A stretch of 64,000 nt of DNA from Rhodothermales bacterium (GCA_040221055.1 JAVJVN010000002.1:1-64000), one strand, 5' to 3'. Numbered from the stretch's first letter, positions 1 to 64,000 are shown. Program-made: numbers and translations. Notes: generated from the letters alone by a model not told the origin.

Positions 1-91
1 CCGGGGGGGTCGGGGGGGGCGCCGGGGTGGGTGTCCCTACAACACCCCCCCTGGGGGGGGGGGGGGGGGCCCCCCCCCCCCCCCCCCCCCC
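1..91. other. G/C homopolymer tract, probable assembly-end artefact
   Basis: The first 91 bases are almost only G and C. They include a G run at about 52-69 directly followed by a C run at 70-91. The recQ reading frame on the minus strand is normal up to its QEAG motif and then becomes poly-glycine and poly-proline exactly where this tract starts. A G run joined to a C run is typical of a collapsed or mis-called contig end and not of coding DNA. No biological feature should be read from it. Confidence 0.75.
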
Positions 92-1122
92 GCCTCCTGG
101 AAGTAGGCCGCCAACGATTCCGGAAGGCCGACATGGACGACCAATCGGACGTCCGGTCGGTCTATACCCATGCCGAAGGCATTCGTGGCCACCATGACAC
201 GGCATCGGGCCCGCATCCAATCCGCTTGGTGGCGCTCCTTCTGCCCGGTCCGCAGGCCTCCATGGTAGTGTGTGGCTGAAACACCGGCCCGTTCCAGCCG
301 ATCCGCCCATCGTTCAACGCCCACCCGCGTGCTGTCGTACACAATGGCTGGCCCCGGGACCGCCTCCAGGATGTCAAGCAGTCGATGCATGGGGTCGGCC
401 ACATGGAACACCGAGAACGTCAGGTTCGACCGGTCGCAGCTCCCTGTCCACCGGAAGAGCCGCCCCCTGCCAGGCCTCTTTCCCAACCCCAGCCCTCCTT
501 TCACCCTCTTTCCCAACCCCAAGCCCCGGATCATGTCGCGCTGGACGGCCGGTGTAGCCGTCGCCGTGAGGGCCATGAGGGGGATGATTTTGGGCTGTTC
601 ACCCTTCAAACTCCCCAGCTCCGTCCGGAACGGACCGATCCGGCGGTACGACGGCCGGAAGGTGAGCCCCCACTCGCTCACGCAGTGCGCCTCGTCCACC
701 ACGAGCAGCCGGACATCCAGGTGTCGCAGGAGGCGCCGGAACGCTTTCGAAGGAAGGCGTTCCGGCGCCAGGAAGACGAAGAATGGCTCCGACCGCCGCG
801 CGAAGGACAGGATGGTCCGGTACAGCAACGGAGAGACCTGCCCGGCGAGCGCGAACGCCGGAATGCCCCTGCCGACCAGTCCGGCGACCTGGTCGGCCAT
901 GAGCGCAACCAACGGGGATATCACGAGCGTACACCCCCCTCGCAGCAGCCCCGCCATCTGGTAACAGATGGACTTCCCGGACCCCGTAGCCAACAGGGCC
1001 AGCACATCGCGCCCGTGGACAGCCGGAGCAATCACCTCCCACTGGCCCGGACGGAACGCATCGTAGTGCCAATAGTGGCGCAGCAATGCCTGTGCTTGCT
1101 CACGGCCACCGCCGGAGCGCAT
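92..1122 (-). CDS. recQ: RecQ-family ATP-dependent DNA helicase, 3' end lost
   Basis: This is a superfamily 2 DNA helicase that unwinds DNA 3' to 5' during recombination and repair. From the chosen ATG at 1122, a RecQ-type motif 0 (FRPGQ) lies near residue 23, Walker A (TGSGKS) near 46-51, the DEAH box near 144-147 followed by CVSEWG, and motif III as ALTATAT. Motif V/VI material (NAFGMGIDRPDVR, then ESLAAYFQEAG) is present, but the protein stops making sense at the homopolymer tract. The arginine-rich motif VI end, zinc-binding, winged-helix and HRDC regions are therefore missing. A further upstream ATG at 1152 is possible, and either start overlaps the end of aroK. A 30-bp tandem duplication near 475-521 adds a second LGLGKR segment between motif III and the second RecA domain. 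The truncation is probably technical. Confidence 0.85.
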
Positions 1123-1663
1123 CCACCACGTCTTCTGCCACATCCTTTGCACGCCGGTCCCCAGTATCCACCAGAATATCCGCTTGTTCGTAGACCGGAG
1201 ATCGTGTGGCCAGCAGGGATACCACGCGCTCCCGCAACGCGGGACCCGTCAACATCCGGCCGTGTGCATCCAACAGCAGCGGACGCGTTCCGGCCCTGCG
1301 TGCCAATCGTCGGCAGAGTACATCCACGGGCGCGCGCAGGCCCACCAGGACCCCTTGCTCCTTGCAGAAGGCGAGATTCCGGGGATTCATGATGGTCCCA
1401 CCGCCGAGCGACACCACCACGCCCTCCAAGCCGGAGGTCGCCTGCAGGGCCTGCTGCTCCGCATCCCGGAAAGCCTGCTCACCAAGCACATCGAAGATGG
1501 CCGGAATGGACATGCCCTCGGTCTCCATGATCATCCTGTCCAGATCCATGGAGTCATACCCCAGCAATTGTGCAACATGCGGCGACACGGCCGATTTGCC
1601 GGATCCCATGAAACCGGTCATGTAGATCCGTTTCCGACGCACGTGAACGCTAAATTCCGACAT
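1100..1663 (-). CDS. aroK: Shikimate kinase
   Basis: Phosphorylates shikimate at the 3-hydroxyl with ATP, the fifth step of the chorismate pathway, in the cytoplasm. The 187-residue length fits the family (about 170-190). Visible motifs are Walker A GFMGSGKS at residues 17-24, the substrate-binding DLD pair at 40-42, the conserved VVSLGGGT glycine loop near 87-94, and the adenine-loop arginines in the LARRAGTRPLL segment of the lid. The start is followed by a short basic stretch before the first beta strand. The gene overlaps the recQ start, so the two are probably co-transcribed, and it diverges from truA across a 26-bp gap. AroA (EPSP synthase), the next enzyme of the pathway, is encoded near 20.3 kb, and the menaquinone operon consumes the resulting chorismate. 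Confidence 0.95.
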   Translation of the reverse strand: MSEFSVHVRRKRIYMTGFMGSGKSAVSPHVAQLLGYDSMDLDRMIMETEGMSIPAIFDVLGEQAFRDAEQQALQATSGLEGVVVSLGGGTIMNPRNLAFCKEQGVLVGLRAPVDVLCRRLARRAGTRPLLLDAHGRMLTGPALRERVVSLLATRSPVYEQADILVDTGDRRAKDVAEDVVDALRRWP

Positions 1664-1689
1664 GATTCCGCAACAATGGATCCTTCAGT

Positions 1690-2433
1690 ATGCCGACCTA
1701 CCGGCTGGACATAGAATACGATGGTACGGATTGGAGCGGTTGGCAGATCCAACCGGATCGTCCGACCATCCAGGAAGCCATTGAACGCGCATTGCGGACG
1801 GCCGTTCGATTGGAAGACCTGTCCATCACGGGTTCCGGACGCACCGATGCGGGCGTCCACGCATCGGGCCAGGTAGCCCACTTTTCAACAGAGGCCGTGT
1901 TGGATCCGGTACGACTGAAGGCGAGCCTGAACGGCCTCGTCCCCCGCAGCATTGCCATCCGTGGGGTGTGCCATGTCGCGGACGACTTCCACGCCCGTTT
2001 CCAGGCACGCTGGCGACGCTATCGTTACCGCATTTCCGTTGAACCCATCGCGCTGGAACGCTCCTTCGTCTGGTATGTACGGCCTGAACCGGACTTCACC
2101 GCCATGAATTCCGCCGCCGCCCTGTTCATCGGACAGCACGATTTCTCTTCATTCTGTCGCACGAAATCGGAAACCACCAACCGCCGATGTCACGTATATG
2201 AGGCGTCCTGGTCGGCCGGACCGTATCCTGGCCGCTGGGATTTCGTCGTGCGGGCGGATCGGTTCCTGCATGGCATGGTCCGCTCCATGGTCGGCACCCT
2301 TCTCGACATCGGGCACCACAAACACGAACCAACCGTTATCCCTCATATCCTTGATGCCACGGACCGGACCCTCGCGGGTCCCGCGGCCCCGGCCCATGGC
2401 CTGGTCCTGGAAGCCGTGGGCTACGAACCATGA
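1690..2433 (+). CDS. truA: tRNA pseudouridine(38-40) synthase TruA
   Basis: Isomerises uridines 38-40 in the anticodon stem-loop of tRNAs. The 247-residue protein starts with the typical YRLDIEYDGTDWSGWQ strand. It carries the catalytic aspartate in the GRTDAGVHA motif (Asp53). The second half holds the HDFSSFCRTKSE and HGMVRSMVGTLLDIG motifs of the TruA core. Length and motif order match the bacterial family without insertion. Its stop codon overlaps the ATG of the following lipoprotein gene (ATGA), so it heads a translationally coupled plus-strand run that continues to bdr. Confidence 0.95.
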   Translation: MPTYRLDIEYDGTDWSGWQIQPDRPTIQEAIERALRTAVRLEDLSITGSGRTDAGVHASGQVAHFSTEAVLDPVRLKASLNGLVPRSIAIRGVCHVADDFHARFQARWRRYRYRISVEPIALERSFVWYVRPEPDFTAMNSAAALFIGQHDFSSFCRTKSETTNRRCHVYEASWSAGPYPGRWDFVVRADRFLHGMVRSMVGTLLDIGHHKHEPTVIPHILDATDRTLAGPAAPAHGLVLEAVGYEP

Positions 2434-3764
2434 AACCTGTGAACATGCCGTCCCTGTTGTTGTTTTTCCTGCTGTTGCTTGGATGCAACACCGACACTGC
2501 TACGCCACCCTCAACCACGATCGAGGTGGTTTCCCCCGACCTTGCGCGGGCCTTGCCGGACTCCACGTTGGAATTGACCCTCCGGGTGACCGCCGAACGG
2601 AACGTGACGCGCGTGACCGTGAACTCGGTACCCATGGTGCGCGAGGACGCCGACGCATTGTGGTCCGGCAACGTTCCGTTGACCGGAGGTCTGAATACAT
2701 TGAACATGGAAGTCTGGAGCGACGCTGAGGTCCTCCTCTCCGAGGAAACCCACACCTTGGTGGCCCGGGCCGAAGTGCGCGTCAATGAGGACAATACGCT
2801 GCCGTTCTACATGGGTGGTCACACGTTGACGCCGGTAACCAACGACTGGCTCATTCTTACGGGTGGGTCGTTCGGTGCAGGCGGCGAGGGGTACAATGAC
2901 ATCCACTTCCGCCCGGACGATCTTCCCCTTTTCGTACCGGATCAGAAAGGCATGGCCGCCGTGCGTGTCGGCCATACCGCCCTTGCGCTACCGGATGACC
3001 GCGTGATCGTGCTGGGCGGTGGCACGGCGGGCAACATCACCGATCCATCCGAGCTCGTCGAGATCGTGGAAATCGTCCAGAAAGAAGGGTATGCCATGGA
3101 AATTCCGGTCATCGGTGATCCCATCCGGCGCATGTATCATACCGCCAGCCTCAAGACCGGCGAAAACGGCACCTTCATAACACTCTTCGGCGGCCGCGGC
3201 GATGTCCAATACACGCCTGTGCCCGAGCTCGGCATCCGCAATGATGTTCGCCTGTTCGAACTCAGGAACGATACGCTCTTTGCCCGCACTACCGCCATCG
3301 GCCCCGGCATCGAGCCCATGGCCGGCCATGTCCAGGTCGCGCTGGACGATGCGCCGCTGGGCGAACACCGTCGGTACCTGGTCCACGGCTTCCGCATGGG
3401 AGACACCCTGGTCCCCGAAACCATGATCTTCGACGAGGATACCGAAGCAGGATTGCTGTTCGCATCCGCCCCGGGACCGGCGCACCCCCGCTTGCGGAGC
3501 GCCGCCGTTCATATACCTGGAGTGGGGGCCGCGCTCTTCGGCGGGCGTTCAGCCGACGGCTCGGAAATGATTTCCGAGATCGAACTGTTCGTGGAGGCGG
3601 CCAACCGCTTCTTCTCCATCCCGGTCGTCGGAGAGCTCATGCCGCAGCCACGATTCGGCCATACGGCCACGCGATTGGCCGACGGGCGTATTATCCTGGT
3701 CGCCGGATTCGACGAAACCAATGCCCCACGACGTGACGTGGACATCCTCACCCTTACCTTCTGA
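2430..3764 (+). CDS. Kelch-repeat-like beta-propeller lipoprotein
   Basis: A 444-residue exported lipoprotein with no assigned enzyme activity. The N-terminus is a lipoprotein signal with lipobox LLGC around residue 20, followed by a Thr/Pro-rich linker. After an Ig-like segment (residues ~30-115), five or six kelch-like blades follow. These show GGHTL...LILTGG, GHTALALPDDRVIVLGGG, YHTASL...ITLFGGRG, RSAAVHIPG...ALFGGR and FGHTATRLADGRIILVAG. The double-glycine plus aromatic/His pattern is characteristic of kelch or galactose-oxidase-like propellers. Such proteins usually bind partners or glycans at the cell surface. It overlaps truA by 4 bp and ends 4 bp before the arginine deiminase start, so it belongs to the same transcript. 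Galactose-oxidase copper ligands are not obvious. Confidence 0.75.
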   Translation: MKPVNMPSLLLFFLLLLGCNTDTATPPSTTIEVVSPDLARALPDSTLELTLRVTAERNVTRVTVNSVPMVREDADALWSGNVPLTGGLNTLNMEVWSDAEVLLSEETHTLVARAEVRVNEDNTLPFYMGGHTLTPVTNDWLILTGGSFGAGGEGYNDIHFRPDDLPLFVPDQKGMAAVRVGHTALALPDDRVIVLGGGTAGNITDPSELVEIVEIVQKEGYAMEIPVIGDPIRRMYHTASLKTGENGTFITLFGGRGDVQYTPVPELGIRNDVRLFELRNDTLFARTTAIGPGIEPMAGHVQVALDDAPLGEHRRYLVHGFRMGDTLVPETMIFDEDTEAGLLFASAPGPAHPRLRSAAVHIPGVGAALFGGRSADGSEMISEIELFVEAANRFFSIPVVGELMPQPRFGHTATRLADGRIILVAGFDETNAPRRDVDILTLTF

Positions 3765-3768
3765 GTCC

Positions 3769-5007
3769 ATGGACCCTGTAACCCTGCGCATACCCTCCGA
3801 AACGGCCCAGCTCAACCAGGTGATTGTCCACACCCCGGGTGCCGAAATGGACCTGGTTTCGCCCGTGAATCGGGAAGAACTGTTGTTCGAGGACATCCTG
3901 TTCGTCAGCCATGCCCGTAAAGAGCATGAACTGATGTGCCGGGTGTTCGAGAAAGTAATCGGATCGGACGGTTCGGTCGTCCAGATATCAACCCTGCTCC
4001 GGGAGTCCCTCGAGATGGCCGATGCACGCGAGCGGTTCGTGGAGGAGTTGTGTGCCGTATCGCCGGGCCGCAACCTGCAGGCCTACGCAGATGACCTGAA
4101 ACGTCTCTCTCCTGACGAGTTGACCCATTTTGCCCTGGCCGGCAAGAGCTCGCTGCCCATCAACGCGCTGCCGCTGCCGAATTTGTTGTTCATGCGGGAC
4201 CTGGCCGCCGTGGTGGGTGATCACATTGTCCTGAGCCACGCGGCCACCTCTGCCCGGGCACGGGAGAGCGTCATCATGAACGTGGTGGTCCAACACCACG
4301 GTGCATTCGAAGCCTATCGGGACCGGATCGTGACCCTCCCTCCCGGACTCACCTTCGAGGGTGGGGATTTGCTGGTCGCATCGGAAGACACCGTGCTCAT
4401 TGGGAGTTCCGAACGCACGTCGTTCGGGGCGGTCGTGGCGGTAGCCCGGCAGCTGTTCGCCCGCACGCCCATCCGGAATGTCATCATGGTGAACCTGCCG
4501 AAGGAGCGCTCCTGTATGCATCTCGATACGGTGTTCACGTTTGCATCGCCGACGGAATGCGTGGTCTTCCCGCCTCTCATCGAGACCTCCGGGCTGCACA
4601 ACGTGTTGCACATCACGCCGGGCGATGATCCGCTGGGATTCTCTTGCCGGATCCAGGACAGCCTCCATTCGGCCCTTGAAATGGTCCTGGATCGCAAAAT
4701 CACGTTCATTCCCTGCGGTGGCCACGACCCACTCAGCCAACAGCGAGAACAATGGACGGATGGTGCAAACCTGTTCGCTATCGCCCCCGGCGTGGTCATT
4801 GGATACGAACGGAACGCCCGGACGTTCGACGAACTGGCGCGCCTCGGATACCGCGTGGTGACCGCGCAGGGATTCCTGTCCTATTACGAGGAGAGCAGCT
4901 TCAAGGCCAGCGAAAAGATTGCCATCAAACTGGATGGTCACGAGTTGTCCCGCGGTCGGGGCGGACCTCGATGCATGACCATGCCCCTGGCCCGAACGGA
5001 ACCATGA
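3769..5007 (+). CDS. arcA: Arginine deiminase
   Basis: Hydrolyses L-arginine to L-citrulline and ammonia, in the guanidino-group-modifying enzyme fold. With the ATG at 3769, four bases after the upstream stop, the product has 412 residues, normal for the family. The frame could open earlier at 3721 but that would overlap the kelch gene. Motifs visible: the FMRD loop near residue 142, TFEGGDLL, MHLDTVFT carrying the catalytic His and Asp, DGANLFAIAPGVV, and the C-terminal GRGGPRCMTMPL with the nucleophile Cys at about 402. No ornithine carbamoyltransferase or carbamate kinase lies nearby, so the energy-yielding arginine pathway is not complete here. A role in arginine catabolism or pH control is inferred only. 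Its stop overlaps the tadA start. Confidence 0.92.
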   Translation: MDPVTLRIPSETAQLNQVIVHTPGAEMDLVSPVNREELLFEDILFVSHARKEHELMCRVFEKVIGSDGSVVQISTLLRESLEMADARERFVEELCAVSPGRNLQAYADDLKRLSPDELTHFALAGKSSLPINALPLPNLLFMRDLAAVVGDHIVLSHAATSARARESVIMNVVVQHHGAFEAYRDRIVTLPPGLTFEGGDLLVASEDTVLIGSSERTSFGAVVAVARQLFARTPIRNVIMVNLPKERSCMHLDTVFTFASPTECVVFPPLIETSGLHNVLHITPGDDPLGFSCRIQDSLHSALEMVLDRKITFIPCGGHDPLSQQREQWTDGANLFAIAPGVVIGYERNARTFDELARLGYRVVTAQGFLSYYEESSFKASEKIAIKLDGHELSRGRGGPRCMTMPLARTEP

Positions 5008-5489
5008 GTCTGGAATCCCTCATTGCGCCGCACCGTCAATGGATGAAGACGGCCCTGCGCGAAGCCCAGCGGGCCTTCGACGACGGGGAAGTCCCTGTTG
5101 GCGCAGTGGTGGTCCAGAACGGACAGATCATCGGTCGAGGGCACAACCAGGTGGAGCGCTTGAGCGACCCGACGGCCCACGCGGAAATCCTGGCCATTAC
5201 GGCCGCATGCGCCACGACGGGCAGCAAGCATCTGGAGGGGGCCACGCTGTATGTGACGCTGGAGCCCTGCCCCATGTGCGCAGGCGCCAGTGTGTTGGCC
5301 CGCGTGGAGCGGATTGTCTTCGGTGCATTCGATGCGAAGGCCGGCGCGGCGTCCACGCTCTACAATATCCCCCAGGATAATCGCCTGAACCACTATGTGG
5401 ATATCCTGTCGGGCGTTGAAGAAGATGCGTCGGCAGACCTCTTACGGGCTTTTTTCGCGAAGAAACGAACCGGAAATGGCCAACACTGA
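5004..5489 (+). CDS. tadA: tRNA-specific adenosine deaminase TadA
   Basis: Deaminates adenosine to inosine at the wobble position 34 of tRNA-Arg. The 161-residue protein has the zinc deaminase signature HAE (His59, Glu61) and PCPMC (Cys89 and Cys92), with the general DGEVPVGAVVV start and FGAFDAKAGA after the second motif. The ATG at 5004 overlaps the stop of the arginine deiminase gene (ATGA). It therefore replaces the much longer open frame that runs back through that gene. The 3' end overlaps the bdr start by 14 bp. Confidence 0.93.
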   Translation: MSLESLIAPHRQWMKTALREAQRAFDDGEVPVGAVVVQNGQIIGRGHNQVERLSDPTAHAEILAITAACATTGSKHLEGATLYVTLEPCPMCAGASVLARVERIVFGAFDAKAGAASTLYNIPQDNRLNHYVDILSGVEEDASADLLRAFFAKKRTGNGQH

Positions 5490-6474
5490 CGTTCCCGATA
5501 CGCAGGAAACGGCCCGGCCCGCCTATGACACGGTAGTAGTGGGTGCCGGCCCGGTCGGGTTGGCGTGTGCCATTGAACTGAAGCGCATTGGGCATCGGGT
5601 CCTGGTCGTCGACAAAGGGGCACTCGTGAATTCCCTGATCGGCTATCCAACGAACATGGAGTTCTTTTCCACTCCGGAATTGCTGGAAATCGGGAATCAC
5701 CCGTTTTCCACCCGCAATTACAAGCCTCGCCGGGAAGAAGCGTTGGACTATTACCGCAAGGTGGCGCAGACGGAAGCCCTGGAGTTGGCTTTGTTCGAAG
5801 AAGTGCTTCGCCTGGACGGCGAACAGGGCGCGTTTATCCTGCACACCGCGCATGCTCGTATCCGGGCCCGATTCGTGGTGGTTGCGACGGGCTTCTTCGA
5901 CATTCCCAACCGGTTGGGCGTACCCGGTGACGAACGGGCCATCCACTACTACAAGGAGCCCTATGCGTACGCCGGACGGCGCGTAGTCATCGTCGGGGCC
6001 AAGAATTCAGCCGCCAAGGCCGCTTTGGATTGCCGGAGGAATGGTGCCGACGTCACCATGATCGTCCGGGGACCGGACATCGGGGCGTCAGTGAAATACT
6101 GGATTCGCCCGGACTTGTTGAACCGGATTGAAGAGGGCGCCATCCGGGCGTTCTTCAATTCCCGGATTCTTCGGCTTGGAACCGGCACGCTGACGTTCCA
6201 GACCGGCAATGAGCCATCGCAGACCATCCCGAACGATGTCGTCCTGGCACTGACCGGCTACCGTCCGAACTACGATCTGCTCAGCGCGCTCGGTGTGACC
6301 TGGCAGGACGACCATGCATGGACCCCGTTGTACGACCCTGAAACGTTCGAAAGCCATCGGTCGGGAGTATTCCTGGCGGGAACAGTGTGCGGCGGATTGA
6401 ACACGAGTCGTTGGTTCATTGAGAACGGACGATTCCATGCGGCGCGTATTGCTGCCGAATTGGATGGTCGTTGA
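5476..6474 (+). CDS. bdr: YpdA/Bdr-type putative bacillithiol disulfide reductase
   Basis: A 332-residue FAD/NAD(P)H pyridine-nucleotide-disulfide-type flavoprotein of the YpdA family, which reduces bacillithiol disulfide in Firmicutes and some Bacteroidota. The first Rossmann motif GAGPVG sits at residues 23-28. It is followed by the YPTNMEFFSTPELLEIG segment and the second nucleotide-binding motif VVIVGAKNSA near 165-175. The C-terminal FLAGTVCGGLNTSRWFIENGRFHA closes the FAD site; this Cys is in the usual position for the family. The ATG at 5476 is chosen because the longer frame runs through tadA with no homology. If the function is right, the cell uses bacillithiol. The bshABC biosynthesis genes are not in this window. 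Confidence 0.82.
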   Translation: MANTDVPDTQETARPAYDTVVVGAGPVGLACAIELKRIGHRVLVVDKGALVNSLIGYPTNMEFFSTPELLEIGNHPFSTRNYKPRREEALDYYRKVAQTEALELALFEEVLRLDGEQGAFILHTAHARIRARFVVVATGFFDIPNRLGVPGDERAIHYYKEPYAYAGRRVVIVGAKNSAAKAALDCRRNGADVTMIVRGPDIGASVKYWIRPDLLNRIEEGAIRAFFNSRILRLGTGTLTFQTGNEPSQTIPNDVVLALTGYRPNYDLLSALGVTWQDDHAWTPLYDPETFESHRSGVFLAGTVCGGLNTSRWFIENGRFHAARIAAELDGR

Positions 6475-6487
6475 CGCGCGGGTCCAT

Positions 6488-8695
6488 TCAAAGTGCACCA
6501 AGGATCTGGCGGGCCAACTCCACACTTGGATCCTGTCTGAGGGCAGCCTCGGCTTCGCGTCTGGCCTGCACCATGTCGTCCAGGCGGAACCAGGCCAACG
6601 CCAACTTGGCCCGCGTCCCGGCCCGGTCAGGTGCCTGGTCCAGAGCTCGCTCCAGGAATTCAACGGCGAGGGATTCCCGCCCATTGTTCAGATGGAACGT
6701 GCCCAGGTTGTCCAGAGCCTCGAATTGACGCGGATTGATCGCGACACCCTGTTCAAAGGCGGTACGGGCACCTTCCAGATCATCGAGAGCAACCCGTGCG
6801 AAGCCCAGGTTGCTCCACGCAGGAACATACCGCGGATCGAGCTGGAGGGCATCCTCCAGATGGTTGACGGCTTCGTCAATTCGGCCGTCCTGCAGTCGGG
6901 CCGTGCCCAGGTTGAAATGTGCCAGGACGTTCCACGGTTCGTCCGCGATGGCTTGGATGTATTGAACAATGGCATCCTCGAGGCGCCCCCGTAACTCGAG
7001 GAATTGGCCGTAGTTCAACCGGACATCCACTCGCTTGGATTGAACCACCAGTGCCCGGCGATACAATTGCTCTATCTTTACGGGGTCGCGGCCGGTACGC
7101 TGATAAGCCTGGGCAAGGGCATTCAGTCGCTCCACGCGGTCCGGATCGTCCAGAAGTGCAGCCTCCAGCGCCGGGATGGCCTGTTCGTCCTTCCCCAGTA
7201 ATTGAAGAGCATATCCGGTCAGGTACGATGCTTCTCCGCTCGTATGACCGTCCGATGCTGCAGAATCAAGCATATCGACGCCTTTCCGAATCAACGCCAT
7301 GTCTCCGGTCTGGCGGCCCAATGTGACATTGGCCATGCCTTCGTACATCCGACCTTCTCCCGACGTGTCCCGTTCGAAGTACGGTCGCAGTGTGCCGGAC
7401 TCGGCTGTCCGGATGGGGGCAGGTGCCCGTTCATCGTCGATTACGCGAATCCAGTGGTCCGTGAACGAAGAATGAGGGGCCTCCTCCAGGTCCGCCTTGG
7501 GCATGTGGCACGCAATGCAATTGGCGGTCGGCAGATGGTCCAGTCGAGCAGGATCGTCCGTGAACCGTGATTGCAGTTCATCCGGTGCGTGACACGACTG
7601 ACACGTTACATTGAAGTAGGACGGGCCCTGGTCCCGGAATCCTTCGTGCGGATCGTGACACGTGGTACACTGCAATGGATCCGGCAAACGGAGGGTCTCT
7701 GTGAAGCAGGCGCTCTGCTTCATCCGGTCCGCATGGGAAATGACGCCAATGGCTCCTGTCGTACTCTGCTCATGGGTATCGAAGAAGGACACCCAATCGG
7801 CCAGATCCTGTGAAGGGCGGAAGTCATACGCCGTACGATCCGTACGCAACAGACTCACGGTACTGTTCAGGTGACACTGCTGACAGACGTCGAGTTGCCT
7901 GTCGAGAGACAAATGCGCCGGGTTGACAATGGTATAGTCCGGTCCGTCCTCCGGCTCCGGCGAAGCCAATCGTTCGTCCACGTGCAATTGGCCAGGGCCG
8001 TGACATTTTTCGCAACCGATCCCGAACGGAACCGAAGCGTACGCCCCGTCCGTCTGGGGAATGGACTCCGGGACCGAATTGTGGCACGCCATGCACCGGT
8101 CCGCAATTTTCCTGTCGAACCGCGAATTGTTGGACTCGTATCCCGGCGAGAAATCCCACGTCTCCGCATTCGTATACCACGTGATGGGCAACTCGTAGAA
8201 CCATCCATTCTCCTCGGTCAGATACGTACGGGCAACGGTACCGGAACCGACAACGTATTCCATTTCCCGGACCAGCCGGTTCTGAACCGAACCGGACGGG
8301 GATCGCAGGACCTCTTCCATGAAGTAGCCCTCCGCTGTCTTGAACGTCCGGTACTCATAACCCGAGGAGCGGTCCACGATAACCGTGTCATCGAAGCGTT
8401 CCACGGCTGTGTCATTGGAAAGGGGGAAGAACGAATTCGCCATTCCGTGCTCCTTGAATCCGTTGTATTGCGATTCATGACACTGGAAACAGGCCACATC
8501 ACCCACATAGCCGGTCTCCAGGTTCACATTCCTGAATTGCGATGCAGTCACATCCTCAGCTACCGCAGCGGCGTCTTCATCGGTGCTCCCTGAGCAGGCT
8601 GACAGGAACAGCGCTGTCGCCAGGAGCAGACCAGCGCTACCCAGACGAAGGAGTCCGGATGTTGGCAGTATGGACGTACAACGGATCATGCACAT
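6488..8695 (-). CDS. Seven-haem c-type cytochrome/TPR lipoprotein
   Basis: A ~735-residue exported protein with a lipoprotein-type signal (hydrophobic stretch ending LSACSG). The N-terminal half contains seven CXXCH haem-attachment motifs in order: CFQCH, CMACH, CEKCH, CQQCH, CTTCH, CQSCH and CIACH. The C-terminal third is made of tetratricopeptide repeats, about six or seven, such as the LAHFNLGTARLQDGRIDEA unit. It resembles multihaem cytochrome c554/NrfB-like proteins joined to TPRs that are known from environmental genomes. The electron partner is unknown. A start at 8725 would lie inside the terminator of the gene upstream, so 8695 (or 8689) is used. Both follow the T-tract directly and have no visible Shine-Dalgarno site. 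The ccmBCDE genes at 23.8-25.9 kb would serve its maturation. Confidence 0.85.
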   Translation of the reverse strand: MCMIRCTSILPTSGLLRLGSAGLLLATALFLSACSGSTDEDAAAVAEDVTASQFRNVNLETGYVGDVACFQCHESQYNGFKEHGMANSFFPLSNDTAVERFDDTVIVDRSSGYEYRTFKTAEGYFMEEVLRSPSGSVQNRLVREMEYVVGSGTVARTYLTEENGWFYELPITWYTNAETWDFSPGYESNNSRFDRKIADRCMACHNSVPESIPQTDGAYASVPFGIGCEKCHGPGQLHVDERLASPEPEDGPDYTIVNPAHLSLDRQLDVCQQCHLNSTVSLLRTDRTAYDFRPSQDLADWVSFFDTHEQSTTGAIGVISHADRMKQSACFTETLRLPDPLQCTTCHDPHEGFRDQGPSYFNVTCQSCHAPDELQSRFTDDPARLDHLPTANCIACHMPKADLEEAPHSSFTDHWIRVIDDERAPAPIRTAESGTLRPYFERDTSGEGRMYEGMANVTLGRQTGDMALIRKGVDMLDSAASDGHTSGEASYLTGYALQLLGKDEQAIPALEAALLDDPDRVERLNALAQAYQRTGRDPVKIEQLYRRALVVQSKRVDVRLNYGQFLELRGRLEDAIVQYIQAIADEPWNVLAHFNLGTARLQDGRIDEAVNHLEDALQLDPRYVPAWSNLGFARVALDDLEGARTAFEQGVAINPRQFEALDNLGTFHLNNGRESLAVEFLERALDQAPDRAGTRAKLALAWFRLDDMVQARREAEAALRQDPSVELARQILGAL

Positions 8696-8730
8696 AAAAA
8701 AGCGGGGTGGATCAATTTGATCCACCCCGC
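8696..8730 (-). terminator. Intrinsic terminator of the PorV-like gene/operon
   Basis: A perfect 12-bp stem (8702-8713 with 8719-8730) and a 5-nt loop are followed on the minus strand by six T residues (8701-8696). It lies 26 bp after the stop of the PorV-like gene and ends that minus-strand operon. The downstream cytochrome gene begins right after the T-tract. Confidence 0.85.
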
Positions 8731-8755
8731 CTTTCGATTCTTCTGTGACGGTGTG

Positions 8756-9799
8756 TTACAGGCTCACGGCAATGGTGAACATGGACACGTTGTCAAAGAA
8801 ATCCGTTGAACGCAGAGCATAATCAATCTGGACGTTCGTTCCACCCATCGGCAGATCCACACCGGCACCGAAGTTGGTACCGTTGAAGAACGACAGGTCG
8901 GAGTCGCTGACCAGGTCAACGCCACCACGCAGGTAGAGAACGTCGAACAGACCGAGCTCGATACCGCCGCTGTACTGGTCCTGATCGAACGAGTTGGAGC
9001 GGAAGTTTCCGAGAACCGTCAGAACGGCGCCATCGCTGACTTCGCGGGCATAGGATACGCCCACATTCAGCAACGACGGCAGTTCAACGCCTTCAGCATC
9101 AATGATGAGCGCGTTGTTGTTCGCATTCGGCGGCTGATCCGTCAACTTGACAGAACGCGTGAGACCGACACCCGAGTACCGGATGGAAGAACCGATGTTC
9201 TTCAGGGCAACGCCGAGGCGAAGTCCCGTCTCACCGACGACATAGGTCATACCGGCATCGAAAGCGACAGCCGTGGCGGCTACGTCATCCATGTTCTCGT
9301 TGATGACCTTCATCGTGATTCCCGCCGAAATACGATCCGTGAACACACGTGCATACGTCACACCAGCGGTGATGAACGATGCGTCATACGTCACAGACGT
9401 GATTTCCGGCTGGATTTCCGTCTGAAGAGGAATGTCTCCAAAGTCCCACGAGGAGACCATGAAGGCCAGGTTGTTGTTGCCGAAGTTCTGCGCAACACCG
9501 AAGTAGTTGACGCCGATGTCGGCGACATACTCCATGCGGCTGAACAGTGCTGCCGTACCCGTGTTCAGGGCAAGGCCGGCCGGGTTGGCATAAAGGGCCT
9601 CAAGGCCGTTCATACCGGTGATTCCACTGGTGAGTGAAGCGCCCAGTGAGGCGCTGCGTGCTGTCATCGGTACAAGAAGCTGCGTTGCGCCAGCGGTACC
9701 GCGGCGCTTGTCATCTCCTGCATTCGCGTCCAGCGCGCTCATGCCGATCATTGCGACGATCAGCAGTGCGTTCAGAAAGATTCTGGACATATTGGTCAT
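8756..9799 (-). CDS. PorV/PorQ family outer-membrane protein
   Basis: A 347-residue predicted outer-membrane beta-barrel of the FadL-like PorV/PorQ family. In the type IX secretion system PorV shuttles cargo from the translocon to the attachment complex. The N-terminal signal peptide ends near ADANAG (residue ~28). It is followed by the family signature with SASLGA, LEALYANPAGLA and EYVADIGVNYFGVAQNF. The C-terminus ends with alternating barrel strands and a terminal hydrophobic VSL. A strong ribosome site reading AGGAGGA on the minus strand (9808-9814) sits 8 nt before the ATG. It follows the T9SS cargo gene in the same operon, so it may serve that protein. Whether this paralogue is the core PorV cannot be told from sequence. 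Confidence 0.82.
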   Translation of the reverse strand: MTNMSRIFLNALLIVAMIGMSALDANAGDDKRRGTAGATQLLVPMTARSASLGASLTSGITGMNGLEALYANPAGLALNTGTAALFSRMEYVADIGVNYFGVAQNFGNNNLAFMVSSWDFGDIPLQTEIQPEITSVTYDASFITAGVTYARVFTDRISAGITMKVINENMDDVAATAVAFDAGMTYVVGETGLRLGVALKNIGSSIRYSGVGLTRSVKLTDQPPNANNNALIIDAEGVELPSLLNVGVSYAREVSDGAVLTVLGNFRSNSFDQDQYSGGIELGLFDVLYLRGGVDLVSDSDLSFFNGTNFGAGVDLPMGGTNVQIDYALRSTDFFDNVSMFTIAVSL

Positions 9800-9855
9800 T
9801 TCAGTTGTCCTCCTAGTAGTCTCTATTGCGGTGTAAGAAGTGCATTGAGAGGCCG

Positions 9856-9883
9856 CTGTGAGGCGGGCGAACCCGCCTCACAG
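9856..9883 (-). terminator. Stem-loop between T9SS cargo gene and PorV-like gene
   Basis: A perfect 12-bp inverted repeat (9856-9867 and 9872-9883) encloses a 4-nt loop that reads UUCG on the minus-strand RNA, a very stable tetraloop. It starts 12 bp after the stop of the 1159-aa gene and has no T-tract. It is more likely an mRNA-stabilising or partial-termination hairpin than a full terminator. Confidence 0.6.
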
Positions 9884-9894
9884 GACCCGTTCAA

Positions 9895-12800
9895 CTAGAA
9901 GTTGTTGAGTTGGACACGCTTCTTGACGACGCCAAACTTGAGCACTTTCTCACCGAGGTCCGTATCGACGTGGATGATATACATACCACTCGCGATAGGC
10001 AGACCTTCATCGGTGGTCAGGTCCCAAGGGAACATGTTGGCTGGGCTGTTCTTCTCGAGCACCTTGATCAGCGTACCGTTCAGCGTGAAGACGCGGATGG
10101 TAGCCGTGTTAGGCATGTTCGTGAAGCGCACCTGGTCAACAAGCTGGCTGACTTCGTAAGCCGATGCACCTTTGTAGGGGTTCGGTACGATTCCGATGTT
10201 GTCCAGTGCTGCCGTGGCTTCCTCGGTGGTTTTGGCGCGAGCGCCGAGACCGTCCGTGGAGAACGTGAAGGCGTCACCGGGCTGGTTCGGCTTCGTCGTG
10301 GCTACACGGAAGACGGTTCCGCCCTCCGGCATGTCCGCATCGTAGACCTGGCCAGCTACGTCGCCGCCGTTCCAGTTCACGAACACCATGCGTGCAAACG
10401 TCTCCCGGCTGTGATTGTATGGATCACAGGAGCCGTTGTCCGGATAGCAGGTATCGATCAGCGTCTGCAACCATTCGTTGTGTCCGGATTCTCCCGGCGT
10501 CATGGATGGCGGCAGGTACCAATAGCTCCAGTCCGTCTGAGGATCGTTGTTGCCACCGGAAACGGGGTGATCGTCATGGTCGATTCCCCAACCATCGCCT
10601 ACCCAGTCAATACCTGCGAGGACCATGCGGACGTCGTCCGAAGGATCATTCGGCGTGCCGATACCCGTGCGCCATACCTCGAATGGTACACGCAGCAGTG
10701 AATGACCGTCAAAGATGTTGAAGCGATCATAGGCATAGCACCCATCGACTGTCGGGTTCGTTACCAGAACTTCACCCGCGTCCTGTCCGGCGCGCCACGC
10801 GTTGTAGCACTCCTGCGTCAGTCGGACTTCGAAGTCATGAGGAACCACGTCATCCCAGCCATTACGCATGGCACGGCTCACGAACGTAGGATACGTGGCA
10901 CTGTGGCCAGCGGAGCTGCTGCGGCCCGTGTGGAGTCCCCACGCAGAACCATTGACCTGCTGGCGCGACGTCGGGCGGTCCGTACCAGCCGAGAACGGGA
11001 AGCCGTTGCCGTTGAAAGCGAAGGCACCGTTTTCCGGCGGATCCAGAGGTCCGGCGGCATTCGCTACCACCAGGAAGGCTGCGATGTCATTCGGAGCGCC
11101 ACCCACGTTCATGGACAGCCCTTCGAACTGGACGACATCGTTGCCCTCAGGAGCGGCGACGCCTGTCGCGGCTACTGCTGCCGTTCCGTCGAACACTTTC
11201 GTACCCGAAGTGGTGTTCGTCACGTCGTACGTAACGACCACGGCACTCGACGACTTGCCAAGCTTCCCTTCCGGTTCGCGTGCTGGTTTGCCATCGATGT
11301 CACCCTCTTCGAGACGGTAATCTTCAGTCTGGACAAACTGCTTGCCGAGCTCGGCCGTATCAACCGTGTAGAACTCGACAGCGTAGTTGCCGCCTGTGAT
11401 TCTCGCCGGGTTGACGACGTTCGCGGAAATACTGCCATCACCGACGTTGGTCTCAGCGGCGGCTCCGACAATGTCAGCCTCTGCGTTGGCCCGCGTGGCG
11501 GCAATTGCTTCGTCAGACAGGATGAGATCCGTACGGCTTGGTACGGCGCTTACCCGGGTAATCGGACCGGCATAGACCTTCTGTCCGGACTCGGCGTTGT
11601 AGGCATAGGCCTGGACGCCGAACTCGTACGTGCGGTAGTTGGTCAAGCCATCCACGACGTGGAAGTGCTGGACGCCGCGGTCCGAACCGTCGGCCGTGAG
11701 GAACGTGAGTTCCGTGCCTTCAATGACGCGCGTGACGCCGTTGACTACGTCATACGTAGCAAGCACAACACCGTCCTGGTCGGACGTGCTGGCGTACTGG
11801 TACACGACATAGCCTTCGAATACGTAGTCGCGGTCGGCAACGTCCGGAGACAACAGCGGGTCAATCACGCGGTACGAATCCAGGTAGTTGTTGTCCGAAG
11901 GATTGTAGCCCCACTCGAGCAATACCTGGTTGCTGTTTTCCGTTACGGAGACACGCGGACCAGCCGGTGGCGACGGCAGCGCGAAATCGATGTCGAACAC
12001 GGCCTGGGCCAGTACGTCATCGGCCTTCATCTGCGTCACCGAGTTCAGGTGGTTGCTCCCGAAGGAGGTCACGACACCGAACACCATTTCCTGCTCATCA
12101 TTGGGCTGGATGGTGAAGGGGCCCGTGGACATCACGAACCGACGGTCAGCCGGAGCAATTGCGCTGCCCTGGTTGTCCGAGTTGACTTCACTCCAGAATT
12201 CGCCGCTTTCAGGGTCGCCCGGGAACATGAACGAGGTCGGAATGGACGAAAAGTCGCGACCATTGCCACCGAAGGTGAATCGCTGACCATCCTTCCAACG
12301 GCCCTGCATGTAGTTGTAGAAGTCAGGGCCCGTTTGCGGGTCACCTGTCACACCACCGCCGTTGTTGTAGTAGGCGAAGGCCGTCATGGACAGGCGCTCG
12401 CCCGGGTTGTCAACTACGCCATCGCCATCGTCATCGACTCCGTTGGAATCCACGAGTGGACCCTGGAAGAAGTCGTAGCCGGAGGCAGGTACGTTGGCAC
12501 CATAAGCACCGTCGTCGTCGTTGTCGGCATTATAAACGAAACCCATACCCAGGGTGGTATCTGAACCGACATAGTCGTCAAATGCCGCGCCGAGGTCAGG
12601 ATCGGAGAAGATGCCGAGGTACGCGTCCTCGAGCGGAGTCGTACCACGGTAGAACAAGCGGAACTTGTAGAACGTGGTGTTGCCGATGGCTCCTGCCGTG
12701 TTGAAGGCAAAGGCCGATCCATGGGCTTCCAGTCCAATAGGAGGAGTATCCGTATTGTTGTGGGAGTTGCCCCGGTCGTTCATGACCCACCAGAGCATCT

Positions 12801-13374
12801 GGTCGCCCAGGATCTGGGGACGTTCGCCCGCGCCGAGGTTGATTTTCCGGTCCACGCGGCTGGCCAAGGGCTGGTCGAGAAGCTCGATCAGGTTGCCGTC
12901 GGCATCCAGGGTCGGAGCACCGAGGCCGGTCGGCCAGTCAGCAAGATCCGGAACGGCAACGCCTGTGCCTTCGTAGGAGACCACGTCTTCCTTGGAGACC
13001 TTCCAGATCCGGTCCCACGGAGAACAGTCGGCCGGAGCCGTGCCGTCATCATTGAGGGGACCCGACCAGAATTCCCACGGGCCGTACGTGGTAGCAGCCA
13101 TGCGCAGCTGACCTGCAACCTGGCCGCCCACCCAGATACCGGAGGCGAAGATGGCGTTGTGGCCACCGCCCTTCGGAATCTCGTAAACGTTGTTTCCACC
13201 GGCCCAGAAGAGGCCGCCGTTGTTCATGACAAGCGCCCGGACATTGTTGATGTCCAAGAAACGCTGTGCTGTCGATCGCTCGCAATTGCCGACGTTCTGG
13301 GCTTCAGCCGTCTGGCCGAGCAGACCCAGTGTTACCGCGGCAACCAGGAGTGTTATTTTTCTGATGTAGTGCAT
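9895..13374 (-). CDS. Large secreted protein with T9SS type A sorting domain
   Basis: A 1159-residue exported protein. The signal peptide (start MHYIRKITLL, ending TAEAQ) fixes the ATG at 13374; the longer frame to 13473 has no signal. The last ~85 residues form the type IX secretion sorting domain. They contain NPYKGASAYEV, a Tyr/Phe-rich beta sandwich, GLPIASGMYIIHVDT and a basic C-terminal tail with VLKFGVVKK. A fibronectin-III-like segment lies near the middle (NQVLLEWGYNPSDNNYLDSYRV). The rest has many Asp/Asn/Gly-rich loops, some calcium-like (DDDGDGVVDN). No catalytic motif was recognised. It sits between a TonB-dependent receptor and a PorV-like protein, a co-directional trio suggesting an envelope-assembled complex. 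Confidence 0.82.
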   Translation of the reverse strand: MHYIRKITLLVAAVTLGLLGQTAEAQNVGNCERSTAQRFLDINNVRALVMNNGGLFWAGGNNVYEIPKGGGHNAIFASGIWVGGQVAGQLRMAATTYGPWEFWSGPLNDDGTAPADCSPWDRIWKVSKEDVVSYEGTGVAVPDLADWPTGLGAPTLDADGNLIELLDQPLASRVDRKINLGAGERPQILGDQMLWWVMNDRGNSHNNTDTPPIGLEAHGSAFAFNTAGAIGNTTFYKFRLFYRGTTPLEDAYLGIFSDPDLGAAFDDYVGSDTTLGMGFVYNADNDDDGAYGANVPASGYDFFQGPLVDSNGVDDDGDGVVDNPGERLSMTAFAYYNNGGGVTGDPQTGPDFYNYMQGRWKDGQRFTFGGNGRDFSSIPTSFMFPGDPESGEFWSEVNSDNQGSAIAPADRRFVMSTGPFTIQPNDEQEMVFGVVTSFGSNHLNSVTQMKADDVLAQAVFDIDFALPSPPAGPRVSVTENSNQVLLEWGYNPSDNNYLDSYRVIDPLLSPDVADRDYVFEGYVVYQYASTSDQDGVVLATYDVVNGVTRVIEGTELTFLTADGSDRGVQHFHVVDGLTNYRTYEFGVQAYAYNAESGQKVYAGPITRVSAVPSRTDLILSDEAIAATRANAEADIVGAAAETNVGDGSISANVVNPARITGGNYAVEFYTVDTAELGKQFVQTEDYRLEEGDIDGKPAREPEGKLGKSSSAVVVTYDVTNTTSGTKVFDGTAAVAATGVAAPEGNDVVQFEGLSMNVGGAPNDIAAFLVVANAAGPLDPPENGAFAFNGNGFPFSAGTDRPTSRQQVNGSAWGLHTGRSSSAGHSATYPTFVSRAMRNGWDDVVPHDFEVRLTQECYNAWRAGQDAGEVLVTNPTVDGCYAYDRFNIFDGHSLLRVPFEVWRTGIGTPNDPSDDVRMVLAGIDWVGDGWGIDHDDHPVSGGNNDPQTDWSYWYLPPSMTPGESGHNEWLQTLIDTCYPDNGSCDPYNHSRETFARMVFVNWNGGDVAGQVYDADMPEGGTVFRVATTKPNQPGDAFTFSTDGLGARAKTTEEATAALDNIGIVPNPYKGASAYEVSQLVDQVRFTNMPNTATIRVFTLNGTLIKVLEKNSPANMFPWDLTTDEGLPIASGMYIIHVDTDLGEKVLKFGVVKKRVQLNNF

Positions 13375-13434
13375 ATTGTTCCGTGCATTTCGGTCAATAA
13401 AGGTACTTGAGTTCAGACAGTTGTGAGGAGGTAG

Positions 13435-13458
13435 GGGCGGACCCTGACGGGTCCGCCC
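13435..13458 (-). terminator. Stem-loop after the TonB-dependent receptor gene
   Basis: A perfect 10-bp GC-rich inverted repeat (13435-13444 and 13449-13458) with a 4-nt loop lies 20 bp after the receptor stop codon. The bases after it on the minus strand are C/T-mixed and not a clean T-tract. It could be a partial terminator that lowers expression of the following genes, or a 3'-end stabiliser. Confidence 0.55.
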
Positions 13459-13478
13459 TGCTACGTTCCACACATCAA

Positions 13479-16400
13479 TCAGAAGTCAAGCCGGACACCA
13501 ACACGCGTCAGGCGTGGGATACCGAAATTACCCAGGTTCCGCGTACGATGGCGGTACAGCTCCTCGGCGACCGGAAGGCTGCCGGACAGGAACGTGGCAC
13601 CACCTGGCGTGGAGAGGAAACCGTCGTCATCCGGCAATCCTGTGGCGCGCCAGACACCGAACACATTGTCGGCATCAAGCAGGTTCTGGACCCAGATGAA
13701 TGCGGACAGGTTCGTGCGATCGCCCACGGCGAACTTGCGGTCAATCCGGAGATCGATACGCGTCGTCCACGGGGTGCGGTCGGAGTTGATACCACCGGAC
13801 GGGATCGGAGCCTTGGACTCGATCACGCTGAAGGGCTCAACCTGGGGCGTGTAAGGAAGACCGGACTTGCCGACTGCAAGCACGTTGACTCCGAAGTTCT
13901 CGAGCAGTTTGACACCGCCAACCGTCGGTCCCTGGCCCTTTCCGAGACGGTAGTCCACGGACAGGTTCAGGTTGTGACGCTGGTCGAAATCAAGCGGCGA
14001 AATGAAGTTCGGAGGCGTTTCGTTGATCCAGACAATCGTACTGGTCGTCGTTGAGCTTGAACCCGTGCCTTTCGCGAAGGAAAGGGTGTAGTTCGCGTTC
14101 AACGAGACATTGTTCGTCCGGCGAAGATCGAAATCGAACTCGAAGCCCTTCACGGTACCGAAGTCCCGGTTCTGGTAGGACGAGTACGGAATCGGCCGTG
14201 CCGTGGTAATGTCTTCCAGCTGGATCAGGTTCTTGATCTGACGGAAGAAACCGGAGATCGTGAGTGCGCTCCGCGTGGAGAGACGCTGGCGGAAGCCGAG
14301 CTCGTACTCAATCGTCTTCTCCGGCTCCAGGCCGTTGTTGTTGATCCGGCCACTGGTCCGTGACATGCCGGCGAGCGACGTGAAGTTGTTGCTCGACGGA
14401 CGCTGTGCAACGACACCGTAGCGGGCGAAGAACAGCGCCTGGTCAGTTACCGGGAACGACACACCGATACGCGGCATGACCGTCACCTGCGGTTCGTAGT
14501 CGCGGAAGACTTCTTCCGTGACCAGGTTGCCCTTGGACTGCGGCGAGGCACCGGAAAGAAGGATTTCGCCAGCCTGGACAATCTCACCATTGGTGTTGTA
14601 GAAATTGCCTTCAAGGTCGCGGAAGCCTTCAACAGCGCCGCTGTTGTAGTACACGGCGAAGTCTTCACCGATGGCACCGGACGCAAGACCTGCCTCACCG
14701 GCACGGACAATCGGAAGACGGGAGAACTTGTCGAACAGCACGCGGGTGTTGTTGTCGAACACATCGACGCGGACACCCAGGTTCAACACGATGTCCCGGA
14801 ATTCGATCTTGTCCTGGACGTAGCCGCCGTAGTAGATCGGCTCATGCGGCGCCACATTGTACGCTGCATCACCGAAATCGGCCGTGTTGTCCGTCACATA
14901 GGCATCCAGATTCTCGTCATCCACTTCCTTCGTTCCACGGAAGTTGTATCCGACATAGCCGACGCGGGACTCCAACTGGGTCCACGTCAACTGGTCGTAG
15001 GACGTGAATCCGGTTTCACCCGTTGCGAGGCTTTCAGGGCCGTCTGCATCGGCAACGAAGCGGGAAATTGAAAATCCATTGACCTCGTGGTTACGAATGG
15101 TTTGTTTTTCGAATTCCCCTCCGAATTCCAGCTGGTGGATGCCGATCTGCGTGGTCGCCATGGCATTCACACGAAGCTGTGTGTTGTGAAAGCGGAAAAG
15201 TCTTGATGCTGGCCCCAGACCGCCACTTGGCGAAACGAGCGAGGCGATCGTCTCAGAGTTCGGGAAACTGCCATCATCATAACGGAACTCGTAACGAGGA
15301 ATCTGCACCGTGAACTCGGTGTCATCAGTCGCATCATCCGGCGTTCCGTGGTCGTCAATACGCGTCTCTGCGTCGAAACGAACGTTCTTGTAACCACGGA
15401 TGGTTGCATAGGCCTCGTCCTCGAAGTCTCCGTAACGAAGGATGTCGTCGAACGAGTCACCGAAGCGCGGATCGTAGTTCTTGCCCGTGCGGTCGGTATA
15501 ATCGACCTGCAGCTGGTAGAACGTGGAATTCGACAGATAGTGCGTCCACGTCGTGAAGAACTGGACGTCCGTACGAGGACGAACTTGTACGGGGTCCGGT
15601 GCAAATACGGAACTGCGCGTGGACTGCATATCAGTGGTTTCTTCTCCCACGTAACGCCCGCCTACACGGATGCGCACGTTCTCAATGAGGTTGAACGTCA
15701 GATTGCCGTTCAGCGCGAGACGGTTGTATCCGGCACCACGCTTGGATTCATCGAGCTTGAAGAGCGCCGGGTCAATGCGACCTGCGGATTCCACCATCTC
15801 AGGATTGCTGATAACCGTGCCTTCCGGGGCGCTGATCGTGGTACCATCGGAGAACCCGATGACGCCACCGACAGCAACCACGTTGCCGCTATTGTCCACG
15901 TACTGCGAACCTACGGTTGCGCCACCCGCCAGAGAGGCGGGTACGGGGATGACAACATCGTTGCCCTCACCGTCCACGCCCAGCAAGGATACCGGGAATG
16001 CATCCAACTGGTCCAGCACATCGCGGTCCAGACGGAGTTCACCGACGGCACGTGGAGCACGATCGGTTTCATCCGTATACTCGGCTGCCAGGAAGAAGTT
16101 GACCTTCTCGCCTACCAGCGGACCACCGATGGCCATGGAAGCCAGGTTGTAACCGAAGTCGTCAAGGGACTCGGACGTGACACCCTCGAAGGAACCGAAG
16201 AACTTCGGTGACCCCGACTTGGTCGTGATGTTGATGATACCGGACATCGCGTCGCCGTAGCGGGCCGAGATGTTACCGATGATCATTTCCTGCTCCTGGA
16301 CGGCCGACTGCGGAAGTGCAGCAGAACCGACCACCTTGACGCCGTCAATGAAGAAGGTGACCTCACTGCCGCGACCACCGCGGATGTTCAGTGTATTCGA

Positions 16401-16883
16401 TCCTTCCTGGGAAACGACACCGGCCTGGATGGACGCGACCGCAGTCACACCCCGCACAGGCAGGTTAACGATATCCTCGGCGGAAACGATTTTCGGGACA
16501 CCGATGGCGTCCTTCTGGATAAGTGGACGTTCGTATTCGACAACAATTTCGTCGAGCTCGACACCGGCCCGAAGCGTGAAGTCAATGTCCTGGGCGGTGT
16601 AACCCGAAGACACTTCTACGCTTGCGATGACCGACGATGAGTAACCGACGAATGAAGCTTGTACGTCATAGGTACCTACCGGAACACCGATGATGAAATA
16701 ATTCCCATCGATGTCGGTAATTGTACCCAACTGCGTGCCGACGAGAGCCACGCTGGCACCCGGCAGCGGGTCCCCAGTGTCTCCGTCGATTACGGTGCCT
16801 TCGATTTTACCCGTGTTCTGGGCAAAAGCCAAAGCAGGCGCAATCAGCAGCATGAGTACTGTCATGCCCCATTTACGTAACAT
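13479..16883 (-). CDS. TonB-dependent outer-membrane receptor with CarboxypepD_reg-like domain
   Basis: A 1134-residue outer-membrane receptor for energised uptake of an unknown ligand. Domains in order: signal peptide (1-22, ending ALAFAQ); a carboxypeptidase-regulatory-like domain (~25-110, GKIEGTVIDGDTGDPLPGASV and the TDIDGNYFI strand); a plug domain (~130-230, NLPVRGVTAVASIQAGVV, NIRGGRGSEVTFFIDGVKV); then a 22-strand-type barrel to the C-terminal RLTRVGVRLDF. This plan is that of SusC/CirA-like receptors of Bacteroidota, but no SusD-like lipoprotein follows. Instead a T9SS cargo and a PorV-like protein do. The ribosome site AGGAGGT (16889-16895) is 5 nt before the ATG. Two candidate promoters lie upstream. 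Confidence 0.88.
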   Translation of the reverse strand: MLRKWGMTVLMLLIAPALAFAQNTGKIEGTVIDGDTGDPLPGASVALVGTQLGTITDIDGNYFIIGVPVGTYDVQASFVGYSSSVIASVEVSSGYTAQDIDFTLRAGVELDEIVVEYERPLIQKDAIGVPKIVSAEDIVNLPVRGVTAVASIQAGVVSQEGSNTLNIRGGRGSEVTFFIDGVKVVGSAALPQSAVQEQEMIIGNISARYGDAMSGIINITTKSGSPKFFGSFEGVTSESLDDFGYNLASMAIGGPLVGEKVNFFLAAEYTDETDRAPRAVGELRLDRDVLDQLDAFPVSLLGVDGEGNDVVIPVPASLAGGATVGSQYVDNSGNVVAVGGVIGFSDGTTISAPEGTVISNPEMVESAGRIDPALFKLDESKRGAGYNRLALNGNLTFNLIENVRIRVGGRYVGEETTDMQSTRSSVFAPDPVQVRPRTDVQFFTTWTHYLSNSTFYQLQVDYTDRTGKNYDPRFGDSFDDILRYGDFEDEAYATIRGYKNVRFDAETRIDDHGTPDDATDDTEFTVQIPRYEFRYDDGSFPNSETIASLVSPSGGLGPASRLFRFHNTQLRVNAMATTQIGIHQLEFGGEFEKQTIRNHEVNGFSISRFVADADGPESLATGETGFTSYDQLTWTQLESRVGYVGYNFRGTKEVDDENLDAYVTDNTADFGDAAYNVAPHEPIYYGGYVQDKIEFRDIVLNLGVRVDVFDNNTRVLFDKFSRLPIVRAGEAGLASGAIGEDFAVYYNSGAVEGFRDLEGNFYNTNGEIVQAGEILLSGASPQSKGNLVTEEVFRDYEPQVTVMPRIGVSFPVTDQALFFARYGVVAQRPSSNNFTSLAGMSRTSGRINNNGLEPEKTIEYELGFRQRLSTRSALTISGFFRQIKNLIQLEDITTARPIPYSSYQNRDFGTVKGFEFDFDLRRTNNVSLNANYTLSFAKGTGSSSTTTSTIVWINETPPNFISPLDFDQRHNLNLSVDYRLGKGQGPTVGGVKLLENFGVNVLAVGKSGLPYTPQVEPFSVIESKAPIPSGGINSDRTPWTTRIDLRIDRKFAVGDRTNLSAFIWVQNLLDADNVFGVWRATGLPDDDGFLSTPGGATFLSGSLPVAEELYRHRTRNLGNFGIPRLTRVGVRLDF

Positions 16884-16913
16884 AAGCTACCTCCTCTAGT
16901 GTATGATGTGTGG

Positions 16914-16942
16914 CTTATAATCATGTGCCACGAGTGGCACAA
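16914..16942 (-). promoter_or_regulatory. Proximal promoter P2 of the TonB-receptor operon
   Basis: On the minus strand a TTGTGC -35 (16937-16942) and a TATAAG -10 (16914-16919) are separated by exactly 17 bp, placing the start of transcription ~25 bp before the receptor ATG. The -35 and spacer overlap a palindrome, so this promoter is probably regulated. Confidence 0.55.
16924..16941. promoter_or_regulatory. 18-bp palindrome, candidate operator
   Basis: TGTGCCAC and GTGGCACA flank a 2-bp centre, giving perfect 8-bp half sites. The palindrome covers part of the -35 and most of the spacer of the proximal promoter, the usual place for a dimeric repressor. The regulator is not encoded nearby and is unknown. 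Confidence 0.5.
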
Positions 16943-17218
16943 TATGAGTCGCTGGATTCAGCAAGGCCAAAGCAGCCATGTATCGGCCAGCGAGTTTTCT
17001 ACGGACAGAGGACCAAGCCTCCGGACTGAACGGACAGGGATCAAGCGTAACGCGCCACGTATCCTCTTCACGATCCAACAGGAACTGTCCCGAACGGCAT
17101 CACCGTTCGTGACAGATTTCAGGTTTCGCTTGAAAGGTGGGGTTGGAAATGCTGTAACAGATGCCCAAATGCCGTTCTGGTCTGGTTGATGTGGTCGTGT
17201 CTTCGCTTTCTGAACTTG

Positions 17219-17247
17219 AATATAGAGGGACGATGAACCTTTGTCAA
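17219..17247 (-). promoter_or_regulatory. Distal promoter P1 of the TonB-receptor operon
   Basis: A TTGACA -35 (17242-17247) and a TATATT -10 (17219-17224) are separated by exactly 17 bp on the minus strand, directly after engB. Transcription from here would carry a ~330-nt leader before the receptor gene. Confidence 0.65.
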
Positions 17248-17288
17248 GGCAAGATGAACAGGGTATTGCGATTTGCAGACCCGGATCC

Positions 17289-17876
17289 CTACCCCAACAG
17301 CTGGTCGAGCCAGTCCATGAGTTCATTCCTGCCCCGTCCGTCATGAGCACTGGTCAGCACCACCGGTCGCTCCATGCCCAACGACAACATGGCCTTGCGG
17401 ACACGCGATACCGATTTCTGCCGTTCATTCCCGGAAAGTTTGTCGGCCTTGGTCAACACGACCACGTGTTCTGCCGGGCTCTCGCGCAGCAGAATCATGA
17501 CTTCCTTGTCGAGCGCGGTGGGTTCGTGCCGGGAATCAACCAACTGGAACACCACACGGAGGGTATCGCGTCCCGTCAGATAGGCACCGATCAGTTTTTG
17601 CCACGCCGCGCGATGGGCCTTGGACACCTTGGCGTATCCGAAGCCTGGCAGATCGACCACGTAATACGTGTCGTTCACCCGGAAGAAGTTGATCTCCTGC
17701 GTCTTGCCGGGCGTGGATGAGGTCCGTGCGAGCGCCTTGCGTTTCAGGAACGCATTGATGAGCGAACTCTTGCCGACATTCGATCGCCCGATGAAGGCAA
17801 TCTCGGGCAACCCGTCCTCGGGCATGTGCCCGAGCTTCGTGGCGCCCCCGACGAATGTGACCGATTGGATATCCAA
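17289..17876 (-). CDS. engB: Ribosome biogenesis GTP-binding protein EngB (YsxC/YihA)
   Basis: An essential-type GTPase that assists late 50S ribosome assembly. The 195-residue length is typical. G1 GRSNVGKSS is at residues 30-38, the G2 threonine is in SSTPGKTQ, G3 DLPGFGYA follows, G4 is TKADKL, and G5 is the TSA segment near the end. It begins 5 bp after the sucD stop, so both genes are probably expressed from the sucD promoter. Confidence 0.95.
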   Translation of the reverse strand: MDIQSVTFVGGATKLGHMPEDGLPEIAFIGRSNVGKSSLINAFLKRKALARTSSTPGKTQEINFFRVNDTYYVVDLPGFGYAKVSKAHRAAWQKLIGAYLTGRDTLRVVFQLVDSRHEPTALDKEVMILLRESPAEHVVVLTKADKLSGNERQKSVSRVRKAMLSLGMERPVVLTSAHDGRGRNELMDWLDQLLG

Positions 17877-17881
17877 AGCGG

Positions 17882-18748
17882 TCAGAGCGTCCGCTTCACG
17901 GTCTCCCCGATGGCTGCCGGATTCAGGACGATGGTGGCGCCGGCGTCTTCCAGCGCTGCGAACTTGTCTTCAGCCGTTCCCTTGCCGCCCGAAATAATGG
18001 CGCCGGCATGACCCATCCGGCGCCCGGGAGGCGCGGTCCGTCCGGCAATGAATCCGAAGACGGGCTTGGTCATGTGGTCCTTGATAAAGGCCGCAGCTTC
18101 TTCCTCGGCCGTTCCACCGATTTCGCCGATCATCACGACGGCTTCCGTCTCATCATCGGCCTGGAACTTGCGCAGGATATCCACGAATCGGGAGCCGATG
18201 ACCGGGTCACCCCCAATGCCGACGGCCGTGGACTGGCCCAGTCCCTGCCGGGTCAACTGGTCAACCGCCTCGTAGGTAAGCGTACCGGAGCGCGATACCA
18301 CGCCAACCGAGCCAGGCTTGAAGATCATGGCCGGCATGATGCCCACCTTGGCCTGACCTGGTGTAAGCACACCTGGGCAGTTCGGACCAATCAGATCCGC
18401 GCCGACCTTCTTTATATAATGGTATACCGGAACCATGTCGCGGGGCGGGATGCCTTCCGTAATGCACACGATGGTCTGGATGCCCGCTTGTGCCGCTTCC
18501 AGGATGGCATCGGCCGCGAACGGCGGGGGCACGAAAATGATGGATGCGTTGGCCCCTTCCTGCTCGACCGCGTCGGCAACGGTATTGAAGACCGGCCTGT
18601 CCAGATGCTGCTGGCCGCCCTTGCCGGGCGTGACGCCACCGACAACGGTCGTACCGAATTCAATCATCTGCTCGGCGTGGAACGTACCCTCTTTTCCGGT
18701 GAATCCCTGGACGACGAGCCGGGTGTTCCGGTCAACAAGAATGCTCAT
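17882..18748 (-). CDS. sucD: Succinate-CoA ligase, alpha subunit
   Basis: The CoA-binding and phospho-histidine subunit of succinyl-CoA synthetase, which links succinyl-CoA hydrolysis to ATP or GTP formation in the TCA cycle. The 288 residues match the family. The N-terminal CoA-binding Rossmann motif is [14 protein letters not shown] (12-25). LIGPNCPGV is near 120, and [10 protein letters not shown] and [10 protein letters not shown] follow. The phosphorylated histidine lies in MGHAGAI (about His247). The beta subunit gene sucC is not adjacent, unlike in many bacteria. A consensus-like promoter lies upstream. Confidence 0.95.
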
Positions 18749-18822
18749 GGCGACTGTATGGACAACGTGGACAAAACTGCGGGGCCGGCGAATTCAGGAA
18801 ATGCCGGTCAAGCCCCCATGTT

Positions 18823-18850
18823 AACATATGCGCTGCAACCCTTCTGTCAA
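18823..18850 (-). promoter_or_regulatory. Candidate promoter of sucD-engB
   Basis: On the minus strand TTGACA (18845-18850) and TATGTT (18823-18828) are separated by 16 bp. The predicted transcript would have a ~70-nt leader before the sucD ATG. Confidence 0.55.
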
Positions 18851-18901
18851 CACCGGGCGAATTCCGGGCGGGATGAGCAAAAACGTGCCGCGCGTCCGGA
18901 C

Positions 18902-19174
18902 TCAGTGCTGCGAGTGCTCGGTAGGCCTGGACGGCTCGGTCGGCCGGGGCTGCTCGGTTGACCGCGGCGTCGAATGCGGCGCCTGCTGCGGAGGCTGGAT
19001 CCGGTTTGGATGGTCATCCACATTGAACTCATTGCTGATTTCGCGCGTGGCGGATTTGAACTCCTTGATACCCTTGCCCAGACCGCGGGCAATCTCGGGA
19101 ATCCGCTTGGCTCCGAAAATCAGGAGAATGGCAAGAAATATGAGAACCAGTTCGAAAGGACCGAGGCTGCCCAT
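18902..19174 (-). CDS. tatA: Twin-arginine translocase subunit TatA/TatB family
   Basis: A 90-residue membrane protein of the Tat pathway, which exports folded proteins. It has the diagnostic N-terminal helix (residues ~5-20), the FGAKRIPEIARGLGKGIKEF hinge and amphipathic helix, and a Pro/Thr/Glu-rich tail. The short N-terminus (GPFELVLIFLAILLIFGAKR) fits TatA better than TatB. No tatC is in the window. It is transcribed away from add. Confidence 0.88.
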   Translation of the reverse strand: MGSLGPFELVLIFLAILLIFGAKRIPEIARGLGKGIKEFKSATREISNEFNVDDHPNRIQPPQQAPHSTPRSTEQPRPTEPSRPTEHSQH

Positions 19175-19263
19175 GACGGTAATGGATTGGATGGTGATTT
19201 ATCCGGATTGATGGAGAACACGGCGCGATCCCGCCTGTTCCATAGTCCCAAAAGAAGCACGAC

Positions 19264-20280
19264 ATGACCCGATCCGACATCCTGGCCTGGCCCAAGGCCG
19301 AACTCCACTCCCACTTCGACGGTGCCATGCGCCTGGAAACCATGCTGGACCTGGCCCGGAAGCTGGGCCGCATGTCCCTCCTGCCGGCAGATTCGGTGGA
19401 AGGGCTCCGCGAGAGCCTCCTGGGCGTGGATACGTCACAGAACCTGGAGGAATACCTGTCCTGGTTCAAGTACACCATCGGTCTCATGCAGGACGCCGCG
19501 ACCCTGGAGCGCGTGGCATTCGAAATGGCCGAGGACTTTGCCCGGGAAAACGTCCGTTGGCTGGAAGTCCGGTTCGGCCCCATCCTGCACACCGAGGAGG
19601 GCCTCTCCCTGGAGCAGGTGCTCGATGCCGTGTTGGCCGGTCTCCGCCGCGCCGAGCTCGAGTACGGCATCCAGTCCGGGATCATTGTCTGCGCGCTCCG
19701 CGACCGGTACGTGGACGCATCGGTCCGACAGGCCCAGGCGGCCGTTTCCCGTCGCAAACAGGGCGTTATCGGGTTCGATCTGGCAGGCGGCGAAGCCGGC
19801 AACCCGGCAAAACAACACCTGGCCGCGTTCTATCACGCCCGCAATCACCTCCTGAGCCTGACCGTCCATGCCGGCGAGTCCTGGGGGCCCGACTCCATCC
19901 GGCAGGCGCTGTTCTACTGTGGGGCCCACCGGATTGGCCACGGGATTACCGCGGTGCAGGATCCCGAGTTGGTGGAATACCTTGCGGCGCATCGGATACC
20001 GCTGGAAATCTGCCCCACGAGCAATGTGCAGACCCACGTAGTGGACTCCTACGAAACGCATCCCCTGAAAGACCTGTTGCGAGCGGGCGTACCGGTGTCC
20101 ATCAATACGGACAGTCGCCTGTTCAGCCATACATCGACGACCGATGAACTCTGGCTGGCGCACACGCGCTGCGGGCTCACGGAACAGGAAACCCGCCAGG
20201 TGGCCCGGGCCGCGTTCGACCACGCCTTCTTGCCGTGGGATCGGAAACAGGAGTTGATTGCCGGGCTCGACGACGTATGA
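19264..20280 (+). CDS. add: Adenosine deaminase
   Basis: A zinc amidohydrolase-like enzyme converting adenosine or deoxyadenosine to inosine forms, 338 residues. The metal site is visible as HSH in AELHSHFDG (His15, His17), VHAGE around residue 200, the HRIGHG motif, and NTD as the zinc-ligand Asp. The residue after that Asp is Ser (INTDSR) and not the Asp-Pro of the animal enzyme. Related bacterial deaminases with NTDNR are known. An aminodeoxyfutalosine deaminase belongs to the same fold, but the cell has the classical Men pathway, so the purine role is preferred. The stop overlaps the aroA start. Confidence 0.87.
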   Translation: MTRSDILAWPKAELHSHFDGAMRLETMLDLARKLGRMSLLPADSVEGLRESLLGVDTSQNLEEYLSWFKYTIGLMQDAATLERVAFEMAEDFARENVRWLEVRFGPILHTEEGLSLEQVLDAVLAGLRRAELEYGIQSGIIVCALRDRYVDASVRQAQAAVSRRKQGVIGFDLAGGEAGNPAKQHLAAFYHARNHLLSLTVHAGESWGPDSIRQALFYCGAHRIGHGITAVQDPELVEYLAAHRIPLEICPTSNVQTHVVDSYETHPLKDLLRAGVPVSINTDSRLFSHTSTTDELWLAHTRCGLTEQETRQVARAAFDHAFLPWDRKQELIAGLDDV

Positions 20281-21560
20281 GCACAAAAGACGATGTACGG
20301 ACCGTCCAACCAGCCGGGATGCTGTCCGGAACGGTGGACCTGCCTGCCGACAAATCCATTGCCCACCGGACCGCGCTGCTCTCGGCGCTCGCCGACGGAA
20401 CATCACGCATTGTGAATTACCCGGCGTCCGAGGATCCGCAGTCCACGCTGTCGTGCCTGCGTCAGCTCGGCGTTCGCGTGGAGCAGGAGGACGAGGCACT
20501 CCGGGTGGAGGGTGGTCGCCTTGCCGCGCCCGGCGCCCCGCTGGACTGCGGCAATTCCGGAACAACCATGCGCCTGCTGGCGGGTATCCTGTCCGGACAG
20601 CCGTTTCCGTCGGAATTGACGGGCGATGCGTCACTCTCCGCCCGTCCCATGGGACGGGTCATGGCCCCGCTCTCGGAAATGGGGGCCCGGATATCAGCCT
20701 CTGACGGGCGCGCCCCCCTCCACATCGCGCCCACCGATGCGCTCCACGGTATTGTATATCGACTGCCGGTGGCCAGCGCGCAGGTCAAATCGGCCGTGCT
20801 GCTGGCCGGGTTGTTCGCCGAGGGAGAAACGACCGTCATTGAACCCGTGGCCACGCGGGATCACACCGAACGGATGCTCGGATTGTCGTCGGTGGTCCTG
20901 GATGGGGAGCGCCACATTACCGTGGAAGGGGGCATGCGCATTGCACCCCGGCTCTGGACCGTGCCCCGTGATTTTTCCGCGGCCGCCTTCTTCATGGTGG
21001 CCGGAAGTATTGTGGAAAGCGGTTTGCTGAGGCTGCCCGGGACCGGGCTGAACCCGACGCGCACGGCCCTCCTGGACGTACTCCGGGCCATGGGTGCGGA
21101 TATCCGGATTGAAAATGAACGGACGACGGGCGGCGAGCCGATCGGGGACCTGGTGGTGCGCTCCGCTGCGCTGTCCGGGGTGCAGGTTTCCGGGCCGGTC
21201 ATCGCGAACATGATCGACGAATTGCCGGTGCTTGCGCTGGCCGCCGCTTGCGCGGACGGGGTCTCGGAAATCCGGGGTGCCGGCGAACTCCGGCACAAGG
21301 AGACGGACCGGATTGCCGCCGTGGCAGACGGTCTTCGGGCGCTCGGCGCCCGCGTCACCGAACACGAGGATGGTTGGACCATCCAGGGCGGCGGCCGCCT
21401 CACGGGTGGCCGGGTAGACGCCTTCGGCGATCACCGGATTGCCATGACCATGGGGGTGGCCGGCCTGGTGGCATCGGGACCGGTGCACGTGCACGGCGCC
21501 AGCGTGGCCGCGGTGTCGTTTCCGACGTTCTGGGAAGACCTGGCGCGGATTTCGGGATAA
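20277..21560 (+). CDS. aroA: 3-phosphoshikimate 1-carboxyvinyltransferase (EPSP synthase)
   Basis: Transfers the enolpyruvyl group of PEP to shikimate-3-phosphate, the sixth step of the chorismate pathway and the target class of glyphosate. The 427-residue protein is reached from the ATG at 20277, which overlaps the add stop (ATGA). Motifs visible: ADKSIAHR near residue 25, DCGNSGTTMRLLAG near 95, ARPMGR, SAQVKSAVLLAGL, and near the C-terminus KETDRIAAVADGLRALG and FGDHRIAMT. The gene is tail-to-tail with atl, leaving one base between the stops. Confidence 0.95.
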   Translation: MSTKDDVRTVQPAGMLSGTVDLPADKSIAHRTALLSALADGTSRIVNYPASEDPQSTLSCLRQLGVRVEQEDEALRVEGGRLAAPGAPLDCGNSGTTMRLLAGILSGQPFPSELTGDASLSARPMGRVMAPLSEMGARISASDGRAPLHIAPTDALHGIVYRLPVASAQVKSAVLLAGLFAEGETTVIEPVATRDHTERMLGLSSVVLDGERHITVEGGMRIAPRLWTVPRDFSAAAFFMVAGSIVESGLLRLPGTGLNPTRTALLDVLRAMGADIRIENERTTGGEPIGDLVVRSAALSGVQVSGPVIANMIDELPVLALAAACADGVSEIRGAGELRHKETDRIAAVADGLRALGARVTEHEDGWTIQGGGRLTGGRVDAFGDHRIAMTMGVAGLVASGPVHVHGASVAAVSFPTFWEDLARISG

Positions 21561-21561
21561 G

Positions 21562-21873
21562 CTACTCGGGTATCCAGAGGTGACGCTCCAGATCCACCAC
21601 GCCGTCCTCAATGAAGTGGACCCCCTCTCCCCGCAAGCGTTCTTCCATGACGTGGGGGGTCTCGAAGTGGCGTCGGCCGGTGAGTCCCCCGTTCCGGTTC
21701 ACCACGCGATGCGCCGGCAACCCGGTACCTGAGGACGCATTGAGCGCCCACCCGACGGCACGCGCGGCTTGCTTCGAGCCCAGGAACGCGGCGATGTGGC
21801 CGTAGGTGGTGACGCGTCCATGCGGAATCCGCGCCACCACCTGCCACACACGATCAAAGAAATCCTCGGCCAT
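21562..21873 (-). CDS. Alkyltransferase-like protein (MGMT family without catalytic Cys)
   Basis: A 103-residue protein of the O6-alkylguanine-DNA alkyltransferase fold. In true repair enzymes the active site is PCHR. Here it is PAHR (residues 53-56), so the alkyl-accepting cysteine is missing. The DNA-binding helix-turn-helix (YGHIAAFLG, RAVGWAL) and the following RVVNRNGGLTG remain. This is the pattern of Atl proteins, which bind alkylated bases and hand them to nucleotide excision repair. The ATG at 21873 gives the usual compact Atl length; the frame extends further upstream without homology. Confidence 0.85.
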   Translation of the reverse strand: MAEDFFDRVWQVVARIPHGRVTTYGHIAAFLGSKQAARAVGWALNASSGTGLPAHRVVNRNGGLTGRRHFETPHVMEERLRGEGVHFIEDGVVDLERHLWIPE

Positions 21874-21910
21874 AGATGTGGATACGGGAGGACTGGAAGG
21901 CGGTTGAGGC

Positions 21911-22747
21911 CTACTGGTTGCCCAGGATGATCGGCAGCCCGTTGCCGCCACTTCCGATGACCACCGTCTTGGCATTCGTGCTGGTGGCCAACTGCTGAGT
22001 GGCCTCAATGCCCTTGAACTGAAGGAAGCGGTCCGACAGGCTGGCCGTGATAATCCGCTGGTACTCGGCCTGTCCGGTGGCTTCAATCTGCTTCCGCTCA
22101 GCCTCCAGGCGTTCTTTCTGGATGGTGAATTGGTAGCGTTCCGCCTCCTGCTCTTCCTTCAGCTTGTTCTCGATGGCTCCCCGGATTTGCTCGGGCAGGA
22201 TGATGTCCCGGACCAGCACGGCATCCACGGTCACGTATTCGGACTCGACGGCGTTCCGGACCTGCTCGAAAATGGATTCCTGCAATTCCGTCCGTCGCGT
22301 CGAGTACAATTCTTCCGGAGTGTACTGGCCGACAATCTGACGAACGGAGCTGCGAAGCTCCGGCTGCACCAGCTTCCGGAAATAATCGGTGCCATAGGTT
22401 ACATGGAGGTTGGCCAACTGGTCGGACTTCGGGCGCCAGCGGATGGAGGCGTCCATGCCGATGGAAAGGCCGTTCGACGACAGCGCGTTGATGTCCTCGA
22501 GTTGCTCCTGGACGCGCAGGTCATAGCGGATGAGCGTGACCCAGGGTGCATGCAACTGGATGCCTTCACCGTACAGCTTCTCGAGGTCGGTCCCTCCGAA
22601 AATGCTGTATTTGACCGCACCTTCCCCGGACGAGATGGAGGTGGTCATGCATCCACCGGCCAGGGCGACAATCATGAGAAAGCCAAAGATGGCTATTCCG
22701 AGCCGCGCCGCGGCCCGGCTGACGTTGGGGTATTGGTTCGCTGCCAT
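21911..22747 (-). CDS. Prohibitin/SPFH-domain membrane protein
   Basis: A 278-residue SPFH (stomatin/prohibitin/flotillin/HflK) family protein. An N-terminal membrane helix (~15-33, ending ALAGGC, a borderline lipobox) is followed by the SPFH domain (~40-190, with VKYSIFGGTDLEKLYGEGI and RWRPKSDQL). A charged coiled coil (~190-230, KLKEEQEAERYQFTIQKERL) leads into an Ala/Gln-rich oligomerisation tail. Such proteins form rings on membranes and often modulate FtsH-type proteases. Partners are not in the window. It is divergent from murB. Confidence 0.85.
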   Translation of the reverse strand: MAANQYPNVSRAAARLGIAIFGFLMIVALAGGCMTTSISSGEGAVKYSIFGGTDLEKLYGEGIQLHAPWVTLIRYDLRVQEQLEDINALSSNGLSIGMDASIRWRPKSDQLANLHVTYGTDYFRKLVQPELRSSVRQIVGQYTPEELYSTRRTELQESIFEQVRNAVESEYVTVDAVLVRDIILPEQIRGAIENKLKEEQEAERYQFTIQKERLEAERKQIEATGQAEYQRIITASLSDRFLQFKGIEATQQLATSTNAKTVVIGSGGNGLPIILGNQ

Positions 22748-22782
22748 TTCTTCTGTTGGAGGTTGGGTGTGGGGTATATTGG

Positions 22783-23817
22783 ATGAACAACCGTTTACTT
22801 TGCGAACTGTTGCCTCGTGTCACGATTACGCACGCCCGAACTTCCGATCCATTGAAACCGATCGATCGCCTGCATACCGAATTGACGACCCGGTTGGGGC
22901 CGGGTCGCGTCCTTCGGGACGTCGTCCTGGCCCCGTACACCACGTTCCGGATAGGCGGTCCGGCCCGGCTGTTCGTGGAAGCGGGCTCGGCGGTCGAACT
23001 GGCGGACATCCTGAGGATCGCCCGGACGTCCGCGGTTCCCCATTTCCTGCTGGGACTCGGCGCGAACATTCTGGTGGGCGACGGCGGCTACGACGGACTG
23101 GTGGTCCGCAACCGCGCCGCGGCATTCAGCCTGGACGACGGCCAAGGTCCGGAGGCTGGCCTGCTTACGGCTGAAAGCGGGGCCATCGTCTGGCCGGACA
23201 TCATCCAGGCCACGGTTGCGGCGGGTTGGTCCGGCCTTGAGCATTTTGCGGGCATTCCGTCCACCATCGGCGGCGCATTGTGGCAGAACCTGCACTTCCT
23301 GTCGCCGGCCCCGGAGCGGGAGCGGACCATGTTCATCGAGGAAGTGGTGACCGGAGCCCTCCTGCTTGGCGAGGATGGTGTGGAGCGGCATGTGGACCGG
23401 GACTGGTTCCGTTTCGGATATGACTGGTCCACCCTGCATGAAACCGACGACATCGTGCTCAGCGCATCCTTCCAACTCCGGAAATCCACACCGGAGCGGA
23501 TGGATCGGATTGTCCGCGAGAATCTGGCGTGGCGGGCCGAGCGGCATCCGCCGCTCGATACCGAGCCCAGCGCCGGATCCATTTTCCAGAAAATCGAAGG
23601 CATTGGCGCGGGCCGCCTGATCGACGAGTGCGGACTGAAGGGCACACGCGTGGGCGGTGCGGAAATCACCACGCGTCACGCCAATATCATGATCAACCGG
23701 GGAGGCGCTACGGCACGGGATGTCCGGGAGCTCATAGACCACGTGATTGCAACGGTCGAGGAGCGGACGGGACACGTCCTGACCCCTGAAATCGCCTTTG
23801 TGGGGACGTTCACATGA
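22783..23817 (+). CDS. murB: UDP-N-acetylmuramate dehydrogenase (MurB)
   Basis: FAD-dependent reduction of UDP-GlcNAc-enolpyruvate to UDP-MurNAc in peptidoglycan synthesis. The 344-residue protein shows the TTFRIGGPARL start of the FAD domain, GLGANILVGDGGYDGLVVRN, IPSTIGGALWQNLHF, the catalytic serine in EPSAGSIFQK, LIDECGLKGTRVGGAEI, and the C-terminal Glu region PEIAFVG. A TTG start at 22756 also fits the frame. The ATG lies only 2 bp after a TATATT box, so if that is the -10 the real start may be internal (for example 22852). The stop overlaps ccmB. Confidence 0.92.
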   Translation: MNNRLLCELLPRVTITHARTSDPLKPIDRLHTELTTRLGPGRVLRDVVLAPYTTFRIGGPARLFVEAGSAVELADILRIARTSAVPHFLLGLGANILVGDGGYDGLVVRNRAAAFSLDDGQGPEAGLLTAESGAIVWPDIIQATVAAGWSGLEHFAGIPSTIGGALWQNLHFLSPAPERERTMFIEEVVTGALLLGEDGVERHVDRDWFRFGYDWSTLHETDDIVLSASFQLRKSTPERMDRIVRENLAWRAERHPPLDTEPSAGSIFQKIEGIGAGRLIDECGLKGTRVGGAEITTRHANIMINRGGATARDVRELIDHVIATVEERTGHVLTPEIAFVGTFT

Positions 23818-24488
23818 TGAACTGGCTGCGCGGATGTTGGGCGGTGTTCCTGAAGGATGCGCGCCTGGAGTGGCGAAACCGGTTCGCCGTGAACCTGCTG
23901 TTCATGTTCGTTCTGTCGTCGCTGCTCCTGATTGCGTTCTCTCTGGGACGCGAGGCGGTAGGACCCCGCGTGGAAGTGGCCCTGTTGTGGATGGTCATCC
24001 TGTTCTCGGCTGCGCTGGGCCTGGGCCGTTCCTTCGTGGCCGAGGAGGAACAGGGGACCGTGATGTTGCTGCAACTGAACCTGCACGGGAGCCAGGTGCT
24101 GGCGGGCAAGATGCTGTTCAACTTCCTGCTGCTCATGGCCGTGAACCTGACGGCCCTCGTCGTCATGCGCTTCCTGCTCACATTGTCCATTGAGGACACG
24201 GGCTTGTTGCTGGCCACGCTCGCCCTGGGCTCACTCGGTCTCGCGGCAGCGACAACCATGCTGGCAGCCATCATTGCGCGCGCATCGGCCAGCGGCCCCC
24301 TCCTGCCCGTGCTGCTGTTTCCCATGTTGGCCCCCCTCCTGCTGTCGGTGGTGCGGGCCTCCCGGCACGCACTCGAAGGAGGTCTCGGGTGGAGCGCATC
24401 GGGAAACGATCTCATAACGCTTGTGGCCTTTGCCGGCGTGGTCACAACGGCCGCCTTCATGCTGTTCGAACACGTGTGGACGGATTAG
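23814..24488 (+). CDS. ccmB: Cytochrome c maturation haem exporter subunit CcmB
   Basis: A 224-residue polytopic permease of the CcmABCD complex that releases haem-loaded CcmE for c-type cytochrome assembly. Six hydrophobic helices are visible, as is the LGLGRSFVAEEEQGT segment typical of CcmB after the second helix. The start ATGATG overlaps the murB stop. The ATPase subunit CcmA is not next to it and must be encoded elsewhere. Confidence 0.9.
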   Translation: MMNWLRGCWAVFLKDARLEWRNRFAVNLLFMFVLSSLLLIAFSLGREAVGPRVEVALLWMVILFSAALGLGRSFVAEEEQGTVMLLQLNLHGSQVLAGKMLFNFLLLMAVNLTALVVMRFLLTLSIEDTGLLLATLALGSLGLAAATTMLAAIIARASASGPLLPVLLFPMLAPLLLSVVRASRHALEGGLGWSASGNDLITLVAFAGVVTTAAFMLFEHVWTD

Positions 24489-24500
24489 GAAAAACTTGAC

Positions 24501-24529
24501 TTGTGTAACGGTCTCCGGGCCGGTAAAAT
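24501..24529 (+). promoter_or_regulatory. Possible promoter of ccmC
   Basis: TTGTGT (24501-24506) and TAAAAT (24524-24529) are separated by 17 bp in the 50-bp gap before ccmC. The implied transcript starts almost at the ATG (24539), so this is a weak call. Confidence 0.35.
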
Positions 24530-24538
24530 ACCAGCATC

Positions 24539-25225
24539 ATGTCACGCACGTACAGCATCATTCGTAACGGAGTCTTCGCCTGGCTGACCCTGGTCATCCT
24601 GGGTGGATTCCTGCTGAGCATCCCGAAAATCAACATCCTGGAGCACACGGCACGGAACCTGTATTTCCACGTGCCCATGTGGTTCACCATGATGGCCGCT
24701 GTGGGGGTGTCGGCGTGGCATTCCGTGCGTTACCTGCAGACCGGGCATCCGCTGCGTGACATCCGGGCCCTCCAGGCCGCGCGGATAGCGACCCTGTTCG
24801 GGATCCTGGGTCTGACCACCGGCATCATTTGGGCCCGGTTCACGTGGTACGTGGGCACGAACGTGTGGTGGAATTTCGATCCCAGGCAGACGATGGCCGC
24901 CCTCCAGCTGCTCATTTACGGGGCGTATTTCGTCCTCCGGTCGGCCTTCGACGACCCGGTGAAACGCGCCCGGATTTCGGCGGTCTACAATGTTTTTGCG
25001 GCCGTGACCGTACCCTTCCTGCTCTACGTGTTGCCCCGCCAGATGGCCAGCCTGCATCCGGGCGCCGACGGAAATCCGGCGTTCTCGGACATCACGGCGC
25101 CGGTCATGCGTCTGGTCTTCTATCCGGCCGTCATCGGCTTCATCGGCCTGTTCTGGGTGCTGTACACGCAGCGCGTGCGGGTGGCCGTGCTGAAAAACCG
25201 ACTCACGGCCGATCCTGAGCTGTAA
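24539..25225 (+). CDS. ccmC: Cytochrome c maturation haem-handling protein CcmC
   Basis: A 228-residue membrane protein of the haem-handling family that presents haem to CcmE. About six transmembrane helices are visible. The family tryptophan-rich loop reads TNVWWNFDPRQT, in the place of the WGTWWxWD motif. Histidines flank it, as in NLYFHVPMWF near residue 42 and a second in the later loop. It follows ccmB by 50 bp. Confidence 0.9.
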   Translation: MSRTYSIIRNGVFAWLTLVILGGFLLSIPKINILEHTARNLYFHVPMWFTMMAAVGVSAWHSVRYLQTGHPLRDIRALQAARIATLFGILGLTTGIIWARFTWYVGTNVWWNFDPRQTMAALQLLIYGAYFVLRSAFDDPVKRARISAVYNVFAAVTVPFLLYVLPRQMASLHPGADGNPAFSDITAPVMRLVFYPAVIGFIGLFWVLYTQRVRVAVLKNRLTADPEL

Positions 25226-25251
25226 CCCTGCCCGACACCAACCCTGACGCC

Positions 25252-25506
25252 ATGAACGAATCCGATACCCTGCAAGCCGTCCAGTCCACGGCCTATGACA
25301 GCATCTGGGCGGCCACGGACATCCCGACCAAACCGCCAACCCCGCTGGAACAAGTCATGCTGTCCGATGACAAGATCCTTGTGGTACTGGCCGTGGTGCT
25401 CCTCATCTGGATCGGAATCGTATTCATGATCTGGCGAACGGACCGTCGCATTGCGGAGTTGGAACGGACCGTCGATTCGCACATTGGAAACGAAGAACCC
25501 CTTTAA
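25252..25506 (+). CDS. ccmD: Small CcmD-family membrane protein
   Basis: An 84-residue protein with one central helix (about 42-60, KILVVLAVVLLIWIGIVFMI), followed by a charged RTDRRIAELE cytoplasmic tail. This is the layout of CcmD-family proteins of Bacteroidota. It lies between ccmC and ccmE, its normal position. CcmD is thought to help release holo-CcmE from the CcmABC complex. Confidence 0.75.
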   Translation: MNESDTLQAVQSTAYDSIWAATDIPTKPPTPLEQVMLSDDKILVVLAVVLLIWIGIVFMIWRTDRRIAELERTVDSHIGNEEPL

Positions 25507-25536
25507 ACGGCGGTCCAACGCCCACTGCCCAGCGCC

Positions 25537-25926
25537 ATGAACGTCAAAAGCATTGCAGGATTCGTCCTCATCATCGGCTTCACCTCCCTCCTGCTCATGA
25601 ATTTCGGCAGTTCCGTGGGAGGATACATGAATTTCGAACAGGCCGAGGCGGCCGACGCCAAGGCCCACGTCGTGGGCATGTGGATTGAACCCGAGGCCGT
25701 GCGTTACAATGCGCAGACGAACATTTTCACGTTCCGCATGAAGGACGAAGCAGGCAACGTGCGCACCGTCCGCTATGCGAATCCGAAACCGGCCAATTTC
25801 GAGGATGCCGAGCAGGTAGTCATAGAAGGTCGTCCGGGCGAAAATGGCGAGTTCATCGCCGAGACCATTCTGGTCAAGTGCCCGTCGAAGTACAACGACC
25901 AGACGGCCCTGCAGACCGCCGGCTAG
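25537..25926 (+). CDS. ccmE: Cytochrome c maturation haem chaperone CcmE, CxxxY variant
   Basis: A 129-residue periplasmic haem chaperone with an N-terminal anchor (5-23) and an OB-fold. The usual haem-binding segment is HxxxY. Here the corresponding site reads CPSKY (Cys115, Tyr119), so the covalent haem-binding histidine is replaced by cysteine. CxxxY CcmE proteins are known from archaea and Desulfovibrio-type systems. The rest, with FTFRMKDEAGN and VVIEGRPGENGEFIAETILVKC, matches CcmE. It ends the ccm run and faces mgtE tail to tail. Confidence 0.85.
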   Translation: MNVKSIAGFVLIIGFTSLLLMNFGSSVGGYMNFEQAEAADAKAHVVGMWIEPEAVRYNAQTNIFTFRMKDEAGNVRTVRYANPKPANFEDAEQVVIEGRPGENGEFIAETILVKCPSKYNDQTALQTAG

Positions 25927-25983
25927 AAGGCTATTGAAGAAGTGGAGGGCCCCTCGATTGCTTGAACGGCAGGGTTGAGCCCC

Positions 25984-27387
25984 CTACAAGTACAGCCAAT
26001 TCGCCAGAAGGAAGAAGATCAGGATGCCCAGGATGTCGTTCGTGGTCGTAATGAACGGCCCGGTGGCGAGGGCCGGATCGATGTTCACGCGATGCAGCAG
26101 CAGGGGTACGATGGCCCCGAGCGTGGTGGCCAATACGATGACCAGCAGCAACGCGATGGATGCGGTCATGGCCAGTGTCAGGGCCTGATCTGCAGCAATC
26201 GTTTCCAGGAACGGTGCTACCGCGAGGATGACCAGGCCCAGCACGACCGATGCGATGACGCCGTTCAAAAGCGCCACGCCCAGTTCCTTCAGCGCGCGGT
26301 GCCCGAAGTCGGAGGCCCATACATCACCTGAAGCCAGTCCCTGCACGGCGATCGTGGAACTCTGGATCCCCGCGTTGCCGGCCGTCGCCATGACGATGGG
26401 AATGAAACTGGCCAGGATGGATGCGCGGGCCAGGGAGTCCTCGAAGACCATGATGACGGCCGCGGCCAGGGATGCGCCCACAAGACCGGCCATGAGCCAC
26501 GGAAGACGGCCACGGACAATGCGGAAGACCGAATCGGTGGGTTCCTCGCTCCGGGCCACACCGGACATGCGCTGCATGTCCTCTTCGGCCTCCTCGCGCA
26601 AGACGTCCACGATATCATCGATCGTGATCCGCCCCACCAGACACCCGTCGTGGTCCACGACCGGCATGGAAACCAGGTCATACCGCTCCATGAGCCGGGC
26701 CACTTCCTCCTGGTCGACGGACGTCTTCACGGAAATGACTTCCCGCTCCATGACATCTGCAATCCGCGCCCTGGAGGGGGACAACAGCATGCGTTTCAGT
26801 GAGACGACACCGACCAGCCGCTCCCGTTCGTCGACGACGAAAATGGCGTAGATGACCCCCACGTTCTCGGCATTCCGGCGGACCTCCTCGGTGGCCTCCG
26901 CCACGGTGGCATCCTCGTGCACATACACCAGCTCCGTGGCCATGCGCCCGCCGGCCGTGTCCTCCTCGTATCCGAGCAGTTCCTGGACATCGGCCGCGTA
27001 TTCCAGCCCGGGAATGACCTGGCTGGCCACGTCGGCAGGGAGGTCGGCGAGCACGTCCACGGCATCGTCCGTGTCCAACTCGTCGAGCATCTCCGTGATG
27101 CGCTCGTTGGAGACGTCCTCAAGGAGTCGCGCCCGGTACTCATCGTCCAACTCCGCAAGCACATCGCCTGCCACATCGGCCGGCAACCACTGCAGCAGCA
27201 TGGACGCATGGTCGTCGTACAGATGCGTCAGCAGGTCCGCCAGATCGGCCGGATGCAGATCCGACACGATGTTCAACACCATGGCGGTCTGCCCTTCCTC
27301 GATCAATGTCTCGATGTTCTCGACCAGTTCATTGTCGAGATCGAGACCGGAGGGTATTACGGTATCGCGGGTGGTGTTGGGTTCCAT
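25984..27387 (-). CDS. mgtE: Magnesium transporter MgtE
   Basis: A 467-residue Mg2+ channel/transporter. The N-terminal superhelical domain (~20-130) contains repeated MLQWLP, VLAELDDEYRARLLE and MLDELDTDDAVDVLADLP units. Two CBS domains follow (~140-265), then five membrane helices (~285-467) with the TAGNAGIQSSTIAVQGLA pore-lining segment. Channel gating by cytoplasmic Mg2+ is known for the family. No M-box riboswitch can be present, because only 12 bp separate it from the ksgA stop. Confidence 0.94.
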   Translation of the reverse strand: MEPNTTRDTVIPSGLDLDNELVENIETLIEEGQTAMVLNIVSDLHPADLADLLTHLYDDHASMLLQWLPADVAGDVLAELDDEYRARLLEDVSNERITEMLDELDTDDAVDVLADLPADVASQVIPGLEYAADVQELLGYEEDTAGGRMATELVYVHEDATVAEATEEVRRNAENVGVIYAIFVVDERERLVGVVSLKRMLLSPSRARIADVMEREVISVKTSVDQEEVARLMERYDLVSMPVVDHDGCLVGRITIDDIVDVLREEAEEDMQRMSGVARSEEPTDSVFRIVRGRLPWLMAGLVGASLAAAVIMVFEDSLARASILASFIPIVMATAGNAGIQSSTIAVQGLASGDVWASDFGHRALKELGVALLNGVIASVVLGLVILAVAPFLETIAADQALTLAMTASIALLLVIVLATTLGAIVPLLLHRVNIDPALATGPFITTTNDILGILIFFLLANWLYL

Positions 27388-27399
27388 TTCAGGCGGCCA

Positions 27400-28191
27400 T
27401 CAGGGGCGGGGAGGCATGCCGTGAAGATACCTCGTCAGGGTCACAAAGTCGCTCGGAGACAGCTCCTCTGCCCGCTTCGAGGCGACGTCCTCCGGCAATT
27501 CACGACCCAGGGACCCGGTAAGCGCCTGGAGACTGTTGCGCAACGTCTTGCGTCGTTGGTTGAACGCCGTCCGGACGACCATCCGCAAATGTGCGGTATC
27601 CACGTGCAGGGCGGGATCCTGCTCGCCGAAGGTCAAACGGACCACGGCGCTGCGTACATCAGGCTTCGGAAAAAACACGTTCCGGGACACCGGGAAGAGG
27701 ATTTCAGCCCGTGCCGCCTGTTGGACCGCCACCGACAGGATGCCATACTGCTTGGTGCGCGGTTGGGCAATGAGCCGCTCGGCGACCTCGTACTGCATCA
27801 TCATCACGGCCTCCTTGACATCCCCATCCGCACCGGCATCCAGGAGATCGAACAAGATAGGTGTGGTGATGTAGTAGGGCAGGTTGCCGATCACATGCAA
27901 TGGGGCTTCCAATTCCTTCCGGAGCGCCTGCCAATCCACATCCAGGATGTCCATGCGGCGGATGTCGACCGCGGGCCAGAGATCCTCTATGATCTCAGCC
28001 GCGCGTTCGTCCACCTCGATGGCCGTCACACGGTCGAAGGCATCGGTCAGGAGACCGGTCAGGGCGCCCGTTCCGGGACCGATCTCCACAACGGGGTCCC
28101 CTCGCTTGGCCACGAGGCCGGCCACGATGTTCCGCGCCGTGTTCGGGTCCTGCAGGAAGTTCTGTCCCAGGCGCTTGATGGGTCGGATCAT
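27400..28191 (-). CDS. ksgA: 16S rRNA (adenine1518/1519-N6)-dimethyltransferase
   Basis: Dimethylates two adjacent adenines in the loop of helix 45 of 16S rRNA with SAM. The 263-residue protein has the N-terminal LGQNFLQD (8-15), the SAM motif EIGPGTGALT, the acidic IEVDERA strand, and the catalytic NLPYYI motif. Its ATG overlaps the stop of the upstream TPR gene. Confidence 0.95.
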   Translation of the reverse strand: MIRPIKRLGQNFLQDPNTARNIVAGLVAKRGDPVVEIGPGTGALTGLLTDAFDRVTAIEVDERAAEIIEDLWPAVDIRRMDILDVDWQALRKELEAPLHVIGNLPYYITTPILFDLLDAGADGDVKEAVMMMQYEVAERLIAQPRTKQYGILSVAVQQAARAEILFPVSRNVFFPKPDVRSAVVRLTFGEQDPALHVDTAHLRMVVRTAFNQRRKTLRNSLQALTGSLGRELPEDVASKRAEELSPSDFVTLTRYLHGMPPRP

Positions 28192-29411
28192 GGCTGTGCC
28201 ATCCGGTAGGGTGTCTCCAGGTAGTTCCGGGCGCGATCCCGGGATCCACCCCGCTCCGGCAGCTTGAGCACGGCGCGGTAGGCGGTTTCGGCCTCGGCCC
28301 GCTGGCCTTGCGCATCCAGGGTCATGGCCGTGCGCAACAGGGCATGGACCTTGAACCAGGAATGTCCGTCATACGGCGCTTCAAGGACCGGGACCTGCTC
28401 GAAGTGCACCCGGGCGGCTGGCCAGTTCCGGCGGGTCATCTCGATCCGACCCAGGTAATAGTGGGCTTGGGACAGGACGGCCGGCGGGACGGACGCGAAG
28501 GGCGGCGACGGGGCCATGTCGTTGGTGTCAGCACCTTCAACGGGTATCAGCGCCCGGAAAGTCGTCTCCGCCCGGTCCCACTGCCCCCAACGGAACAGGA
28601 CGCGCCCCAGCATGGCCTGGAACAGCGGGTTTTCGGGATACCACGTGTTCAGCAGGGTGGCGTATTCCAGCGCCCGTTCGTAATCCGGCTCGAAGGCCAT
28701 GTGGATCTGGAGCAGGAACCAGGCGGCCTCGGCGCGCACGTAGGTCCCGCGTCGGACCACGGTACGGAGCAGTCGCTTGCCATCTTCCTTGTCGCCGTCC
28801 GGAAAGAAGAACATGATGGGCCGCACGATCGGATACTGTTCCGGGATGGCCTCGGCAAAATACCGGTACACGCCCTCGCCGAACAGGAGGTCGGCGTTCG
28901 AGGTGTCCCGCTGGGCCAGATCAAGGACAAAGTCCAGGGCCCGACGCCCGTCCTGCGCCCCTTTCAGCCACGATTCACGATCGCCGTGCAGACGCCCCCT
29001 GAATCCGTGTGCGGCCCCCTGGAAAAAGTCGGCATCGTAGCCATATGTCCGCGACTTGCGGAGTTGCTCCGCCCGATCGATGGTCTCCTGCATGGCGCGG
29101 AAGAAGGCCCGATCGTGGGAGTGGTCCTCCACCGTCAGATTCGGCAGGATCTTCCACCATACGATGAGCCCGTCCAGGAACGGCCCTACGGGGTGTCCCG
29201 GATGGCGATCCCGGATCCGATCGGCGGCGGCCTCCGCCCGGTCGAACCGCATGTTGTACAGGTCTTCGAGCGCCTGGCTGGCGTCCCGATTCAATTCCGG
29301 GTCGGACAGGACGGAGGACGACAACGATCCGGGCGGGTCCGCTTGCTGGGCTGTGGCCGATACTGCCGGCCAGACGAGCCCGAGCAGCAGAATCAGAGGC
29401 GTCAACCTCAT
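28188..29411 (-). CDS. Exported TPR-repeat protein
   Basis: A 407-residue protein with a clear signal peptide (MRLTPLILLL, cleavage near SATAQQ), which sets the ATG at 29411. Tetratricopeptide-like helices occur throughout, for example ERALEYATLLNTWYPENPLF and AETAYRAVLKLPERGG. The GEGVYRYFAEAIPEQYPIVRP segment is seen in Bacteroidota/Rhodothermia periplasmic TPR proteins of unknown role. It lies between bioY and ksgA and overlaps ksgA by 4 bp. Confidence 0.75.
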   Translation of the reverse strand: MRLTPLILLLGLVWPAVSATAQQADPPGSLSSSVLSDPELNRDASQALEDLYNMRFDRAEAAADRIRDRHPGHPVGPFLDGLIVWWKILPNLTVEDHSHDRAFFRAMQETIDRAEQLRKSRTYGYDADFFQGAAHGFRGRLHGDRESWLKGAQDGRRALDFVLDLAQRDTSNADLLFGEGVYRYFAEAIPEQYPIVRPIMFFFPDGDKEDGKRLLRTVVRRGTYVRAEAAWFLLQIHMAFEPDYERALEYATLLNTWYPENPLFQAMLGRVLFRWGQWDRAETTFRALIPVEGADTNDMAPSPPFASVPPAVLSQAHYYLGRIEMTRRNWPAARVHFEQVPVLEAPYDGHSWFKVHALLRTAMTLDAQGQRAEAETAYRAVLKLPERGGSRDRARNYLETPYRMAQP

Positions 29412-29433
29412 TGTCAGCGTCAGGCGCAGGAAA

Positions 29434-30027
29434 TTACGCGCGGCGGTCACCCAGTCGACGAACGCCCGAGTACACCAGGCCCACGAACAGGATCTTGGCC
29501 AGATCCACCGGGATGAAGCGGAGCCATCCCTTGTCCAGTGACTCGAGCCACGTGGCATGGCCGGCCGCGAAATGCAACCAGGTCACACCCACGGTGAACA
29601 GGATGAGCGATGCGACCATGAGCGACACCATGCTGCCGGTGAGTGAATTCCAGCGCTTGGACAGGAATCCGGCCGCTGCGGCGGACAACGGGTAGGCCAA
29701 CAGATATCCGGCCGATACGGCCGTCATGAGATAGGCCGGACCATATCCCTCCCCGGCGTAGACCGGCAGGACCATTCCGAGCAGCAGATACAAGCCCATG
29801 GCGAACAGTCCGTTACGCCAACCCAGAAACAGACCGCTGCCATACACGGCCAGGGTTTGCAACGTAAACGGCACCTCCCACAGGTACAGGCGGAACTGGG
29901 CGCCGAGCGCAGCGAGCAGGGCGAACCCCACAATGCCCGCCATCTGGGCCGTAACCGAAGCGGAATCGGCACGGAGCAGGTCGACGGTCGAGACGCGGGA
30001 CGATTGGAGTCGAAGAGCGGTAATCAT
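29434..30027 (-). CDS. bioY: Biotin transporter BioY
   Basis: The substrate-binding (S) component of biotin ECF transporters, 197 residues. It has six membrane helices with the family motifs VPFTLQTLAVYGSGLFLG, GMVLPVYAGEGYGPAYLMTAVSAGYLLAYP and the FIPVDLAKI end. BioM/BioN energising subunits are not in the window. No BirA-type operator was seen in the 91-bp gap upstream. Confidence 0.9.
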   Translation of the reverse strand: MITALRLQSSRVSTVDLLRADSASVTAQMAGIVGFALLAALGAQFRLYLWEVPFTLQTLAVYGSGLFLGWRNGLFAMGLYLLLGMVLPVYAGEGYGPAYLMTAVSAGYLLAYPLSAAAAGFLSKRWNSLTGSMVSLMVASLILFTVGVTWLHFAAGHATWLESLDKGWLRFIPVDLAKILFVGLVYSGVRRLGDRRA

Positions 30028-30118
30028 GGGTCGGATACAGGTTCGTGCGGGCGATGGCCCGAGGACAGGGAGTTTGCTTCCAAAGATACCACGGCGTTAC
30101 GTCATGCGCACGTCGCCT

Positions 30119-33781
<3,663 letters not shown>

Positions 33782-33858
33782 GGTGGGATGTCAGGCGGGC
33801 AGGGTGTTCGGAAGGTCAGTCGACATTCTGGTCGGCACGATGGTACGCTCCGGCCGGG

Positions 33859-34626
33859 TCAGGTTTCCAGAAAGGCCATGACAAGTTCCCCGAAGGCCTC
33901 CGGCTCCTCGGCGTGCAACCAGTGTCCGGCGTCTGGCAGGACCTCCAGTTCGGCGTGCGGAAACAGGCGATGGATGGCCGGAAGGTCCTCCCGTGAGATG
34001 TAGGACGACCGACCACCGGCGATGAACAGCGTCGGGCCGTCAAAGGGCTGGAAGGACATCGATCCGCCACGCAGATGGTCGTAGGCCGCGCGGATGACGG
34101 GCAGGTTCATTTTCCACCGGTAGGCCTGGCCATCGCGATCCAGGTTCTTCATGAGGAATTGCCGGATGGCCGCATCGGGAATCCATTCGCCGAGCGCGGC
34201 GTCGATGGCGTCGCGGTCCTGATGGGCGGACGGATCCACACTCGAGAGCGCCTCGAGGATGGTATCGTGGGCCGGTGGATAGGTCTTCGGGGCAATGTCG
34301 GCCACTACCAGACGGTCCACCCGATCGGCGTGGGAAAGCGCCAGTTCCATGGCCACCTTGCCCCCCATGGAATGCCCCAGTACGTGAGCCTTGGAGATGT
34401 CCAGCCGGTCCATGAGTTCGACGACGTCCGCCGCCATGGCCTCGTAGGTCATTTCGTCGGAATGCGGACTTCGGCCGTGGTTCCTTAGGTCCACGGCCAA
34501 CGTGCGATGTACGGTCCCGAAGGTATTGCGCGACAGGGTGCGCCAATTTCCGCTGGCGCCGAACAGGCCGTGCAGGATGATGAGGGGAGAGGGGCCTGAG
34601 CCGGTTTCCTGGTAGTACAGTTCCAT
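33859..34626 (-). CDS. Alpha/beta-fold hydrolase (YbfF-like)
   Basis: A 255-residue serine hydrolase. The oxyanion motif ILHGLFGASGNWRTL lies at the N-terminus. The nucleophile elbow GHSMGGK is near residue 92, and the catalytic His is in DAGHWLHAEEP near 238. The LRNHGRSPH loop after the second strand resembles YbfF-type esterases. The natural substrate is unknown. The men operon has its own separate MenH, so this copy is probably not a SHCHC synthase. Confidence 0.82.
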   Translation of the reverse strand: MELYYQETGSGPSPLIILHGLFGASGNWRTLSRNTFGTVHRTLAVDLRNHGRSPHSDEMTYEAMAADVVELMDRLDISKAHVLGHSMGGKVAMELALSHADRVDRLVVADIAPKTYPPAHDTILEALSSVDPSAHQDRDAIDAALGEWIPDAAIRQFLMKNLDRDGQAYRWKMNLPVIRAAYDHLRGGSMSFQPFDGPTLFIAGGRSSYISREDLPAIHRLFPHAELEVLPDAGHWLHAEEPEAFGELVMAFLET

Positions 34627-34677
34627 GCCCGGAAGATACGGCGACGCGGAACGCCCGGCTGTCAGGATTCCCAGGGC

Positions 34678-34854
34678 CTAATTCTTACCCGTGCAGCAGC
34701 CCTTGCCGATGGCCAGCCAGATTCCGACGCCAATGAGCCCCCACGTCATGACGGAACCCAGACCGAACAATGAGAACGAAAGCAACCCGTCGCTGAGGGC
34801 CATGAACAAGGCCACGATGGCGATGACGAGGAAGATTTTCTGGTTGTCGCGCAT
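34678..34854 (-). CDS. Small membrane protein, 58 residues, unknown
   Basis: A 58-residue frame starting MRDNQKIFLV and ending CCTGKN. Two hydrophobic stretches (about 7-21 and 31-49) leave a short tail with two adjacent cysteines. It sits between menCE and the hydrolase gene, in the same direction, 31 bp after the menCE stop. No family was recognised. The composition is convincingly membrane-like, but it could be a chance frame. Confidence 0.5.
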   Translation of the reverse strand: MRDNQKIFLVIAIVALFMALSDGLLSFSLFGLGSVMTWGLIGVGIWLAIGKGCCTGKN

Positions 34855-34885
34855 GGCCGGGGTCCGATTGGTTCGTGCCCCCCTC

Positions 34886-37249
34886 CTACGGATGCGTGCG
34901 CCCGAGTGTTACGGCCAACGCGGTCAAGCCGGCAAGCGTCCATTTCGCCTGGCCTTCCGGTGGAGGGGGTTCCGGAAAGATCCGGTCAGGCACCATGAAT
35001 GCGGGGAGCTCGGCGGTGAGGGCATTCCGGAGTCCCGCTTCATCGAATGCCGTGGACACCACGAACGCCACGGGTCGCTCGCCCCACGTAGGGTCCGGGA
35101 CGCCGACCACCCGCGCCCGGTGCACGTCCGGCAGGTGCTCCAGGGCCGCCTCAATGGCCGCCAGCGACACGTTCTCCCCACCCGATATCAGCGTCCGGTC
35201 CAATCGTCCCGTGACCACCAGGCGGCCACCAGGCCCCGTTTCGCCCTTGTCTGACGTCCGGATCCAGTCCGCGAACGGCGTTTTCACGAAAATACGCCCG
35301 TCTCCACCGCCCGCATCCACGCGCACGTCGTATCCGTCCAGGGGCGTCCCGGCATGCACCCGGGACGGTTGTCCGTCGGGTCCGGAGCGCAGGGCTTCAA
35401 CCTCGGTCGTCGTCCAGATGTCCGAACAGGTCACGGTCGATGCGGTCTCCGTCATGCCGTAGGTGGTCCGGACGGGAAACCCCATGCGGACGGCTTCTTC
35501 CAGGAGATGCGTCGCGAGCGCGCCACCGCCTACCATGATCGATTTCATTCCTTCCGGCGCCCGCCGATGCGCCGCGACCAACCGGGCCAACTGCACCTCC
35601 ACCAGCGACAGGTGGGTCACATGATCGCAGACCACCGGGGCGTCCGGTACCGGAATGCACAGGGTGGCCCCGGCCTCGGCGCATCGGACGGGAATCGCGA
35701 GGCCGCCCACATGATGGGGCTGCAGGGTCCAGGCCCATGTATGGCCTGGCCCGAATGCCACCCGGTGGTTCACGGCACGGGCACTCTGCCGAAAGGCACC
35801 CCAGGCGTGATCCACGAAATGGGGGGCACCGGTGGATCCCGACGTCCCCATGAGCACGTGACCCTCGGGGCCGATGGTGGTTACCGTGCCCAGGATGCCC
35901 CCCTCAACGGGGCTCCCCGCCAGCGCACCGGCATCCAACACCTTGCCCGATGCCCTTGGATCGGCCGGATGCAGAATACAGCCGCGCCGCATGGCTGCGA
36001 ACAGCACGACCAGGAATTCGGGCGTCCGTTCCGCCCGGACGTCCATGCGGACGTCCGGGCGGAACGCCGGATGCCGGCAGGCCTGCTCTATCCGGGCGTC
36101 GAGCTCGGCCCACGTCACGGTCGTGCCCTCCTCCGTCCGGACCGCGGTCCCCTGCGGATGGCGTCGGGCAGCCGTATGGACCGGGCACACGGATACGGGG
36201 GATTCAAAGGCAGATATTCCGGCCACGGAAAGGACCGTCTCCCGCAACCGCTTACAGGCCGGCCCCGGAACCAGGTCGCGGGCCAACCATGCGTGGGTGC
36301 CGAATCCGGCCGGTTCGTCCGACAGCGCGGCGGCCACGTGCACGAGATCGGCCATCCCGATGCCGCTCTCGAACGCGGACGAGAATACCACCCGCTTTCC
36401 GGTCGACCTGGCGTGCCGGACATCTTCTGTCAATCGGGCCCAGGATCCATGCAGGGAAGGTTTGAAGACTTGCACGTTCGCCCGCAACCGGGCCCGGGGC
36501 GCGTGGCGTACCGACGCGTCTGGATCCCGGAGTGACTCGTCCGCGGCCAGCGGGATGCCGAGGTCGTCGGCAATGTCGGCCAGGGCGTCCCAGTCGGCGT
36601 CGTCGGCCAGCGGCTCCTCCAGGAAGTCGATCCGGCCAGGAATGGCGGACAGTCCCTCCAGGAAGCGTTGGGCCCGGGCCAGCGTCCATGCACCATTCGC
36701 GTCGAGCCGAAAGCGTGCATCCGGATTCGACCGGGCGAAGGTCCGGATCCGGTCCAGATCCTCGTCGATGGTGCCGGATCCCACTTTCAGTTTGGCCAAA
36801 CCGGGAATTGCGTCCGGATCGGAAGCAGAAGAACCCGTGGGGTCGGACACCAGGGCACTCAGCGTCGCGGTCCGGACCGTGGCGGTCGCCTCACCGCCGA
36901 GGTGGACGACGAGCGGCACGCCGGCGTCCCGCGCCTGGACTTTCAGGGCCAGAAGGTCCGCGGCCCAGGCCAGCGACGGGGGCAGGTCCAGCGTCCGGCA
37001 GATGGCGGGGTCCAGCAGGTCGGGAAGGCTGCCCTGGAGCGCATCCAAGGCCGCAGGCAGCGCGCGGAGCGCATCATCCAGGGTATCGACCCCATATCCG
37101 TCCAGCGGGGCGGCCTCGCTCCATACCGGGCCGTGGGGGGTATCTGCAGAGAGCAGGATTCCCTGGCGGGTGGCCACGGTATGCCGACCCGTCCGCACCG
37201 GCTCGCGGAACGGCAATTCGTACCGGAACGCGTGGACGCGGTACGTCAC
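34886..37249 (-). CDS. menCE: Fused o-succinylbenzoate synthase/OSB-CoA ligase (MenC-MenE)
   Basis: A single 787-residue frame joins two consecutive menaquinone enzymes. Residues ~1-350 are MenC, an enolase-superfamily dehydratase: KLKVG (Lys153, Lys155), DANG (Asp183), EEP (211-213), DES (237-239) and FKPS (Lys263). Residues ~354-787 are MenE, an acyl-CoA synthetase: GTSGSTG phosphate loop (468-474), TYGMTETAS (597-605), GRLDRTLISGGENV, and the C-terminal lysine in QAKWTLAG. The GTG start at 37249 overlaps the menA stop (GTGA). The open frame extends further upstream through menA without homology. No stop or frameshift separates the two halves. Confidence 0.88.
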   Translation of the reverse strand: MTYRVHAFRYELPFREPVRTGRHTVATRQGILLSADTPHGPVWSEAAPLDGYGVDTLDDALRALPAALDALQGSLPDLLDPAICRTLDLPPSLAWAADLLALKVQARDAGVPLVVHLGGEATATVRTATLSALVSDPTGSSASDPDAIPGLAKLKVGSGTIDEDLDRIRTFARSNPDARFRLDANGAWTLARAQRFLEGLSAIPGRIDFLEEPLADDADWDALADIADDLGIPLAADESLRDPDASVRHAPRARLRANVQVFKPSLHGSWARLTEDVRHARSTGKRVVFSSAFESGIGMADLVHVAAALSDEPAGFGTHAWLARDLVPGPACKRLRETVLSVAGISAFESPVSVCPVHTAARRHPQGTAVRTEEGTTVTWAELDARIEQACRHPAFRPDVRMDVRAERTPEFLVVLFAAMRRGCILHPADPRASGKVLDAGALAGSPVEGGILGTVTTIGPEGHVLMGTSGSTGAPHFVDHAWGAFRQSARAVNHRVAFGPGHTWAWTLQPHHVGGLAIPVRCAEAGATLCIPVPDAPVVCDHVTHLSLVEVQLARLVAAHRRAPEGMKSIMVGGGALATHLLEEAVRMGFPVRTTYGMTETASTVTCSDIWTTTEVEALRSGPDGQPSRVHAGTPLDGYDVRVDAGGGDGRIFVKTPFADWIRTSDKGETGPGGRLVVTGRLDRTLISGGENVSLAAIEAALEHLPDVHRARVVGVPDPTWGERPVAFVVSTAFDEAGLRNALTAELPAFMVPDRIFPEPPPPEGQAKWTLAGLTALAVTLGRTHP
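36028..36067. repeat. Perfect 18-bp inverted repeat inside menE
   Basis: Arms 36028-36045 and 36050-36067 are perfect reverse complements around a 4-nt loop. It lies in the coding sequence for FRPDVRMDVRAER, about 40 codons into the MenE half, just after the fusion point. No T-tract follows. Confidence 0.7.
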
Positions 37250-38145
37250 ATCAACCACCCCAGCGAAAACAGGCCGCAGTACAGGAACAGGTTGCGCGCC
37301 GTCTGGCCCAAAAGCGGGTTCATTTGGGCCAGCGCGTGGTCCGGGACCGAGCGGACGGCCCGCCATGTGGAAACCATTGGAATCCCCGCCAGCAGCGTGG
37401 GCAGCACGGCCGTGGGCGCCAGTGCCGCGAGCCACAACCCCACCGGTACGGCCAGCGCGAGCAGCAGCAATGCGGCATACAGGTGCTGGCTGCGCTGCCG
37501 CCCCATGCGGACCACCAGCGTCCGTTTTCCGGCGGCCCGGTCCTGTTCCCGATCACGCAGGTTGTTGACCAGCAGGATGGCGACCGACAACGCGCCGGGA
37601 CCCAGGCCGGCCCATACGGCTTCGGGAAGCCACGTCAAGCCCTGGACGTACACGGTGCCGGCCACGGCAATCGGGCCGAAGAACACGAACACGAACGCAT
37701 CGGCCACGCCGAGCCAGGCCAGGGAGTATCGTCCGCCGGTGTAAGCGAGTCCGGAAAGGACCGATGCGGTCCCGATGGCCACGATGGGCCACCCGCCGCG
37801 GATCATCAGGTACATTCCCGCAGCCACCGCGAAGCCGAACGTGACGTACGTGGCCGTCCGCATGGCCCGGGGGGCAATCAATCCGGAGGCGACCAGGCGA
37901 CGCGGCCCCAGGCGGTCCTCACCGTCCGCGCCTTTCTCGAAGTCGGCGACGTCGTTGTGGAAATTCGTGGCAATCTGGATGCAGAGCGCGGCCAGCAGGG
38001 CCAGCGTGGCCGCAAGGGCGTGGAACAGCTCCGCATGGACGGCAATGGCGACGCCGAGGACCACCGGAGCGGCGGCCGCCGGAAGGGTTTTCGGCCGGGC
38101 CGCCTCCAACCAGTGGGCCAGTGTGGGGACACCGGCCGGGTTCAC
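37246..38145 (-). CDS. menA: 1,4-dihydroxy-2-naphthoate polyprenyltransferase
   Basis: Attaches the isoprenoid tail to DHNA to make demethylmenaquinone in the inner membrane. The 299-residue UbiA-family protein has about eight helices. It carries the first aspartate motif [14 protein letters not shown] (residues ~61-74) and the second motif [17 protein letters not shown]. Its start overlaps menB by 4 bp and its stop overlaps menCE. Confidence 0.94.
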
Positions 38146-38966
38146 GGCCGGTACGGGAATTTTCCGAAATCCGGTGGACGTTTCTCGTTGAACGCGTTGC
38201 GTCCTTCCTGGCCTTCCTCGGTCTGGTAGAACAGCAGCGTGGCGTTCCCGGCCAGTTCCTGCAAGCCTGCCTGGCCGTCACAATCGGCGTTCAGACCGGC
38301 CTTCAGGCACCGGATGGCCATCTGGCTGTTGGCCAGGATTTCGCGGCACCACGTGACGGTCTCCTCCTCCAGCTTGTCGAGGGGCACGACCGTGTTCACA
38401 AGGCCCATCTGGAGCGCCTGTTGCGCATCGTACGGGCGACACAGGAACCAGATTTCGCGGGCCTTCTTCTGCCCCACGATGCGGGCCAGATAGCTCGCCC
38501 CGTATCCCCCGTCGAACGAACCCACACGCGGGCCCGTTTGCATGAATTTGGCGTTCTCAGCGGCGATCGTGAGGTCGCACATGACATGCAGCACGTGACC
38601 ACCGCCTACGGCCCAGCCGGCCACCATGGCGATGACGGGTTTAGGGCACGTCCGGATTTCGCGCTGGAAGTCGAGCACATTCAGGCGCATGACCCCGGTC
38701 CCCTCTTCCACATAGCCCGAATCGCCGCGGATTTTCTGGTCGCCGCCCGAACAGAAGGCGTCGGGGCCTTCACCGGTCAGGATGATGACGCCAATGCGGT
38801 GGTCATCGCGGGCATCCTGCAGGGCCTGCCGCATTTCCGAGACGGTCTGGGGGCGGAAGGCGTTCCGGACGTGGGGCCGGTTGATGGTGATCTTGGCCAT
38901 CCCCTCGGCCTTCTCGAAACGGATATCGGTATAGCTGCCGGCGGATTGCCAATTCACTGCGGACAT
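38142..38966 (-). CDS. menB: 1,4-dihydroxy-2-naphthoyl-CoA synthase
   Basis: A crotonase-fold enzyme that closes the naphthoquinone ring of OSB-CoA. The 274-residue protein shows [22 protein letters not shown], the oxyanion-loop glycines in [19 protein letters not shown], and [19 protein letters not shown] followed by [10 protein letters not shown]. This strongly resembles the bicarbonate-dependent enterobacterial type. It overlaps menH by 13 bp and menA by 4 bp. Confidence 0.95.
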
Positions 38967-39784
38967 GGAGTATTCGAATGGGCTTGTTGAAGCAAGGAAC
39001 AGACAGTGTCAAGATACGCTTCGGGCGCATCGCGGTGGACCGTGTGGCCCGCGTCGTCAACGACCATGACCCGCTCCCGCTCCTCGCCGCGGAACACTTC
39101 GTGGGCGATTTCCACATATTTTCGATCCCGGGCACCGCAGATGTATCCGGTGACCCGCTCCAGGGCCAGGGTCGACCAATCCGGCTGTATGCCCGTGGAA
39201 AACGCCATCATGGCCCGGGCCAGCATGGCCGGGTCCTGATCCAGCCGGGCGGCAATGCGCTGTTCGGTGTCGAGGGGCGGATCGCCATCGGGTGCGAAGA
39301 CGTCGCTCCGGTACCACGATTCCAGGAAGGCCCGGAACGCGGTCGTGGTATGGCACGACGCCAATACGCGGGAGGCCTTCCGGTCGGCCGCCAGGCGATG
39401 GGCGCGGCGGCGGATGTCCGGAATGCCCGGGTGGGCGGACTCCAGGATGAGGTGTCCTACGGCTTCCGGATGCCGGGCGGTCAACGCGAGTGCCACGCGT
39501 CCACCCAGGGAGTACCCCACCAGATCGAACGGGGTACCTTCCACGGATTCAAGCACGGCGTCGGCCGCGCGTTCCAGCGACTCGGGCCAGACCTGTCGCG
39601 ATTCGGCATGACCGGGCAGGTCCGGACACAGGACGGTTCGACCGGTGCGCTCGGCCAGGCGTTCCGCAACGGTCCCGAGATCCCGACCCGAACCCATGAA
39701 GCCGTGCAGCCATACAATGGGGCCGGTGGCGGGGGGCGTTCCGGGGTCGGGCGGCAGCGTTCGATGGACGGCAAGGTGACTCAT
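38954..39784 (-). CDS. menH: MenH-like alpha/beta hydrolase (SHCHC synthase)
   Basis: Probable 2-succinyl-6-hydroxy-2,4-cyclohexadiene-1-carboxylate synthase, which eliminates pyruvate from the MenD product. The 276-residue hydrolase has [12 protein letters not shown] at the oxyanion loop, the nucleophile elbow GYSLGGR typical of MenH near residue 98, and the histidine in [12 protein letters not shown]. The position between menD and menB, with overlaps on both sides, supports the assignment over a generic esterase. Confidence 0.87.
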
Positions 39785-41664
39785 GGCAGAGGGATCTCCG
39801 CCCGGAGGCTCGCCTGGAGGCCTGCCAACGCGTCGCTCTGGGCCCGGGCCGTTTCCGTCCGGTCGGTCGTGACTTCAATCAGGACACCTTTCGATGCCGT
39901 TCGCGCGTGTTCCAGCGCTTGGATGAGTTCAGGCATCGTTTTCGGGTTGTACCAGGCAAGATCGAAAAGGTCGGCTGCGGCGCGGAAGGTCCGTCCGTGC
40001 GGCGTCCCGAACCAGGGTTCGAAGACATCTTCCTCCCGGGCAATCGGCAGCAAGGAGAAAATGCCCCCGCCGTCGTTGTTGACGACCAGGATGGTGAGGT
40101 TGTCGGCCAGGGCCAACGAATTCAGGTCGTGCAGGAGGGCCAGGTCTCCCAGGATGACCGATGCACGCGTGTGCGATGCGACCGCTGCACCGGCCGCGGT
40201 CGCAATGGTCCCGTCTATGCCCGATGCGCCGCGATTGCACACCACCCACCGGCGCGGTACGGATCCGTCCGAGAACGTGTCGGCGTGCCGGATGGTATTG
40301 CTGCTCGCCAGGATGAGTGGCGTGTCGGGTGGAAACCGTCGCACGGCCTCCCGCACGACAGCCTGTTCCGAGAGTGTGTCCGGATGTCCGAGCGACCGGG
40401 ACATCCAGTCCGCGGCCACCTCGTCCAAGCGGACCCAGGTCTGGGACCAGTCCGCCGGGGCCTTCGTGTACGGGAGCAGTTGGCCCAGGAGGTCCAGGGC
40501 GTCGCCGGGGCGAATGTGGATCCGGTATCGGGTTTGATGGTCGGGATCGAGTCGCCCTCGGCTGTCGTCCAGCACGACCGTGACGGCTTGGGCGTCCTTG
40601 AGGAAGGATTTCAGGCGCTTGGAGACCGGGGGCCGGCCGACCTGGATGACCAGATCCGGCGCCAACTGAGGCCACCGCTCCCGATCCCGGAGCAGGGCAT
40701 CGTAGTGCGTGATGAACGGACGCGCCCCGTCGGCGTCCCCCGGGCCGGGATGTCGGAACTGGGAGGCGACATCCGGCAATACAGGTACGTTCCCGGAAGC
40801 CCACGCCGCGCTCCATTCCGTGAACGGGCGGACGGGCATGCGGCCAAGCACGACCAGGGGGCGTCTGGCGGCGGCAATGAGCTCCGCAAGCGTTCGTTCG
40901 GCGTCGGAGATCACGCCGGTAACTGGGCCAGAGCCGGAGCCGGACAATTGTCGCGTGTAGGGTGCTCCGGATTCCCACCACGCGTTCAGGTGGGTCGGAA
41001 TGGGCGGGTGGGGCTGGCCTGCTGCAGACGCAATGTGGAGCGGCTCCCGGAACATGGCGTTCACGTGGACGGGCCCCTCGGCCGAGCGCCATACCGCGTG
41101 CGACACCGTCGTCAGCACGAAGGCAGGATTGATGTCTGCCGTGGGAACCGGAAGATCGGTCTCCCACGCCACGTGGGGACTGAATATTCCCGTCTGGCGG
41201 ATGGTCTGGTTGGCGCCGGCATCCCGGAGTTCAGGCGGGCGATCGGCGGTCAACAAAATCATGGGCACCTGCTCCAGTGCGGCTTCCACGACGGCGGGGT
41301 AGCCGTTGGCCAGTGCCGTCCCGGACGTGGTTACCCAGGCAGCGGCCCGACCTGCCATCCGCCCGTACCCGAGGGCCTGGAAGGCCGTTCCCCGTTCATC
41401 CACATGCATGTGCAGTACGGCTTTCGGGTTCCGCGCAGCGGCCAGGATGAGCGGTGTGGAGCGGGATCCCGGGGCCGCGAAGAAGTGGCTGACGCCGTGC
41501 CGAACCAATTCTTCCACGATCAGGAACGCCCACAATTCGGCCGCTCGGGCCGTGGCGTCCGGCACGGAAGCAGCATCCGGTCCCGGCGCCGGCGGATTAT
41601 GTGGGGTTTCGTACGGCAAGGCCCAGAATGCGGGTGAAGTCGGTGATTTTCTGTTCGATCTCAA
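39781..41664 (-). CDS. menD: SEPHCHC synthase (MenD)
   Basis: A thiamine-diphosphate enzyme that joins 2-oxoglutarate and isochorismate, committing chorismate to menaquinone. The 627-residue frame includes the N-terminal PYR domain with the FFAAPGSRSTPLILAA and DERGTAFQALGYGRMAG motifs, LTADRPPELRDAGANQTIRQ, and the C-terminal PP domain with LGDLALLHDLNSL and VNNDGGGIFSLLPI. The ATG at 41664 overlaps menF by 68 bp. TTG (41619) or GTG (41565) starts nearer the menF stop are also possible. The C-terminus overlaps menH by 4 bp. Confidence 0.94.
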   Translation of the reverse strand: MRSNRKSPTSPAFWALPYETPHNPPAPGPDAASVPDATARAAELWAFLIVEELVRHGVSHFFAAPGSRSTPLILAAARNPKAVLHMHVDERGTAFQALGYGRMAGRAAAWVTTSGTALANGYPAVVEAALEQVPMILLTADRPPELRDAGANQTIRQTGIFSPHVAWETDLPVPTADINPAFVLTTVSHAVWRSAEGPVHVNAMFREPLHIASAAGQPHPPIPTHLNAWWESGAPYTRQLSGSGSGPVTGVISDAERTLAELIAAARRPLVVLGRMPVRPFTEWSAAWASGNVPVLPDVASQFRHPGPGDADGARPFITHYDALLRDRERWPQLAPDLVIQVGRPPVSKRLKSFLKDAQAVTVVLDDSRGRLDPDHQTRYRIHIRPGDALDLLGQLLPYTKAPADWSQTWVRLDEVAADWMSRSLGHPDTLSEQAVVREAVRRFPPDTPLILASSNTIRHADTFSDGSVPRRWVVCNRGASGIDGTIATAAGAAVASHTRASVILGDLALLHDLNSLALADNLTILVVNNDGGGIFSLLPIAREEDVFEPWFGTPHGRTFRAAADLFDLAWYNPKTMPELIQALEHARTASKGVLIEVTTDRTETARAQSDALAGLQASLRAEIPLP

Positions 41665-43021
41665 GCCACTCGGCCCCGGGTTCCGATCCAGCCACGATTC
41701 CAGCCCCTGAATACAGGGTCAGCCCTGAATCCTGCACCACGCCGCATCGCAACGCCACGGCGAATTCGGCCGAATCCCGCCCCACCCATCCAATGGGACC
41801 CGCATACCAACCGCGATCGAAATCCTCCAGCAGGTCAATCACGTCCAGGGCATCTGCCGTAGGTGCACCGCCCACCGCGGGCGTCGGATGCAACGCGCCC
41901 AACAGATCGAAATCCGAAACCGTTTGATGCAAGGTCCCTGAAAGCCGGGAGTACAGATGACGCCCGCCGGCCAGTTTCATTTCCGATGCGACCTCGTCCA
42001 CCGTTACGGCATCACAGAACCGGCGCAAGGTCTGTCGGATGCTCTCCCGGACATAGGCATGCTCGCGTTGATCCTTCTCGCTGGCAAACAGCGATGCCAG
42101 ATACGCCTCGTCATCCTGGGAGGTCTCTCCCCGCGGACGCGTTCCGGCCACGGCCTCCGAGAACACTTCCCTGCCCCGCCGGAAGAACAACCGCTCGGGC
42201 GTCGCGCCCACGAAGCGGGCGCCCGTCTCCGATTCGAACAGGAAGTGGAAACAGTTCGGTGTGGCCTGCTGCAGGACGTTCAGCAGGGCAAGCGCATCGG
42301 GCTTTTCGGGAAAGGTGAAGTCCACCCGGCGGGCGAGGACCACCTTCTGGAGCACATCCCGTGAGAAGGCATCGAGCGCCCATCGGATTTGTGTGCGCCA
42401 GCCGTCGAACGGAGGATTGTCCTTCCGTTCCGTGGGCATGGGGACTTCGCTTGGCCAGGATGCGTCCGGCACGGTCATCCGGTTGATCTCATCCAGGATA
42501 TCCGACAACCGGTCGGCATCTTCCGGCAACACGAGGTTGCAGCAAAGCACCGTTCCGGAACTGCGTTGATGCAGTTCGAACCGGGGCAGCACGAAGCGAT
42601 ACGCCGGAAAACCGAACCAATCCTTGTCGGCATGCCGCTCGGAGTCGAACCGGCTGCCCCCGTAGAACCGCAATCCGGCTCCTGGGCGCTGCAGGATGTC
42701 ATCCAGTCGTGCCCCCAGGGCCCGCCAATCCGGTGACTGGGTACCTTCCATGATGACGGCAGCCCCGGCTGTGGCCACGCGGGAGTCCGCATGCCGGCCG
42801 CGCCAATACATCCGTTCGCCGGATTGGCGACCCATCCATGCGAACGGGCATCGGGCCTGGACCGGAACCTCAACGCGCACGAGTCGGCGCTCGCCGGGCT
42901 CCCATGCCGCGAGTTGACGCTCCACTCCGCTCCTCAGGCGCTCGGCCGTTCGATGTGTGTCTGTAGGTGGGGACTGGATAGCGGGCTGACGGGCTGTGTT
43001 CGGCGGCAATATACGGGTCAT
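41597..43021 (-). CDS. menF: Isochorismate synthase (MenF)
   Basis: Chorismate-utilising enzyme that makes isochorismate for menaquinone, 474 residues. Motifs of the family appear in the second half: the KVVLARRVDF lysine region, GATPERLFFRRG, EAVAGTRPRG, LYSRLSGTL, LHPTPAVGGAP and the GWYAGPIGWVG end. It is the first men gene. A ~17-bp tandem repeat lies directly before its start. An EntC-type siderophore role is unlikely given the neighbours. Confidence 0.93.
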   Translation of the reverse strand: MTRILPPNTARQPAIQSPPTDTHRTAERLRSGVERQLAAWEPGERRLVRVEVPVQARCPFAWMGRQSGERMYWRGRHADSRVATAGAAVIMEGTQSPDWRALGARLDDILQRPGAGLRFYGGSRFDSERHADKDWFGFPAYRFVLPRFELHQRSSGTVLCCNLVLPEDADRLSDILDEINRMTVPDASWPSEVPMPTERKDNPPFDGWRTQIRWALDAFSRDVLQKVVLARRVDFTFPEKPDALALLNVLQQATPNCFHFLFESETGARFVGATPERLFFRRGREVFSEAVAGTRPRGETSQDDEAYLASLFASEKDQREHAYVRESIRQTLRRFCDAVTVDEVASEMKLAGGRHLYSRLSGTLHQTVSDFDLLGALHPTPAVGGAPTADALDVIDLLEDFDRGWYAGPIGWVGRDSAEFAVALRCGVVQDSGLTLYSGAGIVAGSEPGAEWLEIEQKITDFTRILGLAVRNPT

Positions 43022-43027
43022 CCGGAC

Positions 43028-43057
43028 ATTCGATTCATCCCCGTATTCGATTCATCC
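43028..43057. repeat. Short tandem repeat before menF
   Basis: Two identical 13-bp copies of ATTCGATTCATCC (43028-43040 and 43045-43057) lie 17 bp apart, followed by a decayed third copy near 43062. The array sits in the 66-bp gap between the unknown membrane gene and menF, touching the menF start region. Confidence 0.65.
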
Positions 43058-43087
43058 GGGCATTCATATCCGGGCATCCGGCCATGA

Positions 43088-43726
43088 TCATGACGTTTTC
43101 CCGCCGCCCGTCCCGGCGTTCTTGCGGTAATTCCAGATCTCCAGCATACGGCGCTCCATCTTGTCCACTTCACCCGTATTCCGGCCCATCTTCATGGCGT
43201 ACCGGATAATCAGGTTGCGCAGGGTGCGGTCGGGCGCTGGCAGGGTTCGTGCCATGCCGGGCGCAACCCGGACGAGGGGGCGCACCAGCCGGTCCACCAG
43301 GCCCCACCGGAGCAGGATGAACCCTGCCAGACCGGCGCCCACGGCGCCGAGGCGCCCGCCCGGGGCGAGTGCGCTGAGCACCCCAACGTAGGCCAACCCC
43401 TGGAGCAAGGGCGATCCCGACCAGCGGACCAGGCGGGCGCCGCCCGGCCGCACCAGGAGCGGCCCCCAGATGGACAGGAAAACATGGGTCGCCAGCGCGG
43501 CCAGCGCGGCCTGGAGGGGTGAGGAGACCACGAGCGATACCAGCAACACCCAAACCGCCGCATGGGCAGGGAACCGCGTCCATGCCGATGCCTCCGATAC
43601 CAACCGGTCAACGCCGGTCCGTTCGACTACATCGGGCGCAAAATCCCGGAGTCCATCCACCGTGGTGTGGAACCAGATTCCGTCAGCCGTGAACAGGCCG
43701 TGGGGCGTCTCCACGAACTCAGCCAT
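43088..43726 (-). CDS. Unknown membrane protein
   Basis: A 212-residue protein of no recognised family. A soluble N-terminus (1-50) is followed by three or four hydrophobic stretches (~55-75, 78-92, 105-125 and 128-145), then a basic cytoplasmic C-terminus ending NAGTGGGKTS. Its ATG overlaps the stop of the YbbR-like gene by one base (TGATG), so it is translationally coupled to it and perhaps functionally linked. Confidence 0.6.
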   Translation of the reverse strand: MAEFVETPHGLFTADGIWFHTTVDGLRDFAPDVVERTGVDRLVSEASAWTRFPAHAAVWVLLVSLVVSSPLQAALAALATHVFLSIWGPLLVRPGGARLVRWSGSPLLQGLAYVGVLSALAPGGRLGAVGAGLAGFILLRWGLVDRLVRPLVRVAPGMARTLPAPDRTLRNLIIRYAMKMGRNTGEVDKMERRMLEIWNYRKNAGTGGGKTS

Positions 43727-44715
43727 CAGTCATTCACCTGGACATCGTAGTAGCGAAGTCCCAACGGTTCCCAGCGGGGCTGCACGACCAACAGCCCGGG
43801 CGGGGTGTGCAAGGTCGGGAAAACCAATCCCGTCACATCCGTACGGACGGATACATACGGGACGCTCAGATACAGATCGGTCGTTTCCAGGGCCTGATCG
43901 AATTGCTCAACGGGAATCTGGTACGTGAGCCGTACACGGGACGGATCGAGGGACACATCCTGACCCGGGGGGATATCGGTCACCCGTACATCCACCATCC
44001 TGGTGGCCTCCGTGAATTCCAACACATCCGCGGCATACCGGATGTACGACGCATCGAATGCCAACAACCCCTTCAGACTGTCCGTCAGGGCCAGTTGGAC
44101 GTTCACGGTATCGGAAACACCCCCGATGGTCCGGCGGGCGGTCGGCCAGGACCGGATGCCACGGACGATGGAAGAGGCCCCGGAAACCGTAATCGAGTCC
44201 GGCCGGACCCGCACAGGAGGAATGACCCGATAGCCGGGCTGCAACTGCAATTCCACACGCGGTTCGACCGGCACGCGCCGCCATTCGACGGGTTCGGTGG
44301 TCAGCATGACCGTTCTCGGCATGACGGACTGCAGCGCCACACTCTTGACCGCTTCCTGAGCCGCCGGTTGGAGATCTATGAGATCACCCGTCACCGCAAT
44401 CGGAATGGTGGGTCGATTGTAATACAGGCTCAGCAACTGAACCCCTTCCCCCTCTACCTGGACCCGGACCGTGGACGGCGGCAGCGAGGTCAACGCCGTC
44501 CCGTCGGGCACAGCCTGGATTTCCGTGGGCAATTCCAGGACCTGCATATAGGTTTCCTGGAGCGAGAAGACGAACCAGAGCAGGCACGCTGCCAGAATGC
44601 AGAGCGTAATGACCAGTCCCCGTCGCTGCGGACCCGAGTCGTTCAGGCGCGCGGACGGCTGCGGCTCGAACAACGAGCGCAACCGGTCGGTCAATGCCGA
44701 AAATGGGGATTCCAC
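43726..44715 (-). CDS. YbbR-like (CdaR-type) domain protein
   Basis: A 329-residue protein with one N-terminal membrane helix (~33-52) and repeated YbbR-like beta domains outside the cytoplasm. These contain the PDGTALTSLPPSTVRVQVEG and PDSITVSGASSIVRGI segments that recur in CdaR/YbbR proteins. In Firmicutes CdaR modulates the c-di-AMP synthase CdaA. No CdaA gene is adjacent here, so that link is not shown. It starts 14 bp after the second BMC gene and is probably on the same transcript. Confidence 0.75.
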   Translation of the reverse strand: MESPFSALTDRLRSLFEPQPSARLNDSGPQRRGLVITLCILAACLLWFVFSLQETYMQVLELPTEIQAVPDGTALTSLPPSTVRVQVEGEGVQLLSLYYNRPTIPIAVTGDLIDLQPAAQEAVKSVALQSVMPRTVMLTTEPVEWRRVPVEPRVELQLQPGYRVIPPVRVRPDSITVSGASSIVRGIRSWPTARRTIGGVSDTVNVQLALTDSLKGLLAFDASYIRYAADVLEFTEATRMVDVRVTDIPPGQDVSLDPSRVRLTYQIPVEQFDQALETTDLYLSVPYVSVRTDVTGLVFPTLHTPPGLLVVQPRWEPLGLRYYDVQVND

Positions 44716-44729
44716 AGATTTAAAGCCCT

Positions 44730-45149
44730 CTAACCTGCCCGGGATCCAAGTGCCTTCAGCAGTTCCGCCTTGTTGGCGCGCGCGATCTCCCGTCCCTGTA
44801 TGGGCAGGTTTTCCACGGTCCGGGCCAGCGCACGCAATTCCCGGACGGTCATGTCTTCAAGGTCCGGCGTACGCGTTCCCGTCTGCATCTCCATGGTCTC
44901 ACGCGCCGGACGCGCAATCACATGGCTGGAAATGACTTCACCCACCCGCGCGGCTGCGGCCCGACCGGCATCGACGGCAGACTGGACTGCTGCGGTATCT
45001 CCTTCGACCAGCACCGTAATCATCGCCGCTTCCGTCCGCTCCATACCGACCAGCTCGACGCTTGCCGCCTTGAGCATGGCATCGGCGGCCTCGTAGGCTG
45101 CTACGAGCCCACGGGTCTCCACGAATCCGAGCGCAGCGCCGACCGACAC
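44730..45149 (-). CDS. BMC-domain shell protein with Rho-N-like C-terminal extension
   Basis: A 139-residue bacterial-microcompartment hexamer-type protein. Residues ~5-88 form one BMC domain, starting with [20 protein letters not shown]. The pore-loop position reads RTEAAM and not the usual GSG/GGG, putting an acidic residue at the predicted pore. The last ~40 residues add a helical [10 protein letters not shown]...[11 protein letters not shown] segment resembling the Rho N-terminal/SAP-like fold. A GTG at 45149 is chosen: it lies one base after the upstream BMC stop and aligns with the neighbour's N-terminus. A longer ATG frame to 45188 would overlap that gene. Confidence 0.85.
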
Positions 45150-45150
45150 G

Positions 45151-45444
45151 TCAGGAATCCAGACCGTGCGGAAGGATGGCTTCCACATCGTTGTGCGGAC
45201 GCGGAATGACGTGTACCGAAATCAACTCGCCCACCCGCTCGGCAGCGGCCGCTCCGGCATCGGTGGCGGCCTTTACGGCACCCACGTCCCCACGAACCAT
45301 GACGGTCACATATCCGCCGCCGATCTTCTCTTTTCCGACCAGATTGACCCGCGCTGCCTTGACCATTGCATCGGCCGCCTCGATGGCACCGACGAGGCCC
45401 CGCGTCTCAATCATTCCGAGGGCAATTCCGTAATCTTCTGACAT
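45151..45444 (-). CDS. BMC-H microcompartment shell protein
   Basis: A 97-residue single-BMC-domain protein of the PduA/EutM/CcmK type, which forms hexamers that tile microcompartment shells. [24 protein letters not shown] opens the domain. [25 protein letters not shown] contains the central pore loop (GGG), and [11 protein letters not shown]-like segments close the fold. It has a near-consensus promoter just upstream. The two shell genes are adjacent, but no BMC-P vertex protein, aldehyde dehydrogenase, or encapsulation-peptide enzyme is visible in the window. Confidence 0.93.
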
Positions 45445-45476
45445 TGCGCGTATGGGTTGTAAGGATGGGTCGCGCC

Positions 45477-45505
45477 AATATAGATGCGTTCCCAGCCTTT
45501 GTCAA
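45477..45505 (-). promoter_or_regulatory. Consensus-like promoter of the BMC genes
   Basis: On the minus strand TTGACA (45500-45505) and TATATT (45477-45482) are separated by exactly 17 bp. The start of transcription is expected ~25 bp before the first BMC ATG. It reads away from the upstream glycosyltransferase gene, so the BMC genes have their own promoter. Confidence 0.65.
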
Positions 45506-45515
45506 AGGGGTGGCG

Positions 45516-46727
45516 TCAAAGGGTCAGGGGTGCCAACCGCCCATAGGCAGCGACGAGGTCCTGTGATGTCGCATCCCAGTTCCACCGTGCGTGCACGGCC
45601 GAATGACCGCTCTCGCCCATCCTGTGGCGCTGACCGGGATCCCGCAACAGCGACACCAACCGATCCGCCAGTTCGGTCGACTGCCCGGACGTATAGGTCA
45701 CACCGGCCCCTGAATCCTCCAGGATACGAACGAGCGGACGGCAATCGGACGCCACGACCGGAAGCCGCATGTGCATGTAGTGGAACAACTTATGGGGTAT
45801 GGTATGGTCCGTATGAACACTCCGCACATGCGGAATGAGTCCGATGTCTGCGACCGCCATGTAGGATTTCACCCGCTCCTGTGGCTGCCAACCGGGAAAA
45901 AGCACGGCGTCGCCCAACCCCAGCGCAGCGCATCGGTCGGCGAGTTCCAGACGGGTCGCGCCGTCCCCCACCAGGACCAGTCGCGCATCCGGGACGGCCG
46001 CCAGCACCTGCGGCATCGCATCGATCACCTCTTCCAGGCCCCGATGCCGATCCATTCCTCCCGTATAGAGCATGACCGGGCCAGCGCCCTGGATATCCGG
46101 AACGGGTCCCACAGGCCAGGAATCGAATGAGTCGAGCCGGATCGTGTTCGGCACCACGGTCATGTGGTCGGCCGGAACGCCGCGGTCCTGCAGGCGCTCT
46201 GCCATCTCCTCGATGACGACCACCAGGTGATCCACGGCGCGTGACCACCGGTCTTCGAGCACCTGCCACCGCCCGGGCCGGACCACCCACTTGCCGGGTG
46301 CCCGCGTGCTCCACGCATAGGAACGCAGGGCATCCACCCAGTTCTCGTGCATGTCGCCGACCACCTTCAGGCCCAGGCGACGGCCGCTCCAGAGCGCCGG
46401 CCCGAACAGGTACAGGTCGTGGGCATGGAGCACCGTGACGGGATGGTTACGGTGGATGCGCTTCACCTGCAAGTGGACGAACAGGTGCAACAACGGGACA
46501 GTGCCGGCGAGTCCACGCATCTTGTTGCGCAGTTGCCCGGGGATGCGCGCGCGTACGATCCGGACCGGACCGAGGGTGTCCTCCGCCGGCCGGGTATCGG
46601 GGGCCATGGACAGGACGGTAACCTCATATCCGGCCGCAGCCAGCGTCCGGGCTTCATTCTCCACCCGCAGATCGGGTGGGAAGTCCTGATCCAGGAGCAT
46701 GAGGATATGCGGCGTACGACGGGTCAT
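45516..46727 (-). CDS. GT4-family glycosyltransferase
   Basis: A 403-residue GT-B-fold transferase. The N-terminal acceptor domain begins MLLDQDFPPDLRVENEARTLAAAGYEV and includes LHAHDLYLFGPAL. The C-terminal donor domain has MLYTGGMDRHRGLEEVIDAM, VGDG and the HYMHMRLPVVASD acidic motif, in the place of the EX7E signature. It probably adds sugar to a lipid-linked or surface glycan. It overlaps the wecB stop by 4 bp. Confidence 0.85.
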   Translation of the reverse strand: MTRRTPHILMLLDQDFPPDLRVENEARTLAAAGYEVTVLSMAPDTRPAEDTLGPVRIVRARIPGQLRNKMRGLAGTVPLLHLFVHLQVKRIHRNHPVTVLHAHDLYLFGPALWSGRRLGLKVVGDMHENWVDALRSYAWSTRAPGKWVVRPGRWQVLEDRWSRAVDHLVVVIEEMAERLQDRGVPADHMTVVPNTIRLDSFDSWPVGPVPDIQGAGPVMLYTGGMDRHRGLEEVIDAMPQVLAAVPDARLVLVGDGATRLELADRCAALGLGDAVLFPGWQPQERVKSYMAVADIGLIPHVRSVHTDHTIPHKLFHYMHMRLPVVASDCRPLVRILEDSGAGVTYTSGQSTELADRLVSLLRDPGQRHRMGESGHSAVHARWNWDATSQDLVAAYGRLAPLTL

Positions 46728-47788
46728 GTGCCGGTCTGCAGGAGGAGCCCGGCAATTGCCTGGCTGGCGCTGTCACCCAGGGCGCCCGTTCCGAAAATCG
46801 GTGCCGTCGACGTGGGCTCGGCCCGGGCTGCATCCAGGATGGCCTGCTCATCGGCGCCCGCAATGCGATTCCACCCGCCGGCCGTGGTCTCTGTCCACTC
46901 CGTCTCGTCCCGCAGCGTAATGCACGGCGTCCCGAGCCAGACGGCTTCTTTCTGAAGGCCGCCGGAGTCCGTGAAAGCCCGACGTGCGTTGCGCACCAGG
47001 GTCAACATGGAGAGATAGGGTACGGGCGTGAGCAGGCGGATGGACGGCGGCATGTCCAGGCCCTCGAGCCGCCCCCGCGTCCGGGGATGGAGCGGCAACA
47101 ACACCGGTTCACCCAACTGCCCCAGCGCCCGGACAATGGCCCGCAGGCGTTCGGGGTGGTCGGTGTTCTCCGCGCGATGGATGGTCGCTATGGAATACCC
47201 CTTGGCCGGGACGTCAGTGAGGGACGACAGCGGATGCCGCGCCGCGGCACGCTCCGAGAAATGGAGGGTGGCGTCCAGCATGACGTCGCCCGTCAAATGC
47301 ACGCCCTCCGTCCGCCCCTCGGCCGCCAGGTGGGCCACCGCTGTTGCGGTTGGGCAGAACAGCAGGTCGCTCAGCCGATCGGTAACAATGCGATTGATTT
47401 CCTCCGGCATGAGCCGGTTGAAGGAGCGCAGACCGGCTTCCACATGATCCAGCGGAATGTGCATCTTTGCCGCGACCAGCGCCGCTGCCAGTGTTGAATT
47501 CGTATCGCCGTAGACCAGCACGCGATCCGGTTGCAACGCCTCGAACGCCTGCTCCAGCGCCACCATCATCCGGCCGGTCTGATCGGCGTGCGAACCGGAG
47601 CCGATGCCCAGGTTCCGCTCTGGGGCAGGGATGCCGAGTTCGTCAAAGAACACGGCGCTCATGTCCCCGTCATAGTGCTGCCCGGTGTGGATGAGGGACT
47701 CCCGGATACCGACTTCGGACAGCGCATGGCTGACGACGGCGGCTTTGACGAATTGCGGACGGGCGCCCACGATGGAACAGAGGTGCAT
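46724..47788 (-). CDS. wecB: UDP-N-acetylglucosamine 2-epimerase (non-hydrolysing)
   Basis: Interconverts UDP-GlcNAc and UDP-ManNAc, feeding surface polysaccharide synthesis. The 354-residue protein has HTGQHYDGDMSAVFF near the start, HVEAGLRSFNRLMPEE, the ATIHRAENTD motif, and SDSGGLQKEAVWLGTP-like residues in the C-terminal nucleotide domain. Length fits the bacterial family. It lies between two glycosyltransferases. Confidence 0.93.
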   Translation of the reverse strand: MHLCSIVGARPQFVKAAVVSHALSEVGIRESLIHTGQHYDGDMSAVFFDELGIPAPERNLGIGSGSHADQTGRMMVALEQAFEALQPDRVLVYGDTNSTLAAALVAAKMHIPLDHVEAGLRSFNRLMPEEINRIVTDRLSDLLFCPTATAVAHLAAEGRTEGVHLTGDVMLDATLHFSERAAARHPLSSLTDVPAKGYSIATIHRAENTDHPERLRAIVRALGQLGEPVLLPLHPRTRGRLEGLDMPPSIRLLTPVPYLSMLTLVRNARRAFTDSGGLQKEAVWLGTPCITLRDETEWTETTAGGWNRIAGADEQAILDAARAEPTSTAPIFGTGALGDSASQAIAGLLLQTGT

Positions 47789-47802
47789 GTGCCTTGGGAG
47801 GT

Positions 47803-49119
47803 TCAGTTCGGCCGGCTCTTGCCGGCGATTTCGTTCAGGATGCCGGCCAGTCGACCGGTCTGTTCTCGGCGGGACCAGGGGCGGGCGGCGTCCGACGCGG
47901 CGCCGACCAGCGGTTTGCCTTCACGCCAGGCCGTTACGTGGCGCTCCAGCTCCGACCGGATGCCATCCCGATCGTCATAGGCGAACACCCGGCCGGCCCC
48001 ACTTTCCCGAAGGATCCGGTCCGCCTCTCCTCCGGGGACGCCGAAGGCCAGGACCGGGCGGCCACTGGCTACGTATTCGTAGATCTTGCCGGTGACGATA
48101 CCGGCGCCGTCCGTCACCCGATTGATGGGCAAGAGCAACAGGGAGGCCCCTTTCATGTGCCCAAGGGCCTCGGAATGGGGCACGTACGGATGCTCCGTGA
48201 CTACGTCGGCGAGCGGGCCACTGGCCACGTGCCGACGGATGCTGCCGTCCACGTTCCCTACCAGCACGACGCGGACGTCCGGCCATGGACGCTCCGTGAG
48301 CACATCCCAGAGGGGTGCCGGATTGCGGGCGGGGGACAGGTTGCCGACGTGGACCACCGTGAATCCTGGCAACGATTTCGGTTCGGCCTGCTCGATGTCG
48401 TCCGGATCGAAGCCATTGGACAAGGTCCGGAACGGCAAACCGGTTTCCTGCTCCATGTACCGGGCCACCTCATCCGAAACCGTCACAAGGGCCGACGCCC
48501 GTTCCAGTGTGCGTTGTCGTACGGCCCGGTCGAATCGTGCCGCCAGGCTGCCGGTCGGCATCAGGTGGCCATAGGCGACGTCCGGCCACGCATCCCGGAG
48601 ATCGGCCACCCACGGCGTACCCGTACGCTTTTGCAGCCAGGCCCCGACCAGATGGGCCGACTGAGGCGGACCGGACGTGAATACGGCATCCACTGGCTCG
48701 GACGCCAGCAACCGGGCGGACTCCCGGCGGGCAAAGGGCACCCAGCCTACCCGCGCATCGGGCAGGAATACATTGGCCCGGACCCACCGGGCGAAACGCT
48801 CGCGTCTGTCCGGACGCTCCGCATCGCCCAGGAATCCGACCCCGACAGCATTGGCCTTGGTCGCGCCTTTCAGGTGGGCATACGCGGCATACGGATCCCA
48901 TGAACGGGTCTGGATCACTTTCACTCCGGCCGGAACGTCGGCCAGGAGTTCCTCGTCCCGATCCGGCCAGGCAGCATGATCCGGGTGGACGGTCAATACC
49001 ACAGGCTCCCAATCGAATTCCCGGAGGTACTTGACGAATTTCAGCGTGCGCTGGACACCGGATCCTCCCGACGGCGGCCAATAGTAGGTAATGAGCAGCA
49101 CCCTGCGCCGGGGGGTCAT
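47803..49119 (-). CDS. GT4-family glycosyltransferase
   Basis: A 438-residue transferase whose real start is the ATG at 49119, coupled to the YfhO stop. The longer frame has no homology in its extension. The N-terminus LLITYYWPPSGGSGVQRTLKFVKYL is the typical WcaI/GT4 motif. The C-terminal domain carries VVHVGNLSPARNP, LLLPINRVTDGAGIVTGKIYEYVASGRPVLAFG and a Glu-rich donor-binding segment. Donor and acceptor are unknown. Confidence 0.88.
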   Translation of the reverse strand: MTPRRRVLLITYYWPPSGGSGVQRTLKFVKYLREFDWEPVVLTVHPDHAAWPDRDEELLADVPAGVKVIQTRSWDPYAAYAHLKGATKANAVGVGFLGDAERPDRRERFARWVRANVFLPDARVGWVPFARRESARLLASEPVDAVFTSGPPQSAHLVGAWLQKRTGTPWVADLRDAWPDVAYGHLMPTGSLAARFDRAVRQRTLERASALVTVSDEVARYMEQETGLPFRTLSNGFDPDDIEQAEPKSLPGFTVVHVGNLSPARNPAPLWDVLTERPWPDVRVVLVGNVDGSIRRHVASGPLADVVTEHPYVPHSEALGHMKGASLLLLPINRVTDGAGIVTGKIYEYVASGRPVLAFGVPGGEADRILRESGAGRVFAYDDRDGIRSELERHVTAWREGKPLVGAASDAARPWSRREQTGRLAGILNEIAGKSRPN

Positions 49120-51566
49120 GGCTTTCTGCGTCGGACGGCCACGAATCCGAGAACCAGCAGCAGACCATACGTCAACATCACGGACAATGCCGTAATCCAT
49201 CGCCCGCGTGTGAACGAGGCCGGTTCGAATTGCATGGTCAGTTCGTGGCTCCCGGCCGGGACCTCTATGCCCCGAAGCAGTCCGTTGACCTGGACGATGG
49301 GCACCGGCTGGCCGTCCAGCCGGGCGGTCCACCCGTCCGGATAGTACACTTCACTGACGACCAGCAATCGCGGTCTATCCGTTGCCAGACCGAAGGACAT
49401 TTCCTGTCCCTGAACCCACGAAGCCAGCGTCGCGGTGGCGGTGCCGGCGGGGCCATCCAACCGGGAAAGGTCCGTCGCTACGATTGCCTCCGTGCGCGGG
49501 TTGAAATCGGGGGACTGGAGCGTGGACCAGATGGCCTCGGGACGGGCCTCTGTACGCGTTGAATCCACGAACCAGGCGCGCTGCCCGGGCGATGGGGATT
49601 CAAAAACCGACATGCCGGTCGCGTCGTCCTGGAAGGCCAGCGACCACCCCGGAAGGCCACGCTCTGCCACCAGGTAGCGGACGTTCATCATGTCCAGGGC
49701 CCGGGCGTTGATGCCACGGCGTCCGGACGTGAACAGGACATGGTCCAGAAAGTCCTGGTAATTGCGGAGTTTGGCGCCGGTATACCCGCCCAGGGACTCA
49801 TGGTGGAACGACGGACGCCCGTTCACACTCGGATCCTGACCGAATTCCAGGGACAGGACGCGGAAGTGTCCGTACCCGCCCTGGGCCTGGCGCTGTCCGT
49901 TGAGCCATTCGTCGAACGGATAGGTGGCCACCGCTGCCTCCACGTCCCGGCTGTTGGTCAGGACCTCTTCGTTGATGTACCGACGCCCGACACCCGTCAG
50001 ATCAAACGTGGCCAGCAAAACGGCCGTCAGGGCGAATGCCCACGGCGGAATGGTCTTTCGCAGGACGAGGAAGAGGGCGATGGCGAAGAGGGCCAGGACG
50101 ATCAGCGTCCGTCGGGCATCCGTAGAGAAGGCCTCCATCCGGGCCTCCTTCCGTTTCGCGATTTCCTGGTTGATGACTTGCGCCACCTGCGGCTCGCTGC
50201 CCGTGACCTGCGGATACTGCGATTGGATCTGGGAAAGGATGACACCCGATTCATTGGGTCGTTCGAACCGGAAGAATACATCGCTGAATACGGTCAGCAC
50301 CAACACGAGAGCCAGGGCGCCGCCGGCCACACGGAGAGCGGGGTGACGCCATGGTTTGTCCCATTCGACACGCGACGACATGATGCCTGCCAGTCCCACG
50401 CCCCCGGCCATCGCCACAAAGAGGGCCACGACACTCAGCCAGGTTTCCGGGACGCGGAACGACGAGAACAGTGGAAACCACGCATACATCGGCCGGTTGA
50501 GCAGTGCCAGATTTTCGCCCAGCGCAAACAGCGTCATGATGAGGGCGGCAGTCAGGAAGGCCGTGACATCCCGCGTCCGGTGGAAAAGGAATGCCACGAA
50601 GGCCAGAACCAGGACAATGCTCCCGAAATAGTGTGGACCAGCCGTCCAAATCTTCGCGCCCCAATACGTGCCCCCGCCGCCGCCATAGGCATCGGCAATG
50701 AGCAGGGTGATCAACTCGCCCACCCCTTGGCTCCACTCCATCGCATAGTCCCAGCCCATTCCCCCCGGTGCTCCGCCCGAAGCCGTGCCGCGAATGGTAT
50801 GGGCCGCAAATTCAGCATGGGCCAGATACGGCTCAGCAACCATGGCCAGTCCGAGCAACGACCCGAGGGCCAGCCACCCCGTCACGGCCAACGCCTTGCG
50901 CAAACCATCCGTCCGCAGGGTGCCGGCCATGCCGAAAGCCCACCACACCAGGGCGCCGATCACGCCGTAATAGGTGATCTGCACGTGACCGGCGCGGAGA
51001 TTGACGGCCACGCTGACGGCAAACAACAGTGCGGCCAGAAGACCCGGACGCCGCATGACATGCACGAAAGCCAACAACATCCAGGGCAACCAGGCCAGGG
51101 CAATGAACTTGCTGTTATGCCCTGCCATAAGGATGACCGGGATGTACGTGGTGAACCCGTAGGCCACGGACGTGAGCAGTCCAGCCACAGACGTCCGCGT
51201 CAGGTACCAACCCAGCCAATACGCGCCGGCCAGAAGCAGGAACATATGGGAGGTCGGCCACAACCAGGATCGCAGCCAGCGCAGCAGGTCGTCCACCTGC
51301 GGTACGCTCAACTCCGGGGAGATCATGTATCCCGGCATGCCGGAGAACGCTCGTCCGGCCCACAGCGCGGCGTCTCCGGTCTCCTGCTCGTATTCGATCA
51401 TGGACTGGGCCATTCCACGCCAGTTCACGGTATCGCCCGCAATCAGACTCTTGCCGCTGAAATGGATGGGCGCGAAAAACAGGAGGGCAACGACGAACAG
51501 GAACACCAGCGACGCGCCATGGCGACGCCAGGGCTTCTCCAGCAGGGATGGATGGGATGGGGTCAT
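49116..51566 (-). CDS. YfhO-family polytopic membrane protein
   Basis: An 816-residue protein with about twelve membrane helices and a large C-terminal outer domain. The start has SLIAGDTVNWRGMAQSMIEYEQE and FSGMPGYMI loops. The middle bears MAGHNSKFIALAWLPWML, and the C-terminus has LLVVSEVYYPDGWTARLDGQPVPI. These are typical of YfhO proteins, GT-C-like and implicated in teichoic-acid or glycan glycosylation in Firmicutes. It overlaps both neighbours by 4 bp and belongs to the polysaccharide block. Confidence 0.87.
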   Translation of the reverse strand: MTPSHPSLLEKPWRRHGASLVFLFVVALLFFAPIHFSGKSLIAGDTVNWRGMAQSMIEYEQETGDAALWAGRAFSGMPGYMISPELSVPQVDDLLRWLRSWLWPTSHMFLLLAGAYWLGWYLTRTSVAGLLTSVAYGFTTYIPVILMAGHNSKFIALAWLPWMLLAFVHVMRRPGLLAALLFAVSVAVNLRAGHVQITYYGVIGALVWWAFGMAGTLRTDGLRKALAVTGWLALGSLLGLAMVAEPYLAHAEFAAHTIRGTASGGAPGGMGWDYAMEWSQGVGELITLLIADAYGGGGGTYWGAKIWTAGPHYFGSIVLVLAFVAFLFHRTRDVTAFLTAALIMTLFALGENLALLNRPMYAWFPLFSSFRVPETWLSVVALFVAMAGGVGLAGIMSSRVEWDKPWRHPALRVAGGALALVLVLTVFSDVFFRFERPNESGVILSQIQSQYPQVTGSEPQVAQVINQEIAKRKEARMEAFSTDARRTLIVLALFAIALFLVLRKTIPPWAFALTAVLLATFDLTGVGRRYINEEVLTNSRDVEAAVATYPFDEWLNGQRQAQGGYGHFRVLSLEFGQDPSVNGRPSFHHESLGGYTGAKLRNYQDFLDHVLFTSGRRGINARALDMMNVRYLVAERGLPGWSLAFQDDATGMSVFESPSPGQRAWFVDSTRTEARPEAIWSTLQSPDFNPRTEAIVATDLSRLDGPAGTATATLASWVQGQEMSFGLATDRPRLLVVSEVYYPDGWTARLDGQPVPIVQVNGLLRGIEVPAGSHELTMQFEPASFTRGRWITALSVMLTYGLLLVLGFVAVRRRKP

Positions 51567-52333
51567 GGACGGGCCGGTTGCTGATCAGATCCCGTCAAAC
51601 TACGGGACGGGTGCGCGCGGTTCCACACCTCCAGTTCGTGCTGCATGGCGGCCCGGACCCTTGAAGACAGGGCTTCCAGTTGCTTCCTTCCTGAATCATC
51701 CAGGAAAATGGGCTCTCCGACCACCACGTGGACCCTTCCGGGCCTGGCCGACCGGGTTTTTTCGTTGAATACCTGCCAGGCATTCAGGATGGTGACCGGA
51801 ACAATGGGGACGCCAGCTTCGACCGCCAATTGGAAGGCACCCCGTTTGAACGCGGCCAGCTCCGGTCCATGGGATCGTGCGCCTTCGGGAAAAATGATCA
51901 CGGACAGTCCATTACGGATCCGCTGCCCCGCAAGTCGCATGCTTTCGATGGATTTCTTGGGATGGGACCGATCGATGAAGACGGATGGGGATGCCCGGAC
52001 CGCAGGCCCCAGGAACGGGGTCCGGGCCAGCTCAGCCTTGGCCACCCATCCGAAGGGGCATGGAATGGCCAGGCTCACCACAGGGATGTCGATGGCTACC
52101 TGGTGATTGCAAACAAAGACATAGGCCCGGTCCGGATCCAGGGCGGACCGAACCTCGGAATGGACGCGGATACCCATTCCGACAAACATGGAGCGACTCC
52201 AGAACCGGGACCAAAGACGAAACACGCCTTTGTTCTTGGACAAAGCCTGGTGCGTTATGGAGCCGACGGCCGACACGACCGTCATGAGTGACGCCCAGAT
52301 GGCACACCAGAAAAAAAAGAGCCGTGAACCCAT
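51563..52333 (-). CDS. plsC: 1-acyl-sn-glycerol-3-phosphate acyltransferase (PlsC family)
   Basis: A 256-residue membrane acyltransferase that makes phosphatidic acid. The catalytic NHxxxxD motif is NHQVAID, and the phosphate-binding motif IIFPEGARS is present. A hydrophobic N-terminus (FFFWCAIWASLMTVV) anchors it. The ATG at 52333 is used because the frame upstream has no homology. It ends overlapping YfhO and is divergent from the outer-membrane barrel gene. Confidence 0.88.
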   Translation of the reverse strand: MGSRLFFFWCAIWASLMTVVSAVGSITHQALSKNKGVFRLWSRFWSRSMFVGMGIRVHSEVRSALDPDRAYVFVCNHQVAIDIPVVSLAIPCPFGWVAKAELARTPFLGPAVRASPSVFIDRSHPKKSIESMRLAGQRIRNGLSVIIFPEGARSHGPELAAFKRGAFQLAVEAGVPIVPVTILNAWQVFNEKTRSARPGRVHVVVGEPIFLDDSGRKQLEALSSRVRAAMQHELEVWNRAHPSRSLTGSDQQPARP

Positions 52334-52459
52334 GGCCTCGATCGTGGACGGGTAATGTTCGGACGGGAAAGGTACGGACCCGGATTTGCCTTTCGGGAGT
52401 GCAAGCACGTCCGTACGTTGATTGCGTTCCATGATTCCATCGGTTGCCCGACCCATACC

Positions 52460-53071
52460 ATGATTCGTCCATTGCTCCTTGTCGTCCTGCTGGCCGCGTG
52501 TATTCCGGGCGCCCATGCACAGTGGCGTGCCCAGTTGTATGCGGGTGTCGCCGGTTCATCGCTCCGGGGCAATATCGAAGCAGAGCGCTCGCCCATCCAT
52601 CGGCTGTCCGGTGGAGCGGGCATGCAATACCAGTCGCCGACCGGCCTCGTCTTCGAGCCCACGGCTCGCTACACCATGAAGGGCGCTGTCCTGGACGGTA
52701 CCATCGACGGCATTCCGGTCAACGCCGTCGAGGAAATCGCCTATCTCGAATTCCCGGCGCTGATTGGATACCGCTGGCGGGGCCGGGGAGGATTCCAGCC
52801 GAAAGTGCTGTTCGGACCGGTCTATGCCATCCGTTTGGATGCCAACATCACGGTCCGACCTGCCTCCGGAGGCACGGAACAAACCGAACCCGACACCACC
52901 ATCCGGGGTGCGGACTGGGGACTTGCCCTGCTGGTGGCCGGTGAACAGACGCTGGGTGGAGAAACGCTGGTGGGAGGCATTTCCGGGACCGCCGGGTTGA
53001 AGAATGTCCGCACCGTCGATCCTCCTCTGCGCAACGTTTCCATCGGTTTGTTCGTGGGACTCGTGTTCTGA
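52460..53071 (+). CDS. Outer-membrane beta-barrel protein (PorT-like)
   Basis: A 203-residue exported protein with a signal peptide (MIRPLLLVVLL, cleavage near GAHAQ). The rest alternates barrel strands and loops: YAGVAGSSLRGNIE, GLVFEPTARYTMKG, AYLEFPALIGYRWRG, FGPVYAIRLDANITV, and the final SIGLFVGLVF with a C-terminal Phe typical of BAM substrates. It resembles the outer-membrane beta-barrel/PorT family of Bacteroidota. Its ligand or partner is unknown. Confidence 0.75.
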   Translation: MIRPLLLVVLLAACIPGAHAQWRAQLYAGVAGSSLRGNIEAERSPIHRLSGGAGMQYQSPTGLVFEPTARYTMKGAVLDGTIDGIPVNAVEEIAYLEFPALIGYRWRGRGGFQPKVLFGPVYAIRLDANITVRPASGGTEQTEPDTTIRGADWGLALLVAGEQTLGGETLVGGISGTAGLKNVRTVDPPLRNVSIGLFVGLVF

Positions 53072-53089
53072 GGACTCCCGGACGGTTGC

Positions 53090-53821
53090 TCAACCCGTCG
53101 CCAGACCGGAGGCCCGCATGGCGCGGATGAGCGTCGTGAACAGGCGCAATCCGATTTTGCCGGCATCCCGGGACCCGAACTCGACCACGATGTCGCCGGA
53201 GAACCCGCGGGCCTTCAAGTCCGACAGGAATCCGATCCAGGACTTCTGGACGGTGTCCTGGTCAAACTCGGGGACAGGTACGGCCGCGAGACGCAGGAGA
53301 CCGACGGTCGCTGGATCGCCGGTAACGGAGGGCTCGTGAAGCCCGGTCGTCACCGCGCGTGCAACCGGTTGTCCGGCGAGCTCTTTGAGCAGTGTGACGA
53401 CCCGTTCGTCGTCATCGTCGGCAACGAGCACGGATTGCCCGGCCGCTGCCGCCCGTTCACACAATCGAAGATAGGGCTCAACCGGCAACGCATCTGTTCC
53501 GGACAGGGGCCCGAGAAGCGTTGCTCGTACGCCCAGCCTCCGGTTGAAGGCCACCATATCGGCATATTGTGTCATGTCATTGAGCCATGCCGACCGGTCC
53601 TCCAACCCGCACGTCAGCCATCCCGGATCGCACACGGAAATGGACAGCTCACCGGCCGAGACGCGGTGTCTGATGGGGGCTTCGTTCACCCATGGAACGC
53701 GCTCAAGGTGTTTCCCGACCGTCCGGAGTTCCACACCGTCGGCACCCCAGAGGCCCGCGTAATGCACCATGCGGTCGAGGTCGGAAGTAATGGGTTCCGG
53801 CTGCCAGATCAACAAGCTCAT
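53090..53821 (-). CDS. TIM-barrel protein of the sugar-phosphate isomerase/epimerase type
   Basis: A 243-residue protein resembling xylose-isomerase-like TIM barrels. It has MVHYAGLWGADGVELRTVGKHLERVPW, SVCDPGWLTCG and GDIVVEFGSRDAGK near the end. Metal ligands of the family are partly recognisable (Glu in VEL, Asp, and the C-terminal Glu in VVEFG), but a full ligand set is not confirmed. It overlaps the M28-like lipoprotein gene by 4 bp. Confidence 0.6.
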   Translation of the reverse strand: MSLLIWQPEPITSDLDRMVHYAGLWGADGVELRTVGKHLERVPWVNEAPIRHRVSAGELSISVCDPGWLTCGLEDRSAWLNDMTQYADMVAFNRRLGVRATLLGPLSGTDALPVEPYLRLCERAAAAGQSVLVADDDDERVVTLLKELAGQPVARAVTTGLHEPSVTGDPATVGLLRLAAVPVPEFDQDTVQKSWIGFLSDLKARGFSGDIVVEFGSRDAGKIGLRLFTTLIRAMRASGLATG

Positions 53822-54966
53822 TTCGATTGGAGGATTGTACGGGTGGTTTCCTGTATCCAGATGGTTGCGGCCGGCAGCATCCGTGCCGTGCGGTCACGGG
53901 TCAACAAATCCTGCCGGGGAACCAAACCGTCGTCGTCCGCCGGACCGCGGATGCCGGATTTCCACCATCCGTCCGGTGCCGGAATTGTGGTGGCGCGCGA
54001 AAAGGATGCCGATGGGTCTACGCAAGCGTCCAACGATCCCAGCAGGATGATCTGCCGGATGGCGCTCCGGTCCCATGGCAGATGCTGTTCCATCCATTGC
54101 ACACCCTGGCACGCTTCGGTTACACCGGATACGAAGGCGAACAGCACCGAGAATGGGATGGAGCGGTCCAGGTCCTGGGCTACCGCCAATGTCCGGGCAG
54201 TCTCGAGCAGGACCGCAGCATCGAGTCCGGAATCCGTACCGTCGGTCCATGTGCCTGCCCCCTGAATGCCGTTTCCGTCATATCGGGCCATCACCAGGAC
54301 CAGGCTGTCCCGCTGGACCGGATGGGAGCCAGGCAAGAAACCAAGGACATGGATGCCCGACACCCGTTCCTCCGAAATCCGTACCTGTACGTGAATCGAC
54401 CCTTCCCGGGATACCGTCCGCCCGAGGACGGTCCGAGCCGGCGGAAGCAGGCCCAATTTCAACGGGGCATGGATGTTGGTCACGGGACCCGGACGGAACC
54501 CGTCCGGATTGACCTGGATGCCCCGGGCCAGCACGTCCAGGGGCCGCTCGTCCGGGCCGAACGCTCCGGACCACGTCCCACTCCCGGATGCCTGGTCAAC
54601 CAGGAACGCCGTGCCCGGAATGAGACGCAAGGTGTCCTCCAGAACCACATGCAGGCTGGCATGCTCCAAAATCGGTTTTTGCAACGGATAAAGCCAGCGA
54701 TATTCATTCTCCAACGCAGGTTGGAGCAAGTCGGATCGAAGGACGCCCGACACGTAGGCGGACGCCCGGGCACCACCGAGCCGACCGGTTTCACGTCCTT
54801 CCAGATCGGAAGAATTCAACGTTTCGACGTGGCTCCGGACACCGGACAGGTCCACTGCTCGCGGATCCGACATTCCCGGGATCTCGGCCGACGTTCCACA
54901 ACCGGCCACCATGAGGGCCAGGAAGACCGCAACCCGTCGCGAACATGTCTTCGAAAGCTGTATCAT
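53818..54966 (-). CDS. M28-like lipoprotein, probably catalytically degenerate
   Basis: A 382-residue lipoprotein (lipobox VAGC near residue 22). The overall plan recalls M28 zinc aminopeptidases: SHVETLNSSDLEGRETGRLGGARASAYV matches the N-terminal peptidase pattern, and GLDAAVLLETARTL matches the region after the metal-binding ADDN. But the HxD metal position reads ARYDG, the ADDN Asp pair reads GTDS, and the EE catalytic pair is VTEA. The usual di-zinc centre is therefore not preserved. It is probably a pseudo-peptidase or a distant relative. Its ATG is 6 bp from that of the divergent gene. Confidence 0.6.
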   Translation of the reverse strand: MIQLSKTCSRRVAVFLALMVAGCGTSAEIPGMSDPRAVDLSGVRSHVETLNSSDLEGRETGRLGGARASAYVSGVLRSDLLQPALENEYRWLYPLQKPILEHASLHVVLEDTLRLIPGTAFLVDQASGSGTWSGAFGPDERPLDVLARGIQVNPDGFRPGPVTNIHAPLKLGLLPPARTVLGRTVSREGSIHVQVRISEERVSGIHVLGFLPGSHPVQRDSLVLVMARYDGNGIQGAGTWTDGTDSGLDAAVLLETARTLAVAQDLDRSIPFSVLFAFVSGVTEACQGVQWMEQHLPWDRSAIRQIILLGSLDACVDPSASFSRATTIPAPDGWWKSGIRGPADDDGLVPRQDLLTRDRTARMLPAATIWIQETTRTILQSK

Positions 54967-54972
54967 GACCGC

Positions 54973-55743
54973 ATGGAAAAAAACGCCGTAGATAGCCAAT
55001 CACTGGAAAGTACGCTACATGAATGGATGTCTGAGTGCAGATCGGAAGAACACATCCAACTGTGGCTTATTGCGTTGTGGACCGTGTACCTGGTTGTGAC
55101 GGGAACGGTCGCCCCGGCACTTTGGACGGGACTGGCCATCGGGGTACCCGCGGCGCTGGCGCTCGCTTGGACGGCACTGGAATGGAGGCGTGCGGTCCAT
55201 CAGCGTCAACAAATGCAATTTGAACAGGCGTTCGTTCAATCCATGACCTCCACCCGGGGCGTGGCGGATGTCATGGATGACCACGGGTTGTTCTGGCGGA
55301 ATAGCCTCCTGGCCAGCGCGTTGACATCGGCGGGCGTGTCCAGCCAACTGGACGTTCACGTCCGGGAGTCCCTCGAGTCCGATCTGGCCGGCATCCTGAA
55401 GCATGCCATCCACCCCGTATACGCACCCGAAGATCATTTTGGATTGATCCTGGATTGTCTGGCCGGTGCCGGACTGTTGTTCACGTTCCGGACCGCCACC
55501 GACTCCGGATCCTTGGCGGTTGCCCTGGCGGCCACGTTCTGGCTCATCGGCCTTATCGTGCTTGACGTGCAGGCTCGTCGCCGCCGGATGCGACGCAACC
55601 TGGAATTGCCCCGCTTGGTTTCCCGCGGCGCACGATGGCTGTCCGAATGGGTGGAATGGGTTATTACAGATCCGCCGGAACGCAACAAGGCGTTCCGGCG
55701 GTCCGAATTCTATCGTCAACTTCCCTGGGTGCGCGCAAAATGA
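54973..55743 (+). CDS. Unknown membrane protein
   Basis: A 256-residue protein of no recognised family. Two hydrophobic pairs are visible (about residues 29-65, with LWLIALWTVYLVVTGTV, and 165-200). A soluble middle part contains VADVMDDHGLFWRNSLLAS. A basic juxtamembrane RRRRMRRN and a C-terminal basic tail follow. The ATG at 54973 is 6 bp from the divergent lipoprotein start; M19 (55027) is another possible start. It is convergent with the pilus/secretion operon. Confidence 0.6.
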   Translation: MEKNAVDSQSLESTLHEWMSECRSEEHIQLWLIALWTVYLVVTGTVAPALWTGLAIGVPAALALAWTALEWRRAVHQRQQMQFEQAFVQSMTSTRGVADVMDDHGLFWRNSLLASALTSAGVSSQLDVHVRESLESDLAGILKHAIHPVYAPEDHFGLILDCLAGAGLLFTFRTATDSGSLAVALAATFWLIGLIVLDVQARRRRMRRNLELPRLVSRGARWLSEWVEWVITDPPERNKAFRRSEFYRQLPWVRAK

Positions 55744-55761
55744 CGCGCCCCGGAGCAGGAC

Positions 55762-57117
55762 TCAGTTCATCTTGCCCTTCTGGACATCCGTGTTCAACTC
55801 GGCATTGAACTGTTCCAGGGCGCGACGGACGGCAGCCCGTTGCTGTTCCAGCATGTTGTCGGGCCGTGAACGTGCGTAGCGGCTGCGAACGGGATCCACG
55901 ATGCGGGCTTCAATGGCAATGACCAATTCCTTCTGGGTGACCTGCCGCTGGGACTTACCAAACACGTAGCGCAGACCGAAAAACCAACCCGGAAGGTCCT
56001 TGAGCAAGGGAATGCCACTCCGTGAGATCGTCTCATCGGTGGAAAACAATCCGCCGATCACCGTCTGCTCGCCGTCCAGCAACACCACCTGGGTATTTGC
56101 GCTGCTCCGATCAATGACCGGCCCGGCTGCGGAGGGTCGACTGCCCGATTTCTCAACCTGGATGGCCAGGTGCAGGAAATCGACGGTCGGTGAGCCCAAG
56201 GTATCGGCCAGGGCTTCCGTGATGAGCGTCGGGGTCACATTCACGATGATCCCGGTCTTGAACAGCTCTGTGACCGTATTGCCGGAAAAGTCTCTCGTTT
56301 GGACGGGCACGTCTGAACCTATCTGGATGTCGCCGGCCACGCCGCTCTGCACGGTCACCGATGGACTGGCCACGGTCTCACCGAATCCCTGGGCTTCGGC
56401 CAGGCGGAACAGCCGGTTCAAATCGGAGAATTTGATTTCACTCGGACTCGTAATGATGTCCTCGAAACTGGAAAACAGTTTCTCGGTCTTCAGGGAGAAA
56501 TTGACGCCACCGGCCGATGCATCGCCACTGGCAGATGCACCTCCTCCCCCACCGGCACCCGCTGAGGCACCACCGGACGTGCCTCCCGTGCTTCCGAAAA
56601 TCAGGCTCCAGTCCATGCCCGATTCGCGTGCCTTGGTATGGTTGACTTCGAACAGGACGGCATTGATTTCAATCTGGCGGGAGTCCAGGTTCGCAAGGGA
56701 CACGGACGTCGGAACCGCCCCCGCCGCACTGGCAACCGCACCCGAATCGCGGATTTGAGGCTGCACCGGGACCTCCTGGATCATGAAGTACCGTTCGGTC
56801 TCCCGGTATTGCAGGTTGTTGTATTTCAGGACGAGTTCCAGTGCATCCAGGAAATGCATGGTGGAGATCGAAATACCGATGGGCTGATTCCGCATTTCCA
56901 CGTCAATTACTTCCTTGCCTGTGACCCGGCGAAAAATCGGATTCACGAACTCGACGAACGTATTGAACGGTGTCGACGGAAGGAATGACACCAGCTGATC
57001 CTCGGGGACGTACGTGCGGATCATCCGCTCGGCAGCATCCTGAGCGGCCGCGCGACCCGGAATGAGCAACGCAAGCAGGATCAAGGCAAATGAAAGCAGG
57101 TTGGCGGGCGTACGCAT
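55762..57117 (-). CDS. Secretin-family outer-membrane channel (PilQ/GspD-like)
   Basis: A 451-residue outer-membrane multimeric channel. A signal peptide (ending GRAAAQ) is followed by one N1/STN-like domain (residues ~30-110, with VIDVEMRNQPIGISISTMHFLDALELVLK). A Gly/Ser/Ala-rich linker and the secretin domain (~165-430) follow. The signature is DGEQTVIGGLFSTDETISRSGIPLLKDLPG, then KELVIAIEARIVDP. It is shorter than usual secretins, with few periplasmic N domains. It is the last gene of the tight four-gene operon. Confidence 0.88.
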   Translation of the reverse strand: MRTPANLLSFALILLALLIPGRAAAQDAAERMIRTYVPEDQLVSFLPSTPFNTFVEFVNPIFRRVTGKEVIDVEMRNQPIGISISTMHFLDALELVLKYNNLQYRETERYFMIQEVPVQPQIRDSGAVASAAGAVPTSVSLANLDSRQIEINAVLFEVNHTKARESGMDWSLIFGSTGGTSGGASAGAGGGGGASASGDASAGGVNFSLKTEKLFSSFEDIITSPSEIKFSDLNRLFRLAEAQGFGETVASPSVTVQSGVAGDIQIGSDVPVQTRDFSGNTVTELFKTGIIVNVTPTLITEALADTLGSPTVDFLHLAIQVEKSGSRPSAAGPVIDRSSANTQVVLLDGEQTVIGGLFSTDETISRSGIPLLKDLPGWFFGLRYVFGKSQRQVTQKELVIAIEARIVDPVRSRYARSRPDNMLEQQRAAVRRALEQFNAELNTDVQKGKMN

Positions 57118-57123
57118 GATTCG

Positions 57124-58128
57124 TCAGTTTTTCTGTGTAGGTGCGATCTGGCTCGACCCGATCGCCTGGCGGAACCGCTCTCCGGTGTCCAGGACCAGGA
57201 CGACTTCGTCGATGATGCCACCCTTGTTCAGCCGGGCGGTCACTCGTTCATTCATGGGATCGACTGAAATGATCTGTCCTAAATAGACCGATTCACCTGC
57301 CCCCACCGACACGAAGGAATCCTGCCACTTGAAGACAGCCTCGCCGTTCGCGATGAACACCAGCTCAGCCGATTCCACGTCGACCAGATTGTGGGTATTC
57401 GGGGGGATGAGTTCCAGGATATGCGGGTAGAACGGGTTTCCGGCCGGCTCCCGTGCCGGCAGAACCGAAAGAGGCACCTGCGGCAGATCCTGCGTGGGGT
57501 CAATGCTCTGGGCCAGCACGGGGAGGGCGTCTCCCTGCTCCGCTTCATCGGTCGCACTGAGCCCTGCCACTCCGCCGAAGTAGGATATCAGCGTGAAATC
57601 AAAGCTGACCATGACATCCATGACCGGCCGTTGGGTACGCGGATCGACCGTGCGGATATCGATATGGTTCAGCTTCAGATTGTCAATCCGGTACAATTGA
57701 CGGGAATTTTCGATGGACCAGATCAGACTGTACAGATTCCTGAAATGTCCGCGTCCGGTGACATCGAAGGTGTAGGTGTTGTATTCCGCACCATTCGTCA
57801 TGCCCTTGAACATGATGTCGAAGGGCTTGAAGCCGGTCCGGGTGTGTTCATTCAGGAAAGAAATCACTTCCTCCGAGCCCAGCGTACGCGGTACGACCTT
57901 GTACCGGGCATTCCACCGGGTTACCACCTCATTGGCAATGTCCTCGGACGCCGACATGTCCGACATAAGGGAGGTCAGTTCCGTCTGCTTCATCCGGGCC
58001 ACTTTTTCAGCCTTCTCGAGGCGGTCCATTTCCGCGGGTTGCTGTACGAACGTGAGCCAAACGCCCCCGCCCGTGGCAATCAGCCAGCAGAACCCCAACA
58101 CCAACAAATTCTGAATCATGTTCGACAT
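57124..58128 (-). CDS. PilO-PilP-like inner-membrane fusion protein
   Basis: A 334-residue inner-membrane alignment protein. Residues 4-25 form a membrane helix, ~28-60 a coiled coil, and ~75-190 a PilO-like ferredoxin fold with GFKPFDIMFKG, YTFDVTGRGHFRNLYSLIWSIEN and MDVMVSFDFTLI. After a low-complexity linker, residues ~240-330 look like a PilP/GspC-type HR domain, with ELVFIANGEAVFKWQDSFVSVGAG and SVYLGQIISVDPMNERV. The ATG at 58128 is chosen because the longer frame overlaps the upstream gene. It lies 6 bp before the secretin gene. Confidence 0.7.
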   Translation of the reverse strand: MSNMIQNLLVLGFCWLIATGGGVWLTFVQQPAEMDRLEKAEKVARMKQTELTSLMSDMSASEDIANEVVTRWNARYKVVPRTLGSEEVISFLNEHTRTGFKPFDIMFKGMTNGAEYNTYTFDVTGRGHFRNLYSLIWSIENSRQLYRIDNLKLNHIDIRTVDPRTQRPVMDVMVSFDFTLISYFGGVAGLSATDEAEQGDALPVLAQSIDPTQDLPQVPLSVLPAREPAGNPFYPHILELIPPNTHNLVDVESAELVFIANGEAVFKWQDSFVSVGAGESVYLGQIISVDPMNERVTARLNKGGIIDEVVLVLDTGERFRQAIGSSQIAPTQKN

Positions 58129-58138
58129 GGTTCCGTCC

Positions 58139-59896
58139 TCAGATCTCTTTCTGGTTGTTCGCCTGCTCCCGCAAGTACAGGGCTGCTTCGGGCAGCTTGC
58201 GCTCCACTTCCAGCTGCATGACGAAAGTGTATACCGGGCGCTCCCTGATTTCCGAGAACGTAAGGCTTTCAATTTGACCATCGACCGATGCGGCAAGGGC
58301 GACAATCTGCTCGCGACTCGTCGCGTTGCCGGTCAGCTGCAATTTCCCGTCCGACTCCGACCATTGCTCCACCCAGACGCCGGAGACCGTAGACAATTCG
58401 ACAGACAGACGCTCCAGGGTCCGCGACCAGCGATCGCTGCCCACCAGCAGGGAATCCAACACGTCGAGGGCGCCGACAAATCCCTGTGAACGGGCCTGCA
58501 GGCTGTCGATCCGGTACTCCAGATCATCCAGATTCGCCGAGATGACATCCTCCGGATAGTTCTTCAGCTCATGCTGGAACCGGGCCATGTCCTGGCTCTG
58601 GTCAAAGTATCGGGCAACGAAGAAAAGGGTCGAGCCGAACAGCAGGACGAACATGGCCGCAATGGGCCACGAAATGGGCAACTCAAAGCCCTTCCCTGCG
58701 AATTTGTGATCCAGGAAGTCCACCGGATGGAAAACGCCTGCGAACGGGCCATGCTTGACCAGACGAAGGGTTCCCAGCACGCCCAGCAACGCCTCCCGTC
58801 GCAGGGGTTTGCCTTCTTGTTCGGAGGTCGCGGAGCGTCCGGGCAACAGGCTGCGCAACAACCGGATGTCAGCCGTTTCGAAGAACGTGGAAAAACTCTC
58901 ATGCAGCGGTTCTTCACGGTCATCGCTGAACAGGAAGATGGTCTCGGCATCACTCCGGCCGAGTTCGTCCTGCAGCAGCAGGACGCGACTGCAAATGGTT
59001 TCCGGCGGATCGAAGGCCGTGATGGACCGCAGGTTCTCGACGTGCAGAAGGGCGCCGCCGCTCACGAACATGACGAGCGTATCGTCCATGCCCACGCGCA
59101 CGAGCAATGAGAGGCCGTCGGCCGCCCTGGCATCCTTCGACGCCGATGCAGCCTTCATCAGACCGGCCAGAAGCGAGATCTCCGTTTCCACGAGGGACAC
59201 CGTGGGGAAACTCCGCTTCCGGTTCCGGATGGTTTTCAGGGAGGGCATGAAGGGTTCGAAGGCCTGCGCGAACACCGCTAGATTTGCCGAACCCCCATCC
59301 GGTGGGGACACCATGGGAATGAAGGCCGTCTGCGCTTCGGAGTACCGACCCGTCTGGGTCTTCTCCAGCAAGGCAAACAACTCATCGCGCGACGGCGCGT
59401 CTCCGGACTTCCTGTTCTTTTTCTTCTTCTTGACGCCTTCCACGCCATCCCGGGGTACATCCAGACGAACACTGTGGACGAACTCGGAGCCCAGCGTGAA
59501 TACCACCCGGGGATTCTCATAACCCGCCTCTGCGCACTCGGCCATGATTTCAAGCAATTCCAGGTCGATCGGAATGGCGCCTTGGGCGGCCGATCCCATA
59601 TCGCCGCCGCCGGCACCCGGCAAGCTGTCCGTTTCGAATTCTGAAGCCAGAAAGAGCGACGCATCGCCCTGCTCTCCTGCCGCAGCCGCGAAACTGTAGT
59701 CCGCTTCCGATGCGGGAGCATCCAACTCCATGTCCAGCGACGTGGCATTGCCCATGAAGTCGGCACTGGCCCGCTTGCGGGTGAAGGTCCGGATCAGGAC
59801 CGGCCCATCGGGTCCGTCCTGCACGAGTGCGCCTTCTACCCGGCCATTGGAGGCCGAAATTCCGAGGATGTATTCGCTTTTTGCGCCGTATCTCAT
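58139..59896 (-). CDS. PilM-PilN-like fusion protein
   Basis: A 585-residue protein. Residues ~8-400 resemble the actin-like PilM fold: the YILGISASNGRVEGALVQ phosphate loop, the FPTVSLVETEISLLAGLM segment and the LSLLVRVGMDDTLVMFVSGGALL second subdomain. A membrane helix follows (~410-430). The C-terminus (~435-585) is PilN-like, with a coiled coil, WVEQWSESDGKLQLTGNATSREQIVALA, and a final beta subdomain. PilM and PilN are usually separate proteins that bind through a short N-terminal tail of PilN; here they are one chain. It lies 4 bp after the ATPase stop. Confidence 0.72.
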   Translation of the reverse strand: MRYGAKSEYILGISASNGRVEGALVQDGPDGPVLIRTFTRKRASADFMGNATSLDMELDAPASEADYSFAAAAGEQGDASLFLASEFETDSLPGAGGGDMGSAAQGAIPIDLELLEIMAECAEAGYENPRVVFTLGSEFVHSVRLDVPRDGVEGVKKKKKNRKSGDAPSRDELFALLEKTQTGRYSEAQTAFIPMVSPPDGGSANLAVFAQAFEPFMPSLKTIRNRKRSFPTVSLVETEISLLAGLMKAASASKDARAADGLSLLVRVGMDDTLVMFVSGGALLHVENLRSITAFDPPETICSRVLLLQDELGRSDAETIFLFSDDREEPLHESFSTFFETADIRLLRSLLPGRSATSEQEGKPLRREALLGVLGTLRLVKHGPFAGVFHPVDFLDHKFAGKGFELPISWPIAAMFVLLFGSTLFFVARYFDQSQDMARFQHELKNYPEDVISANLDDLEYRIDSLQARSQGFVGALDVLDSLLVGSDRWSRTLERLSVELSTVSGVWVEQWSESDGKLQLTGNATSREQIVALAASVDGQIESLTFSEIRERPVYTFVMQLEVERKLPEAALYLREQANNQKEI

Positions 59897-59900
59897 TGTA

Positions 59901-61214
59901 TCACTTCGCCAATTGCATGAATCGCCGCTTGTTGTTCGCGTAGGACATGGCCGTCTCCGGCGTTATGAGTCCCTGACGCATCAAGCGGAAAAGATCCTGC
60001 TCCAGTGTAATCTGTCCCTGTCCCCAGCCTTCCCACATCATCTGGTATATTTCACCGGAATTGTCATTCTTGATGGCGGCCCGGGCCGAGGGTGTGACCC
60101 AAAGGACTTCCTTGGCCAGCACGCGACCACCGCCCCGCTTGGGAGCCAGCTTCTGGGAAATGATGCACCGCAGGGTATCGGCCAGGCGGTTACGCACGCG
60201 ATCCTGCTCGTTCGGCGGGTATTCTCCGACAATCCGGTCAATACTTTCGACCGCCGATGACGTGTGCAAGGTGGAAAAGACCTTGTGCCCTGAATCGGTG
60301 ATCTCGATGGCAGAGGAAATCGTTTCAGGATCGCGCATCTCGCCGATCACGACGATGTCCGGATCCTGACGGAGGGCCTGCACAATTCCGTCCTTGAAAG
60401 ACGGCACGTCCTGACCCACCTCACGATGCCGCACAATGCACTTCTTCGAGGCATGCATGTACTCGATGGGCTTTCCGACCACCACGATGTGGCCATGGAA
60501 GTCCGCGTTGTTCGCATCCACGATGGCATCGAGCGTCGAGCTCTTGCCGGACCCGGTCACCCCGGTCACGAGGGTCAACCCGTCGCGTTCATGGCTGAAC
60601 ATGAGCCCCCGCTCGATGGCGGGATGGAAGCCCAGGGAATTCAATGGAAACAGGGAGTCCTGGATGGAGCGCATGTTGAGGGCCAGATTGCCCATTTCCA
60701 TGTAGGCCGACGCCCGGAACCGACGTCGGCGCTCGCCCGGTTCGCCGGGAATTTCGTGGGAAAAGTCTGCGGCGCGCCAGGAGAACAGCGATTCCAGTGC
60801 CGTTGCACCCAACAGGTTAAGGATGACCAGGGCTGACTCGTCGGTCGACAACCGGGGAAGCCCTTCGCCGGGCTTCTTGTCGCCATCGGACCGGAACCAG
60901 ATGTGTCCGTTCGACGATTCGCCGCCCATGTCCATGTCCGATGCGCCAACCGTCGCCATCCGGGACACCAGGGAGTTGAAGAAGATGCGCAATTGGGCGC
61001 GGTCGTTCGAATCCACATGGCCCAACCGGTCCAGGAGGAATCGGATGCGCTCCTCCCCATAACTCATGGCCGGGATGGACCCGATGATCTGCGCTACGAA
61101 CCCGGGCAACCCGTCGTTGGCGGGCTCGGACAACGAAACCGTCGATCGCGACGGGGTCCTGAGTGGCCGCGCGGGCGGACGCGGGTTGGCGGGAATGGAT
61201 CCGGAGTGCTCCAT
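59901..61214 (-). CDS. Type II/IV secretion ATPase, PilT-like
   Basis: A 437-residue hexameric motor ATPase of the PilT/PilB/GspE family. Walker A is GVTGSGKSST near residues 214-224. An Asp-box region follows (VVGKPIEYMH), Walker B is VVIGEMRDPETI near 285, and the His box is FSTLHTSSA. The N-terminal half (1-200) is unlike standard PilT and has unusual Ser/Met/Gly content. A zinc tetra-cysteine, typical of GspE/PilB, is absent, so the motor looks PilT-like. The ATG at 61214 is preferred to a TTG at 61271. It begins the compact operon. Confidence 0.87.
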   Translation of the reverse strand: MEHSGSIPANPRPPARPLRTPSRSTVSLSEPANDGLPGFVAQIIGSIPAMSYGEERIRFLLDRLGHVDSNDRAQLRIFFNSLVSRMATVGASDMDMGGESSNGHIWFRSDGDKKPGEGLPRLSTDESALVILNLLGATALESLFSWRAADFSHEIPGEPGERRRRFRASAYMEMGNLALNMRSIQDSLFPLNSLGFHPAIERGLMFSHERDGLTLVTGVTGSGKSSTLDAIVDANNADFHGHIVVVGKPIEYMHASKKCIVRHREVGQDVPSFKDGIVQALRQDPDIVVIGEMRDPETISSAIEITDSGHKVFSTLHTSSAVESIDRIVGEYPPNEQDRVRNRLADTLRCIISQKLAPKRGGGRVLAKEVLWVTPSARAAIKNDNSGEIYQMMWEGWGQGQITLEQDLFRLMRQGLITPETAMSYANNKRRFMQLAK

Positions 61215-61305
61215 GGAATGGGTAATGTTTTGACAGATCTCAACGCCTCTCGTATCGTCCCCAAAACCCAATTCTTAAGCGTCCCGGTGTCGTGGCAGGC
61301 CCCAC

Positions 61306-61347
61306 AAAAAATGGGGCGCTGGAGCAATTCCTGCTCCAGCGCCCCAT
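61306..61347 (-). terminator. Intrinsic terminator after the PilX-like gene
   Basis: A perfect 16-bp inverted repeat (61311-61326 and 61332-61347) with a 5-nt loop is followed on the minus strand by six T residues (61311-61306, the first pairing in the stem). It starts 28 bp after the stop of the 541-residue gene, separating it from the ATPase operon. Confidence 0.85.
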
Positions 61348-61374
61348 GAACCTTCTGGCGTGTCCCGAATGGGC

Positions 61375-63000
61375 CTATTCGGCCTTTCTGGACGCGGACT
61401 GGGTCATGGATGTCATGCGGACAACCAGGGGCTGTTGCTGCAGTTCAGGAACGAGCGGCATGAGCCGTTGCAGCGCTTCGTAGCTCGTGCGGACTTCCAC
61501 GTCCCCGTTGATATGGAACGAAATGGGCATGACATTGACCTGTTCGCTGCCCGACGCACTGCACTCGGCTTCAAGGGCGTGCCGGTAAATGGCCAGGTCG
61601 TAGAGCAGGATGGGCGTCCCACCGATGTCCTCGTCATCGATGTCATATACCCGAACACGGAATACGCCTCCGCGGTCTGTTGAATCGGACCAAACCGAAC
61701 CCGGAACAGCTCCCCGGACATCGCAAGCGGAGTTGAACGTCATGGAAAGCGCCAGGAGATCGGCCACGGGCGTGTCAAAGGAAACGTCCGCATCCATTGG
61801 GCCTTCCTGAAGCGATCCTACGGACTGATAGAAGAAGGTGCCGTTCACGGCGTCCGTGTTCTCGATGGAAATCCGGATGTCGGTGACGTCCTGGTTGGTA
61901 ACGAGCTCATCCCAGCATAATCCGCCTCCGGTCTCGCATCCGGCGGCCAGGACATCCACACCATCCATGTCGTACCGGTCGTCGTATTGATGGTCATGGT
62001 ACCGGAGGGCGCCCGTTGACGAGAACACGCCGATGTCGAAATGGCCGCCCAGAAGGCCGGCATCGTCCTCGCCTCCGGTCTCACCGACGTCGGTGAGCGA
62101 GCGCAGCACCAGGGCCCCCCGGATATCGGCCGTTCCCTTGAACTGATGGTCGCCACCGTTGGCCCGGGCCATGACCAGTCCTTCCCAATAGACCGTTCCT
62201 GCGAGCGTCAGCGATCCATCCACAAGCAGGATTCCGTAACCGGACACGGATCCCCGGACGTCCAGGTCACCACTGACGACGACGATGGCCGGATTGTCGC
62301 GGGATCCGTACGTCACGTCTCCCGAAATCCGCTCCGGACCGGCAATGTCAATCTTGGATGCGTGCGCCCGGATGGCCGCATCCAGTGTATTCAGATCCAC
62401 GCCCAGCGGGCCGGAGACAATGTCTCCTTGGCCATTCATGCCGGTGGCTTGATCGCCGCTTATCCGGGCGGCGAACGGATCGTCTGCGGAGGACAATACC
62501 GTGCGGATGGCATGCGCATCCGGACCCGCTACGTGCGCATCCTCTTCCCCTTCAAACGTCGGCAACGGTGTGTCCAGACCGGAAATCAGGAACGAATTCC
62601 CACTGGCCTTCACGCCGGACACCGGTCCGTCAATGGTCAATGCATCCAGCACAGGCGATCCCGTGCGTTCAAGCGTCGCGAAGATCTCATGTACGGCATC
62701 CTGGCTCGTTCCTTCGGCCCGGATGACCACGGGACCCTCGCGGTCACCCACGGCTTCGTAGGCGTACGTCGCGCCGGCATACGGCTTGTCGGACACGGCA
62801 CTCCGATAATTCGCAAAATCGCGGGCTGTTCTGGCAACGGCCAGATTCAGTGCCGTGTGGGCCGTCTCCCGCGCCAATACGGACGCCTGATAGTCCGTCT
62901 GCGTTTCAATACGGTCAATTTCTCCTTCCTTCTCCACCGCATACATGCTTGTCAAGGTGATGAGCATGGATGCGACCAGGATGATAGCGCCTTTCCCCAT
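61375..63000 (-). CDS. PilX-like pilus-assembly-type protein
   Basis: A 541-residue exported protein. It begins MGKGAIILVASMLITLTSMYAVE, a very short leader plus hydrophobic helix like PilX-type minor pilins, and lacks the conserved Glu5. Residues ~25-110 have the Ala/Thr-rich helical part (SVLARETAHTALNLAVARTARDFANY). The rest has repeating beta motifs, GDLDVRGSVSGYGILLVDGSLTLAGTVYWEG, as in minor-pilin-like surface proteins. A ribosome site GGAGGA (63009-63014) precedes the ATG by 8 nt. It is separated from the secretion operon by a terminator. Confidence 0.7.
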   Translation of the reverse strand: MGKGAIILVASMLITLTSMYAVEKEGEIDRIETQTDYQASVLARETAHTALNLAVARTARDFANYRSAVSDKPYAGATYAYEAVGDREGPVVIRAEGTSQDAVHEIFATLERTGSPVLDALTIDGPVSGVKASGNSFLISGLDTPLPTFEGEEDAHVAGPDAHAIRTVLSSADDPFAARISGDQATGMNGQGDIVSGPLGVDLNTLDAAIRAHASKIDIAGPERISGDVTYGSRDNPAIVVVSGDLDVRGSVSGYGILLVDGSLTLAGTVYWEGLVMARANGGDHQFKGTADIRGALVLRSLTDVGETGGEDDAGLLGGHFDIGVFSSTGALRYHDHQYDDRYDMDGVDVLAAGCETGGGLCWDELVTNQDVTDIRISIENTDAVNGTFFYQSVGSLQEGPMDADVSFDTPVADLLALSMTFNSACDVRGAVPGSVWSDSTDRGGVFRVRVYDIDDEDIGGTPILLYDLAIYRHALEAECSASGSEQVNVMPISFHINGDVEVRTSYEALQRLMPLVPELQQQPLVVRMTSMTQSASRKAE

Positions 63001-63132
63001 GGTGGTATTCCTCCAGATGTGTCAATAAGTACCGAGGGGGATGTGACGGCGGCTGAATGGTGGATGGCCGCACGACACAGGGGGTGTATCGGCGGCATTG
63101 GTCCGGACTTAAGTCCCGAAAATGGACGGACC

Positions 63133-63164
63133 AAAAAAAAGGGGCGGCGCTTCCGCGCCGCCCC
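63133..63164 (-). terminator. Intrinsic terminator after the subtilase gene
   Basis: A perfect 10-bp GC stem (63141-63150 and 63155-63164) with a 4-nt loop, reading GGAA on the minus strand, is followed by eight T residues (63140-63133). Confidence 0.88.
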
Positions 63165-63227
63165 TCAGTCCAGTCAGGATCAGTTCCGTCCGGATCCTTG
63201 CGGTCCGGCTCCGCAAGAGCACCCGGG

Positions 63228-64000
63228 TTACCAGCTTTCTCCCGTCCTTGTGCCGACATTCAGATAGTGTGACGAAGTGCCAGAAGGTGCATTCCGGACC
63301 CGCTCCCGTGCGCGATCCACAAGCGCATCGCGAACTTCACGGGCCGAGGCCTGCGGATGGCGAGCCAGGTAAAGTGCTGCCGCACCCGATACGTATCCTG
63401 CCGCCATCGACGTTCCGGACATCACGGCCAAACCATTGCCTGGCGCAAGGGACACGATTTCACTGCCCGGAGCAATGATATCCAGGTCCGCGCCCGAATT
63501 CGAAAACCAGGCGAACTGACGACTCCGTTCCGAGGCGCCGACAGTAATGGCATCTGCGACGTGTGCCGGCGTGATCAATGAAGCATCGACCCCCTCGTTT
63601 CCTGCGGCAACGACGACGGTAATCCCGGCATCAATTGCGGCCTGCACGGCATCATCCAGGGCCGTCCACGCTCCGGCCACGTTTTCGCCGAGGCTGAGAT
63701 TCATGACGGCGGGTTTGCCCGGGTTGGCCGCCTTCCATGCGATCACGTGATCGATGGCACTGATGACCATCGCGTCGTCCGCCGTTCCATTGTCCGTGAA
63801 CACGCGAAGGTTGTGGATGCGCGCACCGGGGGCCACACCCACCGTGCCGTCCTCGTCGTCGAATGCCGCGATGGCACCCGAAATATGGGTTCCGTGTCCG
63901 TCGGTGTCCATGGTCGTGCCGGAGCCCGAGAAGTCATGGTGGCTGACAACATTCACGTCCGCATGATCCACGCCGGTGTCCACGACGAATACGTCGACAT
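63228..64000 (-). CDS. S8 family serine peptidase (subtilase), 5' end outside window
   Basis: The C-terminal 250-odd residues of a subtilisin-like peptidase. The catalytic Asp is in VVDTGVD at the window edge, the His is in DGHGTHISG, the oxyanion Asn is in VAAGNEG, and the nucleophile Ser is in SGTSMAAGYVSGAAAL. The protein ends soon after the catalytic domain (HYLNVGTRTGESW) with no T9SS sorting domain or anchor. Secretion would depend on a signal beyond the window. It precedes the PilX-like gene on the same strand. Confidence 0.9.
   Translation of the reverse strand, partial: VDVFVVDTGVDHADVNVVSHHDFSGSGTTMDTDGHGTHISGAIAAFDDEDGTVGVAPGARIHNLRVFTDNGTADDAMVISAIDHVIAWKAANPGKPAVMNLSLGENVAGAWTALDDAVQAAIDAGITVVVAAGNEGVDASLITPAHVADAITVGASERSRQFAWFSNSGADLDIIAPGSEIVSLAPGNGLAVMSGTSMAAGYVSGAAALYLARHPQASAREVRDALVDRARERVRNAPSGTSSHYLNVGTRTGESW

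Follow-up and report, generated by a model that had tools for sequence, protein, structure and literature searches.

A cluster of four closely spaced genes in Rhodothermales

The window, a 64,000-nucleotide stretch of genome from a Rhodothermales bacterium, carries four genes for a PilT-type ATPase, a chain with PilM and PilN halves, a chain with PilO and PilP halves and a PilQ-type secretin (Table 1). All four lie on the minus strand, 4, 10 and 6 bp apart, exactly in the order and with the spacing given in the original prediction. The same gene order recurs in the class relatives examined, in Ignavibacteriaceae and partly in Cloacimonadota, and such an arrangement is far beyond anything that chance could plausibly explain.

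Table 1. Genes and other features of the cluster and of the region preceding pilT (window coordinates)
Feature	Position	Strand	Size, start or sequence	Evidence
Large minor-pilin-like protein (putative)	61375..63000	(-)	541 aa, starts MGKGAIILVASM	Leaderless; position and N-terminus
Intrinsic-terminator-like hairpin and T run, separating the 541-aa gene from pilT	61306..61345	(-)	GGGGCGCTGGAGCAGGAATTGCTCCAGCGCCCCATTTTTT	Read directly
PilT-type retraction ATPase, distinct clade	59901..61214	(-)	437 aa, ATG start	Pfam T2SSE 4.5e-34
PilM-PilN fusion	58139..59896	(-)	585 aa	hhalign and PDB/Pfam profile matches
PilO-PilP fusion (PilP half predicted)	57124..58128	(-)	334 aa	PilO profile matches, AlphaFold, Foldseek
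Secretin, PilQ-type, short N-terminal part	55762..57117	(-)	451 aa	Pfam Secretin 3.3e-27

The ATPase had been described as PilT-like, and both profile comparison and phylogeny identify it as PilT. A profile of its family matched solved PilT structures in the PDB at 6.6e-95, as against about 1e-24 for PilB/GspE, and the protein itself matched NCBIfam TIGR01420 at E = 2.6e-90 with 303 bits (cut-off 319). Phylogeny had been suggested as a way to place the ATPase among PilT, PilB and GspE; in a tree of 77 rows the family forms a single clade (support 100/100) that falls on the PilT side of the PilB/PilT split, whereas the PilB proteins of the same family form a separate clade (98/96) on the opposite side. 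The best NCBIfam match of the secretin is PilQ (TIGR02515, 2.1e-25), and no other secretin was found in the genome. Both the PilT-type retraction ATPase and the PilQ secretin that characterize a type IVa pilus are present.

Two fused chains carry the alignment subunits

Compared singly with Pfam and NCBIfam, the two fused chains gave little signal (in Pfam, sub-threshold matches only: PilN 0.016; T2SSM_b 0.044), and profiles built from relatives were required. With these, the N-terminal half of the 585-aa chain aligned with canonical PilM (hhalign probability 95, E = 3.5e-8; seven other machine families used as controls gave at most 0.2) and its C-terminal half with PilN (probability 96, E = 3.7e-9). 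The C-terminal half of the family profile also matched Myxococcus xanthus PilN at 2.8e-11, and the PilN Pfam domain was detected in 15/24 relatives. The actin-like PilM half is predicted to lie in the cytoplasm, followed by one transmembrane helix at about residues 410–430 and a PilN half in the periplasm. The predicted PilM-PilN fusion is supported in each of its halves, although by itself it is an already known architecture: GspL/PulL of type II secretion is such a fusion (PMC10191384), and some type IV pilus loci of Bacillota (L152, L124, L120) encode a single chain of about 530–550 aa matching PilM, in L152 with a PilO-like gene directly after it. At least one of these Bacillota loci (L152) has ordinary prepilin and peptidase genes, whereas neither was detected in the genome of the Rhodothermales bacterium.

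The 334-aa chain had been proposed to join PilO and PilP, and structure prediction had been named as a check. Its PilO half was recovered by sequence as well as fold: the family profile matched PilO in the PDB at 7e-6, and the N-terminal half aligned with PilO at an hhalign probability of 98.4 (E = 6e-15). An AlphaFold model computed from an alignment of ten sequences shows a transmembrane or long helix with a coiled coil, a ferredoxin-like PilO domain extending to about residue 185, a disordered linker (187–239) and a separate PilP-like beta domain at about 250–312 (pLDDT ~86; blocks within 241–300 at 76–88). In Foldseek, the model matched PilO structures (3jc8, E = 4.8e-5; 5uvr, TM 0.70), and its C-terminus matched Pseudomonas aeruginosa PilP (2y4y) with probability 1.00, 2.2 Å over 70 columns and TM 0.66 of the target, at an E of only 0.07. 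With a two-sequence profile, the PilP half gave an hhalign probability of 0.8. The C-terminal part of the chain is therefore assigned by fold match alone as the probable PilP half, and the fusion claim stands in this form. The PilM/N/O/P alignment complex of a type IVa pilus is accordingly found here as two fused chains. The PilO-PilP protein was found in 137/196 genomes of the window organism's class, which the closest named loci suggest is Rhodothermia, and, judging from sequence, the four-gene machine appears to be common in this bacterial group.

The GspL-like domain architecture, together with GspF and GspE homologues, raises the question of a type II secretion variant in which PilO and PilP would correspond to GspM and GspC. 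PilC does score slightly higher with GspF, and some genomes carry a separate T2SS-like locus. However, PilT heads the conserved T-MN-OP-Q block, the secretin is matched best by PilQ, PilO and PilP share a single chain, and the machine has neither GspO nor leader-bearing pseudopilins. Type II secretion systems are not known to have PilT; because PilT is present, we do not regard the machine as one of them and consider a type II variant very improbable.

The remaining machine genes lie on other contigs

As originally noted, the window holds no gene for PilC, a prepilin peptidase or a pilin; PilC and pilin-like genes are missing from it because the operon is split in the Rhodothermales bacterium. 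Elsewhere in this 3.3 Mb genome, contig C18 (7039–1976, minus strand) encodes two small proteins starting MGQQQLLLLVLG, followed almost without gaps by PilC and PilB. The type IVa components PilB and PilC are thus both found there, and in relatives they are linked with the cluster. Contig C12 has a further PilB-like ATPase, apart from any of these genes.

A minor-pilin-like trio is encoded on contig C20 (2753–130), and the 541-aa window protein is an additional member of the trio's third kind. Its gene has an in-frame stop 7 codons upstream and GGAGG before the ATG, and its relatives occupy the third place in the trio, just before PilT, with the N-terminus MGKA.LL... The protein has no match in Pfam, so it is by position and N-terminus that we class it as a putative minor pilin.

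In relatives, the operon runs from one or more MGQQQ proteins (see below) through PilC, PilB and the trio (in many) or other genes to PilT-PilMN-PilOP-PilQ. Some relatives have an O-antigen-ligase-like gene (Wzy_C, 1.3e-18) between the MGQQQ protein(s) and PilC, and a ligase of this type adjoining a pilin gene suggests pilin glycosylation. Among the named loci listed, which are a sample rather than a census, the set occurs in a Rhodothermales MAG (partial), in Balneolaceae including Fodinibius halophilus and in Ignavibacteriaceae, and a MAG of Cloacimonadota encodes PilB and a leaderless trio in addition to PilT-PilMN-PilOP-PilQ. Viral contigs scanned for the MGQQQ motif gave four matches, 0/4 with an MGQQQ-bearing ORF of at least 60 aa.

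The original prediction had allowed for a reduced machine. We reject this reading, as well as that of a decayed machine, since PilB, PilC and pilin-like genes exist on C18 and minor-pilin-like genes on C20. The split operon might still suggest that the cluster is a relic unconnected with the C18 genes. All reading frames are intact, however, and in relatives all of the genes are adjacent. The single secretin of the genome belongs to the window cluster and its single PilC gene to C18, from which we conclude that the two gene sets form one machine; the chance that the cluster is an unconnected relic seems negligible.

Pilin-like proteins start without a leader peptide

In the textbook account, type IV pili need a leader peptide and the enzyme that cuts it. 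The pilin-like proteins encoded beside PilC have no class III signal peptide of the type IVa kind (a leader, a G|F junction and usually E5) but begin MGQQQLLL, with a membrane helix right at the N-terminus. No N_methyl prepilin motif scored above cut-off in the bacterium's own genome. Whole-protein phmmer searches returned MGQQQ N-termini in 27/29 cases, the remaining two (MANKE and MGNRE) also being leaderless; in motif searches, that the first eight residues never vary is partly a product of the search pattern. At 78 of 82 motif sites (representing 76 full-length proteins) there is an upstream in-frame stop, at a median of 5 codons, with no start codon between, and 43 have a Shine-Dalgarno-like sequence. 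These stops make the MGQQQ start codon secure, and a longer leader hidden by a misplaced start codon is therefore rejected. The proposed minor pilins that were checked are leaderless too, one of them (L106:1805) without a nearby upstream stop, and their N-termini vary (MQQ.., MAQ.., MWF.., MSY..).

A profile of the MGQQQ proteins matched canonical mature pilins over 56 columns (hhalign probability 79, E = 1.6e-5; no control exceeded 2). This match covers the hydrophobic helix only, and the probability falls to 1 without it. AlphaFold predicts a 52-residue helix (3–54) with a low-confidence beta head (pLDDT 50 overall), and a fold search with this model against the PDB gave no useful match. Because the profile match is confined to the helix, the head is modelled with low confidence and the fold search was unproductive, we infer from position, helix and linkage that the MGQQQ proteins are filament subunits.

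They could instead be membrane-anchored accessories of a pilus-less secretion machine or of an envelope-tethered motor, as the outcome of the fold search and the short, very variable heads might suggest. Yet the MGQQQ genes are kept upstream of PilC, often in more than one copy, and their products combine the long N-terminal helix with likeness to canonical pilins. The glycan ligase adjoins them in relatives, and a genome with PilB, PilC and PilT offers no other pilin candidate. On balance, we think an accessory role quite unlikely.

Most motif-bearing genomes have no detectable prepilin peptidase

Genome searches for PilC, PilD and pilins had been proposed as a check on completeness. They found PilC and pilin-like proteins on C18 but no prepilin peptidase (PilD, Peptidase_A24), the remaining component expected of a type IVa pilus. 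In the bacterium's own 99.5%-complete genome, Peptidase_A24 (PF01478) was not found (best E 0.39), in a search that returned matches in 12/14 control genomes; the idea that the machine borrows the peptidase of another system in that genome is rejected on the same result. Across the 196 genomes of the class, the MGQQQ motif occurs in 131, A24 in 15 and both in 13, leaving A24 undetected in 118/131 motif-bearing genomes. In a sample of the phylum, enriched for the window organism's class and with motif/A24 overlaps counted by hand, the motif was present in 134/392 genomes (a reversed-pattern control gave 0 matches) and A24 was undetected in 119/134 of these. Motif-bearing, A24-negative genomes include some assembled into a single contig or nearly so (G003, G004, G010, G030).

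In 6/6 A24-positive genomes inspected, the peptidase lies in a separate second locus beside leader-bearing prepilins (for example GFSLTELLIVLAIIGILIMIAVPLYQN), and it therefore tracks ordinary prepilins and not the MGQQQ system. The part really absent from the machine appears to be the prepilin peptidase, an absence paralleled by that of leader peptides.

One alternative keeps the same machine and supposes that an unrelated or highly diverged peptidase cuts MG|QQQ, which would make it an ordinary type IVa pilus in which another enzyme has taken the place of PilD; the N-terminal Gln so exposed may then cyclise. A Gly ahead of the hydrophobic stretch does resemble the G(-1) of canonical cleavage sites, and the pilin-like proteins of Rhodothermia and Ignavibacteriaceae alike have Gly2. 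But there is no positively charged leader left to direct the cut, the proposed minor pilins share no Gly2, and the conserved operon of relatives contains no peptidase gene. We consider a replaced peptidase unlikely.

A candidate peptidase-independent type IV filament

The whole is best explained, in our view with good confidence, by a retractable, type IVa pilus-like machine that is driven by PilT and works independently of prepilin peptidase; the four window genes provide the half of it that comprises motor, alignment complex and outer-membrane pore. In type IV pili, PilB drives extension, PilT drives retraction and PilMNOP links the base to the secretin; methionine aminopeptidase removes the initiator Met when Gly follows. 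In the proposed machine, MGQQQ subunits would go straight into the inner membrane, with processing limited at most to removal of the initiator Met by methionine aminopeptidase. The leaderless minor-pilin trio would initiate the filament, and PilB on its PilC platform would polymerise the MGQQQ proteins without leader cleavage by PilD. PilM-N and PilO-P would join the base to the secretin, and PilT would retract the filament. As judged from the genes, the machine probably serves to attach cells to surfaces or to move them, and it may also take up DNA.

Filaments of this kind probably form a widespread type IV class of their own, with leaderless major and minor subunits and peptidase-free polymerisation, spanning the class of the window organism, Ignavibacteriaceae and partly Cloacimonadota. 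If so, leader cleavage would not be universally required for filament assembly. The long-standing assumption at stake is that leader removal licenses extraction of the pilin from the membrane; it becomes testable, and Fodinibius halophilus (L104) is a culturable carrier of the locus set.

The machine resembles the type IVa pilus in having PilB, PilT, PilC, the PilM/N/O/P functions, a PilQ secretin and a minor-pilin-like trio. Unlike the type IVa pilus, it has PilM fused to PilN and PilO to PilP, no detected prepilin peptidase, and pilin-like proteins without a class III leader, F1 and usually E5. We file it in the type IV filament superfamily as type IVa-like in its working but without two defining features. 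In reviews, type IV filaments are defined by prepilins whose class III signal peptide is removed by a prepilin peptidase, and it is for pilins of this kind that automated surveys search (PMC10191384, PMC6668835, PMC4471445). A leaderless system would escape surveys that need a class III pilin (PMC6668835). A literature search that took in few subscription journals and no bioRxiv did not turn up any description of leaderless type IV pilins.

Among described systems, the Bacteroidetes 'T2SS' of Cytophaga clusters with type IVa pili (Denise et al. 2019, PMC6668835); it belongs to the same phylum and the same general composition class, judging from its description. The leader-bearing second loci (L189–L194) may be its counterpart. 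Leaderless machines may also account for parts of the Bacteroidota group seeming poor in type IV pili or seeming to have incomplete sets. In Melioribacter roseus, pilT, pilQ, pilB and pilC were reported, pilA and pilD were not found, and the set was inferred to be incomplete (PMC3534657). A motor, platform and secretin without pilA and pilD is the pattern expected of a leaderless system, and by analogy we propose that the missing pilA of M. roseus is a leaderless MGQQQ protein.

Distribution of the system's components

The contigs of the window's own genome do not fix the true distance between the two halves of the machine, since each of C2, C18 and C20 is interrupted at, or close to, a G/C homopolymer (locus stretches L008, 9690-9735; L010, 1-110; L197, 50-100). 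An S8 subtilase, with a short tandem repeat (YKVLDR) close to its N-terminus, is placed between the pilus genes and the contig end. The complete trio of leaderless minor-pilin-like genes occupies the extreme start of C20, and the 541-aa gene of the window is a further member of the third type in addition to this trio; two relatives (L077 and L090) carry two trios apiece within a single operon. The second PilB-like ATPase is isolated on C12, where a distinct 222-aa ORF precedes it. The single-contig genome G030 has the system in two copies (L079 and L080), in the second of which the PilM-PilN match is split across two ORFs.

Features in and around the pilus-like loci (L, locus stretches read; C, contigs of the window's own genome)
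Feature	Location	Strand	Remarks
~500-aa gene	L076:3935-5449; L081:944-2464; L104:4162-5655		between pilin-like gene and PilC
~168-aa small protein	L078, L085, L094, L103, L104		between PilB and PilT; Balneolaceae-type genomes
Similar small protein	L105:2740-3213		Ignavibacteriaceae; resemblance by eye only
Complete minor-pilin-like trio, leaderless	L197 (C20) 130-2753	minus	129, 191 and 523 aa
Second PilB-like ATPase	L009 (C12) 8769-11294	plus	613 aa
Sugar-isomerase-like gene	window 53090-53821	minus	near downstream end of secretin gene
Subtilase (S8)	L008 8228-9613 (window 63228-64000 and beyond)		upstream

Additional and neighboring genes

Some operons hold further genes. In L076 the ~500-aa gene is O-antigen-ligase-like (Wzy_C), making it a candidate pilin glycosyltransferase. 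The ~168-aa protein resembles, by eye only, a cyclic-nucleotide-binding domain; the presence of such a protein inside the operon suggests regulation by a nucleotide signal. Synteny may also reach beyond the cluster, because the sugar-isomerase-like gene of the window has a look-alike (L081:15830-16702, recognized by eye only) immediately downstream of the L081 secretin.

Genomes of the phylum that bear an A24 peptidase have a second, T2SS/T4P-like locus (L189-L194) in which leader-bearing prepilins (GFSLTELLIV) adjoin the peptidase gene, and several of these loci encode a protein of 480-510 aa at the position expected for GspL/PilM-N.
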